From: Bacillus sp. RO3
GTDB taxonomy: Bacteria > Bacillota > Bacilli > Bacillales > Bacillaceae_B
DNA length: 64,000 nucleotides
Direction: 5' to 3'
Assembly (NCBI RefSeq): GCF_012911895.1
Contig: NZ_JAAXCV010000034.1
Coordinates: 1-64,000, forward strand
Below are positions 1 through 64,000 of the stretch, one piece after another (the stretch's first letter is position 1; every line of letters begins with the position of its first letter). The notes under the pieces are model-generated. The model ran no database searches. It was not told the DNA's origin and saw nothing but the letters and a program-made list of their open reading frames with translations. The position numbers and the translations under genes were made by a program.

Positions 1-324
1 GTCCCCGCTCTCCCTGAGGTCCCGGTTCGCCTTGAAGTCCCCGCTCTCCCTGAGGTCCGGGTTCGCCTTGAAGTCCTCGCTCTCCCTGAGGTCCCGGTTC
101 GCCTTGAAGTCCCCGCTCTCCCTGAGATCCCGGTTCGCCTTGAAGCCCCCGCTCTCCCTGAGGTCCCGGTTCGCCTTGAAGTCCCCGCTCTCCCTGAGAT
201 CCCGGTTCACCTTGAAGTCCCCGCTCTCCCTGAGGTCCGGGTTCACCTTGAAGCCCCCGCTCTCCCGGAGGTCCCGGTTCACCTTGAAGCCCCCGCTCAC
301 CCTGAGGTCCCGGTTCGCCTTGAG
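1..324. repeat. 36-bp tandem repeat coding for Gly-X-Y triplets
   Basis: About nine head-to-tail copies of a 36-bp unit, differing by a few substitutions (g/a in GAGAT versus GAGGT, GTCC versus GCCC). The period is exactly 12 codons and substitutions keep Gly at every third codon on the minus strand. The block is clearly more GC-rich than its surroundings. Such arrays vary in copy number by slippage or recombination. Confidence 0.9.
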
Positions 325-472
325 GACCCTGGATACGAGAAGAGCCTAATTCTTCATGAACGGCTTGGACTTCTTGTTGAAGAACGTCAGGTTCTTTGTT
401 TCTTTTTTTATCTTTTTCCCCCGTATATTTCTTTCGCTTGTCAGCCTTATTGCGATCTCTTTTAGTTGACAT
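1..472 (-). CDS. collagen-like (Gly-X-Y) surface protein, 3' part beyond window
   Basis: Read on the minus strand, an ATG at 472 opens a frame that stays open to the window edge (157 codons). The first ~47 residues are hydrophilic and Lys-rich (MSTKRDRNKADKR...), without a signal peptide. After them comes an unbroken Gly-X-Y array with the 12-residue unit GEP-GPQ-GER-GLQ. The start has a good ribosome site (AAGGTGAG) at proper spacing. Collagen-like proteins of this kind in spore formers (BclA-type) form hair-like filaments on the exosporium or outer coat. A short N-terminal head before the collagen region fits that family. The C-terminal domain lies outside the window, so class and length cannot be given. 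A sporulation-type promoter lies upstream (543-571), and coat-like genes and a glycan operon follow. Gly-X-Y repeats are certain; spore location is inferred. Confidence 0.85.
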   Translation of the reverse strand, partial: MSTKRDRNKADKRKKYTGEKDKKRNKEPDVLQQEVQAVHEELGSSRIQGPQGEPGPQGERGLQGEPGPPGERGLQGEPGPQGERGLQGEPGSQGERGLQGEPGPQGERGLQGEPGSQGERGLQGEPGPQGERGLQGEPGPQGERGLQGEPGPQGERG

Positions 473-542
473 ATTTCTCACCTTCTTCTTATATCAAGTT
501 TATTCCTATTAAACAATGAAGAATAGCTAAACAGAGTTACTA

Positions 543-571
543 TAGTCTATGAAGACAAGAGGAATATGTAT
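543..571 (-). promoter_or_regulatory. sigma-K/sigma-E-like promoter for the collagen-like gene
   Basis: Minus strand: AC, 16 bp, then CATAGACTA, an exact match to the sigma-K pattern AC-N16-CATANNNTA. The same site reads as ATA-N17-CATAGACT, close to sigma-E. It lies about 70 bp upstream of the ATG at 472. Assignment is by eye against known consensus sequences; which mother-cell sigma factor uses it cannot be decided. Confidence 0.5.
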
Positions 572-746
572 AGACAAACATCCTGAGGTGTCATAAAAAA
601 ACAATTGTCCAGTAAATTTGAGAGAACATCCTGATGAAATCTGGAAAAAGTGATCATCGATTCAACCATTAAGCCGTTTCTGAATTAGTAGAATATCTTT
701 AATCGGTCGATTATGTTCTTTCGTAATTTCAGCATTTGGCTCGGTT

Positions 747-774
747 ACAAAAGTATATTTATTTCCATACACTA
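747..774 (+). promoter_or_regulatory. sigma-K/sigma-E-like promoter for the kinase-like gene
   Basis: AC at 747-748, 17 bp, then CATACACTA at 766-774. The -10 matches both the sigma-K (CATANNNTA) and sigma-E (CATACANT) patterns. It lies 40 bp upstream of the GTG start at 814. Confidence 0.5.
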
Positions 775-813
775 TAGAAAAAGTAACAACTACTTTTTAA
801 GGAGTGAAGACCG

Positions 814-1368
814 GTGGAAAATCTTTTCGCAGGAAAGAAGAAAATTTCAAAGAAAGAATTAGCAGCTTATGCGATGATCGGGGATGGGAAAGACGGCGAG
901 ATTTACAAGGTTGCTGAAGATAAAGTTTTAAAATACTTTTTTAGAGAAGAAACACACGAACGGGAATTGGAAGCGATGAAAATTGGGCAGGCCTCACCCA
1001 TTATGCCCCGCCTTTACGAGTTCGGTGACAATTACATTGTAATGGAATTTGTTAAAGGAATATCTCTTGCCCGCCATATGAAACGACAAGGCCATATCGA
1101 TGAGGACATGACCAAAAAGATTTTATTTGTGTTGGGAGAATTTAAGAGATTAGGTTTCACCAGGTGGGATACGGAGGTTCGTCATATGTTAATGAATGAA
1201 GAAGGCGAATTCAAAGTGATTGATCATAAGAGGGCGTTCACATCAGATTCTCCCGTACCAACGAAGCTTTTAAAAGGGATGAAGAAGTTTGGTTTAACCG
1301 GCGAGTTCCTGGGTCATGTTAAGACACTGGACCCCGATCTCCATAATGCCTGGAAAAAACTTAAGTAG
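814..1368 (+). CDS. small protein-kinase-fold protein (YrzF/YbdM-like)
   Basis: 184 residues from a GTG start, with AAGGAG at 799-804. The frame shows a reduced kinase fold: glycine-rich loop IGDGKDGEIYKV near residue 22, a lysine in VLKYF near 40, an alpha-C glutamate in ERELEAM, hinge IVMEF, a catalytic-loop-like WDTEVRHMLM near 120, and VIDHKRAF in place of DFG. The catalytic Asp seems kept (WD), but the residue five positions on, usually Asn, is His. It resembles the short kinase-like proteins YrzF/YbdM of Bacillus; that link is from memory. It sits between the collagen-like gene and the repeated-domain proteins and has a sporulation-type promoter, so a role in spore-surface phosphorylation (compare CotH) is possible but inferred. 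Confidence 0.65.
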   Translation: MENLFAGKKKISKKELAAYAMIGDGKDGEIYKVAEDKVLKYFFREETHERELEAMKIGQASPIMPRLYEFGDNYIVMEFVKGISLARHMKRQGHIDEDMTKKILFVLGEFKRLGFTRWDTEVRHMLMNEEGEFKVIDHKRAFTSDSPVPTKLLKGMKKFGLTGEFLGHVKTLDPDLHNAWKKLK

Positions 1369-1490
1369 TTTCCGTTTCTGTACCATTTCGTTCCACTAAA
1401 AAATATCTTAAATAAGAAAACGTCCTTTCCTTTCATACATACCGGGAAGAACGTTTTCAATAAATTGGTTGGACATGCCTAGGACCATAT

Positions 1491-1523
1491 AAAAAGGTAG
1501 TACTTTTCATAAAGAGTACTACC
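1491..1523 (-). terminator. intrinsic terminator after the 62-aa gene
   Basis: Minus strand: stem GGTAGTACT / AGTACTACC around a short loop, followed by TTTTT. It lies just beyond the stop codon at 1534. Confidence 0.75.
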
Positions 1524-1533
1524 TCAATCAGAA

Positions 1534-1722
1534 TTAAACTTTTTTCACCGTTACCTGATCCAAGTGCGTAAATAAAACGTCCCCATCACCATTAGACCAA
1601 ACTAAGAAGTGATCTTCCGCTTTAATGAATGTTCCGTCGCAGTCTATTTTATCTGCTCCGGATAGGACTTCGATTTTATCACCAAGCTTTAGTACTTTAT
1701 TAAGTTTATCTGAAAAACCCAT
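1534..1722 (-). CDS. small acidic protein made of the shared LGD-W domain (copy A)
   Basis: 62 residues, ATG start with a strong AAGGAGGAGG site. The whole protein is one copy of a domain found four times in this window: helix LNKVLKLGDK, strand KIEVLSG, GTF, then FLVWSNGDGDV and a final VTVKKV. The predicted pattern of short strands around Gly and Trp suggests a small beta barrel of the SH3/Sm kind, a shape also used in coat-associated domains such as DUF2642; this fold is a guess. No signal peptide or membrane segment. It has its own terminator. Function unknown; the neighbours suggest a spore-surface component. Confidence 0.7.
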   Translation of the reverse strand: MGFSDKLNKVLKLGDKIEVLSGADKIDCDGTFIKAEDHFLVWSNGDGDVLFTHLDQVTVKKV

Positions 1723-1826
1723 AATGCCTCCTCCTTTCTTTACCGTGATACATTAGTCTATATATTTATATTAAATAAATCAGAATTTGATAGGGCTTTT
1801 ACCTATCATTTCGTTTTTTTAGAAAA

Positions 1827-1858
1827 GAAAAATGACTGGAGAGCTTCCAGTCATTTTT
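1827..1858 (-). terminator. intrinsic terminator after the 68-aa gene
   Basis: Stem ATGACTGGA / TCCAGTCAT with a 5-base loop. T-rich sequence follows on both strands, so it could act both ways; by position it serves the minus-strand gene ending at 1880. Confidence 0.8.
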
Positions 1859-1879
1859 GCTTTTATTAAATAATGTTGA

Positions 1880-2086
1880 CTATACTTTACGTACAGTTAC
1901 ATTATTTAAATTGGAAGTGTTCATATGGCCGTCGTCGTCAGCCCAAACAACGAAGTTATCACTTGCATAGACAAATGAACCCTCTTCGATTTGTTCGTCA
2001 CCAGATAGGACTTCGATTTTATCACCTAGAGCTAAAATTTTATTAAGAAAATCTGCCATACTTCCATCGTTGAATAAATGAGACAT
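1880..2086 (-). CDS. small acidic protein made of the shared LGD-W domain (copy B)
   Basis: 68 residues, ATG start with AAGGAGG. After a 12-residue head it repeats the domain of the neighbouring 62-aa protein: FLNKILALGDKIEVLSG, GSF, FVVWADDDGH, VTVRKV. It is a tandem paralogue of that protein but diverged in the middle. Strongly acidic. A sigma-K-like promoter (2114-2141) precedes it and a terminator follows, so it is probably a monocistronic late sporulation gene. No function is known to me; structural protein of the coat or outer layer is an inference. Confidence 0.7.
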   Translation of the reverse strand: MSHLFNDGSMADFLNKILALGDKIEVLSGDEQIEEGSFVYASDNFVVWADDDGHMNTSNLNNVTVRKV

Positions 2087-2113
2087 AATGTTTCCTCCTT
2101 TCGGTATTTACTC

Positions 2114-2141
2114 TATTTTTATGCTGAACCGAAAAATACGT
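2114..2141 (-). promoter_or_regulatory. sigma-K-like promoter for the 68-aa gene
   Basis: Minus strand: AC, exactly 16 bp, then CATAAAAATA (one extra base against CATANNNTA). Spacing and the CATA core agree with the sites at 543 and 3362. Confidence 0.4.
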
Positions 2142-2198
2142 TAAGGCAGATAACTAGATTTCAAAAAAATTTTTGTATTTGGTCATTTACTAGAGTAA

Positions 2199-3320
2199 TT
2201 AATCTTTATTCTCATCAGGCATAGAGTTCGTTGACGAAAGATCAGAGTCCATTTTCAAAGAATCCTCTTCTAGAAAGAACAAGGTTTCATCTTTGTTAAC
2301 AGATAAGGTATCGTCTTCAGAAAGCTCTGTCCGTTCATCTTCATTTGAAGTCTCTGTCAGTTCATTTTCACCAGAAGCCTCTTCAGTCCGTTCGTCCTCA
2401 TCTTCCCATGCATCCTGCTCCATTGTTGGATCCAGGCTATCATCGTTTATAACTTCCACTGTGTCAGCAGCATATTCTGTTGATAATTCATCACTTTCTG
2501 TCTCTGAGTCCATTTCCCCTAAAGGTTCCTCCACAACTGATTCGGATATCACAGCTCCTGAAACACTTTCAAGGAGGTTCTCTTCAGTAGCCGCTTCACT
2601 TTCCAGCAATTCAGTGTCCTCTGAATCTAGATGAACATCCAGTGTTACTACGGATGCACTTTCATCAGAATGTTCTTCTTTCTCAAGTTTTACGAAGTTC
2701 AGGACTTCTTCATTTACACTACGTTCATCTTTTCTTTCCTTCTTGCTTCCTTCTTTTTTTCTTGAACCCTTTTCTTTCTTATCTTTTGAACCTGACTTTT
2801 TCTCTTTCTTCTTATCCCTATGGTGATCTCCTTTATGTTTCTTACTTTTATCATTTTCTTTCTTTTTTCTCTTATGTTTGGAACCGATTTTCCTGACACT
2901 AATCGGGCCGCATAAATCTGTGAAATTGACATTTGCTTCATGATCCATCCAGACCAGAATATTGTCATAAGCTCCTACAAAAGTTCCTCCACAGCCAATC
3001 AACTCATCCTCGTTTAATACTTCAAGATGATCACCCAACTGGAATATTGTATTCAATACCTCGTCAATGGATTGACATGGAATCCGGTCAAAGTCCGGTT
3101 TTTTGCAATGATCAGGTTTGCATTCATGATGATCATGGGGGTCTCCTTCACAATACTCATCCGTTTCGTGAGGATCTCCTACGCATAACTCTTCTTGTTC
3201 ATCAGGGTCCCCTATACACAGCTCATCTTGCTCATCAGGATCTCCTTCGCAATGCTCATCATCGTCGTAATGATCGCTGTCACTTTTCGAGAAATCATCA
3301 TACTCAAACTCATCAACCAT
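2199..3320 (-). CDS. polyampholyte protein with embedded LGD-W domain
   Basis: 373 residues from the ATG at 3320. A GTG at 3332 is in frame, but the AAAGGAG site would overlap it, so the ATG is preferred. Order: (1) residues 1-75, acidic repeats of the type GDPDEQDELC, with Cys, His and Asp/Glu, a possible metal-binding tract; (2) about 85-145, a copy of the shared domain (LGDHLEVL, GTF, ILVWMD, ISVRKI); (3) about 150-205, a Lys/Glu/Arg/Ser tract (KKKENDKSKK...); (4) about 210-373, a Ser/Thr/Glu/Asp-rich acidic tail. Such alternating charge blocks resemble coat proteins like CotB and CotG in style. No signal peptide. Probably a structural spore-surface protein; the exact role is unknown. Confidence 0.7.
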   Translation of the reverse strand: MVDEFEYDDFSKSDSDHYDDDEHCEGDPDEQDELCIGDPDEQEELCVGDPHETDEYCEGDPHDHHECKPDHCKKPDFDRIPCQSIDEVLNTIFQLGDHLEVLNEDELIGCGGTFVGAYDNILVWMDHEANVNFTDLCGPISVRKIGSKHKRKKKENDKSKKHKGDHHRDKKKEKKSGSKDKKEKGSRKKEGSKKERKDERSVNEEVLNFVKLEKEEHSDESASVVTLDVHLDSEDTELLESEAATEENLLESVSGAVISESVVEEPLGEMDSETESDELSTEYAADTVEVINDDSLDPTMEQDAWEDEDERTEEASGENELTETSNEDERTELSEDDTLSVNKDETLFFLEEDSLKMDSDLSSTNSMPDENKD

Positions 3321-3361
3321 ATGTGTTCCCACTCCTTTACAATTTGTCTACAATTCATTAT

Positions 3362-3390
3362 CAATATATGTAGGTGAAAAAGGAATGTAT
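3362..3390 (-). promoter_or_regulatory. sigma-E/sigma-K-like promoter for the polyampholyte gene
   Basis: Minus strand: ATAC followed by a 16-bp spacer and CATATATTG. It reads as ATA-N17-CATATATT (sigma-E type) or AC-N16-CATA (sigma-K type). The ATAC plus ATTCCT stretch is shared with the site at 543-571. Confidence 0.45.
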
Positions 3391-3483
3391 AGCCTATTTT
3401 GTGGTATAACCCCAAAATTTGAATCACTCTGTCAGGGCTTTTGAATAGATTATCAATAGATACAGAGACATGGAGTGAAGCTC

Positions 3484-4980
3484 ATGCCCAATTGTTGTCT
3501 TTTTATAAATGAATACATTTTGCCAAGGATTTTTTCCTCCTTTTATTACGATGATCTTCTGGTCCCTTGTCACAATCAATCCATCTTCGTGAGCTATCAT
3601 GCTGTCAAAAAAACAAACGTGAATGCTAATGAAGAATTACAGCAACATCCGGCATATGTTAATTCAACACAAGTATCTCACATCATTAGTCATATGATGA
3701 GCAGTCTTGACCAATCAACTGATTATCATGAAGTATGCGACCGACCTACATTCGATCTCACTCTTGAATCAGAAGAACAGCAGCCGAGCATGATACTTTC
3801 TCGAATTAAGCCACGAAGGCATAAACGATCGCAAAAATCTCCTTTCCATCTATCGAGAGGGATATCCTCATCAGAAAGAATCAACTATATAGATCACAGC
3901 AAAACTCTTTCCAAATCAAGTTATCAAGCGAACTCGCCGCCTGACATACAACCTTTACAAAAGGCAGAAGACCTGGAGAATCCGCTCAAAGCAGAACGTT
4001 CAAAAGATATTCAGCAGAATACCTATTCAGACAAACATCATACACTGGACAGCAGTGAACCCACGATTGGAAAACATAAGAATCAAAAAAAACATAATCT
4101 ATCACCTAAAGAATCACACTTTCCTTCAAGCTCACCTTTTAAAAGCACGCCAATAACTGATGATGACTCTAAAAAAACGGGTGAAATAGATAATGAACTC
4201 AGACCGTCCAATCTGCGCGATGACATTAAACAGGCAGATACTCTTAAGAAAAAGACAGACCCACCTTTTAGAAAGAAAGACATCCAGTCAAAAGAATGCG
4301 TGAAGAACATAACAGAAACTGAGCCATCTACTGATGTTGACATCCGAGAATCAAACCTGGCAGCAGACAAAGTGAGATATCAACTCCTTCGCACTGATTG
4401 GAGACCTGCAAAAATCGTAAATCGCGATAGAAAGGGTACTTCAGGCTTCGAATTCCACATCCTTCGATCAAATGCAGAATCAAAAAAGGTAAAACAGGAT
4501 GTCAACCAGACAGAGGAGTCATCAAAAAAAATGGATTTAAGCAAAACAGACTTCACTACACTTCCTAAAAATGAGAGGTTTACTAGTTTACATTCAATCA
4601 CATCTGCTGAAAAAAAATTAAAATTGAAACGACCTGATAGCGCAACTGGAAAATCCATTAGTGATAACCGCCCTGATAGCCTAAAGTTGAACCCGCTAAA
4701 AACATTGGAAAGCGGAAAGCTCCAACAAAGAAAACAGCAAAGAAATGAGCATCCGGTCTCGCTTCCTTCCCAATCAGTGAATACGATGGCGATTTTGAAT
4801 AAATATTTCACACTCGGTGACAAAATCAACGTATTTTCAGGAAATAATCTACTTGATGAAAAAGGAACTTTTTTGACTGCAGGACCTGATTTCTTTATTT
4901 GGATCGATGGGGATGGATATGTAAGATTACAAATCATCAGCGGTGGGATCAGCATTACTCAAAAAAAGAAGAAGAAATAA
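3484..4980 (+). CDS. long basic low-complexity protein with C-terminal LGD-W domain
   Basis: 498 residues. A GTG at 3475 is in frame but overlaps the GGAG site, so the ATG at 3484 (8 bases after GGAG) is preferred. The first ~40 residues are hydrophobic and Cys-containing (MPNCCLFINEYILPR...). Residues ~100-430 are hydrophilic, rich in Lys, Ser, Asp and Glu, and probably unstructured. The last ~58 residues are the fourth copy of the shared domain (LGDKINVFSG, GTF, FFIWIDGDGYV, ISITQ), ending in a run of lysines. It runs divergently from the polyampholyte gene and ends in a hairpin (4981-5015). It has the look of a coat scaffold protein; no homologue recognised. Confidence 0.65.
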   Translation: MPNCCLFINEYILPRIFSSFYYDDLLVPCHNQSIFVSYHAVKKTNVNANEELQQHPAYVNSTQVSHIISHMMSSLDQSTDYHEVCDRPTFDLTLESEEQQPSMILSRIKPRRHKRSQKSPFHLSRGISSSERINYIDHSKTLSKSSYQANSPPDIQPLQKAEDLENPLKAERSKDIQQNTYSDKHHTLDSSEPTIGKHKNQKKHNLSPKESHFPSSSPFKSTPITDDDSKKTGEIDNELRPSNLRDDIKQADTLKKKTDPPFRKKDIQSKECVKNITETEPSTDVDIRESNLAADKVRYQLLRTDWRPAKIVNRDRKGTSGFEFHILRSNAESKKVKQDVNQTEESSKKMDLSKTDFTTLPKNERFTSLHSITSAEKKLKLKRPDSATGKSISDNRPDSLKLNPLKTLESGKLQQRKQQRNEHPVSLPSQSVNTMAILNKYFTLGDKINVFSGNNLLDEKGTFLTAGPDFFIWIDGDGYVRLQIISGGISITQKKKKK

Positions 4981-5015
4981 GAAACAGACTTTAGCCCTGT
5001 GCTAGTGTCTGTTTC
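4981..5015 (+). terminator. hairpin directly after the 498-aa gene
   Basis: Perfect 9-bp stem GAAACAGAC / GTCTGTTTC starting at the base after the stop codon. No U-run follows, so it may be a weak terminator or an RNA-stabilising hairpin. Confidence 0.45.
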
Positions 5016-5072
5016 GACTCTATATAAGGATACATATAGTAATGTAATAGATATATAAATGGGGTGAAGGGA

Positions 5073-5729
5073 ATGAAAGAAACTGTATTGGTCATAGCAG
5101 CACATCCGGATGATGAACTACTCGGTACGGCAGGAACACTAAAAAGACTAGTAGATCAAGGAAATAGAGTGGTCTCGATCATTACAGCAAATGGAAGGAA
5201 AGAAGAAGCCCATCATATTCAACAGCTTGCCAGGAAAGCTAATAAAGAAATAGGGATTAAAGAAGTCATTTTCCTGGAGCATCCTAATCTTGAACTGGAA
5301 ATGATGCCTCTTCATCTTTTCACAAAAGAAATAGAAAAATTAATTGATATTTACCGACCAACCCAAATTTTTACCCATCATTACGGAGATGTGAATCGTG
5401 ATCATCAAATCACCTTTCAAGCCGTCTTAACAGCAGTCCGGCCTGTACCGACCAATCAACCGATTGAATTGATCACCTTTGAAACGGTCTCGTCCAGCGA
5501 ATGGAATACACAGACAAATGACAAACAATTCAAACCCAATTATTATGTAGACATTTCAGAAGTGATTGATGATAAACTGGCTTCTTTAAAACATTATGAT
5601 GTAGAAATGAGGGACTTCCCTCACCCAAGGTCTTATGAGGGAATCAAACATTTGGCAAGTGTAAGGGGCATGACGGTTGGGGTCCGTTATGCAGAGGCAT
5701 TTGAAGTTATTAGGAGGGTCTGGAAATGA
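5073..5729 (+). CDS. PIG-L family (GlcNAc-type) N-deacetylase
   Basis: 218 residues from the ATG at 5073 (GGGGTG site 6 bases before; the in-frame GTG at 5064 lies inside that site). The N-terminal motif AHPDDE, the zinc-binding signature of PIG-L/LmbE enzymes, is at about residues 11-16. A second histidine motif (THHYGDVNRDHQ) is near 107-118. Family members remove N-acetyl groups from sugars such as GlcNAc in GlcNAc-PI, mycothiol or bacillithiol precursors and lincosamides. Here it is the first gene of a six-gene operon with glycosyltransferases and an epimerase, so an N-acetyl sugar of a surface glycan is the likely substrate; bacillithiol synthesis (BshB) is less likely in this context. 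Its stop overlaps the next start (ATGA). Confidence 0.8.
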   Translation: MKETVLVIAAHPDDELLGTAGTLKRLVDQGNRVVSIITANGRKEEAHHIQQLARKANKEIGIKEVIFLEHPNLELEMMPLHLFTKEIEKLIDIYRPTQIFTHHYGDVNRDHQITFQAVLTAVRPVPTNQPIELITFETVSSSEWNTQTNDKQFKPNYYVDISEVIDDKLASLKHYDVEMRDFPHPRSYEGIKHLASVRGMTVGVRYAEAFEVIRRVWK

Positions 5730-7066
5730 AGGAACTATATTTCCCCTATCCTTACGTAGTATCTGCCCTAGACAACTATTACGGGATAAAAGCAAAGACA
5801 ATTACGACAAAATTAAAGGACTCCGACAAGGGGTCTAAACGCAGGAAGAAAGACCGTAAGAAGAAAAGCAAATCTGAAAAAACGAAGCGAAAAACAGACA
5901 ATAAGAAACTTTCCATTCTGATTGCAACTTTTTGGGACTATCCCCATACGGGCGGTTTATCCAACTACATTACAAGCATGCGTGATGGTCTGCGTGCTTT
6001 AGGTCATAAAGTTGATATCATTTCTCCAAATCAGTTTTCTCAAAGCAAAGTGGAAAAATTGCGGGAAGTTGTTGTTCCCGAACTAAAGAACTTTTTTCAA
6101 AATAGGTATGGAACGTATACGAGTAAGATCATTCAGAGCTGCCGACTCCTCTATATTTATGAGCAGATGATGAAAACAATTAAATTGGAAAAATACGACA
6201 TTCTTCATGCTCAGGATTTATTTACAGCCAACATTTTAGGAAGATTTAACGAACATCTAAATAAGCCGCTTCTATTTACCCCCCACGGCATGTTTACTCT
6301 AAGCCGTGTAAAGTTCAACCGGATTGAAAAAGGATCTGAAGAAGAGGTGTACTACAAAGAAATAGAAAAGAAGGCGATTGACTATGCAACCCATCTGGTG
6401 ATTTTGAGTGACTCTTTCCGTGATCCATTGAGATCACTTGGTGCGAATCCTGCCAAGATGACGACCATTAATACAGGAATTGATTTTAAATCAATGGCGC
6501 GAGTCGAGAAAAAAGGAAAGGTTGTCATTTCATGTATTGCCAGACTTGGTCCAAGAAAAGGACATTCCGATTTATTTAATGCCCTTTCCCGGATAAAGAC
6601 TGTAAGTCATGATATAGAAGTCCAAATTGTCGGAGACGGGGAAATGCGGGAAACACTCGAAGCTCAAGTTCAATCTTTAAGACTGTCAAACGTCCGATTC
6701 TTAGGTAAACGAGATGATATCCCTGCTATTTTAAGCAAAACGGATATTTTTGTTCTGCCAACTATCAATGACAATTTACCGATATCAATCATAGAAGCCA
6801 TGCATAGCGGTTCTGCCATACTTACAACCGATTGTGGCGGCATCACGGAAATCATCCATCATAATGATACAGGCATCATTGTACAACCTGGAAATGTCAG
6901 TCAGTTGGCCAACCACCTCAAACACTTGATTACAAATGAGCCGCTACGGAGGAAACTGGGCAGCAACGCTTCTCTATATGCCAGAAAACATCTCACTCGT
7001 GAAGCTATGATTGGGAAGATTGTTGAGACTTACCAAAGTCTATTCGTTTCAGGAGGGGAAATATGA
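5726..7066 (+). CDS. GT4 family glycosyltransferase (CotSA/YtcC-like), copy 1
   Basis: 446 residues. It starts inside the stop of the deacetylase gene (ATGA), which implies translational coupling. Residues 1-25 (YFPYPYVVSALDNYYGIK) resemble the N-terminus of the second glycosyltransferase in this operon. Then comes a very basic linker (~30-70). The GT-B fold follows: N-terminal YPHTGGLSNY near 80, acceptor-side domain, and a C-terminal Rossmann domain with RLGPRKGH and the nucleotide-sugar site around SIIEAMHSG. Group-1 enzymes transfer sugars from UDP/GDP donors with retention. In B. subtilis, relatives (CotSA, YtcC) work on the spore coat; this context matches. Donor and acceptor unknown. 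Confidence 0.85.
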   Translation: MKELYFPYPYVVSALDNYYGIKAKTITTKLKDSDKGSKRRKKDRKKKSKSEKTKRKTDNKKLSILIATFWDYPHTGGLSNYITSMRDGLRALGHKVDIISPNQFSQSKVEKLREVVVPELKNFFQNRYGTYTSKIIQSCRLLYIYEQMMKTIKLEKYDILHAQDLFTANILGRFNEHLNKPLLFTPHGMFTLSRVKFNRIEKGSEEEVYYKEIEKKAIDYATHLVILSDSFRDPLRSLGANPAKMTTINTGIDFKSMARVEKKGKVVISCIARLGPRKGHSDLFNALSRIKTVSHDIEVQIVGDGEMRETLEAQVQSLRLSNVRFLGKRDDIPAILSKTDIFVLPTINDNLPISIIEAMHSGSAILTTDCGGITEIIHHNDTGIIVQPGNVSQLANHLKHLITNEPLRRKLGSNASLYARKHLTREAMIGKIVETYQSLFVSGGEI

Positions 7067-8238
7067 AGTCATCTAATCCAGCAGTTGTCCTTGATTTAAG
7101 CGCAAATGGGGTTGGGATCATCCATGCTCTTTCCACGAAAGGAATTGATGTTTACGCATTTGATACTGCCGGCCCCCATTCAAGGGGAAAATCAAGACTT
7201 GCCACCTGTGGGGTATGTCCAAGCCCCTTAACCCAAGAAACTGAGCTGCTCTCCTTTCTAAAAGATGTAGCGATGCAACTTGAAGATAAGCCCGTTCTAT
7301 ACGCAGGTGCAGATGATTATGTGGTCTTTATCTCTAAATTCAGAGATCAATTGTCACAGTATTACTTATTTCTATATCCAGACCACTCTTTGATTATGGA
7401 TCTATTAGATAAGAAAAAAACCTATGAACTAGCCTTGAAACATCATGTGCCGACAGCGAAAACCTTTTTTGTGGAAAACGAAGAGCAACTTGAAGAAGCA
7501 ATCGGTCAATTAGAATTTCCTTGTATTCTAAAGCCTGTATTCGGGCATGAATTCAGAAAACATGTAAATAAAAAGGCCATTCATATACAAGACGCCATTC
7601 AATTAAAGAAAATCTTTCCTATATACAGGAAATTTGGAGAGCTTATCATTCAGGAAATCATCCCTGGAGATAACAAATGCTTCTATAAAGTAGCCACATT
7701 CTATAATGAAGAGATGGAATTGCTCGCCCTCTTCACACTTCAAAAAAACCACCAATTCCCGGCTCAGTTTGGAACGGGGGCGCATATCGTAAGCAAGCGA
7801 ATACCAGAACTTGTAGAAGCAGGTGTTCCATTATTAAAAACCCTTGGGCTAAAAGGAGTCAGTATGATTGAATATAAAAAGGACCCGCGGGACGGACAAT
7901 ATAAGCTCATCGAAATCAATCCACGTTTCTGGCTTACCCATAGTTTGACAGGGCATTCCGGAGTGGACTTTGCCTATCAGTATTATCTGTACCTTACTGG
8001 TAAAAACCCCTCCCCTCAATTGCAGCAGGTAGAAGGAGTACAATGGATTTACCTTGTTCGTTACTTCCTTACCTTTCTTGAAAAAAGGAAGAACGGTGAA
8101 ATGAACCTTATAGATTTTTTCAATGGGTTAAGAGGGAGAAAGGTCTTCGCTCTTTTTGCTTTGAAGGATCCAATGCCCTTTATAAGGAGTACCACATCTC
8201 ACTTATGGAATGCATTTAAAAGAAAACGAAAGGAGTGA
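7063..8238 (+). CDS. ATP-grasp domain enzyme of the glycan operon
   Basis: 391 residues, start overlapping the previous stop by ATGA. N-terminal pre-ATP-grasp Rossmann part (VVLDLSANGVGIIHAL) with a nucleotide-type GAD region near 85. The ATP-grasp lobe follows: FPCILKPVFGHEF near 155, IIQEIIPGD near 195, and the metal-binding end YKLIEINPRFW near 285. Families of this kind (DUF-type carboxylate-amine ligases, PylC/CarB-like) couple an amino acid or carboxylate to an amine using ATP. Together with a deacetylase that would free an amino group on a sugar, one can imagine amide decoration of a glycan; that is inference. Confidence 0.75.
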   Translation: MKSSNPAVVLDLSANGVGIIHALSTKGIDVYAFDTAGPHSRGKSRLATCGVCPSPLTQETELLSFLKDVAMQLEDKPVLYAGADDYVVFISKFRDQLSQYYLFLYPDHSLIMDLLDKKKTYELALKHHVPTAKTFFVENEEQLEEAIGQLEFPCILKPVFGHEFRKHVNKKAIHIQDAIQLKKIFPIYRKFGELIIQEIIPGDNKCFYKVATFYNEEMELLALFTLQKNHQFPAQFGTGAHIVSKRIPELVEAGVPLLKTLGLKGVSMIEYKKDPRDGQYKLIEINPRFWLTHSLTGHSGVDFAYQYYLYLTGKNPSPQLQQVEGVQWIYLVRYFLTFLEKRKNGEMNLIDFFNGLRGRKVFALFALKDPMPFIRSTTSHLWNAFKRKRKE

Positions 8239-8245
8239 TTGCGTT

Positions 8246-9307
8246 TTGTACACACCAAAAGAAGTGTATGCCCACTTCCAAAAACATGCAATTGAAGAAA
8301 AGCTCTCTGCCTCACTCGGGAATAAAGTGACCATCCTTCCCGGATCAATCCAAAACCTTAAATCCACCAAAAGAAGCAGCATTTATCAGATCCAGTTACA
8401 GAAGAATACAGACATCTACCCCATCATCTTCAAAATCTACCATTCTACCAAATACAAGAATGAAATCGAAATCAATGTTTATAGTCAAGCTTACCCAGTA
8501 TTAAAGGATTTTCTTCCTGAAATGTATTTAATGGAGAAAATAGGGAGTGATACTTGGGTATTCATGGAGTTCGTCCGTCAAATTCGGGGACAGCTGACAT
8601 TCACACCCAAGCACTTTGATTACATTATCCCTACCCTTGCAAAACTTCATGCCCACACTTTTGAGGGGAATTTCAAGAAAGAAAAAAACATCTTCCAGTC
8701 ATGGTTTCCCCTCTACAGTTCACCAAAAATGAAAAAAGACCGGGAGAAATTCATCACCAATACTGTGACGTTTCTAGATAGGGCCAAAAAAGATAAGCAA
8801 TTAAAAGACATAATCAAGCCACATTACAAATCATTAACAACTCTGTACAGAACCGGTCCAGACTTTTTCCCGGAATTATTGGACAGCGGTTCTTCCATTA
8901 CTCATGGGGATCTTCATATGCAGAACATCTGCTCAAAAGATGTCAGTAAAAATGAGCCTTGGGAGATACAATTCATCGATTGGGAGTCAGCCAAATATTC
9001 ACCGACCTGGTTTGATATGATTGTTCTGGTAGAAATTTTACTTGGATTCAGGAAAGATTGGCAAAAGAATGCAGAAGAGATTCGCACCCATACAGTGGAT
9101 GTTTATACGAAGGAAATGAAAAAATACGGCATCGAATTCAGCACCAAGCCCATTCATTTATATAAAATGGCCTATCTGCAACGCACTCTTGAAAAGGGAT
9201 TACACACTCAGCTTAGACGTATTTTCGATAATCGTGGAGGTGAACTCCTTCCCTATCACTTAGAAAAAATTTCAACATGGGGAAGTGAGCTGGGAATTTA
9301 TAAATAA
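8246..9307 (+). CDS. CotS/aminoglycoside-phosphotransferase-fold protein
   Basis: 353 residues from a TTG at 8246, 10 bases after AAAGGAG; the in-frame ATG at 8210 has no such site and lies inside the previous gene, so the TTG is preferred. Kinase-like fold of the APH/choline-kinase type: VIFKIY-like lysine region (IIFKIYHS) near 65, ITHGDLHMQN (Brenner motif) near 218 and IQFIDWESA near 240. Both catalytic and metal aspartates are present, so it may be an active small-molecule kinase. Spore coat proteins CotS and CotI (YtaA) of B. subtilis have this fold and lie beside coat glycosyltransferases. Candidate substrates are a sugar or lipid acceptor. Confidence 0.75.
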   Translation: MYTPKEVYAHFQKHAIEEKLSASLGNKVTILPGSIQNLKSTKRSSIYQIQLQKNTDIYPIIFKIYHSTKYKNEIEINVYSQAYPVLKDFLPEMYLMEKIGSDTWVFMEFVRQIRGQLTFTPKHFDYIIPTLAKLHAHTFEGNFKKEKNIFQSWFPLYSSPKMKKDREKFITNTVTFLDRAKKDKQLKDIIKPHYKSLTTLYRTGPDFFPELLDSGSSITHGDLHMQNICSKDVSKNEPWEIQFIDWESAKYSPTWFDMIVLVEILLGFRKDWQKNAEEIRTHTVDVYTKEMKKYGIEFSTKPIHLYKMAYLQRTLEKGLHTQLRRIFDNRGGELLPYHLEKISTWGSELGIYK

Positions 9308-9327
9308 AAATGAAAGGATGAGAATAC

Positions 9328-10605
9328 TTGAGTAGCATGCCCCCTCTCAACATTCATCCCTCCCTTTTGTCCATCATGGATCAGTATTATAAAGTGGAAC
9401 GAGACAATGAGGAGTCCTTCACAATTCAACCATTTGGTCAGAAAACAGAAGGCGATGATTCCAAGCCATTGAAAATCTTATACGTTACGTTTTTTCAATA
9501 TCCTCATACAGGCGGTTTATCTCATTACATCACTTCCATTAAAAACGGTTTTGAAAAGGCCGGTCATAGTGTAGATGTCCTGGCACCCAACCACATGTCT
9601 TCAGAACAACTGGAAGAATGGGTCCCCCAGGCGGCTTCTGAAGCCCGAAACTTTATGACTGAACGTTATGGAAAGACCAATGAAAAAATCGTTAAAAATT
9701 TAAGTTTTTTACATGTATTCGAACTCTTTTTGAAAGAAAAAAATCTCCAGCAATATGACATCATACACGCTCAAGACTTATTTGCCATTTTCATCCTGGG
9801 TCACTTAAACCAAACGTATCAAAAACCTTTATTCTTTACGCCTCACGGATTCTTTACGAAAAGCAGATTAAAATTCGGTAAAATGCAGAAAGGCTCCCTC
9901 GAGGAAGCATATTTCACTCAACTTGAGAAAATAGGGATTGAAGCAAGTACGGAAATCATTTTGATTGCCGATTCCTTCCGATCTAACCTTAAGGAATTCG
10001 GTGCAACAGATGAAAAGATGATTACCGTTCATACAGGTATCGACTATGATCCCCTCCCAAAGAAAAATCACGAAAACATCATCCTGACATGTGTTTCCCG
10101 ACTTTCCCCGCGTAAAGGGCATGGGTTACTCTTAGAAGCATTATCCTTGTTACGTGAACATCTGACAAACGTTGAGGTGTGGATTGTCGGGGATGGTGTC
10201 ATGAAGGATCATCTGGTGAAACAAGCACAAGAATTACAATTGGACAACGTGATCTTTTGGGGAAATCGCAACGATATACCAAACATTCTATCCATGTCGG
10301 ACATCTATGTATTAGCGACGGTTAATGACAATTTTCCCCTATCCGTCATGGAGGCAATGTTTTCTCAACAAGCCGTGATTTCCACCACGTGTGGTGGGAT
10401 CCCTGAAATGGTTCAGCATGAAATTACAGGCATCCTTTGTGATCCCGGGAATGTCGAACAGCTTGCACATGCGATCAAACGTTTTATAACAAAGAAAGAA
10501 GAACGTGAACGCTTTGCCAACACCGCTCAATCCTATGCCCGTCAACATTTGTCCAGTCACATCATGACGAGGAAAATGGAACGAATCTATCAAACCTATA
10601 TATGA
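9328..10605 (+). CDS. GT4 family glycosyltransferase (CotSA/YtcC-like), copy 2
   Basis: 425 residues from a TTG at 9328 (AAAGGA 9 bases before); an ATG at 9337 is also possible. Clear paralogue of the GT at 5726: both carry an N-terminal P-x-x-x-S-x-x-D-x-YY peptide, the YPHTGGLS motif, IHAQDLF, FTPHG, ADSFR/SDSFR, TGIDY/F and SRLSPRKGH. Unlike copy 1 it lacks the poly-basic linker. The GT-B nucleotide-sugar site is at SVMEAMFS near 345. Two related enzymes with a shared N-terminal peptide suggest two successive, similar sugar additions, or docking to one partner. Membrane segments are absent. Confidence 0.85.
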   Translation: MSSMPPLNIHPSLLSIMDQYYKVERDNEESFTIQPFGQKTEGDDSKPLKILYVTFFQYPHTGGLSHYITSIKNGFEKAGHSVDVLAPNHMSSEQLEEWVPQAASEARNFMTERYGKTNEKIVKNLSFLHVFELFLKEKNLQQYDIIHAQDLFAIFILGHLNQTYQKPLFFTPHGFFTKSRLKFGKMQKGSLEEAYFTQLEKIGIEASTEIILIADSFRSNLKEFGATDEKMITVHTGIDYDPLPKKNHENIILTCVSRLSPRKGHGLLLEALSLLREHLTNVEVWIVGDGVMKDHLVKQAQELQLDNVIFWGNRNDIPNILSMSDIYVLATVNDNFPLSVMEAMFSQQAVISTTCGGIPEMVQHEITGILCDPGNVEQLAHAIKRFITKKEERERFANTAQSYARQHLSSHIMTRKMERIYQTYI

Positions 10606-10621
10606 AGAAAGGAGACTCTAC

Positions 10622-10657
10622 ATGAGGGAAAACATACTGGTCCATGAGCAAATATGA
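10622..10657 (+). CDS. 11-codon leader reading frame coupled to the epimerase gene
   Basis: ATG at 10622 preceded by a strong AAAGGAG (10608-10614). Eleven codons (MRENILVHEQI) end in a TGA that overlaps the ATG of the epimerase at 10654 (ATGA). The epimerase start has no good ribosome site of its own, so ribosomes reading this mini-frame would reinitiate there. It could also be the remnant of an older start. Confidence 0.4.
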   Translation: MRENILVHEQI

Positions 10658-11574
10658 AGATTTTAGTCACTGGCGGAGCAGGATTTATAGGTTCACACCT
10701 GGTAGATTTGCTGCTATCTGAGGGTCATACACCTATTATTCTAGATGATTTATCCAATGGCAGTGAGGCGAACGTGCCAAGCGGAGTGAAACTATATCGA
10801 AAAGATATATTATCGGATAAAGTGGAACATATTTTCAAAAAAGAAAAACCAGACATCGTTATGCACCTGGCTGCTCAGGTTAATGTAGATAGATCAATGG
10901 AAAACCCCGCAGAAGATGCTGCAATCAATGTATTGGGAACTTTGAGATTGTTAGAGTACAGTATAAAATATGGTGTAAAAAAATTCATCTTCTCCTCTTC
11001 ATGTGCTGTATACGGATATACAAATGAAGTGATCCACGAAGAAAGTCCTACTAGCCCCATTTCCTTTTACGGAACGTCTAAATTGGTGTCAGAAACCTAT
11101 ATCAAGTTGTTTCACAGGTTATATCATATTCCCTATACGATCCTTCGATACGCAAATGTATATGGGCCGAGACAGCGAACTGATGGTGAAGGCGGAGTGA
11201 TCAGCATTTTCATTGATCAGCTGTTAAGTGATGAAACACCTGTCATTTACGGAGATGGCAACCAGACAAGGGACTTTGTCTACGTAGAAGACGTCGCCCG
11301 TGCAAACCTTCTTTCGGTTTCAAACGCTGATAACCTAGTCGTTAATATCGGTTCTGGCAGCCAAACATCCGTAAACCTGCTCTTTACCCTGCTTTCAAAC
11401 CTGCTCAACTTATCTAAAACACCTACCTATGTATCTAAACGTAACGGGGATATTATGCACAGCCAGCTAACAAACGCAAAAGCATCTGAAAATCTCTCTT
11501 GGGAACCTAAATATGACCTGATTTCTGGATTAGAGCACACATTGGCCTATTTCAAAGAACGAAAAAAAGAGTGA
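10654..11574 (+). CDS. NAD-dependent nucleotide-sugar epimerase/dehydratase (YtcB/GalE-like)
   Basis: 306 residues. Extended SDR: GGAGFIGSH near residue 7 (NAD binding), D-D in ILDDLSNG near 33, HLAAQVNV near 73, SSSCAVYG near 116 and the catalytic YGTSK (Tyr-x-x-x-Lys) near 141. The C-terminal half carries the sugar-nucleotide part (GPRQRTDGEGGVI, DFVYVEDVA). Length is a little shorter than GalE (~330). It fits UDP-sugar 4-epimerases or decarboxylases of surface polysaccharide pathways, and B. subtilis YtcB next to coat glycosyltransferases. Last gene of the operon, followed by a terminator. It presumably supplies the activated sugar used by the two transferases. Confidence 0.85.
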   Translation: MKILVTGGAGFIGSHLVDLLLSEGHTPIILDDLSNGSEANVPSGVKLYRKDILSDKVEHIFKKEKPDIVMHLAAQVNVDRSMENPAEDAAINVLGTLRLLEYSIKYGVKKFIFSSSCAVYGYTNEVIHEESPTSPISFYGTSKLVSETYIKLFHRLYHIPYTILRYANVYGPRQRTDGEGGVISIFIDQLLSDETPVIYGDGNQTRDFVYVEDVARANLLSVSNADNLVVNIGSGSQTSVNLLFTLLSNLLNLSKTPTYVSKRNGDIMHSQLTNAKASENLSWEPKYDLISGLEHTLAYFKERKKE

Positions 11575-11593
11575 ACTTTTTCAGGCCCAAACA

Positions 11594-11640
11594 TGAAAAG
11601 GGAAGAGAGCCTGGATCTATCCTGACTCTTTTCCCTTTCT
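11594..11640. terminator. terminator between convergent genes (epimerase and hemY)
   Basis: A-rich GAAAAGGGAAGAG arm pairs imperfectly with CTCTTTTCCCTTTC, with a second stem inside. Placed between the convergent stops at 11574 and 11643, so it may act on both strands. Confidence 0.5.
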
Positions 11641-11642
11641 GA

Positions 11643-13040
11643 TTAAGCCTTGTCTTTTAATTTGTCCATAATCCAATCAGCCGTTTTCAGACCATTTTGA
11701 ATACACGCTCCGATGCCGACTCCATAGTAGGAAGCTCCCGCTATCTTCACACCAGGCCACCCTGTTGAGAGCTTGTTTTCCAACGAATTCACCGACTGAC
11801 TGTGTTCAAGATGATAATTCGGCATCAAGTCCGTCCATTTCGTCACTTCTACAGAAATGGGTTCCCCTGTTATACCGATACTCTTTCTGATATCCATCAG
11901 TGCCGTACTTATAAGTTCTGCCTCGTTACATAGCTGTATCTTGTCGTAATCAGGATTGGTGCTTTTATAAAAAAGTCTCACTAAAAGTTTTTGATTTTGA
12001 GAAGTATGCTTCCATTTCCGGCTTGTCCATGTACATGCGTCACATTTCACTTCTCCACCATTTGATACGATAAATCCTGTCCCATCAGCAGGAAGCTCTT
12101 CGTCTGGAATATTAAACCCGAGGTAGATTGAAATTAAGGAAGAGTTTTTCAACTCATTGAACTCAGGTTCCAACTCCTCGTGATCGAGGATCTTTTGGGT
12201 TACATCATGAGGTGTGGCAAATATTACATAATCCGCTTGAATATTCGATTGGTCATTCAGTGTCAGCTCGTATTGAGCATTCTTCTTTTTTAACTTATTT
12301 ACTTTGACACCCTTTAAAATAGCCGCACCAGAACAAGCTTCTTCTAAACGATCAATGATCGTTGATAACCCATGTTCAAACGAAAGAAACTTTTTATTTG
12401 AGGTACCTTGGAATTTTGTTTTGTTTTCAGTTAATCCTTTCATAATACTGCCGTATTCATTTTTATAATCCAGCAAATACGGTAGTGTAGTAGCCATGTT
12501 CAATCCATACAAATCGCCGGAATATACTCCGGATAACACTGGAGCAATTTGCTTCTCTACCATCTCCTTACCAAGGAAGGCTTCTAGGAAATCACCGATG
12601 GAATCTTCTTTCGTGAAGTGTTCGTTCTTCGAATCAAGGTCTTTTAGTGCGGCTCTCTTCCCTTCTTCTGAGACCAGGGTGCTTTCATTAAGGGAGTCCA
12701 CAGTCATAGGGATTCCAAAAATTGTATCCTGAGGAATCTTATGCAGCTTCTCATTGGTATATATGTAGGATGTTCCCGTTTCATTGTAGACGAGTTCATC
12801 TTGAAGGGTCAGTTCCTCAATGAGAGGCATGACACCTTCATGGCGTGCAACGATGGAGTCTGCACCAGCTTCCATAATGAATTCTTCATCTCTTACGGTG
12901 ACGATTTTGCCTCCTAATTGCTGTTTACCCTCAATAAGGATTAGCTCGATGTCTGATTCATGCTCTTTGGACATTTTCTTTAGATGGTATAGTGCTGTTA
13001 AACCTGTGATTCCTCCACCTACGACAACTACTGTCTTCAT
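11643..13040 (-). CDS. hemY: coproporphyrinogen III / protoporphyrinogen oxidase
   Basis: 465 residues. The N-terminal FAD Rossmann motif VVGGGITGL is at 6-14, followed by LIEGKQQLGGK and the conserved MEAGADSIV. Other family landmarks are SGVYSGD near 190 and the C-terminal FAD-contact region AGASYYGVGIGACIQNG near 440. In Gram-positive bacteria this enzyme (HemY, also CgoX) oxidises coproporphyrinogen III to coproporphyrin III in haem synthesis, at the membrane face. In Bacillus it usually sits in hemEHY; here it stands alone next to spoIIP, so it may be a second copy or a relocated gene. Full length; no missing motif seen. Confidence 0.9.
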   Translation of the reverse strand: MKTVVVVGGGITGLTALYHLKKMSKEHESDIELILIEGKQQLGGKIVTVRDEEFIMEAGADSIVARHEGVMPLIEELTLQDELVYNETGTSYIYTNEKLHKIPQDTIFGIPMTVDSLNESTLVSEEGKRAALKDLDSKNEHFTKEDSIGDFLEAFLGKEMVEKQIAPVLSGVYSGDLYGLNMATTLPYLLDYKNEYGSIMKGLTENKTKFQGTSNKKFLSFEHGLSTIIDRLEEACSGAAILKGVKVNKLKKKNAQYELTLNDQSNIQADYVIFATPHDVTQKILDHEELEPEFNELKNSSLISIYLGFNIPDEELPADGTGFIVSNGGEVKCDACTWTSRKWKHTSQNQKLLVRLFYKSTNPDYDKIQLCNEAELISTALMDIRKSIGITGEPISVEVTKWTDLMPNYHLEHSQSVNSLENKLSTGWPGVKIAGASYYGVGIGACIQNGLKTADWIMDKLKDKA

Positions 13041-13253
13041 ATGATATCCACTCCATTAATTGCGTTTATGTATACAGGTTATCACGTTTTTCAATGATTC
13101 AAAAACGATTCTGTGTCTGAATTGGTAAAAATGAGCCCGGGAAAACAAATGGGGATATACTCTTGAAATTTTCATTCCAATCGTTGTCATAAACGAGTCC
13201 TTTACTTCAGCATTCACTTCTTCCATAAAGAGGAGCCTGTTTCTTAAAGATGA

Positions 13254-13277
13254 GACGTGCACCAAATAGTGCACGTC
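13254..13277 (-). terminator. hairpin after spoIIP
   Basis: Perfect 9-bp stem GACGTGCAC / GTGCACGTC with a 6-base loop, 14 bases after the spoIIP stop. The following sequence is only moderately T-rich. Confidence 0.5.
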
Positions 13278-13290
13278 AAGCGTCTACTCG

Positions 13291-14454
13291 TTATTGAGCA
13301 TTTACTTCAACAGCATCCTTCCTATAATATTCTGCAAAAACCTCAGCGAATGCTTCAGTAGAATTGTATAATTCCACCAGGTTGTTTTCCACTCCCCCGA
13401 ACTCTAAGAGCATGGCACGTTCCGTGAGATCCTGGTTATAGATTCCATTTCCTTCTGTTCTGGTTTTCACGAAAACTCCCCGGCTGATTCCTGGATATTT
13501 CTCTTCCAATTTAGCATTCAATTCTTTGGCAATTTTTAGGTTCTTTTCGAAGTTCTTATTTTCTTTCCCCACGATAAAAAATAAACGGGCATAATTCTTA
13601 CCATTTATGGTTTTGGTTGTGATACTGCGAGGCATGGAATCCCGGTGGATATCGATAAGATAAGTCAGGTCGTCATTTTGAGCGATTGCTTCTTGGACCA
13701 ACCCCCTTGATAATTGATAAGATTCATTGTATGTCCAAGATTTATCTTTTAGTGCCTGATTTATATCCGTTTTATCCTGAACTGCCCCTATCCCCCGAGC
13801 TTCGAGCTCCTGCTTTAATTTAGACCCTACGGCAATAACATTAACCTTCTCATTTGTACTGGCCGGGTTTTTGGAATCATTATTTTTAATCAATGGACTG
13901 AAAGCTTCCCAGCTGTGTGAATGGTAGATATAGACGGACTTTTCAGCGATTTCCTCAACTCCTTCTCCCGAGTTGTGGTTCGCCTCATCAATTTGACTCT
14001 GGTCAATTTCCTGATCCTTCAGCTGATCTTCGGTAGGTGCGGGTGATTCATTGGGAAGGTTGGTAATATCTGTCCCTTTACCCGCAACGGCTATGTGAGT
14101 ATGATAATTCTCTATTCCTGGAATTTCTCTGCCAAATAGACTGCGAGCATCAAGAAGTGACACATTCGTAACACTTTCCAACCAGTCAAAATCATTATTT
14201 AATGCTTCTTCATTCTCGACACGTAACCCCGTCAATTCTTGTGATAAGAGCATAAGGAAAGTTTCCTTCGGTACAAGCTCAGACAAGGAGGAATACAATA
14301 AACTATCCACCCTCAGTTTTATGGCCGTTGACGATATCAACCAAACTGTCAAGTACATGAGGATGATCCCAATCAACAGGACCCGGATGATGGCTTTCAT
14401 AGAGACGAACACTAGCGGAACCAGGCTATTATTGTTTCGAGACTTATACGGCAT
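13291..14454 (-). CDS. spoIIP: stage II sporulation protein P
   Basis: 387 residues from the ATG at 14454 (a TTG directly before it is also in frame; GGGG site upstream). One N-terminal membrane segment (about residues 20-42), an extracytoplasmic linker, and the SpoIIP amidase/endopeptidase domain. Landmarks are YIYHSHSWEAF near 175, DIHRDS near 270, and LEFGGVENN near 350, which carry the zinc ligands and catalytic residues. SpoIIP works with SpoIID and SpoIIM in the mother cell to thin septal peptidoglycan and drive engulfment. In Bacillus spoIIP normally follows gpr; here gpr is absent and hemY lies downstream, so this may be a paralogue. Confidence 0.9.
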   Translation of the reverse strand: MPYKSRNNNSLVPLVFVSMKAIIRVLLIGIILMYLTVWLISSTAIKLRVDSLLYSSLSELVPKETFLMLLSQELTGLRVENEEALNNDFDWLESVTNVSLLDARSLFGREIPGIENYHTHIAVAGKGTDITNLPNESPAPTEDQLKDQEIDQSQIDEANHNSGEGVEEIAEKSVYIYHSHSWEAFSPLIKNNDSKNPASTNEKVNVIAVGSKLKQELEARGIGAVQDKTDINQALKDKSWTYNESYQLSRGLVQEAIAQNDDLTYLIDIHRDSMPRSITTKTINGKNYARLFFIVGKENKNFEKNLKIAKELNAKLEEKYPGISRGVFVKTRTEGNGIYNQDLTERAMLLEFGGVENNLVELYNSTEAFAEVFAEYYRKDAVEVNAQ

Positions 14455-14747
14455 CAACAGTACCCCTATATAAAGTATTTAATAGTTCACTTTATGCAGA
14501 AGACTGATAGAGTAGAAGACTTTTTCTGGAACTGGTTCTATTATTAAATTTATCCCCCCTTTTCACCCCAGCCTCTCGTGAAAAATAAGGTAGGGGAGTT
14601 TCTAATCGACTGTGACAATCAGCCCGTTTTCGCTTTATTAGAACAAACGTTTCTATTCATATATATTTATGTTATAATAAAAGTTCATAGGGTCTAAGAG
14701 ACTGTATTTAGTCAATCCCTCGAGCAATTAGAAGGGAGACATATTGA

Positions 14748-14984
14748 ATGTCGCTAGAAAATATCGTAACCATGCTCAAGACTCTAAAGGAATTCAAGGA
14801 GAGTGAGATCGTTCATACGATATCTACTCAAGATCACTTACCGGTCATGACCGTTACCTACCAGTCGGATACAGAATGCTTTCAAATCACTTATGTTGAT
14901 TCAAGGAAAGTGGAAGAATATACAAACCTCAACCAATTGGCGGCAACCATAGAAAGTATCATTCATCTTGAACCTTCAAGATGA
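14748..14984 (+). CDS. small conserved protein, possibly DUF1797/YkuJ-like
   Basis: 78 residues, ATG start with GAAGGGAGA. Pattern: N-terminal helix (ENIVTMLKTLKEF), three beta strands (VMTVTYQ, CFQITYVD), and a C-terminal helix (LNQLAATIESII). This secondary structure and the closing helix recall YkuJ-type proteins (DUF1797), but identity is weak and I give it only as a suggestion. No signal peptide. Monocistronic with a strong terminator right after the stop. Confidence 0.6.
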   Translation: MSLENIVTMLKTLKEFKESEIVHTISTQDHLPVMTVTYQSDTECFQITYVDSRKVEEYTNLNQLAATIESIIHLEPSR

Positions 14985-14990
14985 AAACGC

Positions 14991-15025
14991 AAAAAGGCCA
15001 TTACAATTTTTGTAATGGCCTTTTT
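14991..15025 (+). terminator. intrinsic terminator
   Basis: AAAAAGGCCATTACA pairs with TGTAATGGCCTTTTT around a short loop, 6 bases after the stop at 14984. Confidence 0.9.
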
Positions 15026-15087
15026 ATCTAGACTCTCATTAACCAACATGCCTTAAACATCATTTTGTTACTTTTTGAATTCTCACA

Positions 15088-15402
15088 TTAAAAAGATGGC
15101 ATTTCACTTAGATTGTTTTCTTTCAACCCGTCTGGTTCACTGCGAAGGACATCTCTTCCGTATCGATGAATGACATCTACATGAGCCAATTTACCTTCTT
15201 TTGCGTCCTTAAGTGCGGTGATATAATCCAATTCCCTTCCACTCTCTGTCTTGAAAGCGATGAGATCATCGTCTGCATTTCTCCGAACGGCTATAATTTT
15301 TTCCGCTCCTGCCTCAGACTCATGTGCCATTTCCACTTTCACCTGAACGTTTCCTTGTTGCTTATATTCCTCGTAAATTTGTTCAAAACTTTTTCCATCC
15401 AT
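15088..15402 (-). CDS. DUF3892 family protein
   Basis: 104 residues from the ATG at 15402, 8 bases after GGGAGG; a GTG at 15411 overlaps that site and is rejected as start. The body has the DUF3892 pattern: IIAVRRNADDDLIAFKTESGRELDYITALKDAKEGKLAHVDV, then GRDVLRSEPDG and a closing NLSEMPSF. Such proteins occur widely in Bacilli, often as short single-domain proteins; no function is assigned. The N-terminal part (FEQIYEEYKQQ) is an added helix. Confidence 0.8.
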   Translation of the reverse strand: MDGKSFEQIYEEYKQQGNVQVKVEMAHESEAGAEKIIAVRRNADDDLIAFKTESGRELDYITALKDAKEGKLAHVDVIHRYGRDVLRSEPDGLKENNLSEMPSF

Positions 15403-16084
15403 AGGATTCACCTCCCGAACATACGTTTAGTATTTGCCGGGTGCCTAGGTTTTATAGGTTCATTTTTATTTTTTAAAATATGTCTCTTACTAATCATTCT
15501 TTAAACAGTTAATAAAGTGCCACTGACATATTAAATGAACCAGTTGCCCGAATGAGAAAAAGAGGTACCTTTCATTAAAAAGGACCTCTTTTTTCTCTAT
15601 ATAAATGAAGGTGATTTTCTTATGGGGCGTAATTTGTCTTTTTCTTTATATTTTTCATTTACCGACGGAGTTCCATACTGTACCCGCTTCAATATTTCAG
15701 TATGGACTGTTGATCTTATAACCATTGTTCACTGACTCAACAAGGATAGAAAGAGTAAATCCAGATGCTGCAACTTACATAGCGCTCTCAAGTTAAGCTT
15801 GGCAGAGTTTTAATCGACAGATACAAAGATGTTCTTTTCCTTCTTGCAATGAATCACCTCCATAGAACACTGTATGTCGAATATGACCGGATGGTGTGGA
15901 CAAGCAACGATTTTTCCCTAAAATTGGACAGCCTTTTTTTACATATTGATGATCAGTGATTAGAATGTTGAGTTCCGCCCCTTCTTTAGGAATTAACACT
16001 TTATACCAACTGCCTTCACTGTGGGTGAAAGGGAAAAAGAAGGTCATAATACAAGGAGAAAACTATATGAGTGGAGGAGACTTA
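15403..16084. other. non-coding stretch with an unassigned terminator
   Basis: Apart from the hairpin at 15554-15596 and the ribosome sites of the next gene, nothing convincing is seen. A minus-strand open frame at 15793-16047 lacks a ribosome site. Confidence 0.5.
15554..15596. terminator. bidirectional hairpin terminator without an obvious gene
   Basis: GAGAAAAAGAGGTACC pairs with GGACCTCTTTTTTCTC (one mismatch). U-runs would form on either strand. No recognised gene ends here, so it may close an unannotated small RNA or mark a lost gene. Confidence 0.6.
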
Positions 16085-16720
16085 ATGAAAAAACTTGGTG
16101 TACTTCTTGTCATCCTTATGATATCACTGACTTCCTTTTCTATGCTAAGTACTATTGCTGAAGCAAAACAATCTGAGTGCATAACGGGTTCCCGTATGAA
16201 AGCAAAGGAAGAAATGAGGATATTATGGAATGATCATGTGATCTATACACGTCAGTACATGATCAGCGCTGTAGATGGATTAGAGGATCAGGACGTGGTT
16301 CTTTCAAGATTACTTCAAAATCAGAAGGACATCGGAAACGCAATCAAACCTTATTATGGCGAGGAAGCAGGTAATAAACTAGCCGATTTATTGACAGAGC
16401 ATATTGTGTTAGCAGGCAAAATCGTTGATGCTGCTAAAAATGGAAAGCAAGCAAATGTGAAGAAGTTAAATAAAGAATGGTATCGAAATGCAGATGATAT
16501 TGCAGGATTCTTATCAAAAGCAAATCCTTACTGGTCAGAAAAGGCGTTAAAAGATCTTTTATATATGCATTTACAATTCGTGACGGATGAAGCGGTCGCT
16601 CGAATTAACAAAGACTGGAAAGCACATATTAACAGCTTTGATAACGGGAAGAGTCATATTATTCAGTTGTCTGATACCCTATCTGCTGGTATTGCGAAGC
16701 AGTTTCCAGAAAAGTTTTAA
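16085..16720 (+). CDS. secreted conserved protein of unknown function
   Basis: 211 residues from the ATG at 16085 (GGAGG 7 bases before). An in-frame ATG at 16067 also has AAGGAGA, so two starts are possible. Signal peptide: KK, hydrophobic stretch LGVLLVILMISLTSF, likely cleavage after AEA. The mature part is helical, with MRILWNDHVIYTRQYMIS, LLQNQKDIGNAI, PYYG, NADDIAGFLSKANPYW and a C-terminal GIAKQFPEKF. I recognise this as a family of uncharacterised Bacillota proteins sometimes mislabelled as acetylglutamate kinase; there is no kinase motif here. Two His and several Trp are conserved in my memory of the family. Role unknown. Confidence 0.7.
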   Translation: MKKLGVLLVILMISLTSFSMLSTIAEAKQSECITGSRMKAKEEMRILWNDHVIYTRQYMISAVDGLEDQDVVLSRLLQNQKDIGNAIKPYYGEEAGNKLADLLTEHIVLAGKIVDAAKNGKQANVKKLNKEWYRNADDIAGFLSKANPYWSEKALKDLLYMHLQFVTDEAVARINKDWKAHINSFDNGKSHIIQLSDTLSAGIAKQFPEKF

Positions 16721-16729
16721 CAAACGCCC

Positions 16730-16762
16730 TGGTCAGAATCAATTTAAAGTTGATTCTGACCA
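16730..16762 (+). terminator. perfect 13-bp inverted repeat after the secreted protein gene
   Basis: TGGTCAGAATCAA and its exact reverse complement TTGATTCTGACCA flank a 7-base loop, 9 bases after the stop. No U-run follows, so termination is uncertain. Confidence 0.5.
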
Positions 16763-16934
16763 AGCTAAATCATCTACCTAAACACTGCGATTGTTTAGCC
16801 CTTTTATACTCAAGTATATAACTGCACACGGGCATTCCAAAAATGCACGTGGTTAAGGCTGACTGCATTGTCACCTTCTATTCTTTGATCCTGGAATGTC
16901 TGACTGATACTGAAGAGAAGAACCGTTTCATTCC

Positions 16935-17819
16935 TTATGCATTCTCAGGCAGTAGATGTGACTGTAAAGTGTTTGCTTCGTTTTTAAGACGATCTTCTTC
17001 CACCATCAATCGGAATAATCCTTTGATGATTAATTCGTCAGGGGCTGATTGACGATATTCCTCAGATATACGATTTGCAATCTTCAAATAGTATTGGGCA
17101 CGATCTTCTTCCAATCCTTTAATTGAATTGTATAATTCTTTCCATGCTTCTTCCCGCTTTTCGAATGAGATGAAAGCCCCTTCCCTATCCATGCTGACTG
17201 AAAATGATTTCATCATCACATCATCCAGTAAAGGTGTGCTTTTCCCGTCAAGAAAGTCTTCTGCCAGGAGAGTAATCTGCCTGACTACATGCTTCCCAAG
17301 TATGGCTGGATCCAAAAGCTCATCATGTGAAATCAAAAGCATCATATAAGAGGAGTAAATGGACTGTGTCATCCACATGAGATCCCATTTATATGGACTG
17401 ATATCTGATCCGAAAAGATCCAACAGATTATGCTCGAGCCAACTGAATAACCGTCCTCTCATACGGTGCTCCATGGAAGCCAATTTCTCACTGTTCTTCA
17501 CCGTTTCTCCCCGCATGTGCATTTTCATATAAGACTTATATTCGAGTATCCCTTCAAACTGGACTTGAAACTGCTTTGCAAAACGTTCCAAAGGGGGAAG
17601 TCCCGCATCAAGACCGACGACGAAAGCCCGTTCAAAGACAAGCTGCTGATAATGTTCATAAATTGATATGATTAAATCTTCTTTCGATTGAAAAAATGAG
17701 TACAGGGACCCCTTTGAGATACCCACACTTTCTGCAATTTGCTGCATGGATGTCTGATTGTATCCATATTCTGCAAATAAATCCACGGCAGATTCAAGAA
17801 TTGAATTACGTTTATCCAT
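16935..17819 (-). CDS. yerO: TetR/AcrR regulator of the RND pump (YerO-like)
   Basis: 294 residues. Typical N-terminal TetR helix-turn-helix: ILESAVDLFAEYGYNQTSMQQIAESVGISKGSLYSFFQSKEDL at residues ~7-50. The rest is a long helical ligand-binding domain, longer than average for TetR proteins. It is divergent from the SwrC-like RND transporter gene, the same arrangement as yerO-swrC in B. subtilis. The shared 213-bp gap holds a sigma-A-like promoter and a palindrome that could be its operator. It most likely represses the pump and responds to an amphiphilic ligand. Confidence 0.85.
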   Translation of the reverse strand: MDKRNSILESAVDLFAEYGYNQTSMQQIAESVGISKGSLYSFFQSKEDLIISIYEHYQQLVFERAFVVGLDAGLPPLERFAKQFQVQFEGILEYKSYMKMHMRGETVKNSEKLASMEHRMRGRLFSWLEHNLLDLFGSDISPYKWDLMWMTQSIYSSYMMLLISHDELLDPAILGKHVVRQITLLAEDFLDGKSTPLLDDVMMKSFSVSMDREGAFISFEKREEAWKELYNSIKGLEEDRAQYYLKIANRISEEYRQSAPDELIIKGLFRLMVEEDRLKNEANTLQSHLLPENA

Positions 17820-17898
17820 TATTCACACCTCTACATCCAGAGAAAAATTCATATTGTCATTCTAACCTAATGAGAAAAACTTAGAAGAGCATTATTTC

Positions 17899-17939
17899 TT
17901 GACTAAAGAAAATATACAGGTAAAATGACTAGTGAGTCA
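17899..17939 (+). promoter_or_regulatory. sigma-A promoter with overlapping TetR-type operator for the RND gene
   Basis: TTGACT (17899-17904), 16-bp spacer, TAAAAT (17921-17926). The palindrome TGACT-AGTG-AGTCA (17926-17939) starts at the last base of the -10, so a bound repressor would block initiation. A second short palindrome ATGACTGTCAT lies ~10 bp downstream. Confidence 0.5.
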
Positions 17940-18032
17940 ATTGAATAAATGACTGTCATATCAGCATTCATTCATATTTAACGATGTCTTCATGACCCAT
18001 CAGTCAAATTCTTATCAAGGAGGAATGAATCC

Positions 18033-21000
18033 ATGTTAAAGGCGATATTAAATCGTTCAAAGATTACCCTGATTTTTGTCTTGCTATTTGTAATTATCGG
18101 GATTTTCACCTTTTTTCAGTTACCTCAGAGAGAAATCCCAGAAACGACTGTAAACATTGGAACGGTCAGCACCGTATATCCTGGTGCAACCGTTGATTCT
18201 GTTGAGAGGACGGTAACCAACCCCATTGAATCCTCCTTACAGTCCATTGATGGGATAAAAGAAATCAGTTCCTCATCTGCAGCCGGTTTCTCTACTATTA
18301 TTGTAGAGGTTAAAGATGGAGAAAACAAAAAAGAAGTGTTTGGAGATGTGCGACAAGCGGTTTCCGATGCCTCCACTTCTTTTCCAGACGAAGTATTTGA
18401 TCCCGAGATTAACGAATCCACGGTGAAAATGCCCATCGTCTCTTATCATCTGACAAGCGACAACCGGGAATCCCTTCTCACTCTACGGGAAGAAATGAGC
18501 CGTTGGGAGAAAGAAGTGGAGGACATTGCTGGTGTTTCCAGTGTAACGGTGAAGGGATTACCCGAGGAAGAAATTGTCATTGAATTAAAACAGGATGAAT
18601 TAAAAGCTTCAGCGCTTAATCCTTCATCTGTCATGAATGCCATAAACGATGAATTTTACCCAACCCCTTTAGGTAAACAAGAGGTTGATAATGAAGTCGT
18701 TCAATTAACGGTCGATCACTTTTCAAGTCTCGAAGAAATGAACGAAATTTTTGTAGGGAAGAACCTTCAAGGAGAATCAGTCTTTTTGAAGGATATTGCA
18801 AACGTTAAGACGGCTCCTAAGGAAATGAAAGATGTCGTTACATTCGAAGGGAAACCATCCATTTCGTTCACAGCGTATGTTCAATCAGTAGAAGACATTC
18901 CTACTGTTGATGAGAGAGTAAATGAGAAAGTGAAAGATTTGGCAGGCTCCCTGCCTCAAGATGTGACATTAGAACCATATTACTCTCAGGCATCGATCGT
19001 GACAGACATATTTGATGGGTTGTTTATGTCCCTTGCCATTTCTGTTGTCGCAGTCATTCTAACGACAGCTCTCGGGCTGACGGTATCTGGTGCTTTTGTT
19101 GTGGCATTGGCTGTTCCCATCTCCGTTCTATTGGGACTCATCCCTCTACCATTTTCTGGAGTGGACCTGAATCAGATTTCAGTCATCGGTGCCATCATTG
19201 CCCTCGGTATCCTGGTGGATGATTCAATTGTTGTGAATGACAATATCCAACGCCGTTATAAGCTTGGTGACGGGGCGCTGTTGGGGGCCGTCAATGGAAT
19301 AAAAGAGATTTGGATATCCATTGTGACATCTTCTCTTGCCATTGTATTCACCTTTCTTCCCCTCGTTTTCTTATCGGGAGGGAACGGAGCATTTATCAGG
19401 GCATTGCCTGCTGTATTGATCACAACAATCATCGCATCTACTTTGGTTGCACTGATTTTTGTTCCAATCATGAGATACCTTCTTTACAGTAAAACAACGA
19501 AAAAGATTTCCGATGCTCCTGGTTTACTGGGAAAGCCATTGAACAAACTGTCAGATTTCTATGCTGACAGCGTACTGAAAAAGTTTTCAAAAAGACCATT
19601 TGTTGTATCCGCTATAGGTCTTGTATTCACCACTGCCATCTTTGGTCTTGTGGCACTTACACCTTTCGAATTCTTCCCTTCCGCTGACAGAGAAGAAGTG
19701 ACGGTGGATGTGACATTGCCAATCGGTACCACCATCGAGGAGACAGCGGAAACCCTGGCAGATATGGAAGAACTCCTGAAAAAAGATGAAGGAGTTTATG
19801 AAACAACAGCGTTTGCAGGTACTGGACTACCTGGCTTATTTAACAGCTCCCTATCCAATTCAGGCGAACATACCGGACAACTGGTCGCCAGGGTAGATCG
19901 TGAAAACCAGACGGCCCAAGGATTGATTGATGAGTGGACGGATAAATTAAGAACAGAATATCCTGATGCCAAGATCTTCATGGAAACGATCCAGCAAGGT
20001 CCTCCTGCCGGGGCTCCGGTCACGGTTACAGTTTCCGGTCCTGAAATGGAGACGTTAATCGAACTCCGCGATACGATTACATCCGAAGTTGAAAAGTTAG
20101 ATACGGATCTTGTCGTTGATAATGTTGGAGAAATGGAACCGACAGTCGAGTTTGTACCTAACCGCGAGCTGCTGCAGGATAATGGAATCACGATCAACCA
20201 GATTAGCCAACAACTGCGATTGGCTACAGAAGGAATACCGATGAAAGCCTTTGATAATGGGGTCACGAAACGTGAAATGACGTTACGATTGGAAGGGTAT
20301 GAAAAAGAGGTTGACCTCTCCTCTCTTGAAATTCCTTCTGTTTCAGGTAATTCTGATGGTCCACCTAAGCTTGTATCCCTGGATGAGCTCGTTACAAAAG
20401 AGGAGAAAGAAGAACTGCAACTTATCCCACACATAGATGGTGAGCGTGCCCTTACAATTCGAGCATTCCCTGGCGATGAGGAGGACTACAAAGCCAGCGT
20501 TGAGGGGATTGTGAAAGATGTTAGAAAAAATCTTGACAACAATAATTACTCCATCACTCTTGGTGGTGAAAATGAAGCTCAAAATGACTTTTTCTCGGAA
20601 ATTACAATCTTATTTACGATCGTTATCTTCCTTGTGTATTTAGTCATTGCCCTTCAATTTAATTCTTTATCACTTCCTTTCTTAGTTCTTGTCGCGGTAT
20701 ATCTCGCGATCGCAGGTGCGATTCTTGGGCTGTTTGTAACACAAACCCCAATCAGCTTCCTGGCTGTAATGGGCATGGTATCTCTAACCGGTATCGTCGT
20801 AAGAAATTCTGTGGTTTTAATCGAGTTTATTGAACAAGGCTTGAAAAATGGAATGAACGTGAAAGAAGCAGTAGTGGAATCAGGGCGCACCCGTATTCGC
20901 CCCATCCTACTGACTGCCTTGACGTCAATTGTGGCTTTAATACCAGTTGCAGTCAGCGGTGATGCTCTATTCACACCCCTTGCGGTCACCATTATTTCAG

Positions 21001-21092
21001 GCATTTTATTCTCAGCCATATTAACACTGATCATAGTACCTATGCTGTATCTTGTCTTCCATCGTTTCAGAAGAAGAAAGCTTGAAGTATAA
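18033..21092 (+). CDS. swrC: RND family efflux transporter (SwrC/YerP-like)
   Basis: 1019 residues, ATG with AAGGAGG upstream. Complete HAE1/AcrB-type architecture: TM1 at 12-30, first large external loop, TM2-6 around 325-480, TM7 near 525, second large loop, TM8-12 at 850-1010. The proton-relay aspartates are visible in ILVDDSIVVNDN (TM4, ~390), followed by the family sequence around RRY. In B. subtilis SwrC confers resistance to surfactin and is needed for swarming; substrates here are unknown, but amphiphilic compounds are likely. No membrane fusion protein gene is adjacent, as in B. subtilis. Controlled by the divergent TetR gene. Confidence 0.9.
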   Translation: MLKAILNRSKITLIFVLLFVIIGIFTFFQLPQREIPETTVNIGTVSTVYPGATVDSVERTVTNPIESSLQSIDGIKEISSSSAAGFSTIIVEVKDGENKKEVFGDVRQAVSDASTSFPDEVFDPEINESTVKMPIVSYHLTSDNRESLLTLREEMSRWEKEVEDIAGVSSVTVKGLPEEEIVIELKQDELKASALNPSSVMNAINDEFYPTPLGKQEVDNEVVQLTVDHFSSLEEMNEIFVGKNLQGESVFLKDIANVKTAPKEMKDVVTFEGKPSISFTAYVQSVEDIPTVDERVNEKVKDLAGSLPQDVTLEPYYSQASIVTDIFDGLFMSLAISVVAVILTTALGLTVSGAFVVALAVPISVLLGLIPLPFSGVDLNQISVIGAIIALGILVDDSIVVNDNIQRRYKLGDGALLGAVNGIKEIWISIVTSSLAIVFTFLPLVFLSGGNGAFIRALPAVLITTIIASTLVALIFVPIMRYLLYSKTTKKISDAPGLLGKPLNKLSDFYADSVLKKFSKRPFVVSAIGLVFTTAIFGLVALTPFEFFPSADREEVTVDVTLPIGTTIEETAETLADMEELLKKDEGVYETTAFAGTGLPGLFNSSLSNSGEHTGQLVARVDRENQTAQGLIDEWTDKLRTEYPDAKIFMETIQQGPPAGAPVTVTVSGPEMETLIELRDTITSEVEKLDTDLVVDNVGEMEPTVEFVPNRELLQDNGITINQISQQLRLATEGIPMKAFDNGVTKREMTLRLEGYEKEVDLSSLEIPSVSGNSDGPPKLVSLDELVTKEEKEELQLIPHIDGERALTIRAFPGDEEDYKASVEGIVKDVRKNLDNNNYSITLGGENEAQNDFFSEITILFTIVIFLVYLVIALQFNSLSLPFLVLVAVYLAIAGAILGLFVTQTPISFLAVMGMVSLTGIVVRNSVVLIEFIEQGLKNGMNVKEAVVESGRTRIRPILLTALTSIVALIPVAVSGDALFTPLAVTIISGILFSAILTLIIVPMLYLVFHRFRRRKLEV

Positions 21093-21190
21093 AAATATAC
21101 TTGAGGGGTGTCCTTGTGACCCCCTCTTTTCCTTTTTCACTGTTATAATGGAAACGATATGATCAGGACACTTTGACGGAGGTAAGTGAA

Positions 21191-21658
21191 TTGAAGTTGA
21201 GAAAAGCAGAAAAAAGAGATGAACGGCTTCTACAAGATTGGCTGAATGATCCTACAGTCAGTTTGCTGACTACTGGTAAGGAACTTTTCTCCACTGAAAT
21301 CTACGAGAAATGGTTGGATGCTGAAGATCAACATGGGTATATTTTACAGATAGATGATCAACCGCTTGCTTATGGTGAAATCTGGGTGGATGAGGAGGAA
21401 AGGGACCTGGAACTCGCCCACCTCATTGTCCACCCACATTACCGTAATAAAGGGATCGGAAAACAGTTAATTGAGAAACTGGAAGAAGAAAGCAGATGCT
21501 TCCCTTTTCCCTGGATTTATATGCGGGTTGTTCCTGAAAACTTGATTGCCATACACTGTTATATAGGTGCAGGCTTTAAAGAAGATGAGAGTCTCCGTGA
21601 CAGTTTTGATTCAAAATGGATTTGGTTTAAAAAAAGAAATGTTTGGTCATTCCTATAA
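21191..21658 (+). CDS. GNAT family N-acetyltransferase
   Basis: 155 residues from a TTG at 21191, 8 bases after GGAGG; a TTG at 21173 is open further upstream but lies before that site. GNAT fold: N-terminal LKLRKAEKRDERLLQDWL, strand ELAHLIVHPHYRNKGIGKQLIEKL with the acetyl-CoA loop (R-x-x-G-I-G), and a C-terminal NLIAIHCYIGAGFKED. Substrate not predictable. It lies between the RND pump and an MFS pump. Confidence 0.8.
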   Translation: MKLRKAEKRDERLLQDWLNDPTVSLLTTGKELFSTEIYEKWLDAEDQHGYILQIDDQPLAYGEIWVDEEERDLELAHLIVHPHYRNKGIGKQLIEKLEEESRCFPFPWIYMRVVPENLIAIHCYIGAGFKEDESLRDSFDSKWIWFKKRNVWSFL

Positions 21659-21763
21659 TGAAGTTAGTTTGCAGCTTTAAAAACGGAATATTTCCCTTGT
21701 GAAATGATTTCAAATCGAGCAAGATGGTAATTGTACGATTTTAATCTTTATTGGAGGATCGAT

Positions 21764-23224
21764 ATGTCACCTGAAATAAACTCAAAAGCAATCCTCATTA
21801 CGTTTATGATCGGAGCTTTTTTTGCCATATTAAATGAAACATTATTAAATATTGCCCTTACTGAACTTATGACTGTTTTTAATGTCGATGCACCTACTGT
21901 ACAGTGGTTGGCTACAGGCTTCATGCTTGTTATGGGTGTTCTTATGCCGATATCGGCCCTGCTTATTCAATGGTTCACGACCCGTCAAATGTTTATCGGT
22001 GTGATGAGTATATTCCTTCTCGGGACGGTGATTGCCGCAGGTGCCTTTAGCTTCCCGATGTTACTTGCCGGTCGTATGATACAAGCGGTTGGGACAGGAC
22101 TTTTGATTCCAGTCATCATGAACGCTCTCTTACTCATTTACCGGCCAGAGGTGAGAGGGAAAATTATGGGTACTTTCGGATTGGTCATTATGTTCGCACC
22201 CGCCATTGGACCTACTTTGTCCGGTGTGATTGTCGACTTTTTAGGATGGAGATGGCTATTCATAACTGTCATTCCGTTTACCGTATTTTCGATCCTATTT
22301 GCACTTAAACACTTACAAAATGTTGGCGAAATCACTCGTCCCGGCGTAGATATCATATCCATTGTTCTTTCTTCATGTGGGATAGGAGGCATCGTATACG
22401 GTTTTAGTTCTGCAGGAGAAGAATCTGAAGGGTTTACATCCTTAAAGATCATCGTGATCATTTCACTGGCCGTTACGAGTTTGATCCTATTTGTCGTACG
22501 CCAGTTAAAGCTTAAAGAACCACTACTCGATGTACGCGTTTTTCGATATAAAAGCTACACCAGGGGTGTATCAATCTTCGTCATTGTCATCATGGCCATG
22601 TTTGCATCTGAAATCGTCATGCCCATGTATTTACAAGGACCAATGGGATACTCAGCTAAAGCAGCCGGGTTATTGCTACTTCCTGGGGCACTCCTAAATG
22701 GTCTGATGTCTCCAACCATGGGGTCACTATTTGATAAGTATGGCCCAAGGAAGTTGATCATCCCTGGTACACTGACCCTGGTAGGTGTCATGATTTTCTT
22801 CAGTACGATCGATCCTACAACACCGATATGGTTATTCGTCTTTTTCTATATGATTCTCATGCTGTCCATCTCAGCGATTATGATGCCAGCGCAGACGAAC
22901 GGGTTAAATGAACTTCCTAAACATTTATACCCTCACGGAACAGCCATTGCCAACACCCTTCAGCCTGTGGCAGGCGCACTGGGAGTTTCCATTTTTGTCA
23001 GCATCATGACGCAAGGGCAGGCGGCCTATATAGAGAGCCATTCGAATGAAGTAAAAGATGTAGTGATGAACGAAGCCATGACCTATGGGGTACACCATGC
23101 CTATTGGTTCGCTCTTGCCTTGGCAGCAGTCGCTTTCGTTATATCTTTATTCATACGGAAAGCTGTTGCCCCGGATTATGATGAGAGTCAAGATCAGGAA
23201 AAGGTTGTACATGAAAATGAATAA
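21764..23224 (+). CDS. DHA2-type MFS multidrug transporter (EmrB/LmrB-like)
   Basis: 486 residues from the ATG at 21764, with GGAGG 7 bases before. Fourteen predicted membrane segments, the number typical of DHA2. Visible motifs: LNETLLNIALTEL in TM1 (motif D1), QWLATGFMLVMG in TM2, GRMIQAVGTGLLIP (motif B region) and FGLVIMFAPAIGPTLSGVIVD (motif C, antiporter signature) in TM5. Relatives in Bacillus export lincosamides, dyes and other drugs with proton exchange. A monocistronic unit with a strong terminator. Exact substrate unknown. Confidence 0.85.
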   Translation: MSPEINSKAILITFMIGAFFAILNETLLNIALTELMTVFNVDAPTVQWLATGFMLVMGVLMPISALLIQWFTTRQMFIGVMSIFLLGTVIAAGAFSFPMLLAGRMIQAVGTGLLIPVIMNALLLIYRPEVRGKIMGTFGLVIMFAPAIGPTLSGVIVDFLGWRWLFITVIPFTVFSILFALKHLQNVGEITRPGVDIISIVLSSCGIGGIVYGFSSAGEESEGFTSLKIIVIISLAVTSLILFVVRQLKLKEPLLDVRVFRYKSYTRGVSIFVIVIMAMFASEIVMPMYLQGPMGYSAKAAGLLLLPGALLNGLMSPTMGSLFDKYGPRKLIIPGTLTLVGVMIFFSTIDPTTPIWLFVFFYMILMLSISAIMMPAQTNGLNELPKHLYPHGTAIANTLQPVAGALGVSIFVSIMTQGQAAYIESHSNEVKDVVMNEAMTYGVHHAYWFALALAAVAFVISLFIRKAVAPDYDESQDQEKVVHENE

Positions 23225-23239
23225 AGGTCACATCAAATA

Positions 23240-23267
23240 AAGCTCAGATCTCCTGAGCTTTTTTTAT
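23240..23267 (+). terminator. intrinsic terminator
   Basis: AAGCTCAG / CTGAGCTT stem followed by TTTTTT, 15 bases after the MFS gene. Confidence 0.9.
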
Positions 23268-23351
23268 TTCAACCAACTAAGGTTATGACTGTACGCCCCT
23301 CTTCAAATTGAAGTAATATGAAGATTGAGGCTACTGTGAGGAGGAACTTGT

Positions 23352-23846
23352 ATGGAGAAAGAGATTGAATTGATTGAAGCCATTCGTTCTGACGTATTGA
23401 ATAGTGTGCATGGATTAACAGATGAAGAATGCAACACGAGATTCAAAAACAGCAGGTGGACAATCATCCAGGTGTTAGAACATTTATATCTGATGGAAAC
23501 ATCGTTGACAAAAGCGATTAAAACAACCTTGAGTAATGGAGAAGAGCAGGATGTACCTTCAAAGCCGATTCACTACACGCTTGATCGATCTACAAAAGTA
23601 GATGCTCCACCTTTTGTCACCCCTACTAAAGAATTCCAGACTCTTCATGAAGTGACGGCAAAATTGGAATCATCTCGAAAAAATCTATTGAAATTTCTTA
23701 ACCATACGAATAAAGAATTATTACAGAAAAAAGCGTATCCACACCCTGTTTTCGGTCTGATACGACTTGATGAATGGGTACCTTTCATCGGGTATCACGA
23801 AAAAAGACATTTGGGGCAGATTGAGGAGATGAAGAAGACCCTTTAG
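23352..23846 (+). CDS. DinB-family putative metalloenzyme
   Basis: 164 residues, ATG with GAGGAGG. Four-helix DinB/YfiT fold: W-T-I-I-Q-V-L-E-H-L near residue 35-45 with the first metal His, and the C-terminal YHEKRHLGQIEEM (His-x-x-x-His) near 150. These three His would bind a divalent metal. The superfamily includes bacillithiol/mycothiol-dependent transferases (BstA-like) and DNA-damage-induced proteins; which applies here cannot be told. Convergent with the ABC transporter genes. Confidence 0.8.
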   Translation: MEKEIELIEAIRSDVLNSVHGLTDEECNTRFKNSRWTIIQVLEHLYLMETSLTKAIKTTLSNGEEQDVPSKPIHYTLDRSTKVDAPPFVTPTKEFQTLHEVTAKLESSRKNLLKFLNHTNKELLQKKAYPHPVFGLIRLDEWVPFIGYHEKRHLGQIEEMKKTL

Positions 23847-23852
23847 GTTATG

Positions 23853-23887
23853 AAAAGGATCTGCTTCACGTTGAAGCAGATCCTTTT
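23853..23887. terminator. bidirectional terminator between convergent genes
   Basis: AAAAGGATCTGCTTCA pairs with TGAAGCAGATCCTTTT with a very small loop. Lies between stops at 23846 (+) and 23898 (-). Confidence 0.9.
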
Positions 23888-23897
23888 ACAACTTATC

Positions 23898-24695
23898 CTA
23901 CACATTCAAATCCCGCTTATTATAGAACAGAAACGTCATGAAACCCAATATTGTTATCAATACAATGGAAATCGTAACATACAACATATCCAAGCCTTCA
24001 CCTGCCAGCAAACTCTTTGCTTCAAAATACTTGAATGGTGTGAGAAATTTCAAACCGTTCCATTTTTCACTTAGTTCAATGGCAAAGGAAACGATGAATG
24101 TCACCAATAAGACGCCTGTTGCTGCGGATGATGCTTTCCCTGGTTTTTTTGTCGATGCTGCAATCGATGTACCAATCACTACAAAGAGGATTTGCAAGAT
24201 AAACATGGCTAACATGGTGAACCCTATATCCCCCCCAATTGAAGGATCTTCACTATAATGCCCCACCATGAGCAGAGTAGAAATCCATGTAATACCTGTT
24301 AAAATCACGATTTGGGTGAAGGCCGCCATAAGTTTTACCCCAATGATATGATTTCTATTCACGGGTTTAACAAATAGAAATTCGACGGTTTTGTCACGCT
24401 CTTCCTTTGATATAATGGTAGCTCCCAAGATGACAGCATGAATAGTTGCCAGTAACAGGATATAAATATAGAGCACTCCATAAAATCCAGTCGCTGTCGA
24501 CAAGTCAAGACTTCCGACACCTAGAAATGCCTGCAGTGATTTTGGCATTTGTTCCATTAGCTCATTCATGGTTTGACCAGACGAATTAAATCCTGCAAAT
24601 TTCCCCATGCCTGAGCCGATCAGCGCTATCATCCCTATGGACCAAATGATGAACGATTTGCGATGCGCCTTCATTTCCCTCCAATATATATTCAT
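23898..24695 (-). CDS. ABC-2 type permease, second subunit
   Basis: 265 residues, six predicted membrane helices: segment near 17-33, a long periplasm-side loop, then TM segments near 72-95, 118-140, 155-178, 188-205 and 235-255. FLFVKPVNRNHIIGVKLMAAF is the cytoplasmic coupling region typical of ABC-2 exporters (SKxFxxxKPxxR style). It is a paralogue of the upstream gene, and the two would form the heterodimeric membrane channel with the ATPase at 25509. Part of a four-gene TetR-ABC operon. Confidence 0.85.
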   Translation of the reverse strand: MNIYWREMKAHRKSFIIWSIGMIALIGSGMGKFAGFNSSGQTMNELMEQMPKSLQAFLGVGSLDLSTATGFYGVLYIYILLLATIHAVILGATIISKEERDKTVEFLFVKPVNRNHIIGVKLMAAFTQIVILTGITWISTLLMVGHYSEDPSIGGDIGFTMLAMFILQILFVVIGTSIAASTKKPGKASSAATGVLLVTFIVSFAIELSEKWNGLKFLTPFKYFEAKSLLAGEGLDMLYVTISIVLITILGFMTFLFYNKRDLNV

Positions 24696-24710
24696 CCTTT
24701 TCCCCTCCTT

Positions 24711-25502
24711 CTAAGCAGAATGAATATCTTTTTTGTTATAAATGATAAAGCTTGCAATGAGAGATATCACTATTAAGAAAATGCCGAGAATCATATATGT
24801 CCATTCATATTTTTCATGATGCATAATGTAGGTATAATCAAAATACTTAAAGGGAGTAAAATAGCGACCGGCCTCCTCAGTGGCAGCGACCATCCCGATG
24901 AGAAAGAAGGTGAACACAACACCAAGAGATAATGAAATGACTGACTTCACTTTTGAGAACACCACAGCTAGAATGGTTCCAATCGCAAACATGATCAGTT
25001 GGGTAAACAAAAGTGTAAGGGAAATTAACAGGAAGACTTTCAGACTGAATTGTTTTAGATTGACGATATTTGCCACCATTAATGAAGCAATCAGATAAAC
25101 GATATTTGTACAAAGTAATGTTGTGATGGCTGCAACTAACTTAAAAAAGAGAACCTTTGCTCTGGTTATAGGTTTGGTTAAAAGGAAATCAGCCGTCTTT
25201 TCCCGAATCTCCTTTGAAGTAATGGAGATTCCAAGATTCATTGCCTGAACCGAACCGCATAGTGTAATGTACAAAAAAATGTAAGAATAATAGCCATTTA
25301 GGGATCCTATACTGTCTACCTGGATTCCTAATGCTTTTCTTACTCCTTCAGGGAATCCTTCAAGTAGTTTTTTAAATTCATCGATTTCTTGTGAGATGGA
25401 AGGAAACATCGACATAAAAAGGATCACAAGACCGACTAATGCTCCTGTCCAAATAAGCGAAGATTTACGGTAAGCCTTCAGCTCATATAGAAATATATTC
25501 AT
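24711..25502 (-). CDS. ABC-2 type permease, first subunit
   Basis: 263 residues, similar in layout to the following gene: an N-terminal ELKAYRKSSLIWTG amphipathic start, six membrane helices, and DFLLTKPITRAKVLFFKLVA as coupling helix. Separated by 15 bases from the next permease gene and 6 bases from the ATPase gene, which shows an operon. Exporters of this build (for example YxlG, BcrB-like) remove drugs, bacitracin-like peptides or lipids. Substrate unknown. Confidence 0.85.
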   Translation of the reverse strand: MNIFLYELKAYRKSSLIWTGALVGLVILFMSMFPSISQEIDEFKKLLEGFPEGVRKALGIQVDSIGSLNGYYSYIFLYITLCGSVQAMNLGISITSKEIREKTADFLLTKPITRAKVLFFKLVAAITTLLCTNIVYLIASLMVANIVNLKQFSLKVFLLISLTLLFTQLIMFAIGTILAVVFSKVKSVISLSLGVVFTFFLIGMVAATEEAGRYFTPFKYFDYTYIMHHEKYEWTYMILGIFLIVISLIASFIIYNKKDIHSA

Positions 25503-25508
25503 AGAGGA

Positions 25509-26393
25509 TCAAGCCTCCTTTTCGTAATAGTGCATGAATATTTCCTCTAAATCAGGCTCCTCGATCCAAAGATTCGATAGTTCTATTTCAGCGAATCTTT
25601 TCATGACCGTATTAATATCCCCTCTGAACAAGAAACTGACGTGATGATCTTCTACTTCAAGTTTACTGACACCTTCAAGTTCAAAATAAGAGCGCTCAAC
25701 GTCACTTCTCACTTCCAGCTTGAATTTTTTATGATTGTTTTCTTTCAGAGTGCTGATCTTTTCAACCTGAACAATTTTTCCTTCTTTAATGATGGCCACC
25801 CGGTCACATAAACGCTGCACCTCTCCTAAAATGTGTGATGAAAATAGGATTGTCGCACCTTTTTTATTTTCAGCTCGAAGCAATTCAAAGAATTTCTGCT
25901 GCATTAGAGGATCCAGTCCAGAGGTCGGCTCATCAAGGATAATCAGCTTCGGTTCATGAAGCAATCCTTGAATGATTCCGACCTTTTTTTTGTTACCAAG
26001 GGAAAGGTCATCAATTTTCTTCGTTAAATCCAGGTTCAACATTTCAGCTAACTCTTTTATTCTCTTCATACAATCTTTTTTATAAAAACTGGCGGAATAT
26101 TTTAGAAGATCCATTACCTTCATATTGTCATAATAGAATACTTCAGACGGGAGATATCCGACCTCCTTTGCGATTTCGGGAGCAAACTCTATGCAGTCCT
26201 TCCCGAAAATCTTAGCACTGCCGCTTGTAGGATGAATGAGAGATAACAACGTTCTAATCGTCGTCGATTTCCCGGCACCGTTTGGCCCGATAAAACCAAA
26301 AATTTCACCCTCTTTCACATGGAAATGAATGTCCGTAATCCCTCTCGACTTTCCGTACATTTTTGTTAAGCCATTTATTTCAATTACATTCAT
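25509..26393 (-). CDS. ABC transporter ATPase (exporter type)
   Basis: 294 residues from the ATG at 26393, 9 bases after GGAGG; upstream in-frame codons are not needed. Walker A GPNGAGKST near residue 39, Q-loop, signature LSLGNKKKVGIIQGL near 135 (LSLGN in place of LSGGQ), Walker B LIILDEPTSGLD near 155, and H-switch SSH near 190. The C-terminal ~85 residues are the DUF4162-like regulatory extension common in CcmA/NatA drug exporters. It energises the two permease subunits encoded downstream. Regulated by the TetR gene ahead of it. Confidence 0.9.
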   Translation of the reverse strand: MNVIEINGLTKMYGKSRGITDIHFHVKEGEIFGFIGPNGAGKSTTIRTLLSLIHPTSGSAKIFGKDCIEFAPEIAKEVGYLPSEVFYYDNMKVMDLLKYSASFYKKDCMKRIKELAEMLNLDLTKKIDDLSLGNKKKVGIIQGLLHEPKLIILDEPTSGLDPLMQQKFFELLRAENKKGATILFSSHILGEVQRLCDRVAIIKEGKIVQVEKISTLKENNHKKFKLEVRSDVERSYFELEGVSKLEVEDHHVSFLFRGDINTVMKRFAEIELSNLWIEEPDLEEIFMHYYEKEA

Positions 26394-26425
26394 GGACCTC
26401 TTCCTCCCTTTTCCTATTCCCATTT

Positions 26426-27046
26426 TTATTTATAGAAAGCAGCCTTTAATAATTCAATGTAGGAATCTATTTCAGCAATCACTTCTTCCTGATCTATTTC
26501 CTCAACCGAGATCGTTTTGACTTTTTGCTGTTGTTGATTGGCAATCCCCTCAAATGTCCAGTAAATAACTTGAATCGCCCTTTTCACGTCGATTCCATCT
26601 TTGAATTTCGTCGTATCGACATTAGAGAATAATTTCGCAAAACTGTCATCCACTATTTTGGATTTCACCTTCTCTATGTCATCTTTCACTTCTGGTGCTT
26701 CTTCAAGTGATGCACTGGAAAGAAAATGAATGAGATGAGGATAAACGGAGAAAAGGTCAAATTTTATCATCGTCACCGCCCGAATCAAAATGAATAGATC
26801 CCGTTCATTCCAATCCATTCGCTCATAAATTTTCTCGGTGAATAAATCCGTCAGATGTACATATAGAGAAACATACAGATCTTTTTTACTTTTAAAATAA
26901 TGGAATAGAATACCTTTCGATATTTTTGCCTCCTTCACAATTGCGTTAGTGGATGCATTTTGATAGCCATTTTTCGCAAAAACCTGCGTAGCTGCATTAA
27001 TGATTCTTTCTTCCTTCTCAGGATCGATGTTTAACGTTTTAAACAC
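26426..27046 (-). CDS. TetR family repressor of the ABC exporter operon
   Basis: 206 residues from a GTG at 27046 (AAGGAGG 11 bases upstream); a TTG at 27067 overlaps the ribosome site and is unlikely. N-terminal HTH: IINAATQVFAKNGYQNASTNAIVKEAKISKGILFHYFKSKKDL. The ligand domain carries a poly-Gln stretch (NQQQQK) near residue 175. First gene of the operon. Its promoter carries two identical palindromes (27080-27096, 27113-27129), so it most likely represses itself and the exporter and is released by a transported drug. Confidence 0.85.
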   Translation of the reverse strand: MFKTLNIDPEKEERIINAATQVFAKNGYQNASTNAIVKEAKISKGILFHYFKSKKDLYVSLYVHLTDLFTEKIYERMDWNERDLFILIRAVTMIKFDLFSVYPHLIHFLSSASLEEAPEVKDDIEKVKSKIVDDSFAKLFSNVDTTKFKDGIDVKRAIQVIYWTFEGIANQQQQKVKTISVEEIDQEEVIAEIDSYIELLKAAFYK

Positions 27047-27079
27047 TTTGCTTTTTTCCTCCTTCAAAAGGACTACCCT

Positions 27080-27129
27080 TTGACCGTTCTGGTCAATACC
27101 ATTGTAACTATTTTGACCACACTGGTCAA
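27080..27129 (-). promoter_or_regulatory. sigma-A promoter with two TetR operators
   Basis: Minus strand: TTGACC (27129-27124), 17 bp, TACAAT (27106-27101). Two palindromes TTGACC-N5-GGTCAA lie at 27080-27096 and 27113-27129, with centres 33 bp apart (three helical turns). One covers the -35, the other lies just downstream of the -10. Confidence 0.7.
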
Positions 27130-27146
27130 TATTATTGTTATATAAT

Positions 27147-27185
27147 GAAAAGGCATACTTTTTGTCATAAAAAGCACGCCTTTTC
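27147..27185 (-). terminator. terminator after the SNF2 helicase gene
   Basis: Minus strand: AAAAGGC then CTTTTT in one arm pairing with AAAAAG and GCCTTTT in the other; T-rich end. It also insulates the TetR promoter from read-through. Confidence 0.7.
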
Positions 27186-27194
27186 GTTGGTGAG

Positions 27195-30100
27195 TTATAA
27201 TGATAATATTTCTTTAAGATCCTCTTCTGTCATGTGAGATGTCCCTTGTTCATCGTGATCAATCACCTCTTGAATAAGATTTCTTTTTTTATCCTGAAGT
27301 TCGTTCATTTTTTCTTCAATGGTTCCGGAGGCGATGAGCTTAATGACTTGTACATTGTTTTTCTGTCCCATGCGATGGGCACGGTCGGAGGCTTGTTCTT
27401 CCACTGCAGGATTCCACCATGTATCATACAGGATGACCGTATCGGCACTGGTCAGGTTGAGCCCCGTCCCACCTGCCTTTAATGAAATGAGAAACAAATC
27501 TCCATCGCCTTGATTAAATCGATTACACATGTTGAGCCGGTCCTCAGAGGGAGTAGACCCATTTAAATAGAAAAAGGTACGTCCCCTTAAAGAAAGCTCT
27601 CTGCCGATCAATTCAAGCATTGTCGTAAATTGTGAAAAGATCAGAACCTTTCTCCCTGACAGTCTGGATTCCTCCAGTATCTCCATCAGCTGTATGAATT
27701 TAGCAGATGTTCCTTTATACCCTTCTACAAATAATGAAGGGTGACAGCAAATCTGTCTCAATCTAGTCAAACCTGCGAGAATTTTGATTTTGTTTTTCCT
27801 TAACGTATGTTTGTCCAAATGTTTTAATGTATCATGACGCAGCTTTGCTAAATAGGCCGCATACACTTCTTTCTGCTCGGGCAGCATTTCTTTTGATTCG
27901 GTTATTGTCCTTTTCTGAGGAAGCTCTGATAATACATCCTCTTTCAGCCTCCGTAAGACGAATGGCCGAATCCGTTTAGCCACATCTTTATTCGTAAGCC
28001 GGCTATAATCTTTTAAACCCTGGAATAAAGTCGGGAAAACGACATGAAAAATCGCCCATAGCTCTTCCAAGGAGTTCTCAACAGGCGTTCCGGTCAGAGC
28101 GAAACGATGATTTGCATCAATTTTCTTTACACTCCTGGCTGTTTGCGTTAGAGGGTTTTTGAATGCTTGTGCTTCATCGAAGATAACGGTATGAAATTCT
28201 TGCTCCTCATACCATCGACTATCACTGCGAAGTAAAGGATAAGACACAATGATAATATCTTTATTGTCTAGTCCTTCCTGTTTTTTCATTCTTTCTTGCC
28301 GGTTCCCATCCATTATGATGGTATTCAACTCAGGATAAAACTTCTCGATTTCATTGTCCCAATTGTACGTGAGGGAAGAAGGGCAAACGATGAGAACCGG
28401 ACGTTTCTTACATCTGATCTCCTCAACTACAGAAGCAATGAATGTTATGGCCTGAATCGTCTTCCCAAGTCCCATGTCGTCAGCTAAAACCCCTCCGAAT
28501 CCATAAAAAGCCAATGTCTTCATCCATTGAAATCCTTTTGTTTGATATTCTCTAAGAAGAGGTTCAAGAGTACTCGGTGTAGTAAACGTCATTTTTTCAG
28601 GATACCGTAAATGTTCCAGAAGCTCATGAAAGGATGCATCCAATTTGAATGTATGATTTTCATCCACTGTATCAAGGAGATGAAGATTCTGATTCAATGG
28701 CAGTTCAAGTCCCTTGAGTAGATCATGCTTTTCCGCTTTGGAAGAAATCAGAAAACGCTGAAGGTCCTGGAATTCATTGGACTCGAGGGACAGGAGTGAT
28801 CCGTTTTTCATCCGATAATATTTACGCTTTTCTTCCAACGCCTCAAGGATTTCCATGACTTGCCTGTCGGGGATTCCATTCATTTCGAACTTGAATTCCA
28901 GCCAATTCATCCTTTCCTTCTTTACCTTGACCCGGATAGCAGGCAGATTATAACCCTTGAATACACGACTTCTTACTGCCGTAGTAGCATAGATTTGAGT
29001 CAGCCCTCCTATTTTGGGTACTCCGTAGGTTAAAAATTCATACTCTAAATCCTCGTTATGTAAGAAATAGCCCCCTTCCGTTCTACCGAATGAGAATTCC
29101 TCCATTAATTCAAGGATTGTATCTTCCTTCTCGGTTTCTCTAATGATCAAGGAACCTGAAGGTGGCTCCCGATTCTCCAATGGATGGATAACCACCTGGC
29201 CATAATGAAACTCGACACCAGCCAGCAAACGGTTCTTTACCCGGTCAAGATACAATTTTGCAATGAGGGGTGAACCTCCCATTTTGTGAGAAAGCTGTTT
29301 TGATAGCTGTACATTCCCGAGCTTTTTCAATCCAGTAGCAACCTTCTCAAGAAAAAATCCTATCCGCTCCTGTGGAATGGGTATGAAGTCTTCTCCTGAA
29401 ATGAACAGAAGCCTTTTTAATTCAACCAGCCGTTTGCAATCATCTGAATCTAATAAGGTGAAAGTTCCTTTATGAATAACCGTTTGATAGTCACTTAATA
29501 TGACCAGGGTTCTTAATCCAGAAATGTATAATCGGTACCCATCATCTTGAGCTTGTCCAAAAGAAAATTCCAATGGAAGTGGTAGCTCTTTTTGTTGAAA
29601 TTCTCCGAAAATAGTATTTGCCTGTTGCACTTTGACGTTGGGTGCATTAAGTAATAACGGTAGCAGCCGGTCCCAGGATGACGGAGGAATCAACATCCGA
29701 CCGGGGTTACTTTCATTTGTGGTGAAGAACAAGCTCTCATCAACTGACACTTTTACCAGGTGATGAAGAACAACATCTGTCACATTGTCAAAGCAATGAC
29801 GTTTCTGGTGAAAGGTAAATGAGTCGGAAACGGGGAAAGCAGTGCCCCCTTGCAAGCTATTCAGGAAAGCCCTGATATTTTTTATCTTTATTGAATCTAA
29901 TGACAATTCTATCCCTATCATCTCTGAACCGCTTGGAACATGTATAGTGTGAATCCAAATGTCGACCCTAATGGTCTCTCGGTCTTCAAAGTGTCTTTGC
30001 CGACCAGTCGTCCGCTTTCTTTCATCTTCGAAGAGAGTGAAGAAATCTTCGGTGTCCTCTTCCCCTTGTCTATCCCCTTCACGCTGTTTATGCTCAAGGG

Positions 30101-30359
30101 CAATCAGGACTGCAGCGATATGTTGACATTCTTTATTGTAGGAAGCAAGTTTCGGACAGCTGCATTCTGATCTGATGTCACCGTTGTTCACTTCTGATAT
30201 GGTCACATTAAATTCATCTTCCCCCATAACAGCCGCTTCACAGTAATTGACACTATATTCAGTAATCGTTACTTTATTTGATTGATAATAGGCTAGACCA
30301 CTTTTGTATGAAACGGTACCGCATCGATTTTTTATAAATTTCTGATTTATGGCTTTCAA
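27195..30359 (-). CDS. ywqA: SWIM-domain SNF2/Rad54-family helicase (YwqA-like)
   Basis: 1054 residues from a TTG start with GGAAGGG upstream. N-terminal SWIM zinc motif: Cys66, Cys68, Cys78, His80. Central Bacillus-type SNF2_assoc region, then the SNF2 ATPase: motif I DDMGLGKTIQAI near 626, motif II DEAQ (FDEAQAFKNP) near 730, ALTGTPVENS (motif III) near 755. Helicase C half: KVLIFSQFT near 900, LISLKAGGTGLNLT and the arginine-finger motif SDRAHRMGQ near 990. Such proteins translocate on double-stranded DNA and remodel protein-DNA or polymerase complexes; the B. subtilis relative is YwqA. Complete, with no missing motif. Confidence 0.9.
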   Translation of the reverse strand: MKAINQKFIKNRCGTVSYKSGLAYYQSNKVTITEYSVNYCEAAVMGEDEFNVTISEVNNGDIRSECSCPKLASYNKECQHIAAVLIALEHKQREGDRQGEEDTEDFFTLFEDERKRTTGRQRHFEDRETIRVDIWIHTIHVPSGSEMIGIELSLDSIKIKNIRAFLNSLQGGTAFPVSDSFTFHQKRHCFDNVTDVVLHHLVKVSVDESLFFTTNESNPGRMLIPPSSWDRLLPLLLNAPNVKVQQANTIFGEFQQKELPLPLEFSFGQAQDDGYRLYISGLRTLVILSDYQTVIHKGTFTLLDSDDCKRLVELKRLLFISGEDFIPIPQERIGFFLEKVATGLKKLGNVQLSKQLSHKMGGSPLIAKLYLDRVKNRLLAGVEFHYGQVVIHPLENREPPSGSLIIRETEKEDTILELMEEFSFGRTEGGYFLHNEDLEYEFLTYGVPKIGGLTQIYATTAVRSRVFKGYNLPAIRVKVKKERMNWLEFKFEMNGIPDRQVMEILEALEEKRKYYRMKNGSLLSLESNEFQDLQRFLISSKAEKHDLLKGLELPLNQNLHLLDTVDENHTFKLDASFHELLEHLRYPEKMTFTTPSTLEPLLREYQTKGFQWMKTLAFYGFGGVLADDMGLGKTIQAITFIASVVEEIRCKKRPVLIVCPSSLTYNWDNEIEKFYPELNTIIMDGNRQERMKKQEGLDNKDIIIVSYPLLRSDSRWYEEQEFHTVIFDEAQAFKNPLTQTARSVKKIDANHRFALTGTPVENSLEELWAIFHVVFPTLFQGLKDYSRLTNKDVAKRIRPFVLRRLKEDVLSELPQKRTITESKEMLPEQKEVYAAYLAKLRHDTLKHLDKHTLRKNKIKILAGLTRLRQICCHPSLFVEGYKGTSAKFIQLMEILEESRLSGRKVLIFSQFTTMLELIGRELSLRGRTFFYLNGSTPSEDRLNMCNRFNQGDGDLFLISLKAGGTGLNLTSADTVILYDTWWNPAVEEQASDRAHRMGQKNNVQVIKLIASGTIEEKMNELQDKKRNLIQEVIDHDEQGTSHMTEEDLKEILSL

Positions 30360-30524
30360 GTGTATGGTTCCCTTCCTTGAAACTGTATAGAGCTCCGATC
30401 GAACTTTTTCATCTTTATGATAACAACAAAGTGATGATTAAGAAACATGTATGATCAAATACTATATTAATAGAAACGTATATTTACGATTTGAGCCGCA
30501 TAGAATAAATGGAAAGAGAATCAT

Positions 30525-30564
30525 AAAGAAAAAAATCCGCACTACGAGGCCAGTCATAGTACGG
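30525..30564 (-). terminator. intrinsic terminator of the holin-like mini-gene
   Basis: Minus strand: CCGTACTA / TAGTGCGG (one G-U pair), 12-base loop, then ATTTTTTTCTTT. Begins 18 bases after the stop at 30583. Confidence 0.75.
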
Positions 30565-30582
30565 AAAAGGTGCTTTTACAGT

Positions 30583-30663
30583 TTACTTTTCGATATGATT
30601 CAATAGTGAAATAATGAAACTCCCCGCTTGAAATATGAGCATGAATATAAAGTAATTCTCCAC
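30583..30663 (-). CDS. putative holin-like small toxin (TxpA/Hol_Tox type)
   Basis: 26 residues from a GTG at 30663, with AAAGGGG 8 bases before. The peptide has a short polar head (MENYF), one hydrophobic helix (IFMLIFQAGSFIISLL) and a charged end (NHIEK). This matches the layout of the small holin-like toxins of Bacillota (TxpA, BsrG, the Hol_Tox family), whose usual form is M-x-x-Y-x-x-L-M-L-M-x-x-F-x-x-F-I-I-x-L-L plus lysines. The gene has its own intrinsic terminator. An antisense RNA antitoxin would be expected; a second terminator at 30770-30805 could end one. Function as a toxin is inferred from pattern only. Confidence 0.5.
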   Translation of the reverse strand: MENYFIFMLIFQAGSFIISLLNHIEK

Positions 30664-30769
30664 CTCTTACACCCCTTTCAGATGACTATTTATTTGGAGA
30701 AAAATTTTTCCCCCTCTGATATCTATGTTGGAATAACTCATTTCATGCGTTTTTTTGTTGGGAGAATCC

Positions 30770-30805
30770 AAAACCCGTAGCACCTCTAGAGATGCTACGG
30801 GTTTT
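30770..30805. terminator. orphan hairpin terminator
   Basis: Perfect AAAACCCGTAGCA / TGCTACGGGTTTT stem with a 10-base loop; usable on both strands. No recognised gene ends here. It could end an RNA read from the plus strand across the holin-like frame. Confidence 0.7.
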
Positions 30806-31042
30806 CAGATTGACTACAGAGAAGAGTGTGAGAGGGTTCATGCTTTTTTTTAAAAGCTCACGGGGATATTCACATATCGGCAAGATTTTCGATAACTTCG
30901 TACTTCCATTATATCGAGGAATATTTTTTCATTTTTAAGACAAAATCGCGCATTTCTCCCAATAAATATATACCATCATTACACACTACATTAACGTTCC
31001 ATATTACAATTTATGAAAATTTCGCTTACATGATATTTTCTA

Positions 31043-31071
31043 TTGCATACCGCGACTTTTTTATGTAAATT
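31043..31071 (+). promoter_or_regulatory. sigma-A-like promoter for the acetate-transporter-like gene
   Basis: TTGCAT, 17 bp, TAAATT, 30 bp ahead of the ATG at 31102; AGGAGG at ~31090. Confidence 0.45.
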
Positions 31072-31101
31072 AGTCAAGTATGTTTATTAGGAGGTATCAT
31101 C

Positions 31102-31719
31102 ATGAATCAAACACAAACCACTCAACGGGTTCAAATAGCGACAGCAGACCCTTCCGCCCTTGGTCTATTCGGACTAGCTATGGTCACCCTTGTTGCGTCA
31201 TCAGCCAAACTTGGATGGACAGACGGTGTATCATTCGTATTACCATGGGCAATATTCTTGGGAGGTATCGCTCAATTGATTGCAAGCTTTGGGGATGCCA
31301 AGCACAACAACACGTTTGGAATGACGGCTTTCGGTGCATTCGGTTTATTTTGGCTGGGGGTGGGAACATCCTGGTTGATTTCATTCGGAGCATTTGGAGA
31401 AGCAGCAGCTTCAGCAGTCGATCCGCAGCAGCTTGGGATTGCGTATATCGGGTATCTGATTTTCAGTATTTTCATGACAGTAGGGGCCATGGAAACGCAT
31501 AAGGTCTTATTCATCATTTTTGTCCTGATCGATTTCTTATTTATCGGTCTTTCCCTTTCAACATTAGGGATTGCACCTGAGCCTATGCACAAATTAGCAG
31601 CACTCTCTGAATTGTTCATTGCACTGTTTAGTTTTTACGGTTCCGCTGCGAGTGTTCTGAATACTCACTTTGGGAAAGAAGCACTTCCCGTTGGAAAGCC
31701 TTTTGGGATTTTTAAATAA
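31102..31719 (+). CDS. GPR1/FUN34/YaaH (SatP-type) acetate uptake transporter
   Basis: 205 residues, ATG preceded by AGGAGG. Six membrane helices. The family signature N-P-A-P-L-G-L is seen as DPSALGLFGLAMVTL at residues ~16-30. Other landmarks are ASFGDAKHNNTFGMTAFGAFGLFWL near 60-85 and a C-terminal SFYGSAASVLN. Family members carry acetate and succinate with protons across the cytoplasmic membrane. Stand-alone gene with its own terminator. Confidence 0.85.
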   Translation: MNQTQTTQRVQIATADPSALGLFGLAMVTLVASSAKLGWTDGVSFVLPWAIFLGGIAQLIASFGDAKHNNTFGMTAFGAFGLFWLGVGTSWLISFGAFGEAAASAVDPQQLGIAYIGYLIFSIFMTVGAMETHKVLFIIFVLIDFLFIGLSLSTLGIAPEPMHKLAALSELFIALFSFYGSAASVLNTHFGKEALPVGKPFGIFK

Positions 31720-31727
31720 AACATGTG

Positions 31728-31760
31728 AAAGAGATCGTTGAAAAACTCAACGATCTCTTT
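31728..31760. terminator. bidirectional terminator between convergent genes
   Basis: AAAGAGATCGTTGA / TCAACGATCTCTTT with a 5-base loop, between the stops at 31719 (+) and 31770 (-). Confidence 0.9.
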
Positions 31761-31769
31761 CTATCTTTA

Positions 31770-32258
31770 TCATTTTTTTACAACAGGAATCAGAATATCA
31801 AAATGTGGATCTTCTAAATCCCTATCGAAGGGATATCTTTCATGCTTGATGGGAAGATCATCAAAATATTTGACATCGGGATCACGATATGGTTTATAGT
31901 CACTGTCTTTAAACCATTGATATATGTGGTGATAGGTATGTCCAATATTTTCTCCTTTTCTGTGATGAGTCTTAAAATAGGTCATAGCAGGAATATTGAT
32001 TTCAATCATGTCTTTCGGAACTATCTGATCGCTCTTCACCTCATAAACAGAATAATGTAAGAAACCGTCTGGCCTAACATGATAAGATAAGCCAAGTTGC
32101 AATTCTGGTTTGAGGGCACCTTTAAGCTCCCCTATCCTCTGACTCATCTTTTCAATCAGGCGTTTAAGCTCCGGGACTTCCGTATAAGGACCTTCCCACG
32201 TTAGCCCTATTGCCCTGTAGGCCGGTAAATCCACCAGTTCTAATTGCAGTATCTCCAT
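31770..32258 (-). CDS. GyrI-like small-molecule-binding domain protein
   Basis: 162 residues, ATG with GGAGAG. One GyrI-like/AraC effector-binding domain: N-terminal LVDLPAYRAIGLTWEGPY, helix LKRLIEKMSQRIGEL, strand LGLSYHVRPDGFLHYSVYEV, and the end DPHFDILIPVVKK typical of the fold. No DNA-binding domain is attached, so it is a stand-alone binder; relatives bind drugs or hydrolyse cyclopropanoids. Function here unknown. Confidence 0.8.
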   Translation of the reverse strand: MEILQLELVDLPAYRAIGLTWEGPYTEVPELKRLIEKMSQRIGELKGALKPELQLGLSYHVRPDGFLHYSVYEVKSDQIVPKDMIEINIPAMTYFKTHHRKGENIGHTYHHIYQWFKDSDYKPYRDPDVKYFDDLPIKHERYPFDRDLEDPHFDILIPVVKK

Positions 32259-32361
32259 GCTTATTCTCCTCTCTACTCAACACGAATCTTTCATTCTATT
32301 TCCTTACCCATGAATGTATGGAAGATGATTGACGAACCGGATCGGTGTCTCAACACCGTGT

Positions 32362-33318
32362 CTATCTCTTCACCTGAGTGTATGCTTCAAGGAGATCCTT
32401 CACCAATATCCCATTGATCTTCATTCCTCTAAGGTCACAATCCGATAATTCAACATTTGTCATATTGCAGTTTTGAAACCTGCTCCCCTTTAGCTCGCAG
32501 CGCTCAAATTTCATCGGTTCATCCCCAACACCGAGGGTTGTATCATGAATATGTACCACTCCCAGCGTCACGTGGACAAATTCACTGTGACTCAAATTGA
32601 GGTCAGCAATCAACGTATGTTGAAGATTGATATTTTGAAATCTTGCATGACTGAGATTACAATTGCTGAAATGTGTCCGGCTTAAATTACTGTTGCTGAA
32701 TGAGGAGTGACTTCCATCAATAGCGTAAAAATCCGTTTTAACCATTTTACTGTGTTCTACCTGTATTTCAGAGAGGTCGACATCTTTCAAAGTATCACCG
32801 AGAATAGTGAGTTTACTGATCTCATCCCCGGTCCCTTCCTCTTCAGGCTTTTTCTTCTCATAGCAGAACTCATCTTCTGATTGGAAAACCTTCCTGTACC
32901 CTGCCTTTTCATAAAATTGATGATTATTTACCTGGCGACTGGAAGTTTCAAGTTCCCAAGTCTTCACCTTCGGAAACTCACCTTCCATTAATTTCATCAC
33001 TTCAGTACCGATTCCTTTTCCTTGATGGCGTGGTTCAATAAAAATCCGGTCCACCCTTCCATGGCGCTTTCCGGCGACTGTCACAATCAATCCTCCGACC
33101 ATTTCTCCATCATAAAGTACCTTATAGTAATTCAATTCCCTTATCATGTATTTTCCCGTTTCAATACAGTCGTAACCCGGAGGCTGAATGTTATAATCTA
33201 CCACATCCTCTTGGTCTGAAAGCCATTTAACCTTTTCTGCATCAAAAACGTTCTTTTTTATATCGGTCAGGATGGCTGCATCGTCTATATCAGCCATTTG
33301 TATCTTAACCAGACTCAT
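32362..33318 (-). CDS. GNAT acetyltransferase fused to pentapeptide repeats
   Basis: 318 residues. Residues 1-155 are a GNAT domain (GGLIVTVAGKRHGRVDRIFIEPRHQGKGIGTEVMKLME with the acetyl-CoA loop R-H-Q-G-K-G-I-G; NNHQFYEKAGYRKV). After an acidic linker, residues ~165-310 form pentapeptide repeats of the A(D/N)LXX kind (SNSNLSRTHFSNCNLSHARF and so on), a right-handed beta helix. The start overlaps the stop of the upstream serine hydrolase gene (ATGA), so the two are co-translated. Some pentapeptide proteins mimic DNA to protect gyrase; whether this one does is unknown. Confidence 0.8.
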   Translation of the reverse strand: MSLVKIQMADIDDAAILTDIKKNVFDAEKVKWLSDQEDVVDYNIQPPGYDCIETGKYMIRELNYYKVLYDGEMVGGLIVTVAGKRHGRVDRIFIEPRHQGKGIGTEVMKLMEGEFPKVKTWELETSSRQVNNHQFYEKAGYRKVFQSEDEFCYEKKKPEEEGTGDEISKLTILGDTLKDVDLSEIQVEHSKMVKTDFYAIDGSHSSFSNSNLSRTHFSNCNLSHARFQNINLQHTLIADLNLSHSEFVHVTLGVVHIHDTTLGVGDEPMKFERCELKGSRFQNCNMTNVELSDCDLRGMKINGILVKDLLEAYTQVKR

Positions 33319-34334
33319 TGCTGTTCTCCTCCTGATCCAGTGAAATAGTTTTCAATCAATTTAATGAGATCGAATGCACCTGAGCTCTTATTCGATAGAA
33401 CAGCCACTTTAATATCTCTTTCAGGGTAATGTGCTGCATGAAAACTCACACCAGGATCATATCCCATCACATGATGTTTATTCGGAGGGTTGAGCCACAT
33501 GCCGTAGCCATAATATACTCCTTCTCTCACTTTGACATGGGGACTAGTCATCCGTCTTGTATTCTCTTCGCTTAGAAGTTTATTTGACTTGAAAGCTTCC
33601 CAGAATTGGACCATATCCGGCCCTGTAACATATGCCCCGCCGTCAGCTCCTCCCTGTATTGGAATGGAGTAGAAGTTGGTTCTCCATGCATGGTCTGGTT
33701 CATCAATATATCCGTATGCTGTATTCTCAGGTAGACGATCTAAACGAAAATACCCGGAAGCATTCATCATCCCAGTTCTAAATATATGCCTTTCAATATA
33801 CTCTTGTACCGTCAATCCCGACAGCTTCTCGATGATCAATCCCAATAAGATGTATCCGGCATTATTATAATGAAATCTCTCACCTGGAAGAAACTTCATA
33901 TGTTCATTTTGAAAGAATGGTAGGAAATCCTCTCCCCTGGTCATTAAATACATAGGAGTCTGTTTCCATAATTCTTCGAAATCATCCATCACTTCTTCAT
34001 CAAAGTAGTCCGGAATGCCGGATGTATGGGTAAGTAAGTGATGAATGGTAATAGAATCATCGAAATGGGGGAAAGAGTAAGGCAGACACTCTTTCATAGA
34101 AGTATGGAAAGATATCCATTGCTTCTCTACAAGCTGGCAGATGGCTACAGCAGTAAATAACTTGCAGCCTGATGCAATGCCAAATCGGGTATCAATCAAA
34201 TTTGGCCTGCGATTACTACGGTCAGCGAGACCATATGAAGAGTTCACGAGAACAGATTCCTTCTCTTTTATCACAACCGACCCTGAAAAACGATTATGTT
34301 CAGCATGATTGTGAATCATTGTATTGAGGTTCAT
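33315..34334 (-). CDS. serine hydrolase of the beta-lactamase/PBP4* family
   Basis: 339 residues. Class C beta-lactamase-like fold: S-x-x-K as SGCK (FGIASGCKLFTAVA) near residue 57, with unusual Gly-Cys between; Y-x-N as YNNAGY near 157; HLLTHTSGIPDYF near 100; GYGMW near 275; and a GYDPG region instead of HxG. No signal peptide, so probably cytoplasmic. Related proteins are esterases or D-amino-acid peptidases rather than lactamases. Upstream partner of the GNAT-pentapeptide gene in a two-gene operon. Confidence 0.8.
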   Translation of the reverse strand: MNLNTMIHNHAEHNRFSGSVVIKEKESVLVNSSYGLADRSNRRPNLIDTRFGIASGCKLFTAVAICQLVEKQWISFHTSMKECLPYSFPHFDDSITIHHLLTHTSGIPDYFDEEVMDDFEELWKQTPMYLMTRGEDFLPFFQNEHMKFLPGERFHYNNAGYILLGLIIEKLSGLTVQEYIERHIFRTGMMNASGYFRLDRLPENTAYGYIDEPDHAWRTNFYSIPIQGGADGGAYVTGPDMVQFWEAFKSNKLLSEENTRRMTSPHVKVREGVYYGYGMWLNPPNKHHVMGYDPGVSFHAAHYPERDIKVAVLSNKSSGAFDLIKLIENYFTGSGGEQQ

Positions 34335-34439
34335 TTAAACCATCATCCTAACCTTAGTGGATTACATCATTCAAACGCAGTTTCAGGTAAATTATACCTT
34401 AAATGTGTAATATTGTCATAAAAAAACGGAGTAAAAGAA

Positions 34440-35690
34440 CTACCTTTTCCATCTAAGCTTCTTGTACTTTCTCTTCCCAACCTGTACAACCATTCCATCT
34501 TCAATCGTCACTACAGAACGTACATCCAACACTTTCTTCGAATCAATTCTGATTCCTCCGTTTAGGATCATCCGGCGTGCTTCACTCTTAGAGCTTTGCA
34601 TGTTTAAAGAGACAAGGAGATCCACAACCGAGACCTTCTCCACCCCTCTCCATTCTTCTTCAGGAATGTCTTCTGGAAGAGCACCTTTTTGAAAAACCTC
34701 CTTGAACTGTTTTTCTGCATGATCAGCTGCCTTTTGACCATGGTACATTCTGACGATGGTTTTACCTAACAGTACTTTGGCATCTCTCGGGTGAAGGGTG
34801 CCCTCCTCTATATCCTTAACGGTCTTCCTCTTATCTTCTAATGACAGATCGGTGATAAGATCAAAGTATTTCGTAATTAACTCATCAGGAATCGACATGG
34901 TCTTCCCAAACATTTGATTAGGTTCTTCATTAATGCCAATATAGTTATATTTAGATTTCGACATTTTTTCTACACCGTCAAGACCTTCCAGTAATGGAAG
35001 CAATATAACTACTTGCTTTTCCTGGTTGTAATGTTCTTGAAGATGCCTTCCCATCAATACATTGAATTGCTGATCTGTACCACCAAGCTCTACATCACTT
35101 TTTAGGGAAACAGAATCATATCCCTGCATCATCGGGTAAAAAAGCTCATGAAGTGAAATGGGTCTACCTTCAGATAACCGGGTGGAAAAGTCATTCCTTT
35201 CAATCAACCGCGCCACCGTGATCTTTGATGAAAGATGAATGACATCTTCAAGATCCAAAGTCGACAGCCATCGGGAATTGTAATGAAGCTCCACCTTCTC
35301 TTGATCCAGGACTTTTCCGAATTGCTCAAAGTATGTCCGGGCATTGACTTTCACTTCCTCTTCAGTCAATTGTTTTCTTGCAGCAGATTTCCCTGTCGGA
35401 TCCCCGATCTTACCAGTGAAATCACCGATGATGAGCTGGATGATATGACCATTTTCCTGAAACTCCCTTAATTTATTCAATACGACTGTATGGCCAAGGT
35501 GCACATCCGGGGCAGTAGGGTCGAGTCCCAGTTTGATTTTTAGAGGTTCCCCCTTAGAAATGGAGTTCACAAGTTTCTGCTTCAATTCAGCCTCTGGTAT
35601 GATCTCCTGGACGCCATTTTTGTATTGAGCCAATTGCCTTTCGACTTCGTTCTGTTGATGTTTTGAGAGTGATTGCCATTTGTGCAGCAT
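34440..35690 (-). CDS. tyrZ: tyrosyl-tRNA synthetase, TyrZ type
   Basis: 416 residues, ATG with GGGGGAAA. Class I synthetase: HIGH as HLGH in [14 protein letters not shown] near 57; tyrosine pocket around [14 protein letters not shown] near 190; KMSKS near 235; S4 RNA-binding domain at 345-410 ([19 protein letters not shown]). The [13 protein letters not shown] form marks the second bacterial TyrRS type, TyrZ in B. subtilis (413 aa), which often accompanies the main TyrS. It charges tRNA-Tyr. Expression is controlled by the T-box leader with a Tyr specifier just upstream. Confidence 0.9.
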
Positions 35691-35840
35691 GATGTTTCCC
35701 CCTTCTTGTTAGTATCATTTTTTACATTCACCCTTCTTTGAACGCGATGAAGAATGATGAGATAGTACGATGAACGAAAGGTCATATTCCCCCTATAACC
35801 AACTCTCCTGTTCATACATACTTCCTTTCGCCTTTCAACG

Positions 35841-36065
35841 CCAAAAAACCACGTCCCTATACAAAGGGACGTGGTTTACGCGGTACCACCCTCATTGAAG
35901 ATCTCTCTTCCACTCAATAGGGATAACGGACCGGCCGTTCTCTGCTACTTCAATGTTCACAAAGAATGTTTAAGGAGGTAATTCGCTCTTATCTGTGTAC
36001 TGATTTTCACCAAGCATCAGCTCTCTGCAACAGGGAGATAAGTCACTACTGATTCCTATCATGAC
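35841..36065 (-). ncRNA. tyrosine T-box riboswitch leader
   Basis: On the minus strand the leader ends with the conserved T-box GGGTGGTACCGCG (35891-35879) and, directly after, a strong terminator (ACCACGTCCC / GGGACGTGGT then TTTTTT, 35877-35841). The specifier codon appears to be UAC (35999-35997), Tyr, in a Stem I region that runs back to about 36065. Uncharged tRNA-Tyr would stabilise the antiterminator and allow tyrZ transcription. The 5' end is estimated. Confidence 0.9.
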
Positions 36066-36125
36066 ATGTATGATTTTGAATTTTCATTTATTTTACAGAA
36101 GAGGAAAGAAAATTGCAATCATTTT

Positions 36126-36785
36126 TTATTCCTTTACAATTCCTATGACGAACCCATCGTATCCTTTGGATCCGACAGTCTGAATGGCTGTCGAATCGAT
36201 GCGCGCCTCTTCAGATAACATGTCCACGAAAGTCCATACTCCTTGAACGCTTTCATCATCACCCCTTTCTTCGATCACCTTTCCACCCCGAACCACATTA
36301 TCCGTAATGATGACCGTACCAGGCTGTGATAATAAGAGTGCCCATTTTAAATAATTGGCATTATTTTGTTTATCGGCATCTATGAAAATAAAGTCGAAGG
36401 GACCTTCAAGAGTCGGTAATGTATCCAAGGCAGCTCCTGTTTTGATTTCCACTTTATTATCGAAACCGGCATTGTGAATGTTTTGTTCTGCCACCTTTGC
36501 ATGTTTTTCACTATATTCCAATGTTACAAGTCGTCCATCTTCCGGAAGACCCCGGGCAAGCCAAATGGTACTATAGCCGCCAAGTGTTCCGATTTCCAGT
36601 ATCCTTTTGGCCCCTTTAAGCTGGGCAAGCAATGAAAGGAATTTCCCCTGATTCGGGGACACGTCGATAGCAGGCAGACCCGCAGCATGATTGGCTTGTA
36701 AAACGGTATCCATGATTGAATCTGATTTTTGTAATTTACCGGTATAATATTCATCTACCTTCGTCCATGTTTCGGCTGACGTCAT
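36126..36785 (-). CDS. SAM-dependent O-methyltransferase (catechol/YrrM type)
   Basis: 219 residues, ATG preceded by AAGGAGTGA. Family-3 O-methyltransferase: ILEIGTLGGYSTIWLARGL (SAM motif I) near 62, VTLEYSEKHAKVAEQNI near 85, FDFIFIDADKQNNANYLKWA with the metal Asp near 130, and a second metal site TDNVVRGGKV near 162. These enzymes methylate catechol-like phenolics in a Mg-dependent way; some modify tRNA. Lies upstream of, and in the same direction as, the T-box/tyrZ unit but ends before the leader. Confidence 0.85.
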   Translation of the reverse strand: MTSAETWTKVDEYYTGKLQKSDSIMDTVLQANHAAGLPAIDVSPNQGKFLSLLAQLKGAKRILEIGTLGGYSTIWLARGLPEDGRLVTLEYSEKHAKVAEQNIHNAGFDNKVEIKTGAALDTLPTLEGPFDFIFIDADKQNNANYLKWALLLSQPGTVIITDNVVRGGKVIEERGDDESVQGVWTFVDMLSEEARIDSTAIQTVGSKGYDGFVIGIVKE

Positions 36786-37170
36786 TCATATCACTCCTTG
36801 TGTATGTACAAACTTGATTACTTTTTTGATTAATCATGATCATTCTTTCCTTCAACTTCATTCAGGAATCGTTTGGGCTTCTGTAAAAATCACGCCTTTC
36901 TTCAACATTGGACTATTCATAAAATAAACTGGTTAGTATTGATGGGCAGAAAGCACTTTTTTACCCTACTACTTTACTTCTAGTGAAATACTGTAAATTC
37001 CTTCTGATCCATCCATTATTCACTTAAAAGTAAATCTTTTGCTTTGGAAATTTTTTTATTATAAAAAAACTACTATATTACTGGGTCTCTCCAGTAACTT
37101 AAAGACTCTTGATGAATTCACAACATTTGGGAATAATAACTCAAAACAGTTAATCTTGGAGGGTTCATTC
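36786..37170 (+). other. gap and 5' leader ahead of the RNase J paralogue
   Basis: No gene seen. The last part is AT-rich and contains a small hairpin TTACTGG-gtctct-CCAGTAA (37078-37097) about 75 bases before the start codon; it could influence mRNA stability of the RNase J gene. Confidence 0.4.
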
Positions 37171-38844
37171 TTGCATACAAATGAACAGGCTTTATCCATA
37201 TTTGCATTAGGCGGAATCAATGAAATCGGCAAAAACATGTACGTCATCCAACACCGTGATGATATCGTCATCATTGACTGTGGAGGTAAATTCCCGGATG
37301 AAAGTCTCTTGGGTATAGACTTGATTATTCCCGATGTTACGTATCTTGAGAAAAACAGGGATAAAATACGTGGATTAATCGTCACTCATGGACACGAAGA
37401 TCACATAGGCGGTATACCTTATCTGCTCAAAAAAATAAACATACCTATTTATGCTACTCATTTCACCATGGGTTTAATCGAACTCAAGCTAGAAGAACAT
37501 AAGCTGATGAGAGAGTCGAAACTTGTAACCGTCGACTCACAATCCAACTTGAATCTCGGCACGATTAATGTGTCGTTTTTCAAGGTCAGTCACAGTATCC
37601 CGGATTGTTTAGGGATCGTCTTCCATACCCCGGAAGGAAATGTCGTCCATACTGGTGACTTCAAATTCGACTTAACTCCGGCAAATCACCAATCCTCAGA
37701 TATCCACAAAATGGCTCGGATCGGTGATGAAGGGGTGTTGGTACTGCTCTCTGAAAGTACGAATGCGGAGCGAGGGGGTCTGACACCTTCTGAAAAAATG
37801 GTGGGAAATCACATGGATGAGGCCTTTTTGAAGGCAGGCGGAAAGGTCTTCGTCTCGACATTCGCTTCGAATATCAATCGTGTCCAACAGGTGGTCGATG
37901 CCTCCATTAAAACAAACCGGAAGCTGGCACTATTGGGAAGGAGCATGATAAATGTCGTTTCGGTTGCCATGGAAAGAGGATATTTGACTGTTCCTGAAGG
38001 GATGTTGATTGATGCACGTGAAATCGATGCTCTCCCACCTGAAAAAGTCGCCATTCTTTGCACGGGCAGTCAAGGCGAACCGATGGCCGCCCTTGGCCGA
38101 CTTTCAAGCGGAAGATTCAGAGACGTCTACGTTTACCCTGGAGACACAGTCATTCTTGCTGCCTCTCCCATCCCCGGCAACGAAAAAGACGTATCCCGCA
38201 TTTTAGATAACCTTTTTCAACTCGGTGCACAAGTGATCTATGGCAGCGGCAGTACCACCGGCATGCATGTGTCGGGACACGGATATCAAGAAGACTTAAA
38301 ATTGATGCTTACGTTAATGAAACCCACCTATTTCATCCCTATTCATGGAGAATACCGTATGCTGCATCATCACCGTTTGCTCGCTGAATCCGTCGGGGTT
38401 GAAACTGGGAATACCTTCATCATCAAAAACGGAGATGTCGTCGATATTGAGAGTTCAGCAGCCAGGCAAACCCGCACCATTCCAGCAGGTGATACTTATG
38501 TGGACGGCCTCAGTGTCGGTGATATTGGATCAATTGTTTTACGGGACCGTAAACAGCTTTCTGAAGATGGGATGCTGATCATCGTCATCACCCTGAACAA
38601 ATCGGATCATACGGTTATTTCCGGCCCTGATACAATCTCACGAGGTTTCGTATTTGTACGTGACTCAGAGGATTTATTAAACGAGATCAACCATCTCGTG
38701 AAAAAAGTTCTCGATGATTTATCCGAGGCAAACATACGTGATTGGAAAGAAATGAAGCAGGCTATCAAAAAAGACGTTGGACAGTATGTTTTCAAACATT
38801 TGAAGCGGAAGCCTGTACTTCTGCCAATTATTATCGAGGTATGA
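37171..38844 (+). CDS. RNase J-type metallo-beta-lactamase ribonuclease (paralogue)
   Basis: 557 residues from a TTG at 37171, 8 bases after GGAGG; the frame is open further upstream but without another ribosome site. Full RNase J layout: ALGGINEIGKNMYVI near 11, HGHEDHIGG zinc motif near 73, HTGDFKFDLTP near 160, beta-CASP domain with NRVQQ and SGHGYQEDL, IPIHGEYRMLHHH near 385, C-terminal domain to 557. RNase J is a 5'-3' exonuclease and endonuclease in mRNA decay. Usual rnjA and rnjB neighbours (ykzG, ymfJ) are absent, so this is probably a third copy. Cys in IDCGGKF replaces the usual Ala of IDAG. Confidence 0.85.
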   Translation: MHTNEQALSIFALGGINEIGKNMYVIQHRDDIVIIDCGGKFPDESLLGIDLIIPDVTYLEKNRDKIRGLIVTHGHEDHIGGIPYLLKKINIPIYATHFTMGLIELKLEEHKLMRESKLVTVDSQSNLNLGTINVSFFKVSHSIPDCLGIVFHTPEGNVVHTGDFKFDLTPANHQSSDIHKMARIGDEGVLVLLSESTNAERGGLTPSEKMVGNHMDEAFLKAGGKVFVSTFASNINRVQQVVDASIKTNRKLALLGRSMINVVSVAMERGYLTVPEGMLIDAREIDALPPEKVAILCTGSQGEPMAALGRLSSGRFRDVYVYPGDTVILAASPIPGNEKDVSRILDNLFQLGAQVIYGSGSTTGMHVSGHGYQEDLKLMLTLMKPTYFIPIHGEYRMLHHHRLLAESVGVETGNTFIIKNGDVVDIESSAARQTRTIPAGDTYVDGLSVGDIGSIVLRDRKQLSEDGMLIIVITLNKSDHTVISGPDTISRGFVFVRDSEDLLNEINHLVKKVLDDLSEANIRDWKEMKQAIKKDVGQYVFKHLKRKPVLLPIIIEV

Positions 38845-38993
38845 TGGAATTGCTGTCTAGACTTTGATCTCATTAATTTAGAATCACTATGGAAGGGATT
38901 CTTGGCATCCTTGTATCACTATTAAAAAACTTGTACTTGTAATGGTTGATTGTTAAGAAAAAAGAACATTAGAAATTCATCTGAAGAACATAA

Positions 38994-39023
38994 AAGAGCA
39001 CCCGGCCAATGCCGGGTGCTCTC
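38994..39023 (-). terminator. intrinsic terminator of the MarR operon
   Basis: Minus strand: AGAGCACCCGG / CCGGGTGCTCT then TTTTA, just after the stop at 39031. Confidence 0.85.
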
Positions 39024-39030
39024 CTAACCA

Positions 39031-39327
39031 CTATCTCTCAACCTTATTTGCCTCATAAACCTTCACATCTAAAGGCGCTGCCAGATACTCCGGAGCTCTT
39101 CCCACGAATGAAGTGAAGTGCTTGCTCGTATTATGAGTCTCAACAGCCGCTGAATCCTTCCATACTTCTACCATTGTATAGACACTTTCTTTCTCGGTAT
39201 CCTTCATTAGATCGTAGGAAACATTGCCTTCCTCTTCCCTCGAGGATGCCACAAGAGAACGGATTTCTTCTAAAAATGCTTGCTCTTTATTAGGGGTGAT
39301 TTGGAACTGTGCATGAATGATGATCAT
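39031..39327 (-). CDS. antibiotic-biosynthesis-monooxygenase (ABM) domain protein
   Basis: 98 residues, ATG with GGAGAAAAG. Single ABM ferredoxin-like fold: FQITPNKEQAFLEEIRSLVASSREEEGNVSYDLMKD, then VYTMVEVWKDSAAVETHNTSKHF, as in YgiN and similar quinol or haem-related monooxygenases. Third gene of the operon MarR - nitroreductase - ABM. Together they look like a defence against quinones or nitro compounds. Confidence 0.85.
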   Translation of the reverse strand: MIIIHAQFQITPNKEQAFLEEIRSLVASSREEEGNVSYDLMKDTEKESVYTMVEVWKDSAAVETHNTSKHFTSFVGRAPEYLAAPLDVKVYEANKVER

Positions 39328-39351
39328 ATCTTTTCTCCTCTTTCCGATTTG

Positions 39352-39987
39352 TTATTTCCACTCCGCAATGGTTTCGATAGGCAGACGGACCGATTTATAT
39401 CCTTCTTCTGCAGCCTTTCCGATTGAAATCAGCATAACAGGATAATAACGTTCTTTATCCATGCCATATGCTTCTGCAATTTGATCCTTTTCGTAACCAC
39501 CGATCGGATTTGTATCGTATCCGTGTGCACGTGCAGCAAGCATCAGTTGCATGGATACTAATCCTGCATCAATGAGGTTCATCTCTTTAAACTGTTCAAA
39601 TGATAAAGACTTGAGCAATCCCTTGATCGCAGGAAGCTGTGTATCTCTAACTTCTGCAGGCATATACCCCTCTTCGACTGCTTTATCATAAATTTCATCT
39701 GCATAATCAAGGCTGTTCATATCTGCAAATACTGCAATCACGGCAGAAGATGATTTCACTTGGGTTTGATTGAATTTCGCAAGAGGAGCAAGGGTTTCTT
39801 TCCCTTCCGGACTGTCAATCACGACGAAGCGCCAAGGCTGAAGGTTAACAGAAGACGGCGCAAGAGTCGCTTCAGTGAGAATTTCTGTCATTTCTTCTTT
39901 ACTGATTTTTACAGATGGATCATAGTTACGGATCGATCTGCGTCCTGTAATGATTTCGTTAAAGTCATTTAGTTTTGTTTGATTCAT
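39352..39987 (-). CDS. nitroreductase family NAD(P)H:flavin oxidoreductase
   Basis: 211 residues, ATG with AAAAGGAGA. FMN site at the N-terminus (GRRSIRNYDPSVKISKEEMTEIL; R-R-S-x-R), APSSVNLQPWRFVV near 45, and the end IGKAAEEGYKSVRLPIETI. Closest in type to Bacillus YodC/YdgI-like reductases, which use NAD(P)H to reduce nitro-aromatics or quinones. Located between a MarR repressor and an ABM protein, 15 bases after the repressor's stop; probably derepressed by electrophiles. Confidence 0.85.
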   Translation of the reverse strand: MNQTKLNDFNEIITGRRSIRNYDPSVKISKEEMTEILTEATLAPSSVNLQPWRFVVIDSPEGKETLAPLAKFNQTQVKSSSAVIAVFADMNSLDYADEIYDKAVEEGYMPAEVRDTQLPAIKGLLKSLSFEQFKEMNLIDAGLVSMQLMLAARAHGYDTNPIGGYEKDQIAEAYGMDKERYYPVMLISIGKAAEEGYKSVRLPIETIAEWK

Positions 39988-40002
39988 GAGGCATTCTCCT
40001 TT

Positions 40003-40440
40003 TTACTTGTATTCAATATTTTGAACATTAACCTGGATGCGATTCAACATACCTGATAAAGCTGAACGCTCTTCTTTGGTGAAATTCATAAAGACTTTCG
40101 AGATGAAGAGTTCCTTTTCTTCCCGGTAAGCTTTTATCCTCCCCCTGCCATCATCGGTGAGACGGACAAAGGTGATTCTGTTGTCTTCAGGATTTTTCCG
40201 ACGGGAAACCATTCCTTTTCCTTCAAGCTGCTTTAAGTGCCTGGTCACGGCAGCACTATCTATATTCACTTCCCGTTGAAGGGCGGTTTGACTTATCTCA
40301 TCTACTTCAAATAGTTTGTGCAAGATGTCCAGACGTGACTGACTGATCCCGGTACAGCGCTCGAACTTTGGGCTCATTTGTTTATAAATATCATTGAGTT
40401 GTACGATTATCTTCTCTTCTTCACGACACGAATTTGACAC
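40003..40440 (-). CDS. MarR family regulator
   Basis: 145 residues from a GTG at 40440, 5 bases after GGAGG; the longer open frame to 40488 runs through the operator and is unlikely to be read. Winged helix: ISQSRLDILHKLFEVDEISQTALQREVNIDSAAVTRHLKQLEGKGMVSRRKNPEDNRITFVRLTDDGR is the classical MarR core. Cys9 and Cys34 (counted from the GTG) could sense thiol-reactive compounds. First gene of a three-gene detoxification operon; it most likely binds the palindrome at 40458-40492. Confidence 0.85.
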   Translation of the reverse strand: MSNSCREEEKIIVQLNDIYKQMSPKFERCTGISQSRLDILHKLFEVDEISQTALQREVNIDSAAVTRHLKQLEGKGMVSRRKNPEDNRITFVRLTDDGRGRIKAYREEKELFISKVFMNFTKEERSALSGMLNRIQVNVQNIEYK

Positions 40441-40457
40441 AGCATCCTCCTCCTCAT

Positions 40458-40492
40458 TTAATTGACGGGTCAATTGTTGACCTGTCAATTAA
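40458..40492 (-). promoter_or_regulatory. 35-bp near-perfect palindrome, MarR operator candidate
   Basis: TTAATTGACGGGTCAA, a 3-base centre, then TTGACCTGTCAATTAA: 16-base arms with a single mismatched pair. It begins 17 bases upstream of the MarR GTG. A TTGACA-like -35 (minus strand, 40488-40483) lies inside it. Confidence 0.65.
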
Positions 40493-40603
40493 TATAATAC
40501 ATGTGTTTTCTAAAGTCAAACATTTGAATCTGGAGAAAAGGTACCAAATTAAAGGATTCCCGGTATGGATTGTGGAAAAGTATAGTGAAAGGAGAATATC
40601 ATT

Positions 40604-41656
40604 ATGTCAAATAGCGTAACAAACGTACCGATTCCATCGATTTTAGAAATTGGGTCAGGAGTAACAACTCAATTGGATACTATTTTCAAAAAACACCCAT
40701 TCTCATCGGCAATAGTCTTATTCGATACGTTCTCTTACTCCACTTTAAAGACAACAATCGAAACCTCTTTGTCTTATCTCTCTATAGAGTGTGTCATGTT
40801 GGAGGATACATTGGATATCCATGGGTTAATTTCTTCCGCATTCTCATTTCCCCCCTTTGATGTGGTGATTGCCGTAGGAGGAGGTAAAGTCATCGATTAC
40901 GGGAAATATATAGCTTTTTCAAGAAGAAGTCCCTTCATTTCGATTCCCACAGCCCCATCGAACGACGGTTTCGCAAGCAGCAATTGCTCATTGATCGTCG
41001 ATGGAAAAAAGACGACGGTTCCAGCCAAAGTGCCCTATGGAATAATTGTAGACCTAGATATCATCAAGCACGCACCTGATCGCTTTATCCTTGCAGGGGT
41101 CGGGGATCTTATGTCGAACCTGACTGCCCTATATGATTGGGAGTATGAAGAGAAAAAGGGGATTGGTTCTATAAATGCATTTGCCTACATGCTCAGTAAG
41201 AAAGCTGTGAACAGCTTTATCCGGACACCCATGGATGACTTGAAAAATGAAGTGTTTCTAAAGGAACTGGTCAGCTCATTGACGATGGGAGGCATTTCGA
41301 CGGTCATCAGTGGAAATAGTGCTCCAATCAGCGGGTCAGAGCACCTGATTTCCCACAGCCTTGAAAGCATTTCGGAAACTCCGCAAATGCACGGCATACA
41401 AGTGGGTGTGGCCACCTATATCATGGCAAAGGTCCAAGAGCATAGGATAGAACGGATAGAGAAAGTGTTTACTCGAACCGGCTTTTTTGAATATGTGAAA
41501 ACGATCGGGTTACAAAAAGCAGATTTTATAGAAGCGATTTCAATGAGTCCCTCGATTAAACCTAATCGTTACACCTATTTACATGACGATGATTATCGGC
41601 AGAGGGCATTGGAGATTGTAGATGAGGATGAGAGATTGAGGGATATCTTTTCCTGA
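40604..41656 (+). CDS. glycerol-1-phosphate dehydrogenase-like (AraM/EgsA) Fe/Zn alcohol dehydrogenase
   Basis: 350 residues, ATG with GAAAGGAG. Dehydroquinate-synthase-like fold: IAVGGGKVIDYGKYIA (NAD binding) near 89, SIPTAPSNDGFASSNCSLIVDG near 112, IVDLDIIKHAPDRFILAGVGDLMSNLTALYDW near 150 with the first metal Asp, and SGSEHLISHSLE plus MHGIQVGVATY with the metal His near 250. This matches Gram-positive G1P dehydrogenases (AraM), which make sn-glycerol-1-phosphate from DHAP. Stand-alone gene with a terminator; divergent from the MarR operon. Confidence 0.8.
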   Translation: MSNSVTNVPIPSILEIGSGVTTQLDTIFKKHPFSSAIVLFDTFSYSTLKTTIETSLSYLSIECVMLEDTLDIHGLISSAFSFPPFDVVIAVGGGKVIDYGKYIAFSRRSPFISIPTAPSNDGFASSNCSLIVDGKKTTVPAKVPYGIIVDLDIIKHAPDRFILAGVGDLMSNLTALYDWEYEEKKGIGSINAFAYMLSKKAVNSFIRTPMDDLKNEVFLKELVSSLTMGGISTVISGNSAPISGSEHLISHSLESISETPQMHGIQVGVATYIMAKVQEHRIERIEKVFTRTGFFEYVKTIGLQKADFIEAISMSPSIKPNRYTYLHDDDYRQRALEIVDEDERLRDIFS

Positions 41657-41662
41657 TACTAA

Positions 41663-41708
41663 GATCAGCCAAGGGGATTGGAAAACCTCTCGGCTGATCA
41701 TATTTTTG
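41663..41708 (+). terminator. intrinsic terminator
   Basis: GATCAGCC / GGCTGATC stem with an inner AGGGG/CCTCT pairing, followed by ATATTTTTG. Confidence 0.7.
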
Positions 41709-41839
41709 TCTTGTCCAAGTATAGATCCGTACCTCTGGCCTTTCCAAAAGTGGATATAAGACTTGATACGAATCGAATCCACCACCCGCCTTTACTTCGG
41801 AAGGATATCCTTGGAACTGAGTAGAAGGGTAGCTCAGTA

Positions 41840-42319
41840 TTATCTGAAAATGAAATCGGAGGAAATGGGCTTTTTCCCCATTTCCCTTGCCCATACGGAT
41901 AGCTGTCCTATGTGATGAACCTCATGTGTCACCACATGCAATAAAATTTTCTTATACGAAAAGTTGTATGCCTTACCAGATCTGGTTGTCATGTTATATT
42001 CCTTTTTTTCATACGCTGGAGTCCATAGAGACAAAAAGCTTTCCGTTTGTTTACGGGTCAGCTCTGAAAACGAAATGACTTCATCCAGGGATGAAATACG
42101 ATGGATATCATTTCTCATTACAGGCTTCCCTTGGAGCTGATTTATCCAAATCTGTTCGCAATCCACTACATGAAAGAGGTTCTTCAAAATACTCCCCATC
42201 CCTCCTGAGCGCTCTCTGATCAGTTCATCCTGATCAACTTCCCTGCACCATTCAAACCAATCTTGTCGAATCTTCCAATTATAAGAAAAAAGTTCCTGCA
42301 TTCCATCACAACCGATCAT
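41840..42319 (-). CDS. DinB-family putative metalloenzyme
   Basis: 159 residues; the first ATG (42319) has no clear ribosome site, and an ATG at 42301 is an alternative. DinB fold: ILKNLFHVVDCEQIWINQLQG with the first metal His near 50, and LLHVVTHEVHHIGQLSVWAREMG with His-x-x-x-His near 137. The metal site is complete. Same superfamily as the protein at 23352 but of a different subgroup (YizA-like). Probably a stress- or thiol-related transferase; no closer call possible. Confidence 0.8.
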   Translation of the reverse strand: MIGCDGMQELFSYNWKIRQDWFEWCREVDQDELIRERSGGMGSILKNLFHVVDCEQIWINQLQGKPVMRNDIHRISSLDEVISFSELTRKQTESFLSLWTPAYEKKEYNMTTRSGKAYNFSYKKILLHVVTHEVHHIGQLSVWAREMGKKPISSDFIFR

Positions 42320-42370
42320 TGTTTGTTTAGTAGTTTAGGAGAAATTCATCAACCATTCTTCCTTCAATTA

Positions 42371-42673
42371 TTACAGGATGGACCAGTTTTGTTTGACAGC
42401 TTGAATGATTCCAATGATGACTCCAAGAAAAGCCGCTTTCCATTTTACTGATTCGCCCCGCTCGTTCCCTAACAAATAAAGAACAGCTACTGTAAATCCC
42501 ACCGGAAACCAGATTTCTATCTTCCCGTCGTCCGTATCGCTGGAGTAAATGGGACCTACAAAAGTCGCAACAAAACAGTATATGAACACCTTATACTTGC
42601 CTGTATCAAGCTTACTGGCCCAGAAAAATAATAATATGAATGCAAATAGGTAAAACAGGCCTAAATAATTCAT
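42371..42673 (-). CDS. small membrane protein, unknown
   Basis: 100 residues, ATG preceded by GGGAGGTG. Three to four membrane segments: 3-18, 29-42, 54-67 and 79-93. A short acidic loop (SSDTDDGK) lies between the second and third. I do not recognise a family. The good ribosome site and even hydrophobic pattern support a real gene. Confidence 0.6.
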   Translation of the reverse strand: MNYLGLFYLFAFILLFFWASKLDTGKYKVFIYCFVATFVGPIYSSDTDDGKIEIWFPVGFTVAVLYLLGNERGESVKWKAAFLGVIIGIIQAVKQNWSIL

Positions 42674-42912
42674 GTCACACCTCCCTTTTGTACAACAGTG
42701 TCTTGATGCAGCTTATTCAAGTCCAATAGACAGAGATGAAAAAAGAAGCACCGGTGTTATTCTTGATCTGCTGTTAAGATTCAGGGAACGTTCATACATA
42801 TGAGGAACGACTGCATACCCAATCTGGATGGGATCCGGACAACATTTAATACTCCTTGAATATGATGCTCTTCCTTTATTCCATGAACCAGATACACCCA
42901 TCCATCCTGTTC
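42674..42912. other. intergenic stretch, nothing convincing
   Basis: A 62-codon open frame runs on the minus strand, but it has no ribosome site and no recognisable motif. No terminator was seen. Confidence 0.4.
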
Positions 42913-44319
42913 TTACCTAACGGAAGGATGATCACAACGATTTGGAAGGTTATCATGTAAAGGTAAATACTGTCCTCCTAGGTATCGTCCTACATATATT
43001 CCACTGGCGGCCGCCTGAGATAAAGAATGGGTTTCACCTGAACAATCCCCTATTAAATACAGGCCTGGTACTTCCGTTTCAAAGTACAGGTCCGTTTGTA
43101 ATTTGGGTTCATAAAATTTCGCATCCAGTCCATACAATAAGGTATCCCCATGAATACCTTCCCCAATAAGTTTCTCAAGGGAGGCCATAAACTCCTCCAT
43201 CGCCATACAATCCAATTCAGGAAGCTCTTCCCTGATATTTCCACAGTCTGCTATGAGGGATGGACCTATAAGATTCCCCTTCAACGTTTCTGTTCTCCGA
43301 TAAAGCTTGAAATCTTCCAACCTTTGAACGACAATACGCCCACGGTCTTCATTAATCCCTCCAATAATGCCGGTTGCAGCTTCCATTGCCTCGGTATGGC
43401 TGGGATAATAGCGTGGAACAAACAAGCTGAAGTTTAAATTTGCACTTGGCACATCTTCTTCACGAGCATTTTGTCCGTCAGGCATCACCAGACCATGCTG
43501 GTGTTTTCTGATGATCCTGCCATTGGGATTCATACAATAGGTAGTGGCACTGAAGGAATCCCTTTCGATCTTCAGCTTCGTTTCAAATGTTTCTGTTAAA
43601 ATCGAGCGAAGCTGATCACCTTTCATTTCTACACGCATCCCTAAATCCAGCCGTGTTTCGCCTTGATTCAGTCCAAGTGATGCAGCTATTTCTTTCAGCC
43701 ATGAGCTTCCACTCATTCCTGTGCCGATCACGATCTTTCCGGCTTTGAAATCACCTTTGTTGGAACATATGCGAAACCCATCCTCCGTTTTTGAGATGGA
43801 ATCTACACGAGTTTCAAAACTGAAGGTGACACGGTCTTTCATACATTCATACATCTTTTGAAAAACCTCCACTGCCAAACGGGTTCCTAAATGGCGCACT
43901 TCCGTCGAGAGCACCTTCAGTTCGGCCTTAGCGGCTCTTCTGGAAAGCTCCTCATTTTTTGTGCTATAAGAGGGGATGACACCTCCGCCAAACTTACAGA
44001 GGATCTCATCTACTTCCTTCATCAAGTTACGTGCTTCATGCTCTCCGATTTTCCTGCCAAGCTCTCCTCCGAAGTCATTGGTATAATTAAATTTCCCCTC
44101 TGACTTCCCGAGACCTGCGAATCCTATGTATTTACTGCATTTATCGTCACAGGTGCACACTCCACCTTGATCTAAGCCACATACACGTTCACTCAATTCT
44201 TTCCCAAGATCAATCATATGAATGGAAACATGTTCATTGATTTTCATTAAGGTATACGCCAGGAAGACACTGCTCACACCGGCACCGATAATGGTAATAT
44301 CGTGATATCCTGATTGCAT
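42913..44319 (-). CDS. FAD-dependent oxidoreductase (COG2509-like)
   Basis: 468 residues from the ATG at 44319, with AAAGGGGA before; longer frames upstream are not supported. FAD motif ITIIGAGVSSVFLAYTL near residue 8 (G-x-G-x-x-S instead of G-x-G-x-x-G). A Cys-rich stretch VCGLDQGGVCTCDDKCSKYIG near 45 could hold a metal or disulfides. Central GKIVIGTGMSG and C-terminal GLYLIGDCSGETHSLSQAAASG close the FAD site. Substrate unknown. Follows the DUF2785 gene by 16 bases, so probably one operon. Confidence 0.75.
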   Translation of the reverse strand: MQSGYHDITIIGAGVSSVFLAYTLMKINEHVSIHMIDLGKELSERVCGLDQGGVCTCDDKCSKYIGFAGLGKSEGKFNYTNDFGGELGRKIGEHEARNLMKEVDEILCKFGGGVIPSYSTKNEELSRRAAKAELKVLSTEVRHLGTRLAVEVFQKMYECMKDRVTFSFETRVDSISKTEDGFRICSNKGDFKAGKIVIGTGMSGSSWLKEIAASLGLNQGETRLDLGMRVEMKGDQLRSILTETFETKLKIERDSFSATTYCMNPNGRIIRKHQHGLVMPDGQNAREEDVPSANLNFSLFVPRYYPSHTEAMEAATGIIGGINEDRGRIVVQRLEDFKLYRRTETLKGNLIGPSLIADCGNIREELPELDCMAMEEFMASLEKLIGEGIHGDTLLYGLDAKFYEPKLQTDLYFETEVPGLYLIGDCSGETHSLSQAAASGIYVGRYLGGQYLPLHDNLPNRCDHPSVR

Positions 44320-44335
44320 TCGTTGATCCCCTTTC

Positions 44336-45184
44336 TTAGTTAAATTGGTGGTTATGCCACTTTTCCAAAACGTTGTCGATAAAGTGCATGATGTCACTTC
44401 CATTCCCCTTCCACTTCATGCGGAAATAATAACTTCTGAGAAAATCTGATACGTTCGTCACGTTTCTATAAACATAAAGTGAATATCCTTTTTTCAAATA
44501 ATGTCTGTTTACTGCCGTAACAAGGTCTTCTGTCCATTCAAGCAGTGTCTCATCAGTCATTCCCCTATCAATGAGCGCTTCAATGGCAAAAAGCAGGCGG
44601 CCTTCCTCATCGTCACAGTAAACGGCCTCCTTCAATAAACTGGTTTTGATCATCTCCAGAGCACGTTTGTGGAACTCTTCAGGAAAGGCGGGATGATGGA
44701 TCACTTCCACCAAAAAATCGGCTCCGTGTGCAATACTATGCGCCCATCCCTTGCCTTCAACATACCCCCGGGTATCTTCTTCACCCTCTAAATAGAGAAA
44801 GCATGCCTCGAATGCCTGTTGAACCTTTTCCGTGGGTAAAAAAGGACGATGACGATCTCTCTTAAGGGCTATAGCCAGGACTAAAGAGGAAAATGCCCGG
44901 GTGAAAACCGAATCATAAGCTTTTTTTCCGATGCCAAAAAACAAATGCTCTTTATTCATACAAGTATCCAAAAGGTATACAAGTTGTTGGTTTGATAGAT
45001 AGTCTCTTTCGATGAACCTATAAAAACTTGTATAGATCAATTGATCCCTAAGCTCGCCGTCGCTTGAACCTATATGCAGGGTCATTTCCTTTAGAATGTT
45101 TTCCATGTCCAATTCTTTAATTGAATCAGGATGGGAAAAATCTACGCTTCGTAGTACTCTTTTCAGTTCAGCTTCACTAATCAT
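44336..45184 (-). CDS. DUF2785 family protein
   Basis: 282 residues, mainly alpha helical. Landmarks: DGELRDQLIYTSFYRFIE near 40, FTRAFSSLVLAIALKRDRHRPFL near 95, YVEGKGWAHSIAHGADFLVEVIHHPAF near 140, and YFRMKWKGN near 258. This arrangement, with W-A-H-S-x-A-H-G-A-D, is the DUF2785 core. Function is unknown in all relatives I know. Upstream partner of the flavoprotein gene. Confidence 0.75.
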   Translation of the reverse strand: MISEAELKRVLRSVDFSHPDSIKELDMENILKEMTLHIGSSDGELRDQLIYTSFYRFIERDYLSNQQLVYLLDTCMNKEHLFFGIGKKAYDSVFTRAFSSLVLAIALKRDRHRPFLPTEKVQQAFEACFLYLEGEEDTRGYVEGKGWAHSIAHGADFLVEVIHHPAFPEEFHKRALEMIKTSLLKEAVYCDDEEGRLLFAIEALIDRGMTDETLLEWTEDLVTAVNRHYLKKGYSLYVYRNVTNVSDFLRSYYFRMKWKGNGSDIMHFIDNVLEKWHNHQFN

Positions 45185-45270
45185 TCAGCATCCACTTCCT
45201 TCTAATGATCCTATTTCCATCCTATCACATATTGGAACGGGAAATTGTGTCCCCTTATCCTTAAAGAGAC

Positions 45271-45312
45271 AAAAAGGCACATAAATCCCACGCAGGAACT
45301 CATGTGCCTTTT
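45271..45312 (-). terminator. intrinsic terminator after rlmN
   Basis: AAAAAGGCACAT / ATGTGCCTTTTT stem with an 18-base loop, 10 bases after the rlmN stop; can also act on the plus strand. Confidence 0.85.
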
Positions 45313-45321
45313 TCACTTCTA

Positions 45322-46392
45322 TTAAGATTTCACTTTGTCTTTCTTAATCTGCTTACTTCTCAATTGACCGCATGCTGCATCAATATCCGTTCCTTGTTCT
45401 ACACGTACACCACAATTTATACCGTGCTCCAGTAACGTACCGTAAAATTCAACGATTGCTTCTTTCGTACTTCGCTGGTATTGATTATGTTCATCGACTG
45501 GATTATAAGGAATCAGGTTCACGTAGGAAAGGTGTCGCTTGTTCTTCAGTAGCTTAGCCAGCTGAAGCGCTTCTTCCTTATGATCATTCACATCCCTCAA
45601 GAGGATGTACTCAAACGTGATGCGTCGATTCGTCTTTTCCAGATAATAATCAATGGCCGGCATTAATTTCTCTAACGGATACGCACGATTGATTTTCATG
45701 ATCTTCGTACGCAATTCGTTGTTTGGAGCATGAAGAGAAACAGCCAGGTTGATCTGAATGCTTTCATCGGCAAACTTATAAATTTTATCGGCTAGGCCAC
45801 TTGTGGACACCGTGATGTGTCGGGCTCCAATTGAAAGACCTTTTTGGTCATTCACGACACGGAAGAAGTCCATCATATTTTCATAATTATCAAATGGCTC
45901 ACCGATACCCATAACGACGATATGACTGACCCGTTCACCGTTGCCTGCTGCATCGAGATGATGCTGCACATTCATGATCTGTTCAACGATTTCCCCGCTG
46001 GATAAATCACGATTCTTCTTCAATAACCCACTTGCACAGAATGTACAACCGATATTACAGCCTACCTGCGTCGTGACGCACACACTCAGACCGTAATTGA
46101 AACGCATCAGAACGGTTTCAATCAAGTTTCCGTCTTCAAGCTTGAATAAGAATTTAATCGTACCATCCTTTGATTCCTGCTTGATTTCCTGAGTGAGTGT
46201 ATGAAGATAAAAATGATCCTCCAGAAGCTGAACACAATCAGCATTAAGGTTCTTCATATCCGCAAAATGTGTCACTCTCTTTTTATATAACCAATCCCAC
46301 ACCTGGGCAGCACGGAATTTCTTTTGACCGTTTTCAACCAGCCATGCGGTTAGTTGCTCTAATGTCAATCCATATATGGATTTCTTCTCCAT
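45322..46392 (-). CDS. rlmN: 23S rRNA/tRNA adenine-C2 methyltransferase
   Basis: 356 residues. Radical SAM cluster motif C-x3-C-x2-C at Cys112, Cys116, Cys119 ([12 protein letters not shown]). The second catalytic cysteine used for methyl transfer is Cys341 (DAACGQLRS). Other landmarks: [14 protein letters not shown] near 160, ISTSGL-type HITVSTSGL near 197, [11 protein letters not shown] near 217. RlmN methylates A2503 of 23S rRNA and A37 of some tRNAs. In Bacillus rlmN lies between rsmB and prpC; this copy stands alone, so it may be a second RlmN rather than the housekeeping one. Length and motifs fit RlmN better than Cfr. Confidence 0.9.
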
Positions 46393-46685
46393 CTAAAACC
46401 CTCATTTCAAAAACTCTACAATTTTCTACTTATCTATACTACTTAAAGTATGGTAATGTTTCAAGGGATTTATAAGTGTTGAGAAGAATTGGAATTCCGT
46501 AATACAGTATTTCTGTTAAATAGACACGATGAAATGGACGTGGCGCGTACTTTTAATCATTGAGCCGACGAATGAAACTATCCAATTTTTTCTCTATTCT
46601 TCACCTTTCCATTTACATGATCCATCTAAATTTGTGCCGTTTTTCATTATTGCCCATTACTCTATTTAAGGATCACAATATATGG

Positions 46686-46691
46686 TATAAT
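46686..46691 (+). promoter_or_regulatory. extended -10 promoter element for the acetyltransferase gene
   Basis: TG-G-TATAAT (46684-46691), an extended -10; no good -35. Transcription would begin near 46698, which excludes translation starts upstream of that point. Confidence 0.4.
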
Positions 46692-46721
46692 CTTCTAAAA
46701 TTTACAAAGGGGCTGATACCC

Positions 46722-47267
46722 ATTTTTTCATTCAAAGTAGATCAAGAGATATCCATCGAACTATTTCAACAGCATCACAAGGAGGAGTTGTTTGAAATGA
46801 TAGATTCAAACAGGGATTACCTTCGTCAGTGGCTCCTCTGGGTAGATAAACGCCGATCCCCTGAGGACCTTGAACCGACCATACCTATTTGGATCCGGAA
46901 TTACGCTGACAACAATGGGTTCGATGCCGGGATTCGTTATCATGGGAAGTTAGTCGGCATGATCGGGTTGCATTATATTGATTGGAAAACCAGAAGTACC
47001 AGTATAGGATATCTTCTTTCTGAAGGAGCCCAAGGGAAAGGGATCATTACACGATCCATCTCTTCAATGTTAAGCTATCTCTTCACTGAATTGAACCTTA
47101 ACAGGGTGGAAATCAAGTGCGCCGTATCCAATCAGAAGAGCATAGGGATTCCTGAGCGTTTAGGTTTTAAGAAGGAAGGGATCATCAGAGATGGTCAATG
47201 GCTTTATGATCATTATGAGGATCTGGCAATGTACAGTTTATTAAAGAAGGATTGGAATGAAACGTGA
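46722..47267 (+). CDS. RimL/YdaF-like ribosomal-protein-type acetyltransferase
   Basis: About 181 residues if it starts at ATT 46722, 9 bases after AAAGGGG. The frame is open from 46560, but a TATAAT at 46686 makes an earlier start unlikely; the next in-frame ATG is 46797. GNAT fold like B. subtilis YdaF: EISIELFQQHHKEELFEMI at the N-terminus, IRYHGKLVGMIGLHYIDWKTRSTSIGYLLSEGAQGKGIITRSISSML (acetyl-CoA loop near 95), and NLNRVEIKCAVSNQKSIGIPERLGFKKEG. The homology begins before 46797, so that ATG would cut the first strand. Target protein or small molecule unknown. Confidence 0.75.
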   Translation: MFSFKVDQEISIELFQQHHKEELFEMIDSNRDYLRQWLLWVDKRRSPEDLEPTIPIWIRNYADNNGFDAGIRYHGKLVGMIGLHYIDWKTRSTSIGYLLSEGAQGKGIITRSISSMLSYLFTELNLNRVEIKCAVSNQKSIGIPERLGFKKEGIIRDGQWLYDHYEDLAMYSLLKKDWNET

Positions 47268-47383
47268 GCAGCTTATCTTTGAAGAGGCACTTCCGAATAT
47301 AGATGCGCCTCTCTTGGAAGGAATTCCACAGTTTAAGAGCGGGAATCTGACTCTGGGTGGACGTTTTAAACCACCCAATGTAT

Positions 47384-48355
47384 TTAAAAAAACATGATTT
47401 CTTTCGTTCGTCTATAATCCCTCGGGGAAAGGCCTACATATTTTTTAAACGTGCCACTAAAATAATTTGGTGTGTTGAAACCAAGTTCTTCAGCTATATG
47501 CTCAATCGTATGGGTTGTATGCCTCAACAGCCATACCGCGCGCTGAAGCCTGACATAGGTAACGTATTCAACGAAATTACGCCCTGTCTCTTCTTTGAAA
47601 ATCTTGCTGAAATACGGCACACTGATATTGATTTGATCCGCTACTTGTCTTATTGATATATGATCAGTACAGTTACGAGCTATATAGTCTTTGCTCTTTT
47701 GAATCTGGTAGTCTTTAGTGATGTCTTCATAGTAACGGAGGGAAAGTCTCTCATAAGGCGACGTACGCCTCGCCTTATATGCTTCCCGATAGGAATGATG
47801 CAGGAGGAGTGGTTCACGATAGATAGTGCCCACTCCAATATAGAGATGGATCCCATACGCCTTCTCCAATTCCTCGATTACTTCAATAATGCTTAACTCC
47901 CCTTCTTTCCAGTGTTTTAAAGATCCATATATAGAAGGAATCCTTATCAGCATAAGTAAATGCTTACGATATGACAGAAGAGATACCCCCATCAGTTGAA
48001 AGCGCTCTCTAAAATGTTCTTGAATGAGTATCGAGGCTTGCCAGCCCTGCTCCTTGTTCTCAACCGTGGATTTTATGAAACCCTGTATGAAACACACCAC
48101 ATTCGGCAGCCCTTCGTCATCAGGTAAGAGAGCACTTGATTGAATCAATTCCTCTTCAGTATGTATGTCACCTGAGAGCAACCTCCTGAAAAATGTTTCC
48201 TTAAAGGGAAAGGTATTGCTCTTTTGTTTTCCCTGGATAAGCTCTTTTTCTGATTCATCCACATGGCGAATGCTTTCCTCCGAGTATGAAATTTCCCTTT
48301 CTTTTAAAAAAGTATTGATTGCATCTGTACAGGTTATATTTTCCCATATACACAC
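47384..48355 (-). pseudogene. AraC-type regulator, YesN-like response regulator lacking the receiver
   Basis: 323 codons from a GTG with no ribosome site, overlapping the end of the upstream gene by 22 bases. The C-terminal ~100 residues are an intact AraC DNA-binding domain (ISIRQVADQINISVPYFSKIFKEETGRNFVEYV; IEHIAEELGFNTPNYFSGTFKKYVGLSPRDYR). The middle region (ETFFRRLLSGDI, YGIHLYIGVGTIY, LHHSYREAYKARR) is the linker domain of YesN-type two-component regulators. The ~120-residue receiver domain that should precede it is missing, and a GNAT gene abuts directly. Most likely a 5'-truncated regulator; an active receiver-less form is possible. Confidence 0.6.
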
Positions 48356-48891
48356 GTATCTGTCAGTCGCTCCCCATCGACGGACAGGTCTTCGTTTCGA
48401 AGAATTCCCTCAAGCTCATAACCGAGTCTTTCAGGAATGGCCTTACTTTTATTATTGGTTGATTCACATCTTATTTCCACTCTTTTTCCTTTCAACTCAG
48501 TCAATGCGAATTCCGTTAATTTCCCTACTGCCTCAACCATGTAGCCTTTGCCACTCATTCGGGAATCAATCCAATAGCCTATTTCAAATTTAGGAATGGT
48601 CCAATCGATGTTGTGAAAACCAGTAGATCCGACAAACTCATTGGTCTCCTTTAAAAAAACCAAGTACCTCAAGCTTTCTCTTGTAAGAAATTTCGCATGT
48701 GCTTCACGTGTGTTCGTTTCCGTATCATCTACAGAAGGATTGCTTCTGGCAAATCCCAGACAAGGCTGTAACTCAGGCAAGGAAGCTTTAATGGCTGCAT
48801 TCACTTTAGCTCCATCACCGGGCTGAGGCATTCTTAATCGCAATCTTTCGGTTTCAATTTCTGTGGATATGTCCATCAATACGGGATTCAT
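48334..48891 (-). CDS. GNAT acetyltransferase (RimJ/RimL type)
   Basis: 185 residues. Acetyl_transf_3 pattern: IETERLRLRMPQPGDGAKVNAAI near 11, TGFHNIDWTIPKFEIGYWIDSRMSGKGYMVEAVGKLTEFAL with the acetyl-CoA loop near 110, and KRVEIRCESTNNKSKAIPERLGYELEG near 140. Similar to the protein at 46722 in its C-terminal half. It runs into the truncated AraC-type gene. Substrate unknown. Confidence 0.8.
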   Translation of the reverse strand: MNPVLMDISTEIETERLRLRMPQPGDGAKVNAAIKASLPELQPCLGFARSNPSVDDTETNTREAHAKFLTRESLRYLVFLKETNEFVGSTGFHNIDWTIPKFEIGYWIDSRMSGKGYMVEAVGKLTEFALTELKGKRVEIRCESTNNKSKAIPERLGYELEGILRNEDLSVDGERLTDTCVYGKI

Positions 48892-49000
48892 TATAAAACT
48901 CCTTCACTAAAGCTCTTTTCATCAGTTGATGATTGGTAATATTTAAAATTATTGAAATTATAAGGAAATTAGTCTACTTTGTCAATCATCTCTTCAAAAT

Positions 49001-49024
49001 AAAAAAGAGGGCTTAGCGCCCTCT
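49001..49024 (-). terminator. intrinsic terminator
   Basis: Minus strand: AGAGGGC / GCCCTCT then TTTTTT. Serves the DedA-like gene ending at 49085. Confidence 0.8.
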
Positions 49025-49084
49025 GCTTAAACATATACGTTCGTAGCACTCCTTACCTTAAAAGGTACCAGTGCTCAAATGTGA

Positions 49085-49660
49085 TTATTTTTTTCTATTT
49101 ATATAGATGATTCCTATTAGTATGCATGAAAATAAAGATAAGAGTACTTTACCTTCCCAATTCCATTGCAACACCTGCTGAATCGAGTATGCCTCTATTA
49201 AAAGCGATGGTATTTTTCCTATTGTGCTGGCAACGGAAAAATGGATGATCCCCACTTTGCTTATGGCCCCGGCTAACGTGACAACACCTGAAGGGATAAA
49301 AGGAAATATCCTAAGGGCAATAATCATAAAAAAAGCTGCTATTCCTCCTGATGTCATTAAGCCTTTGACATATTTCCTGTTCAGTATATTTTTATCTACT
49401 ATTTTTTTTATACCTTTTCGATATAGATAGAAACTAACGATTGCACCGAACGCTTCTCCTATTATCGAAATCATTATACCGTGTTCAAAACCAAAAAATT
49501 TCAAATTGACTGCTGTAATGATAAAACTGGGGATAATGCCAAGAACACTGATGAGCACATTTAAAATGATACTTATTAGAATTGCATAATGATCCAGCGC
49601 TCGAAATATATTTAAGAGGGATTCCTCCAACTGCATTCTCTCCTTAAAGTTATAGACCAT
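49085..49660 (-). CDS. TVP38/TMEM64 (DedA-like) membrane protein
   Basis: 191 residues; ATG 49636 is an alternative start, neither has ideal spacing. Five to six membrane segments. The SNARE-associated/DedA signature appears as a re-entrant region SVLGIIPSFIITAVNLKFFGFEHGIMISIIGEAFGAIVSFYLYR (residues ~40-82) and a second ALRIFPFIPSGVVTLAGAISKVGIIHF with the conserved R and P. Family members flip or scramble lipids such as undecaprenyl phosphate or support membrane homeostasis. Stand-alone gene. Confidence 0.75.
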   Translation of the reverse strand: MVYNFKERMQLEESLLNIFRALDHYAILISIILNVLISVLGIIPSFIITAVNLKFFGFEHGIMISIIGEAFGAIVSFYLYRKGIKKIVDKNILNRKYVKGLMTSGGIAAFFMIIALRIFPFIPSGVVTLAGAISKVGIIHFSVASTIGKIPSLLIEAYSIQQVLQWNWEGKVLLSLFSCILIGIIYINRKK

Positions 49661-49828
49661 TGATGTGTATGTTTAAATGCTGCTTTAGTCGAACAACACT
49701 TTCACAACCGCATTATCTTTTTTATTTCAAGAGAATGGAGGTGTGGTTCGAAAGAGTTAAAAAGAGGATCAAATTCTATTCTATTTCCTTATGATGCACT
49801 TCTTAGATCGATTAGTATCTTGTAAAAT

Positions 49829-50572
49829 TCAACTGGTTTTCTTGGATGATTTGAGGATTAAAAAGGAAGGTCTTCTTTCTTCATTTTTTAATTTAGGCAA
49901 GAGCATCAGGCCTTTATCAGTGGGAAGGGGTTCAACCAATCTTTCCAATACGAACCCTTGAGTTATCAGTCCATTGATTAAGGTTGATAGTGTGCGATGA
50001 TATTTGACCACCCCTTTTACATACCATTCCTGTTCCCGTTTCCCTTCATCCCGGTAGTGATCCATGGCCCAATGAAGCTTTTCACCTTTATCATTTCTCC
50101 ACCAATTCTTCATGGTTTTTCGCGCTGTCACAACTGGATGTTCCGTAGAAAATATAAATACTCCTCCCGGCTTTAAAAAAGTGTGGAGTTGTCGAATTAA
50201 GGTATCGTAATCTTCTATATAATGAAGGGCAAGAGAACTGACAATCAAGTCAAATGAAGCTGGCGGTCCTTTAAAGTCTTCAATGGGACCGCAAACGTAC
50301 TGAATCCTGTCATCCTGATTTTCCTTTAGTGCCTGGTTAATCATCTTTTTTGAAATATCCACTCCAACTACAGATATTGCCCCATTTTCCACACAGAATT
50401 TTGCTAAGCCACCGGTTCCACAACCGAGATCCAGTACGCTTTTCCCTCCAAGATCTGTCAGTTCTTCTTTCATGGCAGGCTGCTCCAGGTAGTCATTATA
50501 CGTTTCTCCGCTTTTACGCAAGTTCATATACGCCTGAAAAAAAGTGGGATCATCATAAATATTTTGTTTCAT
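49829..50572 (-). CDS. class I SAM-dependent methyltransferase
   Basis: 247 residues, ATG with GGAAGGTAAAG. Motif I VLDLGCGTGGLAKFC near residue 46, acidic end of strand 2 VVGVDIS near 68, motif II FDLIVSSLALHYIEDYDTLI near 107, LKPGGVFIFSTEHPV near 132. The sequence pattern is that of UbiE/COQ5-like small-molecule methyltransferases (Methyltransf_11). No indication of substrate; neighbours are unrelated. Confidence 0.8.
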   Translation of the reverse strand: MKQNIYDDPTFFQAYMNLRKSGETYNDYLEQPAMKEELTDLGGKSVLDLGCGTGGLAKFCVENGAISVVGVDISKKMINQALKENQDDRIQYVCGPIEDFKGPPASFDLIVSSLALHYIEDYDTLIRQLHTFLKPGGVFIFSTEHPVVTARKTMKNWWRNDKGEKLHWAMDHYRDEGKREQEWYVKGVVKYHRTLSTLINGLITQGFVLERLVEPLPTDKGLMLLPKLKNEERRPSFLILKSSKKTS

Positions 50573-50640
50573 TCTTTACCTTCCTTCTCTTCTGGTTTTC
50601 TTTATGTGATTTAAGAATCCCGGCAAAACAGTCTCTCCAT

Positions 50641-51324
50641 TCAAATGATTCCACCAGGTTCTATAGGCTTCATTGAATCGTCATCAAAAACAATGGCTGG
50701 TTTTGCACCTAAAACGACAATGCTGCCACTTTTTATGTAAAGTCCTGTCTCTTCACTCAAAGCTATGACAGGCTTATCATAGCTTTTGATGAAAGATCGG
50801 ATCAAATCATCATTTTCTTCTTCGTAGTGGCACCATATCGCAAAGTCTTCCATCAGGCACAATCCTTTGAGCGTCTTCAATCCAGCTTGATTCTCGTCCA
50901 TATGTAAACATGTTCCTATATTGCTTCCGGCTATGATTGCGCCTGCACTTCCTCCATAGATACTTCCCCCCTCATCAATGAACCTGATTAATTTAGTGTG
51001 AAAATCATTCTGTAGAATATCATACATTAATCTGAATGTATTTCCACCACCGATATACACAGCTGAAAACGCCATAAGATCATCAAGTGTTTTCCCCCTT
51101 AGGTCCTCCCACATGATAATATCCCTTACACCAAAAGGGTCAAAAACATCCTGAATCCACTTATAACACTCTTCGTATGAAATGGCATCAGAATTCATAG
51201 CTATGGGAAGATACAATAATGACTTTCCTCCATCCAATTCACCTGCAAACATTCTATCAATCTCCTTGGTCTGCTCCTTATCGCCACCTCCGGAAAGATA
51301 CAAGCCACTCACGGTTATCTCCAC
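50641..51324 (-). CDS. peptidase E-like serine peptidase (family S51)
   Basis: 227 residues from a GTG at 51324; a second GTG at 51312 (GGTGGAG before it) is equally possible. S51 landmarks: LYLSGGGDKEQT at the N-terminus, VYIGGGNTFRLMYDIL near 90, nucleophile GGSAGAIIAG near 123, and LSEETGLYI near 192. Family enzymes cleave Asp-X dipeptides (PepE) or cyanophycin-like polymers. Cytoplasmic. Its promoter region overlaps an inverted repeat pair (51335-51428). Confidence 0.8.
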   Translation of the reverse strand: MEITVSGLYLSGGGDKEQTKEIDRMFAGELDGGKSLLYLPIAMNSDAISYEECYKWIQDVFDPFGVRDIIMWEDLRGKTLDDLMAFSAVYIGGGNTFRLMYDILQNDFHTKLIRFIDEGGSIYGGSAGAIIAGSNIGTCLHMDENQAGLKTLKGLCLMEDFAIWCHYEEENDDLIRSFIKSYDKPVIALSEETGLYIKSGSIVVLGAKPAIVFDDDSMKPIEPGGII

Positions 51325-51334
51325 CTTTCACCTC

Positions 51335-51428
51335 AGAGGGACGGACCTCTGATTCCTCATCATGTTCATTATAGCAATAAAAAGGAGTCGTTCAATTGTA
51401 AATCTTAATAGTAGAGGTCCGTCCCTCT
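51335..51428. repeat. 16-bp perfect inverted repeat pair (REP/MITE-like)
   Basis: AGAGGGACGGACCTCT (51335-51350) and its exact reverse complement (51413-51428) enclose 62 bp of AT-rich sequence, 94 bp in all. Each arm is itself a partial palindrome (AGAGG...CCTCT). The look is that of a REP doublet or miniature element. No target-site duplication was found. Confidence 0.6.
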
Positions 51429-51597
51429 CATCCCTGACATATTTTTTTATTCGAAATTGTAAGGGATTATTATGAAAATTTTCCTGAATCGAACCATTTT
51501 CAAGCTAGTACTTATCAGCATATAGTCCTGTATTTTCTCAATACCCTCTTCTCCTTACCTGTGATATCCTTGTTTTGACAGAATTATTAGAAAATGA

Positions 51598-53241
<1,644 letters not shown>

Positions 53242-53322
53242 GGAGTGCACCTGACTAGAAACAGATTTCCCCACTGGGTTTTTCCATGATGATCGTTAGA
53301 TGCCAGGTTGAAAAATAAAAAA

Positions 53323-53370
53323 AGCGAATCCTTCAGTACCAAGAAAGTACTGAAGGATTCGCCTTTTATT
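53323..53370. terminator. bidirectional terminator between npr and arsC
   Basis: GCGAATCCTTCAGTAC / GTACTGAAGGATTCGC, 16 perfect pairs, with A-run before and CTTTTATT after; between stops at 53241 (+) and 53376 (-). Confidence 0.9.
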
Positions 53371-53375
53371 AACGA

Positions 53376-53795
53376 TTATTGTCCTGTCTCGGCAAAGGTC
53401 TTGATGCGATGGCTGATTTCATCACGTACACGCTGGAAGAAGGCCCATTTCTCTTCCTCTGTCCCTTCTGCTTTCGCTGGGTCATCAAATCCCCAGTGCT
53501 CTCGTTTGACGTGGGGAGGTGTCACAGGACATTTATCTGCTGCATCTCCACATAAAGTGACGACTAAATCGGCACTATTCAATATGTCGGGATCGATTAT
53601 GTCCGAAGTTTGGTTAGAAATATCTACTCCTGCTTCTTTCATCGCTTTTACCGCATTTGGATTAAGTCCGTGCGCTTCAATCCCTGCACTCCTCACATCC
53701 CACTCGTCTCCTAAGTGTTGCTTCGCCCATCCCTCTGCCATTTGGCTCCGGCAAGAGTTTCCAGTACATAAAAAGTATAGTGTTTTTTTAGACAT
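53376..53795 (-). CDS. arsC: thioredoxin-coupled arsenate reductase
   Basis: 139 residues from the ATG at 53795 (AAAGGAG upstream; ATG 53801 also possible). Low-molecular-weight phosphatase-like fold with P-loop CTGNSCRS: catalytic Cys10 and Cys15, and the redox pair Cys82 and Cys89 ([10 protein letters not shown]), exactly the spacing of B. subtilis ArsC. It reduces arsenate to arsenite, with electrons from thioredoxin. Third gene of arsR-arsB-arsC; the product is exported by ArsB. Confidence 0.95.
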
Positions 53796-53823
53796 GCTCA
53801 TCAAGCTCCTTTATGAATTAGTT

Positions 53824-55122
53824 TTACGAAATGATCATTAACCAGATATATAGCCCGATTAATGTAATGAATAATGTTGGTACTGTCAATATGATTCCAG
53901 TTTTAAAATACTGCCCCCAAGAAATTTTTACACCTTTCAAAGATAGGACATGTAGCCATAATAAAGTTGCCAAGGAACCTATCGGGGTTATTTTCGGGCC
54001 CAGGTCTGAACCGATGACATTGGAATAAATAAGTGATTCTCTGATCACACCCGTCGTATCTGTATCCATTATGGCGATTGCATCGATCATCACAGTCGGC
54101 ATATTATTCATGACGGATGACAGGATGGCTGCAATGAATCCCATTGATATCGTTGCGACGAAAAGCCCTTCATCTGCCGCAGCTTGTATTACATTGGATA
54201 ATACATCTGTGAGTCCTACATTACGCAATCCATATACGACTACATACATACCAATAGAGAAGAACACTATTGCCCACGGAGCCCCTTTAATGACGGTTTT
54301 CGTGTTGACTGCAGAACTTCTTCCAGCCATCAGCAAGAAGAAAATCGATACAACACCTGCAATAATGGATACAGGGATGTTCAGTGATTCACTTATAAAG
54401 TAACCAATGAGAAGAATACCCAGGACGATCCAGGATAACTTAAACATTTTCCGGTCCCTGATCGCTTCGACCGGCTTCTTTAATTGGCTCGCATCATAAT
54501 CCTTTGGAATGCTTTTTCGAAAGAACAAATAGAGGACCAGGATGCTTGCAAACAATGAAAAGAAGTTTGGAATGATCATTCTTGATGCATATTCAACAAA
54601 TCCAATATCGAAGAAATCCGCTGACACGATATTGACCAGGTTACTGACAACCAAGGGCAATGAAGTGGTATCGGCAATAAAGCCGCTTGCCATGATAAAA
54701 GGAAACACCATCTTCTCTTCGAATTTCAAATTCCTCACCATGGCCAAAACAATCGGTGTCAAGATCAATGCTGCCCCATCATTGGCAAAGAAGGCTGCCA
54801 CTACCGCTCCCAACAGGGATACGTAAACAAACATCTTAATCCCATTTCCTTTCGCCGCTCTGGCCATATGCAGAGCAGACCATTCGAAAAAGCCGATTTC
54901 ATCCAAGATTAAAGATATAATGATAATGGCGATGAATGCTAATGTCGCGTTCCATACGATGCCTGTTACAGCTAAAACATCCTGGAAATCAACCACACCT
55001 ACCAATAACGCCAAAACCGCTCCTCCACAGGCAGACCAGCCGATGGATAAACCTTTAGGCTGCCAAATAACCAAAACCAATGTAGCTACAAAGATGATGG
55101 TCGCTAAAATGACTGATAACAC
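53824..55122 (-). CDS. arsB: arsenite efflux permease ArsB
   Basis: 432 residues from the GTG at 55122 (GGAGG 7 bases before); the frame is open to 55242 but that would overlap arsR. Twelve membrane helices of the ion-transporter superfamily. Landmarks: [13 protein letters not shown]-like first hairpin, [18 protein letters not shown] near 140, and [17 protein letters not shown] near 335, the two conserved N-D/N-N-P regions that form the ion site. ArsB expels arsenite and antimonite driven by the membrane potential. 11 bases after the arsR stop. Confidence 0.9.
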
Positions 55123-55133
55123 GTAAAGTCCTC

Positions 55134-55481
55134 CTACTCCTGACAAGAAATACGCAATCCTTGTTTTTCTAATTGTGTCATTCGATAATCTTGATCTGGT
55201 AAGTGTTCCAGCAAGCTTTGAATGAAAGGATATGTATCGCATTCTTTGTTAATAGAGTAAAAAACCCATTGACCCTTTCTTGATTCACTTACAAGACCTG
55301 CATCCTTTAGTTTCCGGATATGTTGAGAGACAGCTGGTTGACTGATCTTGAAGATTTCTACGAATTCACATACACAAAAGTCATTAGTGCTTAATAGTTT
55401 TACCATGGTTAGACGGGTTTTATCCCCAAGAAGTTTCAGCATCATTGCCGCTCTATCCATTTCGACAAACGACGTAAGCAT
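55134..55481 (-). CDS. arsR: ArsR/SmtB-type arsenite-responsive repressor
   Basis: 115 residues. Winged helix: [62 protein letters not shown]-type core. The metalloid site is Cys-Val-Cys in DFCVCEF (alpha-3). It sits at the head of the ars operon. Repression is relieved when arsenite binds the cysteines. The promoter (55570-55598) and a palindrome (55551-55572) lie ~70 bp upstream. Confidence 0.9.
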
Positions 55482-55550
55482 AGAAACACCCCCAAATCTA
55501 TTTTACTTGCTTATGAAAGCTCAAATAGTAAGTGACCTAAAGTCGAGCTA

Positions 55551-55598
55551 TATATAAGCTAATGCTTATATAATAAAATACTTATATGCTCATTTCAA
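55551..55598 (-). promoter_or_regulatory. ars operon promoter and ArsR operator
   Basis: Minus strand: TTGAAA (55598-55593), 17 bp, TATTAT (55575-55570). The palindrome TATATAAGC-taat-GCTTATATA (55551-55572) overlaps the end of the -10 and the start site; a further ATATAAG half-site lies between -35 and -10. Confidence 0.7.
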
Positions 55599-55746
55599 TA
55601 GTTAGTTTTATTTTTTCAGTTATCCAGCCGACATAAACAAGTTCATTGAGTGCAGATAAGCTTTTGAGTTAAAGAGGGCTATGAAGTGATCAGTAATCTG
55701 TACCAATACTCCATGACAAGCATTTTTCATCGCTTCAAAGGATATT

Positions 55747-55780
55747 TAAAAGCCCTTGATCATCGACCAAGGGCTTTTAA
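55747..55780 (-). terminator. intrinsic terminator after the SulP gene
   Basis: AAAAGCCCTTG / CAAGGGCTTTT stem with a 12-base loop, just beyond the stop at 55797. Confidence 0.8.
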
Positions 55781-55796
55781 GATTACAACTTAGGAT

Positions 55797-57278
55797 TTAG
55801 TGGTTAACGGCTTTATCCAAACCACCTGGCTTATTATGCACTGCCAGTTTATCAATGAGCTTATTACTCTCCGTATTCAAGCCGATCAACGTTACTTTAA
55901 CTCCGTTTTGATGGTATTTAATCATTATTTTATCAATGGCACCTACAGCGGAATCATCCCATAAATGGGCGTGAGTCAAATCAAGCGTAACTTTTTTTAC
56001 ATCTTCGTTGAAATTGAAACTTTCAACAAACTCAGTCACAGAAGCAAAGAATAATTGCCCGGATACTCTGTAAACCTTCTTATGAGTTTCCTCTGAAGCC
56101 ATTGTTGTTATATTGACTTTTGAAATTTTCGAAGCAAAGAATACTGCACTTAAGATGATTCCAACCAGGACCCCTTTGGATAGATCATGTGTGATTAATA
56201 CAGTTATAACCGTGACCAACATGACCAGTGTATCGGTAAACGGTGTTTTGTCCAGATTCTTTAATGATGACCAGTCAAATGTCCCGATAGAAACCATAAA
56301 CATGACACCCACAAGGGCAGCCATTGGAATTTGAACAAGGAAATCATTTAATACAAGGATTAGAATCATTAAGAATAGACCGGCAACAAGAGCTGACAAT
56401 CGACCTCTTCCTCCCGATTTCACGTTGATGACAGATTGTCCAATCATCGCACACCCTGCCATACCGCCAAAAAATCCCGAAACGATATTGGCAATACCTT
56501 GTCCTCTTGCTTCCTTATTCTTATTACTCGTTGTATCCGTCATATCGTCAACGATAGAAGCAGTCAAAAGGGACTCAACCAACCCAACGATTGCGATGGA
56601 TAGAGAATATGGAAAAATGATCTGCAACGTTTCAAGCTTTAAAGGAATATCCGGAAGTAAGAAAAGGGGTAAGGTCTGTGATAGCTCCCCCATATCTCCA
56701 ACGGTACGAACACCACTTCCTGTCAACACGGCAAAGACCGTTACTGCAATAATGGCTACCAACGCTGAAGGCACAGCCTTGGTGAAACGTGGTAAAATGT
56801 AAATGATTGCAAGGGCTGCTGCCACCATGGCATACATCATCCAGGACTCGTCCACAAAGTGAGGTAATTGAGCTGTAAAGATCAGGATGGCCAACGCGTT
56901 CACGAAACCTACCATAACAGAACGTGGGACAAACTTCATTAAACGTCCTAGTTTAAGGACACCCATGACAATTTGGATCACCCCTGTTAAGATCGTAGCT
57001 GCCAGTAAATATTGCAACCCATGATCTGCCACTAATGTGGTCATCAGCAAAGCGGTTGCCCCTGTTGCAGCTGAAATCATACCTGGCCGCCCACCTACAA
57101 ATGCAATAACAACGGCAATACAAAATGAAGCGTATAGTCCCACCATTGGGTCTACACCTGCAATGATCGAGAAGGCGATTGCCTCAGGAATCAATGCCAT
57201 GGCAACCACTATACCTGACAGCACATCCCCTCTAATATTCCCAAACCATTCATATTTAATTTTTTCACTAAAGATCAT
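55797..57278 (-). CDS. SulP/SLC26 family anion transporter with STAS domain
   Basis: 493 residues from the ATG at 57278, with AAAGAGGTG before. Fourteen-helix SulP core: [36 protein letters not shown] (signature) near 18-52, [14 protein letters not shown] near 65, and [49 protein letters not shown] near 225-275. C-terminal STAS domain from ~395 ([20 protein letters not shown]). Members carry sulfate, bicarbonate or other anions, often with Na+ or H+. The divergent universal stress protein gene suggests linked regulation, an arrangement I associate with bicarbonate/sulfate SulP genes in Bacilli. Confidence 0.85.
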
Positions 57279-57543
57279 AATGCACCTCTTTCGATTAGTT
57301 GTGACTTTCAACTCTCATGAAAGTCGGGGCCGTTTAACACAAAGGACATTATATAATGGATCAGATCATTTGTGAAATGGTAATGAAAACGCAAACAACA
57401 TTCATTTCCTTTCATTTTCTCCCTATTTCATCATTAAACTATCCTACTTCAAACACATGTAAAAATCTTATCATTCTATAAAGGGTTTTGATTGATTGTA
57501 TAGAATTAAATACTAAATGGTTTCATTGGATGGAGGAAATGCA

Positions 57544-57960
57544 ATGTTCAAACATATTCTTCTTGCAACAGATGGCTCTGAACATTCTTTAAGAGCCGGT
57601 GAAAAAGCGATTGCGCTGGCTAGCTGCCATGAGCGCTCGAAGATGGATATCGTGTATGTAGTCGACGGAAAGCAATCAAAAGACGATATCCTACAGAATT
57701 GGGGATTGGATGCCAATGATAGACGAAGGCAGAAACTGCAAATGATCGAACAAAAGGCCAAACATAATGGAATTCTTTATGACATTATATTTTTGCATGG
57801 GGAGCCTGGTCCGACGATTGTTGAATATGCAAATACACATGATTATGACGCAGTTGTCATAGGAAGCCGGGGCTTGAATGTTTTTCAGGAAATGGTACTC
57901 GGAAGCGTCAGCCACAAAGTTGCCAAACGGGCAAAATGTCCAGTTCTGATCGTGAAATAG
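57544..57960 (+). CDS. universal stress protein (UspA family)
   Basis: 138 residues from the ATG at 57544, preceded by GGAGG (57530s). The in-frame start at 57517 lies before that site. UspA fold: FKHILLATDGSEHSLRAGEKAIALA at the N-terminus, DAVVIGSRGLNVFQEMVLGSVSHKVAKRAKCPVLIVK at the C-terminus. The ATP-binding motif G-x2-G-x9-G-S/T reads GSRGLNVFQEMVLGSVS and is intact, so it probably binds ATP. Divergent from the SulP carrier, with 265 bases between. Terminator follows. Confidence 0.9.
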   Translation: MFKHILLATDGSEHSLRAGEKAIALASCHERSKMDIVYVVDGKQSKDDILQNWGLDANDRRRQKLQMIEQKAKHNGILYDIIFLHGEPGPTIVEYANTHDYDAVVIGSRGLNVFQEMVLGSVSHKVAKRAKCPVLIVK

Positions 57961-57962
57961 AG

Positions 57963-57991
57963 AAAGACTTCCTGTATGGAAGTCTTTTTTT
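57963..57991 (+). terminator. intrinsic terminator
   Basis: AAAGACTTCC / GGAAGTCTTT with a 5-base loop and TTTTTTT, directly after the UspA stop. Confidence 0.9.
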
Positions 57992-58016
57992 CAATCCTTG
58001 AGCAAATAGTTTAGAA

Positions 58017-58719
58017 TCATAGAAACCTTTCTCTCCATGCAATTTCGTTATGTTTCGCCCCTTCAACACTCTCAAAGCGGCAATCCTGAACTTTATCTTT
58101 GAGCAATCGATAGACCTTCCTGCTTGATTCGATATAGGTTAAATCATCCGGGTTTTCTGAATTTTCTTTTGTGCCGATATCCAGGTAAAAACCCTCGACC
58201 TGCGATAGTTCACTTTTTTCGATCAAGTTCTCTACTTGGATTTGGTTGAACCAATAGGCAGATGAGAGAGAGGCCACTCTTTTGATAACGTGGGGGTATA
58301 TACACGCAGCTTATGTAGTGATCAGTCCGCCCAATGAGCTCCCCGGGACTTTTCTGGATTGGTGAGGTATGTATGATCAATCAGTGGCTTTAAATCATTT
58401 ACTATGTAGTCAATATAATCCTTTCCCTCTCCTCCGACCGATGTTCTACTCACATCAAATACATTCCCCATGGCCGAGCTCTGCCATGGACCATATTCAT
58501 CCAAACGCTTTAATCCTTCGATGCAGTCAATACCCACCACAATGAGATCCATATTGGACTTATCTAAGATTCTCCTATTCACCATACCATGCCATATCCT
58601 GCATCTTCATCAACATTGTACCTTCTGGTTTCAATCACATAATAATCATTGGGTAGATAAACACGAACGGTTCTCTTTGACTTTAAAGGTGTTATGTATA
58701 CTTCAATATGTTCATACAT
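58017..58719 (-). pseudogene. broken alpha/beta-hydrolase esterase (YbbA/enterochelin-esterase-like)
   Basis: The original ATG (58719) with GAAGGAG can still be seen. Pieces of one esterase follow in three frames: 58719-~58577 (YEHIEVYITPLKSKRTVRVYLPNDYY... ending at a stop after YGMVW), 58585-58322 (MDLIVVGIDCIEGLKRLDEYGPWQ... DYIDYIVNDLKPLIDHTY), and 58277-58017 (MASLSSAYWFNQ... FYLDIGTKE... GAKHNEIAWRERF). The strand with PVLYMHDGQN and the nucleophile segment G-x-S-x-G-G are missing between them, and the last residues are lost. Two deletions or frameshifts plus a premature stop. Inactive. Confidence 0.8.
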
Positions 58720-58875
58720 TCGTATACTCCTTCATTTTTTTTAGTGTAATGTGAATGGTACTGTTTCCCGTGTAAGTTCATAAATTTCAAATGAAAAGAG
58801 GAATTAAACCATTTCAATGGCCCAATACATAAAAAGACACACCTCCTTTTTGGAAGTGCACCTTCACATATCTAC

Positions 58876-59802
58876 CTATTCACTCTCGCTACGATTATAT
58901 GAGCTTTCAGGAAGTGTATCCCAGAAAGAAGTGTCCACTTCATCAATAGAACCGTCTGCTATCGCCTTTGCAGTATCATCTAAGCTAATGACTGCTTGTT
59001 TAATGAGATAACCATTGCTTTTTTGTCCAAGAACATAATCTTCTCTATAGTGATCAGCCATGCCTCTCATTTCGAAAAGAAGTGTCGCAATTCCATACTC
59101 AACAGCCAGTCCATTTCTGCTTATGGTCGGCGCTGTACCACCTACATATTTAGACAGTGTCCCGAATCCACGGCTTTCAACAGAATTATACAGGACCGCT
59201 CCAAGTTGCTTGGACCTTTCCACGACTTTAGGATCTACATGTTCATTGGTCGGATATAGAATCCAACCAGACACAAGCTTGTCGGTATCTCCCAGAGTGG
59301 TTTCAGCTCCCTGATGATGAAGGTCGATCATGAAATCCGGCATATACTTCTGAAGGACATTTTCATGAAGAGCTTTGGTTTCTGGCTGATTGCGATCCAC
59401 GTGATCCCGATTCAAGTCCACATTATTCGCATTATACCTTGTATGAGTCCCCGCTACATACTCTTCCAGTGAGAAATTAACATCGCCTTCTGCTCCATCA
59501 ACATTCAATCTTGGAGCAACCAATATGTTTACTTTTTGGAGCATTTCTTTCACACCTTTAGAATTCGACGTAAGATGCTTGATGAATTGCAGGGCCCCTT
59601 CAGTCGTAAGTGCCTCATTTCCATGCTGCTGAGTTAAATAAAGGACTGTCGGGTTATCATCATTGTTCCCGAATTGTGCAAGGTAAAGATCTCTTCCTTT
59701 GACCGATTGACCATATACTTCTAAAGTGACCTTTCCTCTTCTCAAAAATGAACCGTTAGAACCGAAATACGGAATAGCGTGTGGATCATAAGTCTTATCA
59801 TG
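58876..59802 (-). pseudogene. 5'-truncated M14 zinc carboxypeptidase
   Basis: From a TGA at 59803-59805 the frame is open for ~308 codons; the first usable start (TTG 59745) has no ribosome site. The remaining part is a good M14 peptidase: QQHGNEALTTEGALQF (zinc His and Glu), NVDGAEGDVNF and NNVDLNRDHVDRNQPETKAL (substrate Arg region), DFMIDLHHQGAE (third zinc ligand His), and LLFEMRGMADHY with the catalytic Glu. The signal peptide and the first ~80 residues expected in secreted relatives are gone. Adjacent to a broken esterase, so this is probably a decayed gene. Confidence 0.65.
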
Positions 59803-59863
59803 TCAGGAAATCACAGACCATTTTCATTCTATTGGAGGAAGACTAACTATTCAGTCACAAAAG

Positions 59864-59894
59864 GAGAGAAGCTGTGAACACTACAGCTTCTCTC
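59864..59894 (-). terminator. hairpin after the lipase gene
   Basis: GAGAGAAGCTGT / ACAGCTTCTCTC, 12 perfect pairs, 7-base loop, CCTTTTG after it on the minus strand. Confidence 0.65.
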
Positions 59895-59916
59895 TCGAAC
59901 CCGAACCCCATCCCCT

Positions 59917-61395
59917 TTACTTCAGTCCGTAAACCTTTCCGGAACCATCCACGTAAATGCTTTTTATGAGGGTTCTCTGGAAAGCATCATTCTGTTTTTT
60001 CCCCGTCACATCAATTGTCACATTATAGACGCCTTCTTCAAGCTTCGGTAATTTGGAATTCTTTGCTTTTATTTTACTCTGTTTCAACTTTCCATTTTTG
60101 TAATACTCAATGATGATTTCCTGTTTTAGTTTAAACTTGTTGTCTTTTGCTTTCATACTGATTTTATCCTGTGCAAATTGTAAACTTAATGCATCATTCA
60201 TCATACTCTCGAAAGAAACTCGTAATAGATACTTTTCCTGTGATGAAGATGAAGCATCAACTGTCCACTCCCCCGGTGCCGGATCATTAACCGTCACCGT
60301 ATGATGATAAGCACCTTTAAAGTACTCGCTTTCGTCTTTCTGTACTTTGAAAGATGAAGTTGCTTTATTTGTTGGATCAACTAAGGTTATCTGTGATGAT
60401 GGGCTGTTGCTAATCCAATCAAAGGTTACAGATTGTGCACCATGTTCCACTATAACCTTTTCTTGTTTTCTTCCATGATAATCTCCTCCCCTGACAACAG
60501 AGACAATCCCATCTTCATTACTTGATTGGATGGTACTTTGTGTTTTATGACCCGTCGTTTCGGTTCCTTCGTTCAAGTAAGTCTTGAATAAATTAAATGT
60601 GGATGAGCCCTCCTTTATTGTGTAATGATTCCATTCTCCCACTTTTAATTCAGTACCATATGGGAGCCTGGAACTGCTGACCGTAACAGCCCCATCATTA
60701 CTTCCATAAGCACGAAGATACAAACCTCCCCAGTACAGAGAGCTTCCAAAGCTTCCCCACTTCGTACCGCCAAAGGTGTAGATTGGATTTCGGTTTACAT
60801 TGGGATGTTGATCGGTTTCAGAACGGAAGTAATCCATATACCCTGTCTGCAAAGAATAAGTAGCATCATTCTTGCTTCCGAGGATCCCAGTTAACCAACC
60901 TGCCCAGCTGCTATAGGCAAGGTCCGCCAATTGGGAACCATAATGGGGTGTCGAAAGGGTAATGACCCTCGCAACATAGGGATAGGCACCGTAGTGGACA
61001 AGTGCTGATTGCGTGTCGATTCCACCCTTACTATGCGCAACCACCACTACCTTCTCACCGTAGTATGTGTAAATGTCCCTGATTTTCTGGGCAAGGAGAG
61101 CACCGTTATCCCACATATTCTTGGTTGGATACAAATCGATGAAAGCCGTTTCGTATCCATTTTGATAGGCGGTGTCGTACATATTGTTTTCGTTCCACCA
61201 AGTATTGGAAGAACTATTTAAACCGTGAACGAACAGAACAGGATGTTTTGAAGGAGCAACAATTGAAGGAGTCGTACCCACATACCATTGCCCTGGAACC
61301 CCTGAAGGGTCATCTTTCCCAAATGATCCTGCCTGACTCCAGCCAGGAAAAAACAATACGAATGCAAGAACAGTCACACATACCTTTTTAATCAT
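59917..61395 (-). CDS. secreted lipase/esterase with C-terminal beta domains
   Basis: 492 residues, ATG with GGAGAGAGGG. Signal peptide 1-22 (KK, VCVTVLAFVLFFPGW, cleavage after SQA). Alpha/beta-hydrolase at ~35-270: VLFVHGLNSSSNTWW (oxyanion HG) near 54, nucleophile AHSKGG near 122 (Lys in place of the usual Gln/Met), acid in YGSNDGAVTV near 233, and His in NHYTI near 257. The last ~190 residues hold two beta-rich domains (SVVRGGDYHGRK..., LRVSFESMMND...YNVTIDVTGK), possibly for substrate or cell-wall binding. Similar to secreted lipases of Bacillus such as LipA-group relatives with extra domains. Substrate lipid or polyester unknown. Confidence 0.85.
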   Translation of the reverse strand: MIKKVCVTVLAFVLFFPGWSQAGSFGKDDPSGVPGQWYVGTTPSIVAPSKHPVLFVHGLNSSSNTWWNENNMYDTAYQNGYETAFIDLYPTKNMWDNGALLAQKIRDIYTYYGEKVVVVAHSKGGIDTQSALVHYGAYPYVARVITLSTPHYGSQLADLAYSSWAGWLTGILGSKNDATYSLQTGYMDYFRSETDQHPNVNRNPIYTFGGTKWGSFGSSLYWGGLYLRAYGSNDGAVTVSSSRLPYGTELKVGEWNHYTIKEGSSTFNLFKTYLNEGTETTGHKTQSTIQSSNEDGIVSVVRGGDYHGRKQEKVIVEHGAQSVTFDWISNSPSSQITLVDPTNKATSSFKVQKDESEYFKGAYHHTVTVNDPAPGEWTVDASSSSQEKYLLRVSFESMMNDALSLQFAQDKISMKAKDNKFKLKQEIIIEYYKNGKLKQSKIKAKNSKLPKLEEGVYNVTIDVTGKKQNDAFQRTLIKSIYVDGSGKVYGLK

Positions 61396-61639
61396 ACCCT
61401 CTCTCCTTTTTCAGTTGATAGAAACCTATAAAGTATATCGGCAGAATTCTAAACATATAACTGAACTTACATCATTAGGGAGGAAAGGACTAATCCTCCA
61501 AGCAATAAGAAAAACTTTCTTCTTACTCAATTGAGGAATGGTCTTTCACCGAATAAATCAGATTTAATCATTTAACCGTCCCCCTCTTTCAAATTCACTG
61601 TTAAAATAGGGATATAAACTATATTGAAAGGGATGCTCT

Positions 61640-63412
61640 ATGCCTGATTGGTCTTATCATGGAATATTTAAACCTGTTTTATCTAAGCTTCCTTCACATA
61701 TATCCAGGGAGTTTATCCATAAAGGGATGAGCCTGATTTCTTCTCTTCCACAAGGGCCACACATCATCCATTTCCTGGGTAGGGAAGAATGTTCTCCCCG
61801 CCTGAAGAAAGAGATCGATGGGATGGTATGTGTAAATCCTGTTGGATTGTCCGGTAAAATCGATCCATTATTATCCGGTACATCTGCCTTTACCCACCTG
61901 GGATTTGGTTTTATTGAAATAGGTCCTGTCACCATACATCCTGCAAGAAATTCCGCTTATCCTATAGCAGATCATCATAAGCAGCAGATTACATTCCAAG
62001 ATCCCCCTGAATCCATTGGATTAAAGGAAACTCTAAAGAAATTAAAGAAACATAGTAAAAAGCAACCATTTATCATTCGCTTATCCGGAAGCCCTGAAGA
62101 AATATCCAGTATGATGGAACATTTAGACATTTATGCGGATGCTTATATTCTAGAGGGAAATGAGCAACATCCAACTATTCATAGCAATAAACCAATGTAT
62201 CTCTCGAACCCTGACATGACAGACCTCCACACTCTGAACAATCAGGATACAGCAGGAATCGTCGTAGAAGAAGATGAGCTTGATGCTCTCATATCAAGAA
62301 TCCGTTCCTATCGTGAGGCTTACCCGGATCTTTCGATTATTTCTTCAGGCGGCGTCCTTGAACCGTGTCATGCGCTGAAACTTTTAAATGCCGGGGCGGA
62401 CCTTATTCTGCTTTCTGATGGATATGTCTTTTCTGGACCGGGATTAACCAAACGTATTAACGAAGCATTACTTGATGATTTGAAAGATCACCCCCCTCCA
62501 CAAAAAGGGTGGTTTTCGTATTGGGTATTTGGCTTATTTATTTTTATAGGGGGGCTCTTGGCTCTCCTTTTCAGCTTAACGTCTGTGATTCTCCCCTATG
62601 ACGAACAGTATTTGGGGATGCAGAGGGAAACTATTTCAGGATTTAATGGCTCTATAGTGAAATTCATGGCTCACGACAGGATGACGTTGGCAGGTACTAT
62701 GATGTCAGGTGGGATTGTCTATATGCAGCTCGCTTATCACGGAGTAAGGAGACGTCTTCTTTGGGCTAAACAATCCATTGATATTGGAGCCTCAACCGGC
62801 TTTTTGGGGATACTATTATTTATCGGATTTGGATACTTTGACTGGCTGCATCTTGTATTCTGGCTCGTATTGCTGCCTATTTATATTCATGGTTGGGTTC
62901 ATACGAGAGAGACAAGAGGTACACCCTCTTCTGGAAATCGAAGAAATCACAGCAATTGGTTACAAGCGCTTTATGGCCAGCTTGCCTTTGTCGTACTTGG
63001 ATTTTCATTCGTTGTTGGGGGACTTACGATTTCTTACTATGGTGTGACGTCTGTTTTTGTTCCGACAGATCTACTTTACCTATGTATGACACCGGATATA
63101 CTGAATGAGTTCAATCAAAACCTCATTCCGGTTATTGCCCATGATCGAGCAGGATTCGGCAGTGCCTTATTCAGTGTAGGACTACTGGTGCTGACGCTCT
63201 CTCTTTGGGGGTTTCAACAAGGAAGCCGGTGGGTATGGTGGACCCTGTTAGTTGGTGGGCTCCCTGCCTTCATAGCCGGCATATATATCCATTTTGCCAT
63301 CGGCTACACTTCTTTTATCCACCTTCTGCCTGCCTATATCGCCCTTGTCTTATTTGTAATAGGGTTAAAAAAATCATATTCCTTTTTACATCAAGGAAAA
63401 GACATGATCTGA
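61640..63412 (+). CDS. dihydroorotate-dehydrogenase-like domain fused to a membrane domain
   Basis: 590 residues, ATG with GAAAGGGATG. Residues 1-285 follow the class 2 DHODH pattern: N-terminal helix pair (HGIFKPVLSKLPSHISREFIHKGMSLI), NPVGLSGKID near 66, LGFGFIEIGPVTIHPARNSAYP near 87, and the FMN phosphate region IISSGGVLEPCHALKLLNAGADLILLSDGYVFSGPGL near 233. The middle is short and the catalytic N-x-S-x-P-N loop is missing, so DHO oxidation is unlikely. Residues 290-590 carry about eight membrane helices in two similar halves (each with DLLYL/EQYLGM... and AHDRMTLAGT / AHDRAGFGSA). I know no characterised member. Confidence 0.75.
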   Translation: MPDWSYHGIFKPVLSKLPSHISREFIHKGMSLISSLPQGPHIIHFLGREECSPRLKKEIDGMVCVNPVGLSGKIDPLLSGTSAFTHLGFGFIEIGPVTIHPARNSAYPIADHHKQQITFQDPPESIGLKETLKKLKKHSKKQPFIIRLSGSPEEISSMMEHLDIYADAYILEGNEQHPTIHSNKPMYLSNPDMTDLHTLNNQDTAGIVVEEDELDALISRIRSYREAYPDLSIISSGGVLEPCHALKLLNAGADLILLSDGYVFSGPGLTKRINEALLDDLKDHPPPQKGWFSYWVFGLFIFIGGLLALLFSLTSVILPYDEQYLGMQRETISGFNGSIVKFMAHDRMTLAGTMMSGGIVYMQLAYHGVRRRLLWAKQSIDIGASTGFLGILLFIGFGYFDWLHLVFWLVLLPIYIHGWVHTRETRGTPSSGNRRNHSNWLQALYGQLAFVVLGFSFVVGGLTISYYGVTSVFVPTDLLYLCMTPDILNEFNQNLIPVIAHDRAGFGSALFSVGLLVLTLSLWGFQQGSRWVWWTLLVGGLPAFIAGIYIHFAIGYTSFIHLLPAYIALVLFVIGLKKSYSFLHQGKDMI

Positions 63413-63417
63413 CCATT

Positions 63418-63447
63418 GCCATATCCAAGAAGGATATGGTTTTTTCC
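63418..63447 (+). terminator. intrinsic terminator
   Basis: GCCATATCC / GGATATGG stem with a 5-base loop followed by TTTTTTCC, just after the stop at 63412. Confidence 0.85.
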
Positions 63448-63530
63448 TATCACAAACGTTAAAATTTTGTAAACTTCCACTCACCTCTTTTATTTCGGTC
63501 TGTTCTCATGTTATAGTTCCTATATTCGAA

Positions 63531-63564
63531 TTCGATATCGAATCCCGATATTGGGATCCAATAT
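63531..63564 (+). promoter_or_regulatory. tandem palindromes upstream of the PadR gene
   Basis: TTCGATATCGAA (63531-63542) and ATATTGG-GAT-CCAATAT (63548-63564) lie 14 bases before the TTG start; a smaller ATTCGAAT precedes them. They overlap the ribosome-site region, so they may be operators for the PadR regulator. Confidence 0.45.
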
Positions 63565-63578
63565 ATGGAGGTGATTGA

Positions 63579-63890
63579 TTGGAAGATAAAGTATTACGAA
63601 AACTCTTTCTCGGGTTTATCCAAATCCATATTCTTCATCATGCGAAAGAAGCTCCCATTTACGGGACTTGGATGTTGGATGAATTAAGAGAACATGGGTA
63701 CAGCATAAGTTCAGGTACGCTGTATCCCATCCTTCACACGATGGAGACGGATGGACTCCTGACAAAAAAAGAAAAGAATGTAGAAGGTAAAATCCGTAAA
63801 TATTATTCGACTACGGAGAAAGGGAATGCAGTATTACAAGAAGCAAGACATAAAGCGTATGAGTTATTTAAGGAAATCAAAGATTCATAA
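63579..63890 (+). CDS. PadR family transcriptional regulator
   Basis: 103 residues from a TTG, 7 bases after GGAGG. PadR winged helix: LFLGFIQIHILHHAKEAPIYGTWMLDELREHGYSISSGTLYPILHTMETDGLLTKKEK, then IRKYYSTTEKGNAVLQEAR. Only the DNA-binding domain and a short C-terminal helix are present (the small PadR-s2 type). It is followed 16 bases later by a chromate-transporter gene, an arrangement common in Bacillales, so it probably controls that transporter, perhaps in response to chromate. Confidence 0.85.
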   Translation: MEDKVLRKLFLGFIQIHILHHAKEAPIYGTWMLDELREHGYSISSGTLYPILHTMETDGLLTKKEKNVEGKIRKYYSTTEKGNAVLQEARHKAYELFKEIKDS

Positions 63891-63906
63891 AGAAGGTGAA
63901 ATAATC

Positions 63907-64000
63907 GTGAATACATCAGGAAAGTTAAAGTCACTCTTAGAAATACTGATCATATCAACGAGACTCGGTCTTACATCTTTTGGAGGACCCGTTGCCCATT
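63907..64000 (+). CDS. chrA: chromate transporter ChrA, 5' end only
   Basis: GTG start at 63907 with AGAAGGTGA. The 31 visible codons read MNTSGKLKSLLEILIISTRLGLTSFGGPVAH and run off the window edge. The sequence S-x-R-L-G-L-T-S-F-G-G-P-V-A-H is the N-terminal signature of CHR-family chromate efflux proteins. Operon with the PadR gene before it. Confidence 0.8.
   Translation, partial: MNTSGKLKSLLEILIISTRLGLTSFGGPVAH

Follow-up and report, generated by a model that had tools for sequence, protein, structure and literature searches.

A four-copy domain with a predicted Sm-like fold in a spore-type gene neighborhood of Rossellomorea

Among spore proteins, GerQ forms C9 rings through a continuous antiparallel sheet (PMC11405398), and the N-terminal part of CotB binds itself (PMC7821199). 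CgeA belongs to the crust of Bacillus subtilis, the outermost layer of the spore; in our literature search, no paper on its structure came up, nor anything on the spore surfaces of Rossellomorea. Hfq, a protein of the Sm-like fold, is defined by its YKHA motif. Here, we compare these systems with a locus in a window of 64,000 nucleotides (the whole stretch of DNA that was analyzed) from a Rossellomorea (Bacillus-like) genome, in which four neighboring genes each carry one copy of a domain of ~58 residues.

The four copies, d1 to d4, lie in very different proteins. A 62-residue protein (1534..1722, minus strand; pI 5.1) consists of d1 alone and has orthologues with 82–100% identity, and a 68-residue protein (1880..2086, minus strand; pI 4.2) carries d2 (1883–2062). 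The third copy (2886–3077) is embedded in an acidic protein of 373 residues (2199..3320, minus strand; pI 4.3), whose ORF starts with the ATG at 3320, preceded by an RBS, and runs down to 2199; Cys/Asp/Glu repeats stand before d3 and a Lys/Glu-rich tail stands after it. The basic 498-residue protein (3484..4980, plus strand; pI 9.3) begins with the conserved N terminus MPNCxLFINEYILPRIFSS, continues through a long Ser/Thr/Lys-rich linker into the C-terminal copy d4 (4786–4962), and finishes in KKKKK. These contexts agree with those described in a sequence-only reading of the locus, except that the 373-residue protein had been called a polyampholyte and is acidic overall, not neutral. Across species, an acidic d3 protein is the rule, with the single exception of Halobacillus kuroshimensis (pI 9.7), and the d4 proteins are mostly basic, with genome G063 as an exception (pI 6.5).

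A search of the whole 4.2-Mb genome with a single copy returned exactly four places (E = 4.6e-38, 2.4e-14, 1.8e-9, and 4.6e-8). When each copy was scored with a profile made from the other three, the real copies reached 75.7, 70.8, 59.0, and 47.6 bits, compared with 9.5, 13.1, 13.4, and 8.6 bits, in matching order, for the best of 2,000 shuffles per copy. The similarity of the four copies is therefore significant, and these scores, together with the ORFs, confirm the four-copy domain where it had first been noticed. The residues L-N, L-G-D, V, G, F, A, and W are invariant in all four copies, much as the conserved positions had been described. No Pfam or NCBIfam model matches the domain, the phages searched gave no match, and the domain belongs to no characterized non-spore family. 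In a tree built on ~62 columns, with supports of only about 0.77–0.98, each of the classes d1 to d4 clusters with the corresponding class of locus L052, which belongs to a different GTDB family, so that the earlier view of the copies as old duplicates holds. Two other candidate carriers, locus L072 of Herbinix and genome G148, have the look of spurious hits: their matches are short and lie inside unrelated proteins.

AlphaFold2 predicted one helix and five strands for two divergent copies, d1 and d4, with pLDDT values of 93.3 and 88.3, respectively; the Sm/Hfq fold is recognized by an N-terminal helix and five strongly bent strands. With Z values that all stay below 8, where the tool warns that a match may reflect only the common barrel, the best solved structures for the two copies were those of Hfq (Z = 7.8, rmsd 2.2, 60 residues, and Z = 7.0), and the matches included the GerQ filament subunit 8zra (Z = 7.3, rmsd 2.2, 59 residues, and Z = 6.5; 59–64 residues aligned) and the crust protein CgeA, 9l9d (Z = 6.7, rmsd 2.6, 62 residues, and Z = 6.8). 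Tudor- and SH3-type barrels also match at similar Z, and Foldseek gave no match below an E value of 0.001. The likeness to CgeA extends over the whole domain (62–64 residues) at only 8–14% identity. By sequence, GerQ (PF09671) was rejected as a relative, with no Pfam match and an hhalign probability of 0.1%, and a profile search of PDB sequences (E ≤ 10) recovered neither GerQ nor CgeA. The best rows of that search, phosphagen kinases and SPT5 KOW domains, cover part of the domain only and were treated as chance or local similarity. Together, the two confident models and the structure matches, including GerQ and CgeA, support both the SH3/Sm-like barrel and the modular unit that the sequence-only reading had suspected. 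Like GerQ, the domain is predicted to be a small barrel, comes with a long low-complexity region, and is found in spore formers; however, GerQ occurs in 41/41 genomes tested, nearly always once, whereas this domain is patchy and often multi-copy.

The domain genes stand between a small protein-kinase-like gene and a set of glycan-type genes. The kinase-like protein (814..1368, plus strand) conserves the GxGxxG motif, the K, the E, and the catalytic-type and metal-type D residues, with His in place of the usual Asn. Beyond it lies the start of a collagen-like, BclA-type gene (1..472, minus strand), which has GXY repeats in 36-base units and runs off the window; its orthologue in locus L018 matches Pfam Collagen at 5e-28 and BclA_C weakly, at 2.8e-6, below the cut-off. 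On the other side, all on the plus strand, follow a PIG-L family deacetylase (5073..5729; PF02585, 7.6e-22), a GT4 glycosyltransferase (5726..7066; PF00534, 1.1e-36), an ATP-grasp enzyme (7063..8238; PF02786, 1.5e-7), an EcKL/APH-fold kinase-like protein (8210..9307; PF02958, 4.7e-12), a second GT4 glycosyltransferase (9328..10605; PF00534, 4.1e-39), and an NDP-sugar epimerase/dehydratase (10654..11574; PF01370, 5.8e-66).

This arrangement, which runs from the BclA-like collagen gene and the small kinase over the four domain proteins to the PIG-L, glycosyltransferase, ATP-grasp, and kinase genes, is partly conserved between genera; it is seen in Rossellomorea, Halobacillus, and G063 and partly in Jeotgalibacillus. 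The small kinase gene adjoins the domain genes in the first three, the BclA-like collagen gene adjoins the cluster in Rossellomorea, and G063 has a CotS-family gene (TIGR02906, 2.7e-91) and a glycosyltransferase near its domain genes. Exact sigma-K-type sites stand at 747, before the kinase gene, and at 569, before the collagen gene, that is, in 2/7 upstream regions, a count reached by 11 of 2,000 shuffled sets. The upstream regions of the domain genes themselves hold no exact site; relaxed matches (5/6 positions) before d3 and d4 were not counted as evidence.

The distribution of the domain also points to the spore. The spoIVA gene is present in 21/21 domain-bearing genomes tested and, within a sample of the class, in 10/10 domain-bearing genomes compared with 268/398 overall (p = 0.018). 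As judged by SpoIVA, the domain thus shows the restriction to endospore formers that is looked for in spore coat and exosporium proteins. Copies in Priestia include plasmid-borne ones; one, WP_013060410.1, lies in strain QM B1551 on pBM600, a plasmid that has been linked to the formation of the exosporium. The spore context proposed earlier is supported by this distribution, the conserved neighborhood, and the fold matches to GerQ and CgeA.

Based on these data, the domain is probably an Sm/Hfq-fold assembly unit of the spore coat or exosporium, which would self-associate and co-assemble acidic and mostly basic disordered tails. The layer in question would be made by the mother cell and could be the outer coat or the base of the exosporium. 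The two small proteins of 62 and 68 residues would be the bare building block, and their subunits might join edge to edge via β-strands, like the GerQ barrel in its nine-membered rings. Because the same domain sits on the 373- and 498-residue proteins, both could enter the same lattice, and their disordered tails, acidic and basic, respectively, would fill the layer and hold it. The neighboring kinase may phosphorylate the tails, the products of the PIG-L, glycosyltransferase, and ATP-grasp genes may make or attach a glycan of the layer, and the collagen-like protein may form outer fibers.

It is also conceivable, although in our view unlikely, that the Sm/SH3-like domain binds a ligand at the spore surface, either a peptide or a glycan made by the neighboring enzymes, and anchors the tails as a monomer without a lattice of its own. 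The adjoining glycan genes, the conserved W and G residues, and the ligand-binding habit of the Tudor- and SH3-type barrels that match at similar Z all suit such an anchor. However, GerQ, the closest solved filament by fold among the spore proteins, self-assembles, and two proteins that consist of the domain alone are more easily seen as building blocks than as anchors. Much less room is left for RNA-binding proteins of the Sm/Hfq type that act in the sporulating cell rather than in the coat, which we regard as very improbable. Hfq/LSm proteins are the best structural match, with helix and strands in the same order, but the YKHA Sm2-type RNA-binding motif, read from the sequences, is absent from every aligned copy of the domain. 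Moreover, the d1 and d2 proteins are acidic, and the domain, in contrast to Hfq/LSm, is multi-copy and fused to long Cys-rich acidic and Ser/Lys-rich tails in a cluster with collagen and glycan genes.

A relationship to the CotB and DUF2642 domains, raised by the sequence-only reading, fared unevenly. DUF2642 (PF10842) resembles the domain in size and in its presence in spore formers, but neither the window proteins nor 31 members of the domain match it at E ≤ 1, hhalign gave an E value of 0.12 and a probability of 0.5%, and two genuine DUF2642 proteins are encoded elsewhere in the same genome; this tie was rejected. For the CotB repeats, hhalign returned a weak but suggestive match, with a probability of 27.8%, 34 columns in register, and a pairwise E value of 6e-4, compared with 94.3% for CotB against DUF2642 in the same set-up. 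None of the 31 members matched the CotB N-terminal repeat (DUF6897) in Pfam, whereas an approximate B. subtilis CotB query matched it at 5.4e-12, and the GGPES motif of that repeat is absent from all rows of the domain alignment. We consider it decidedly doubtful that the domain is a very divergent true branch of this superfamily and fills, in its clade, the role that CotB has in B. subtilis together with CotG and CotH. Both systems do have a barrel with a Ser/Lys-rich disordered tail and a kinase nearby (PMC7821199), although the kinase is CotH in one and a small Pkinase/RIO-like protein in the other. Within the genus, CotB and CotH each occur in 0/8 domain-bearing genomes, compared with 18/28 and 19/28 of the others (one-sided Fisher p = 0.0014 and 0.0008). 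On a marker tree, the three domain-bearing genomes that were placed there cluster together, so this replacement may be a single event, and a Jeotgalibacillus genome (G072) has both the domain and CotB.

Returning to the assembly unit, a bolder version of that reading, which we put forward tentatively and consider rather unlikely, is that the locus encodes an undescribed spore-envelope system. In it, an Sm-fold ring unit, made on its own as well as joined to disordered tails of opposite charge, would lock acidic and basic polymers into one lattice, tuned by a dedicated small kinase, and would replace CotB-CotG-CotH in its clade.

Much of the spore coat and exosporium consists of proteins for which neither the fold nor the contacts are known. 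Should the domain prove to be a building block of the Sm type, it would join GerQ, CgeA, and perhaps CotB as one more family on the spore surface with the same ring-capable barrel, which would suggest that Sm-like barrels serve widely as bricks of that surface. The bare 62-residue protein is small enough for direct crystallization or imaging, which makes the idea testable. If true, it would also allow several genes labeled “hypothetical protein” to be named, among them the one on the exosporium-linked plasmid of Priestia megaterium.

Open reading frames were found at all four places where the sequence-only reading had put copies of one domain: a 62-residue protein (d1, 1534..1722, minus strand), a 68-residue protein (d2, 1880..2086, minus strand), an internal copy in a 373-residue acidic protein (d3, 2199..3320, minus strand), and the C-terminal copy of a 498-residue basic protein (d4, 3484..4980, plus strand). 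The starts implied for the two long proteins have good ribosome-binding sites. A whole-genome search with the 62-residue copy returned these four places and no others. The proposed profile search, run with leave-one-out profiles, separated the real copies (47.6-75.7 bits) from 2,000 shuffles per copy (at most 13.4 bits). The similarity is real and significant, and the domain is unnamed, with no Pfam or NCBIfam model significant for any member. The four copies share ten invariant columns; across 31 aligned members, only G14, D15, G30, and W42 are invariant, V19 nearly so.

A suggested likeness to DUF2642 was not borne out by profile-profile comparison (probability 0.5%), and GerQ likewise showed no relation (0.1%). 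For the CotB repeats, also suggested for comparison, there was a weak in-register match (27.8%, 34 columns). In the same set-up CotB and DUF2642 reached 94.3%; the method is therefore able to detect true relatives of this kind. In the structure prediction suggested for an SH3/Sm-like barrel, AlphaFold2 modelled both d1 (pLDDT 93.3) and the divergent d4 (88.3) as a helix with five strands, from 26 and 20 aligned sequences, respectively, with members in common, so that the models are not fully independent. Foldseek gave no match below E 0.001. A structural aligner ranked Hfq best for the two models (Z 7.8 and 7.0), with GerQ filaments (7.3 over 59 residues; 6.5 over 64) and the crust protein CgeA (6.7 over 62; 6.8 over 64) among the matches. 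Because these Z values are middling on the tool's own calibration, we take the matches as support for a probable Sm/SH3-class barrel and not as proof of descent.

The relatives of the window are Rossellomorea (99.1% identity to R. sp. AcN35-11 across 8.7 kb), where 8 of 36 genomes carry the domain, always in four copies. An order-wide sample gave matches in 14 of 397 genomes, a count that includes G148, an apparent false positive. G063, from another GTDB family, shares the window's layout with all four copies; Halobacillus dabanensis has four, H. kuroshimensis two, Jeotgalibacillus soli and G100 three each, and G036, G293, and G110 one apiece. Priestia species mostly have one, on plasmid or chromosome, in short proteins with a basic N terminus. 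The class-wide sample added two genomes with a 61-69-residue copy; one of them also encodes a 230-residue protein with the domain at its C terminus. It further yielded weaker relatives from G518, G743, and three genomes belonging to a single genus. In the tree, each window copy pairs with the same-position copy of G063; the four classes therefore predate the split of the two lineages, with modest support.

On pBM600 (NC_014031.1), a plasmid of P. megaterium that has been tied to exosporium formation, a 94-residue domain protein annotated as hypothetical (WP_013060410.1; L062:7896-8180) is encoded near sugar-nucleotide genes. Another Priestia copy (G366:C7:44553-44708; L056:4500-4649) has an in-frame TGA and is a degenerate duplicate, with an intact copy a few kb away. 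The 690-kb linear "plasmid" NZ_CP089998.1 (L063) of Cytobacillus spongiae is 99.05% identical to the window across 9.7 kb, which is far too high for another genus; the candidate explanations are contamination, a misassembly, a wrong name, or transfer in the very recent past.

A spore context for the domain is well supported. SpoIVA was present in 21 of 21 sampled genomes tested (G148 included), and in the class sample spoIVA occurred in 10/10 domain-bearing genomes compared with 268/398 overall (p 0.018). The domain genes are flanked on the left by a small kinase-like gene and a collagen-like gene; the orthologue of the latter at L018 matches Collagen and, below cut-off, BclA_C. In the kinase-like product, on our reading of the motifs, GxGxxG, K, E, and the two acidic residues are retained and His stands in place of the usual Asn. 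Exact sigma-K-type sites, with -10 elements largely conserved across species, precede both genes; none was found upstream of the domain genes. To the right follow PIG-L, GT4, ATP-grasp, EcKL/APH kinase, GT4, and epimerase genes, then SpoIIP on the opposite strand. This order is preserved in G063 and Halobacillus and partly in Jeotgalibacillus. The G063 locus also has a CotS-family gene and a further glycosyltransferase nearby. Elsewhere in the window, 35862-36071 (minus strand) is an ordinary T-box leader 5' of a gene resembling tyrosyl-tRNA synthetase.

Apart from that of H. kuroshimensis (pI 9.7), d3 proteins are acidic (4.1-4.9); d4 proteins are basic (8.2-10.0), that of G063 (6.5) being the exception. 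Tail length is highly variable, with d4 proteins of 261-917 residues and repeats expanded in some species; this range excludes a 157-residue form from H. dabanensis (L069:4600-5073), which is missing the N-terminal region that is usual for d4 proteins and may come from a broken gene. Several copies of a ~38-residue repeat, PPAKEVKYHLNRTDFRPKKIVNEDKKKAADFNFDILSS, bring the d4 proteins of two Rossellomorea genomes (G014, L019; G017, L020) to 806 and 917 residues, and the window protein has about one. The 821-residue d3 protein of G063 (L052:7125-9590) carries a long acidic repeat array C-terminal of the domain. The tails evolve fast, whereas the domain is conserved.

We infer a mechanism in which the bare domain proteins would be made in the mother cell and polymerize via their barrels. 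In GerQ, nine-membered rings form and the strands of neighboring subunits join into a continuous sheet (PMC11405398). The two tailed proteins would then join the lattice, their tails knitted together by their opposite charge, by Cys residues, and perhaps also by phosphorylation, and the glycan enzymes and collagen-like protein would complete the surface. CotH phosphorylates the Ser-rich tail of CotB, whose N-terminal part self-associates (PMC7821199); this is a working precedent but not evidence that the domain belongs to CotB. Within Rossellomorea, CotB and CotH are each found in 0/8 domain-bearing genomes versus 18/28 and 19/28 of the rest. Their absence would fit replacement, but it probably reflects a single event in a single clade, and in Jeotgalibacillus the domain and CotB occur in the same genome.
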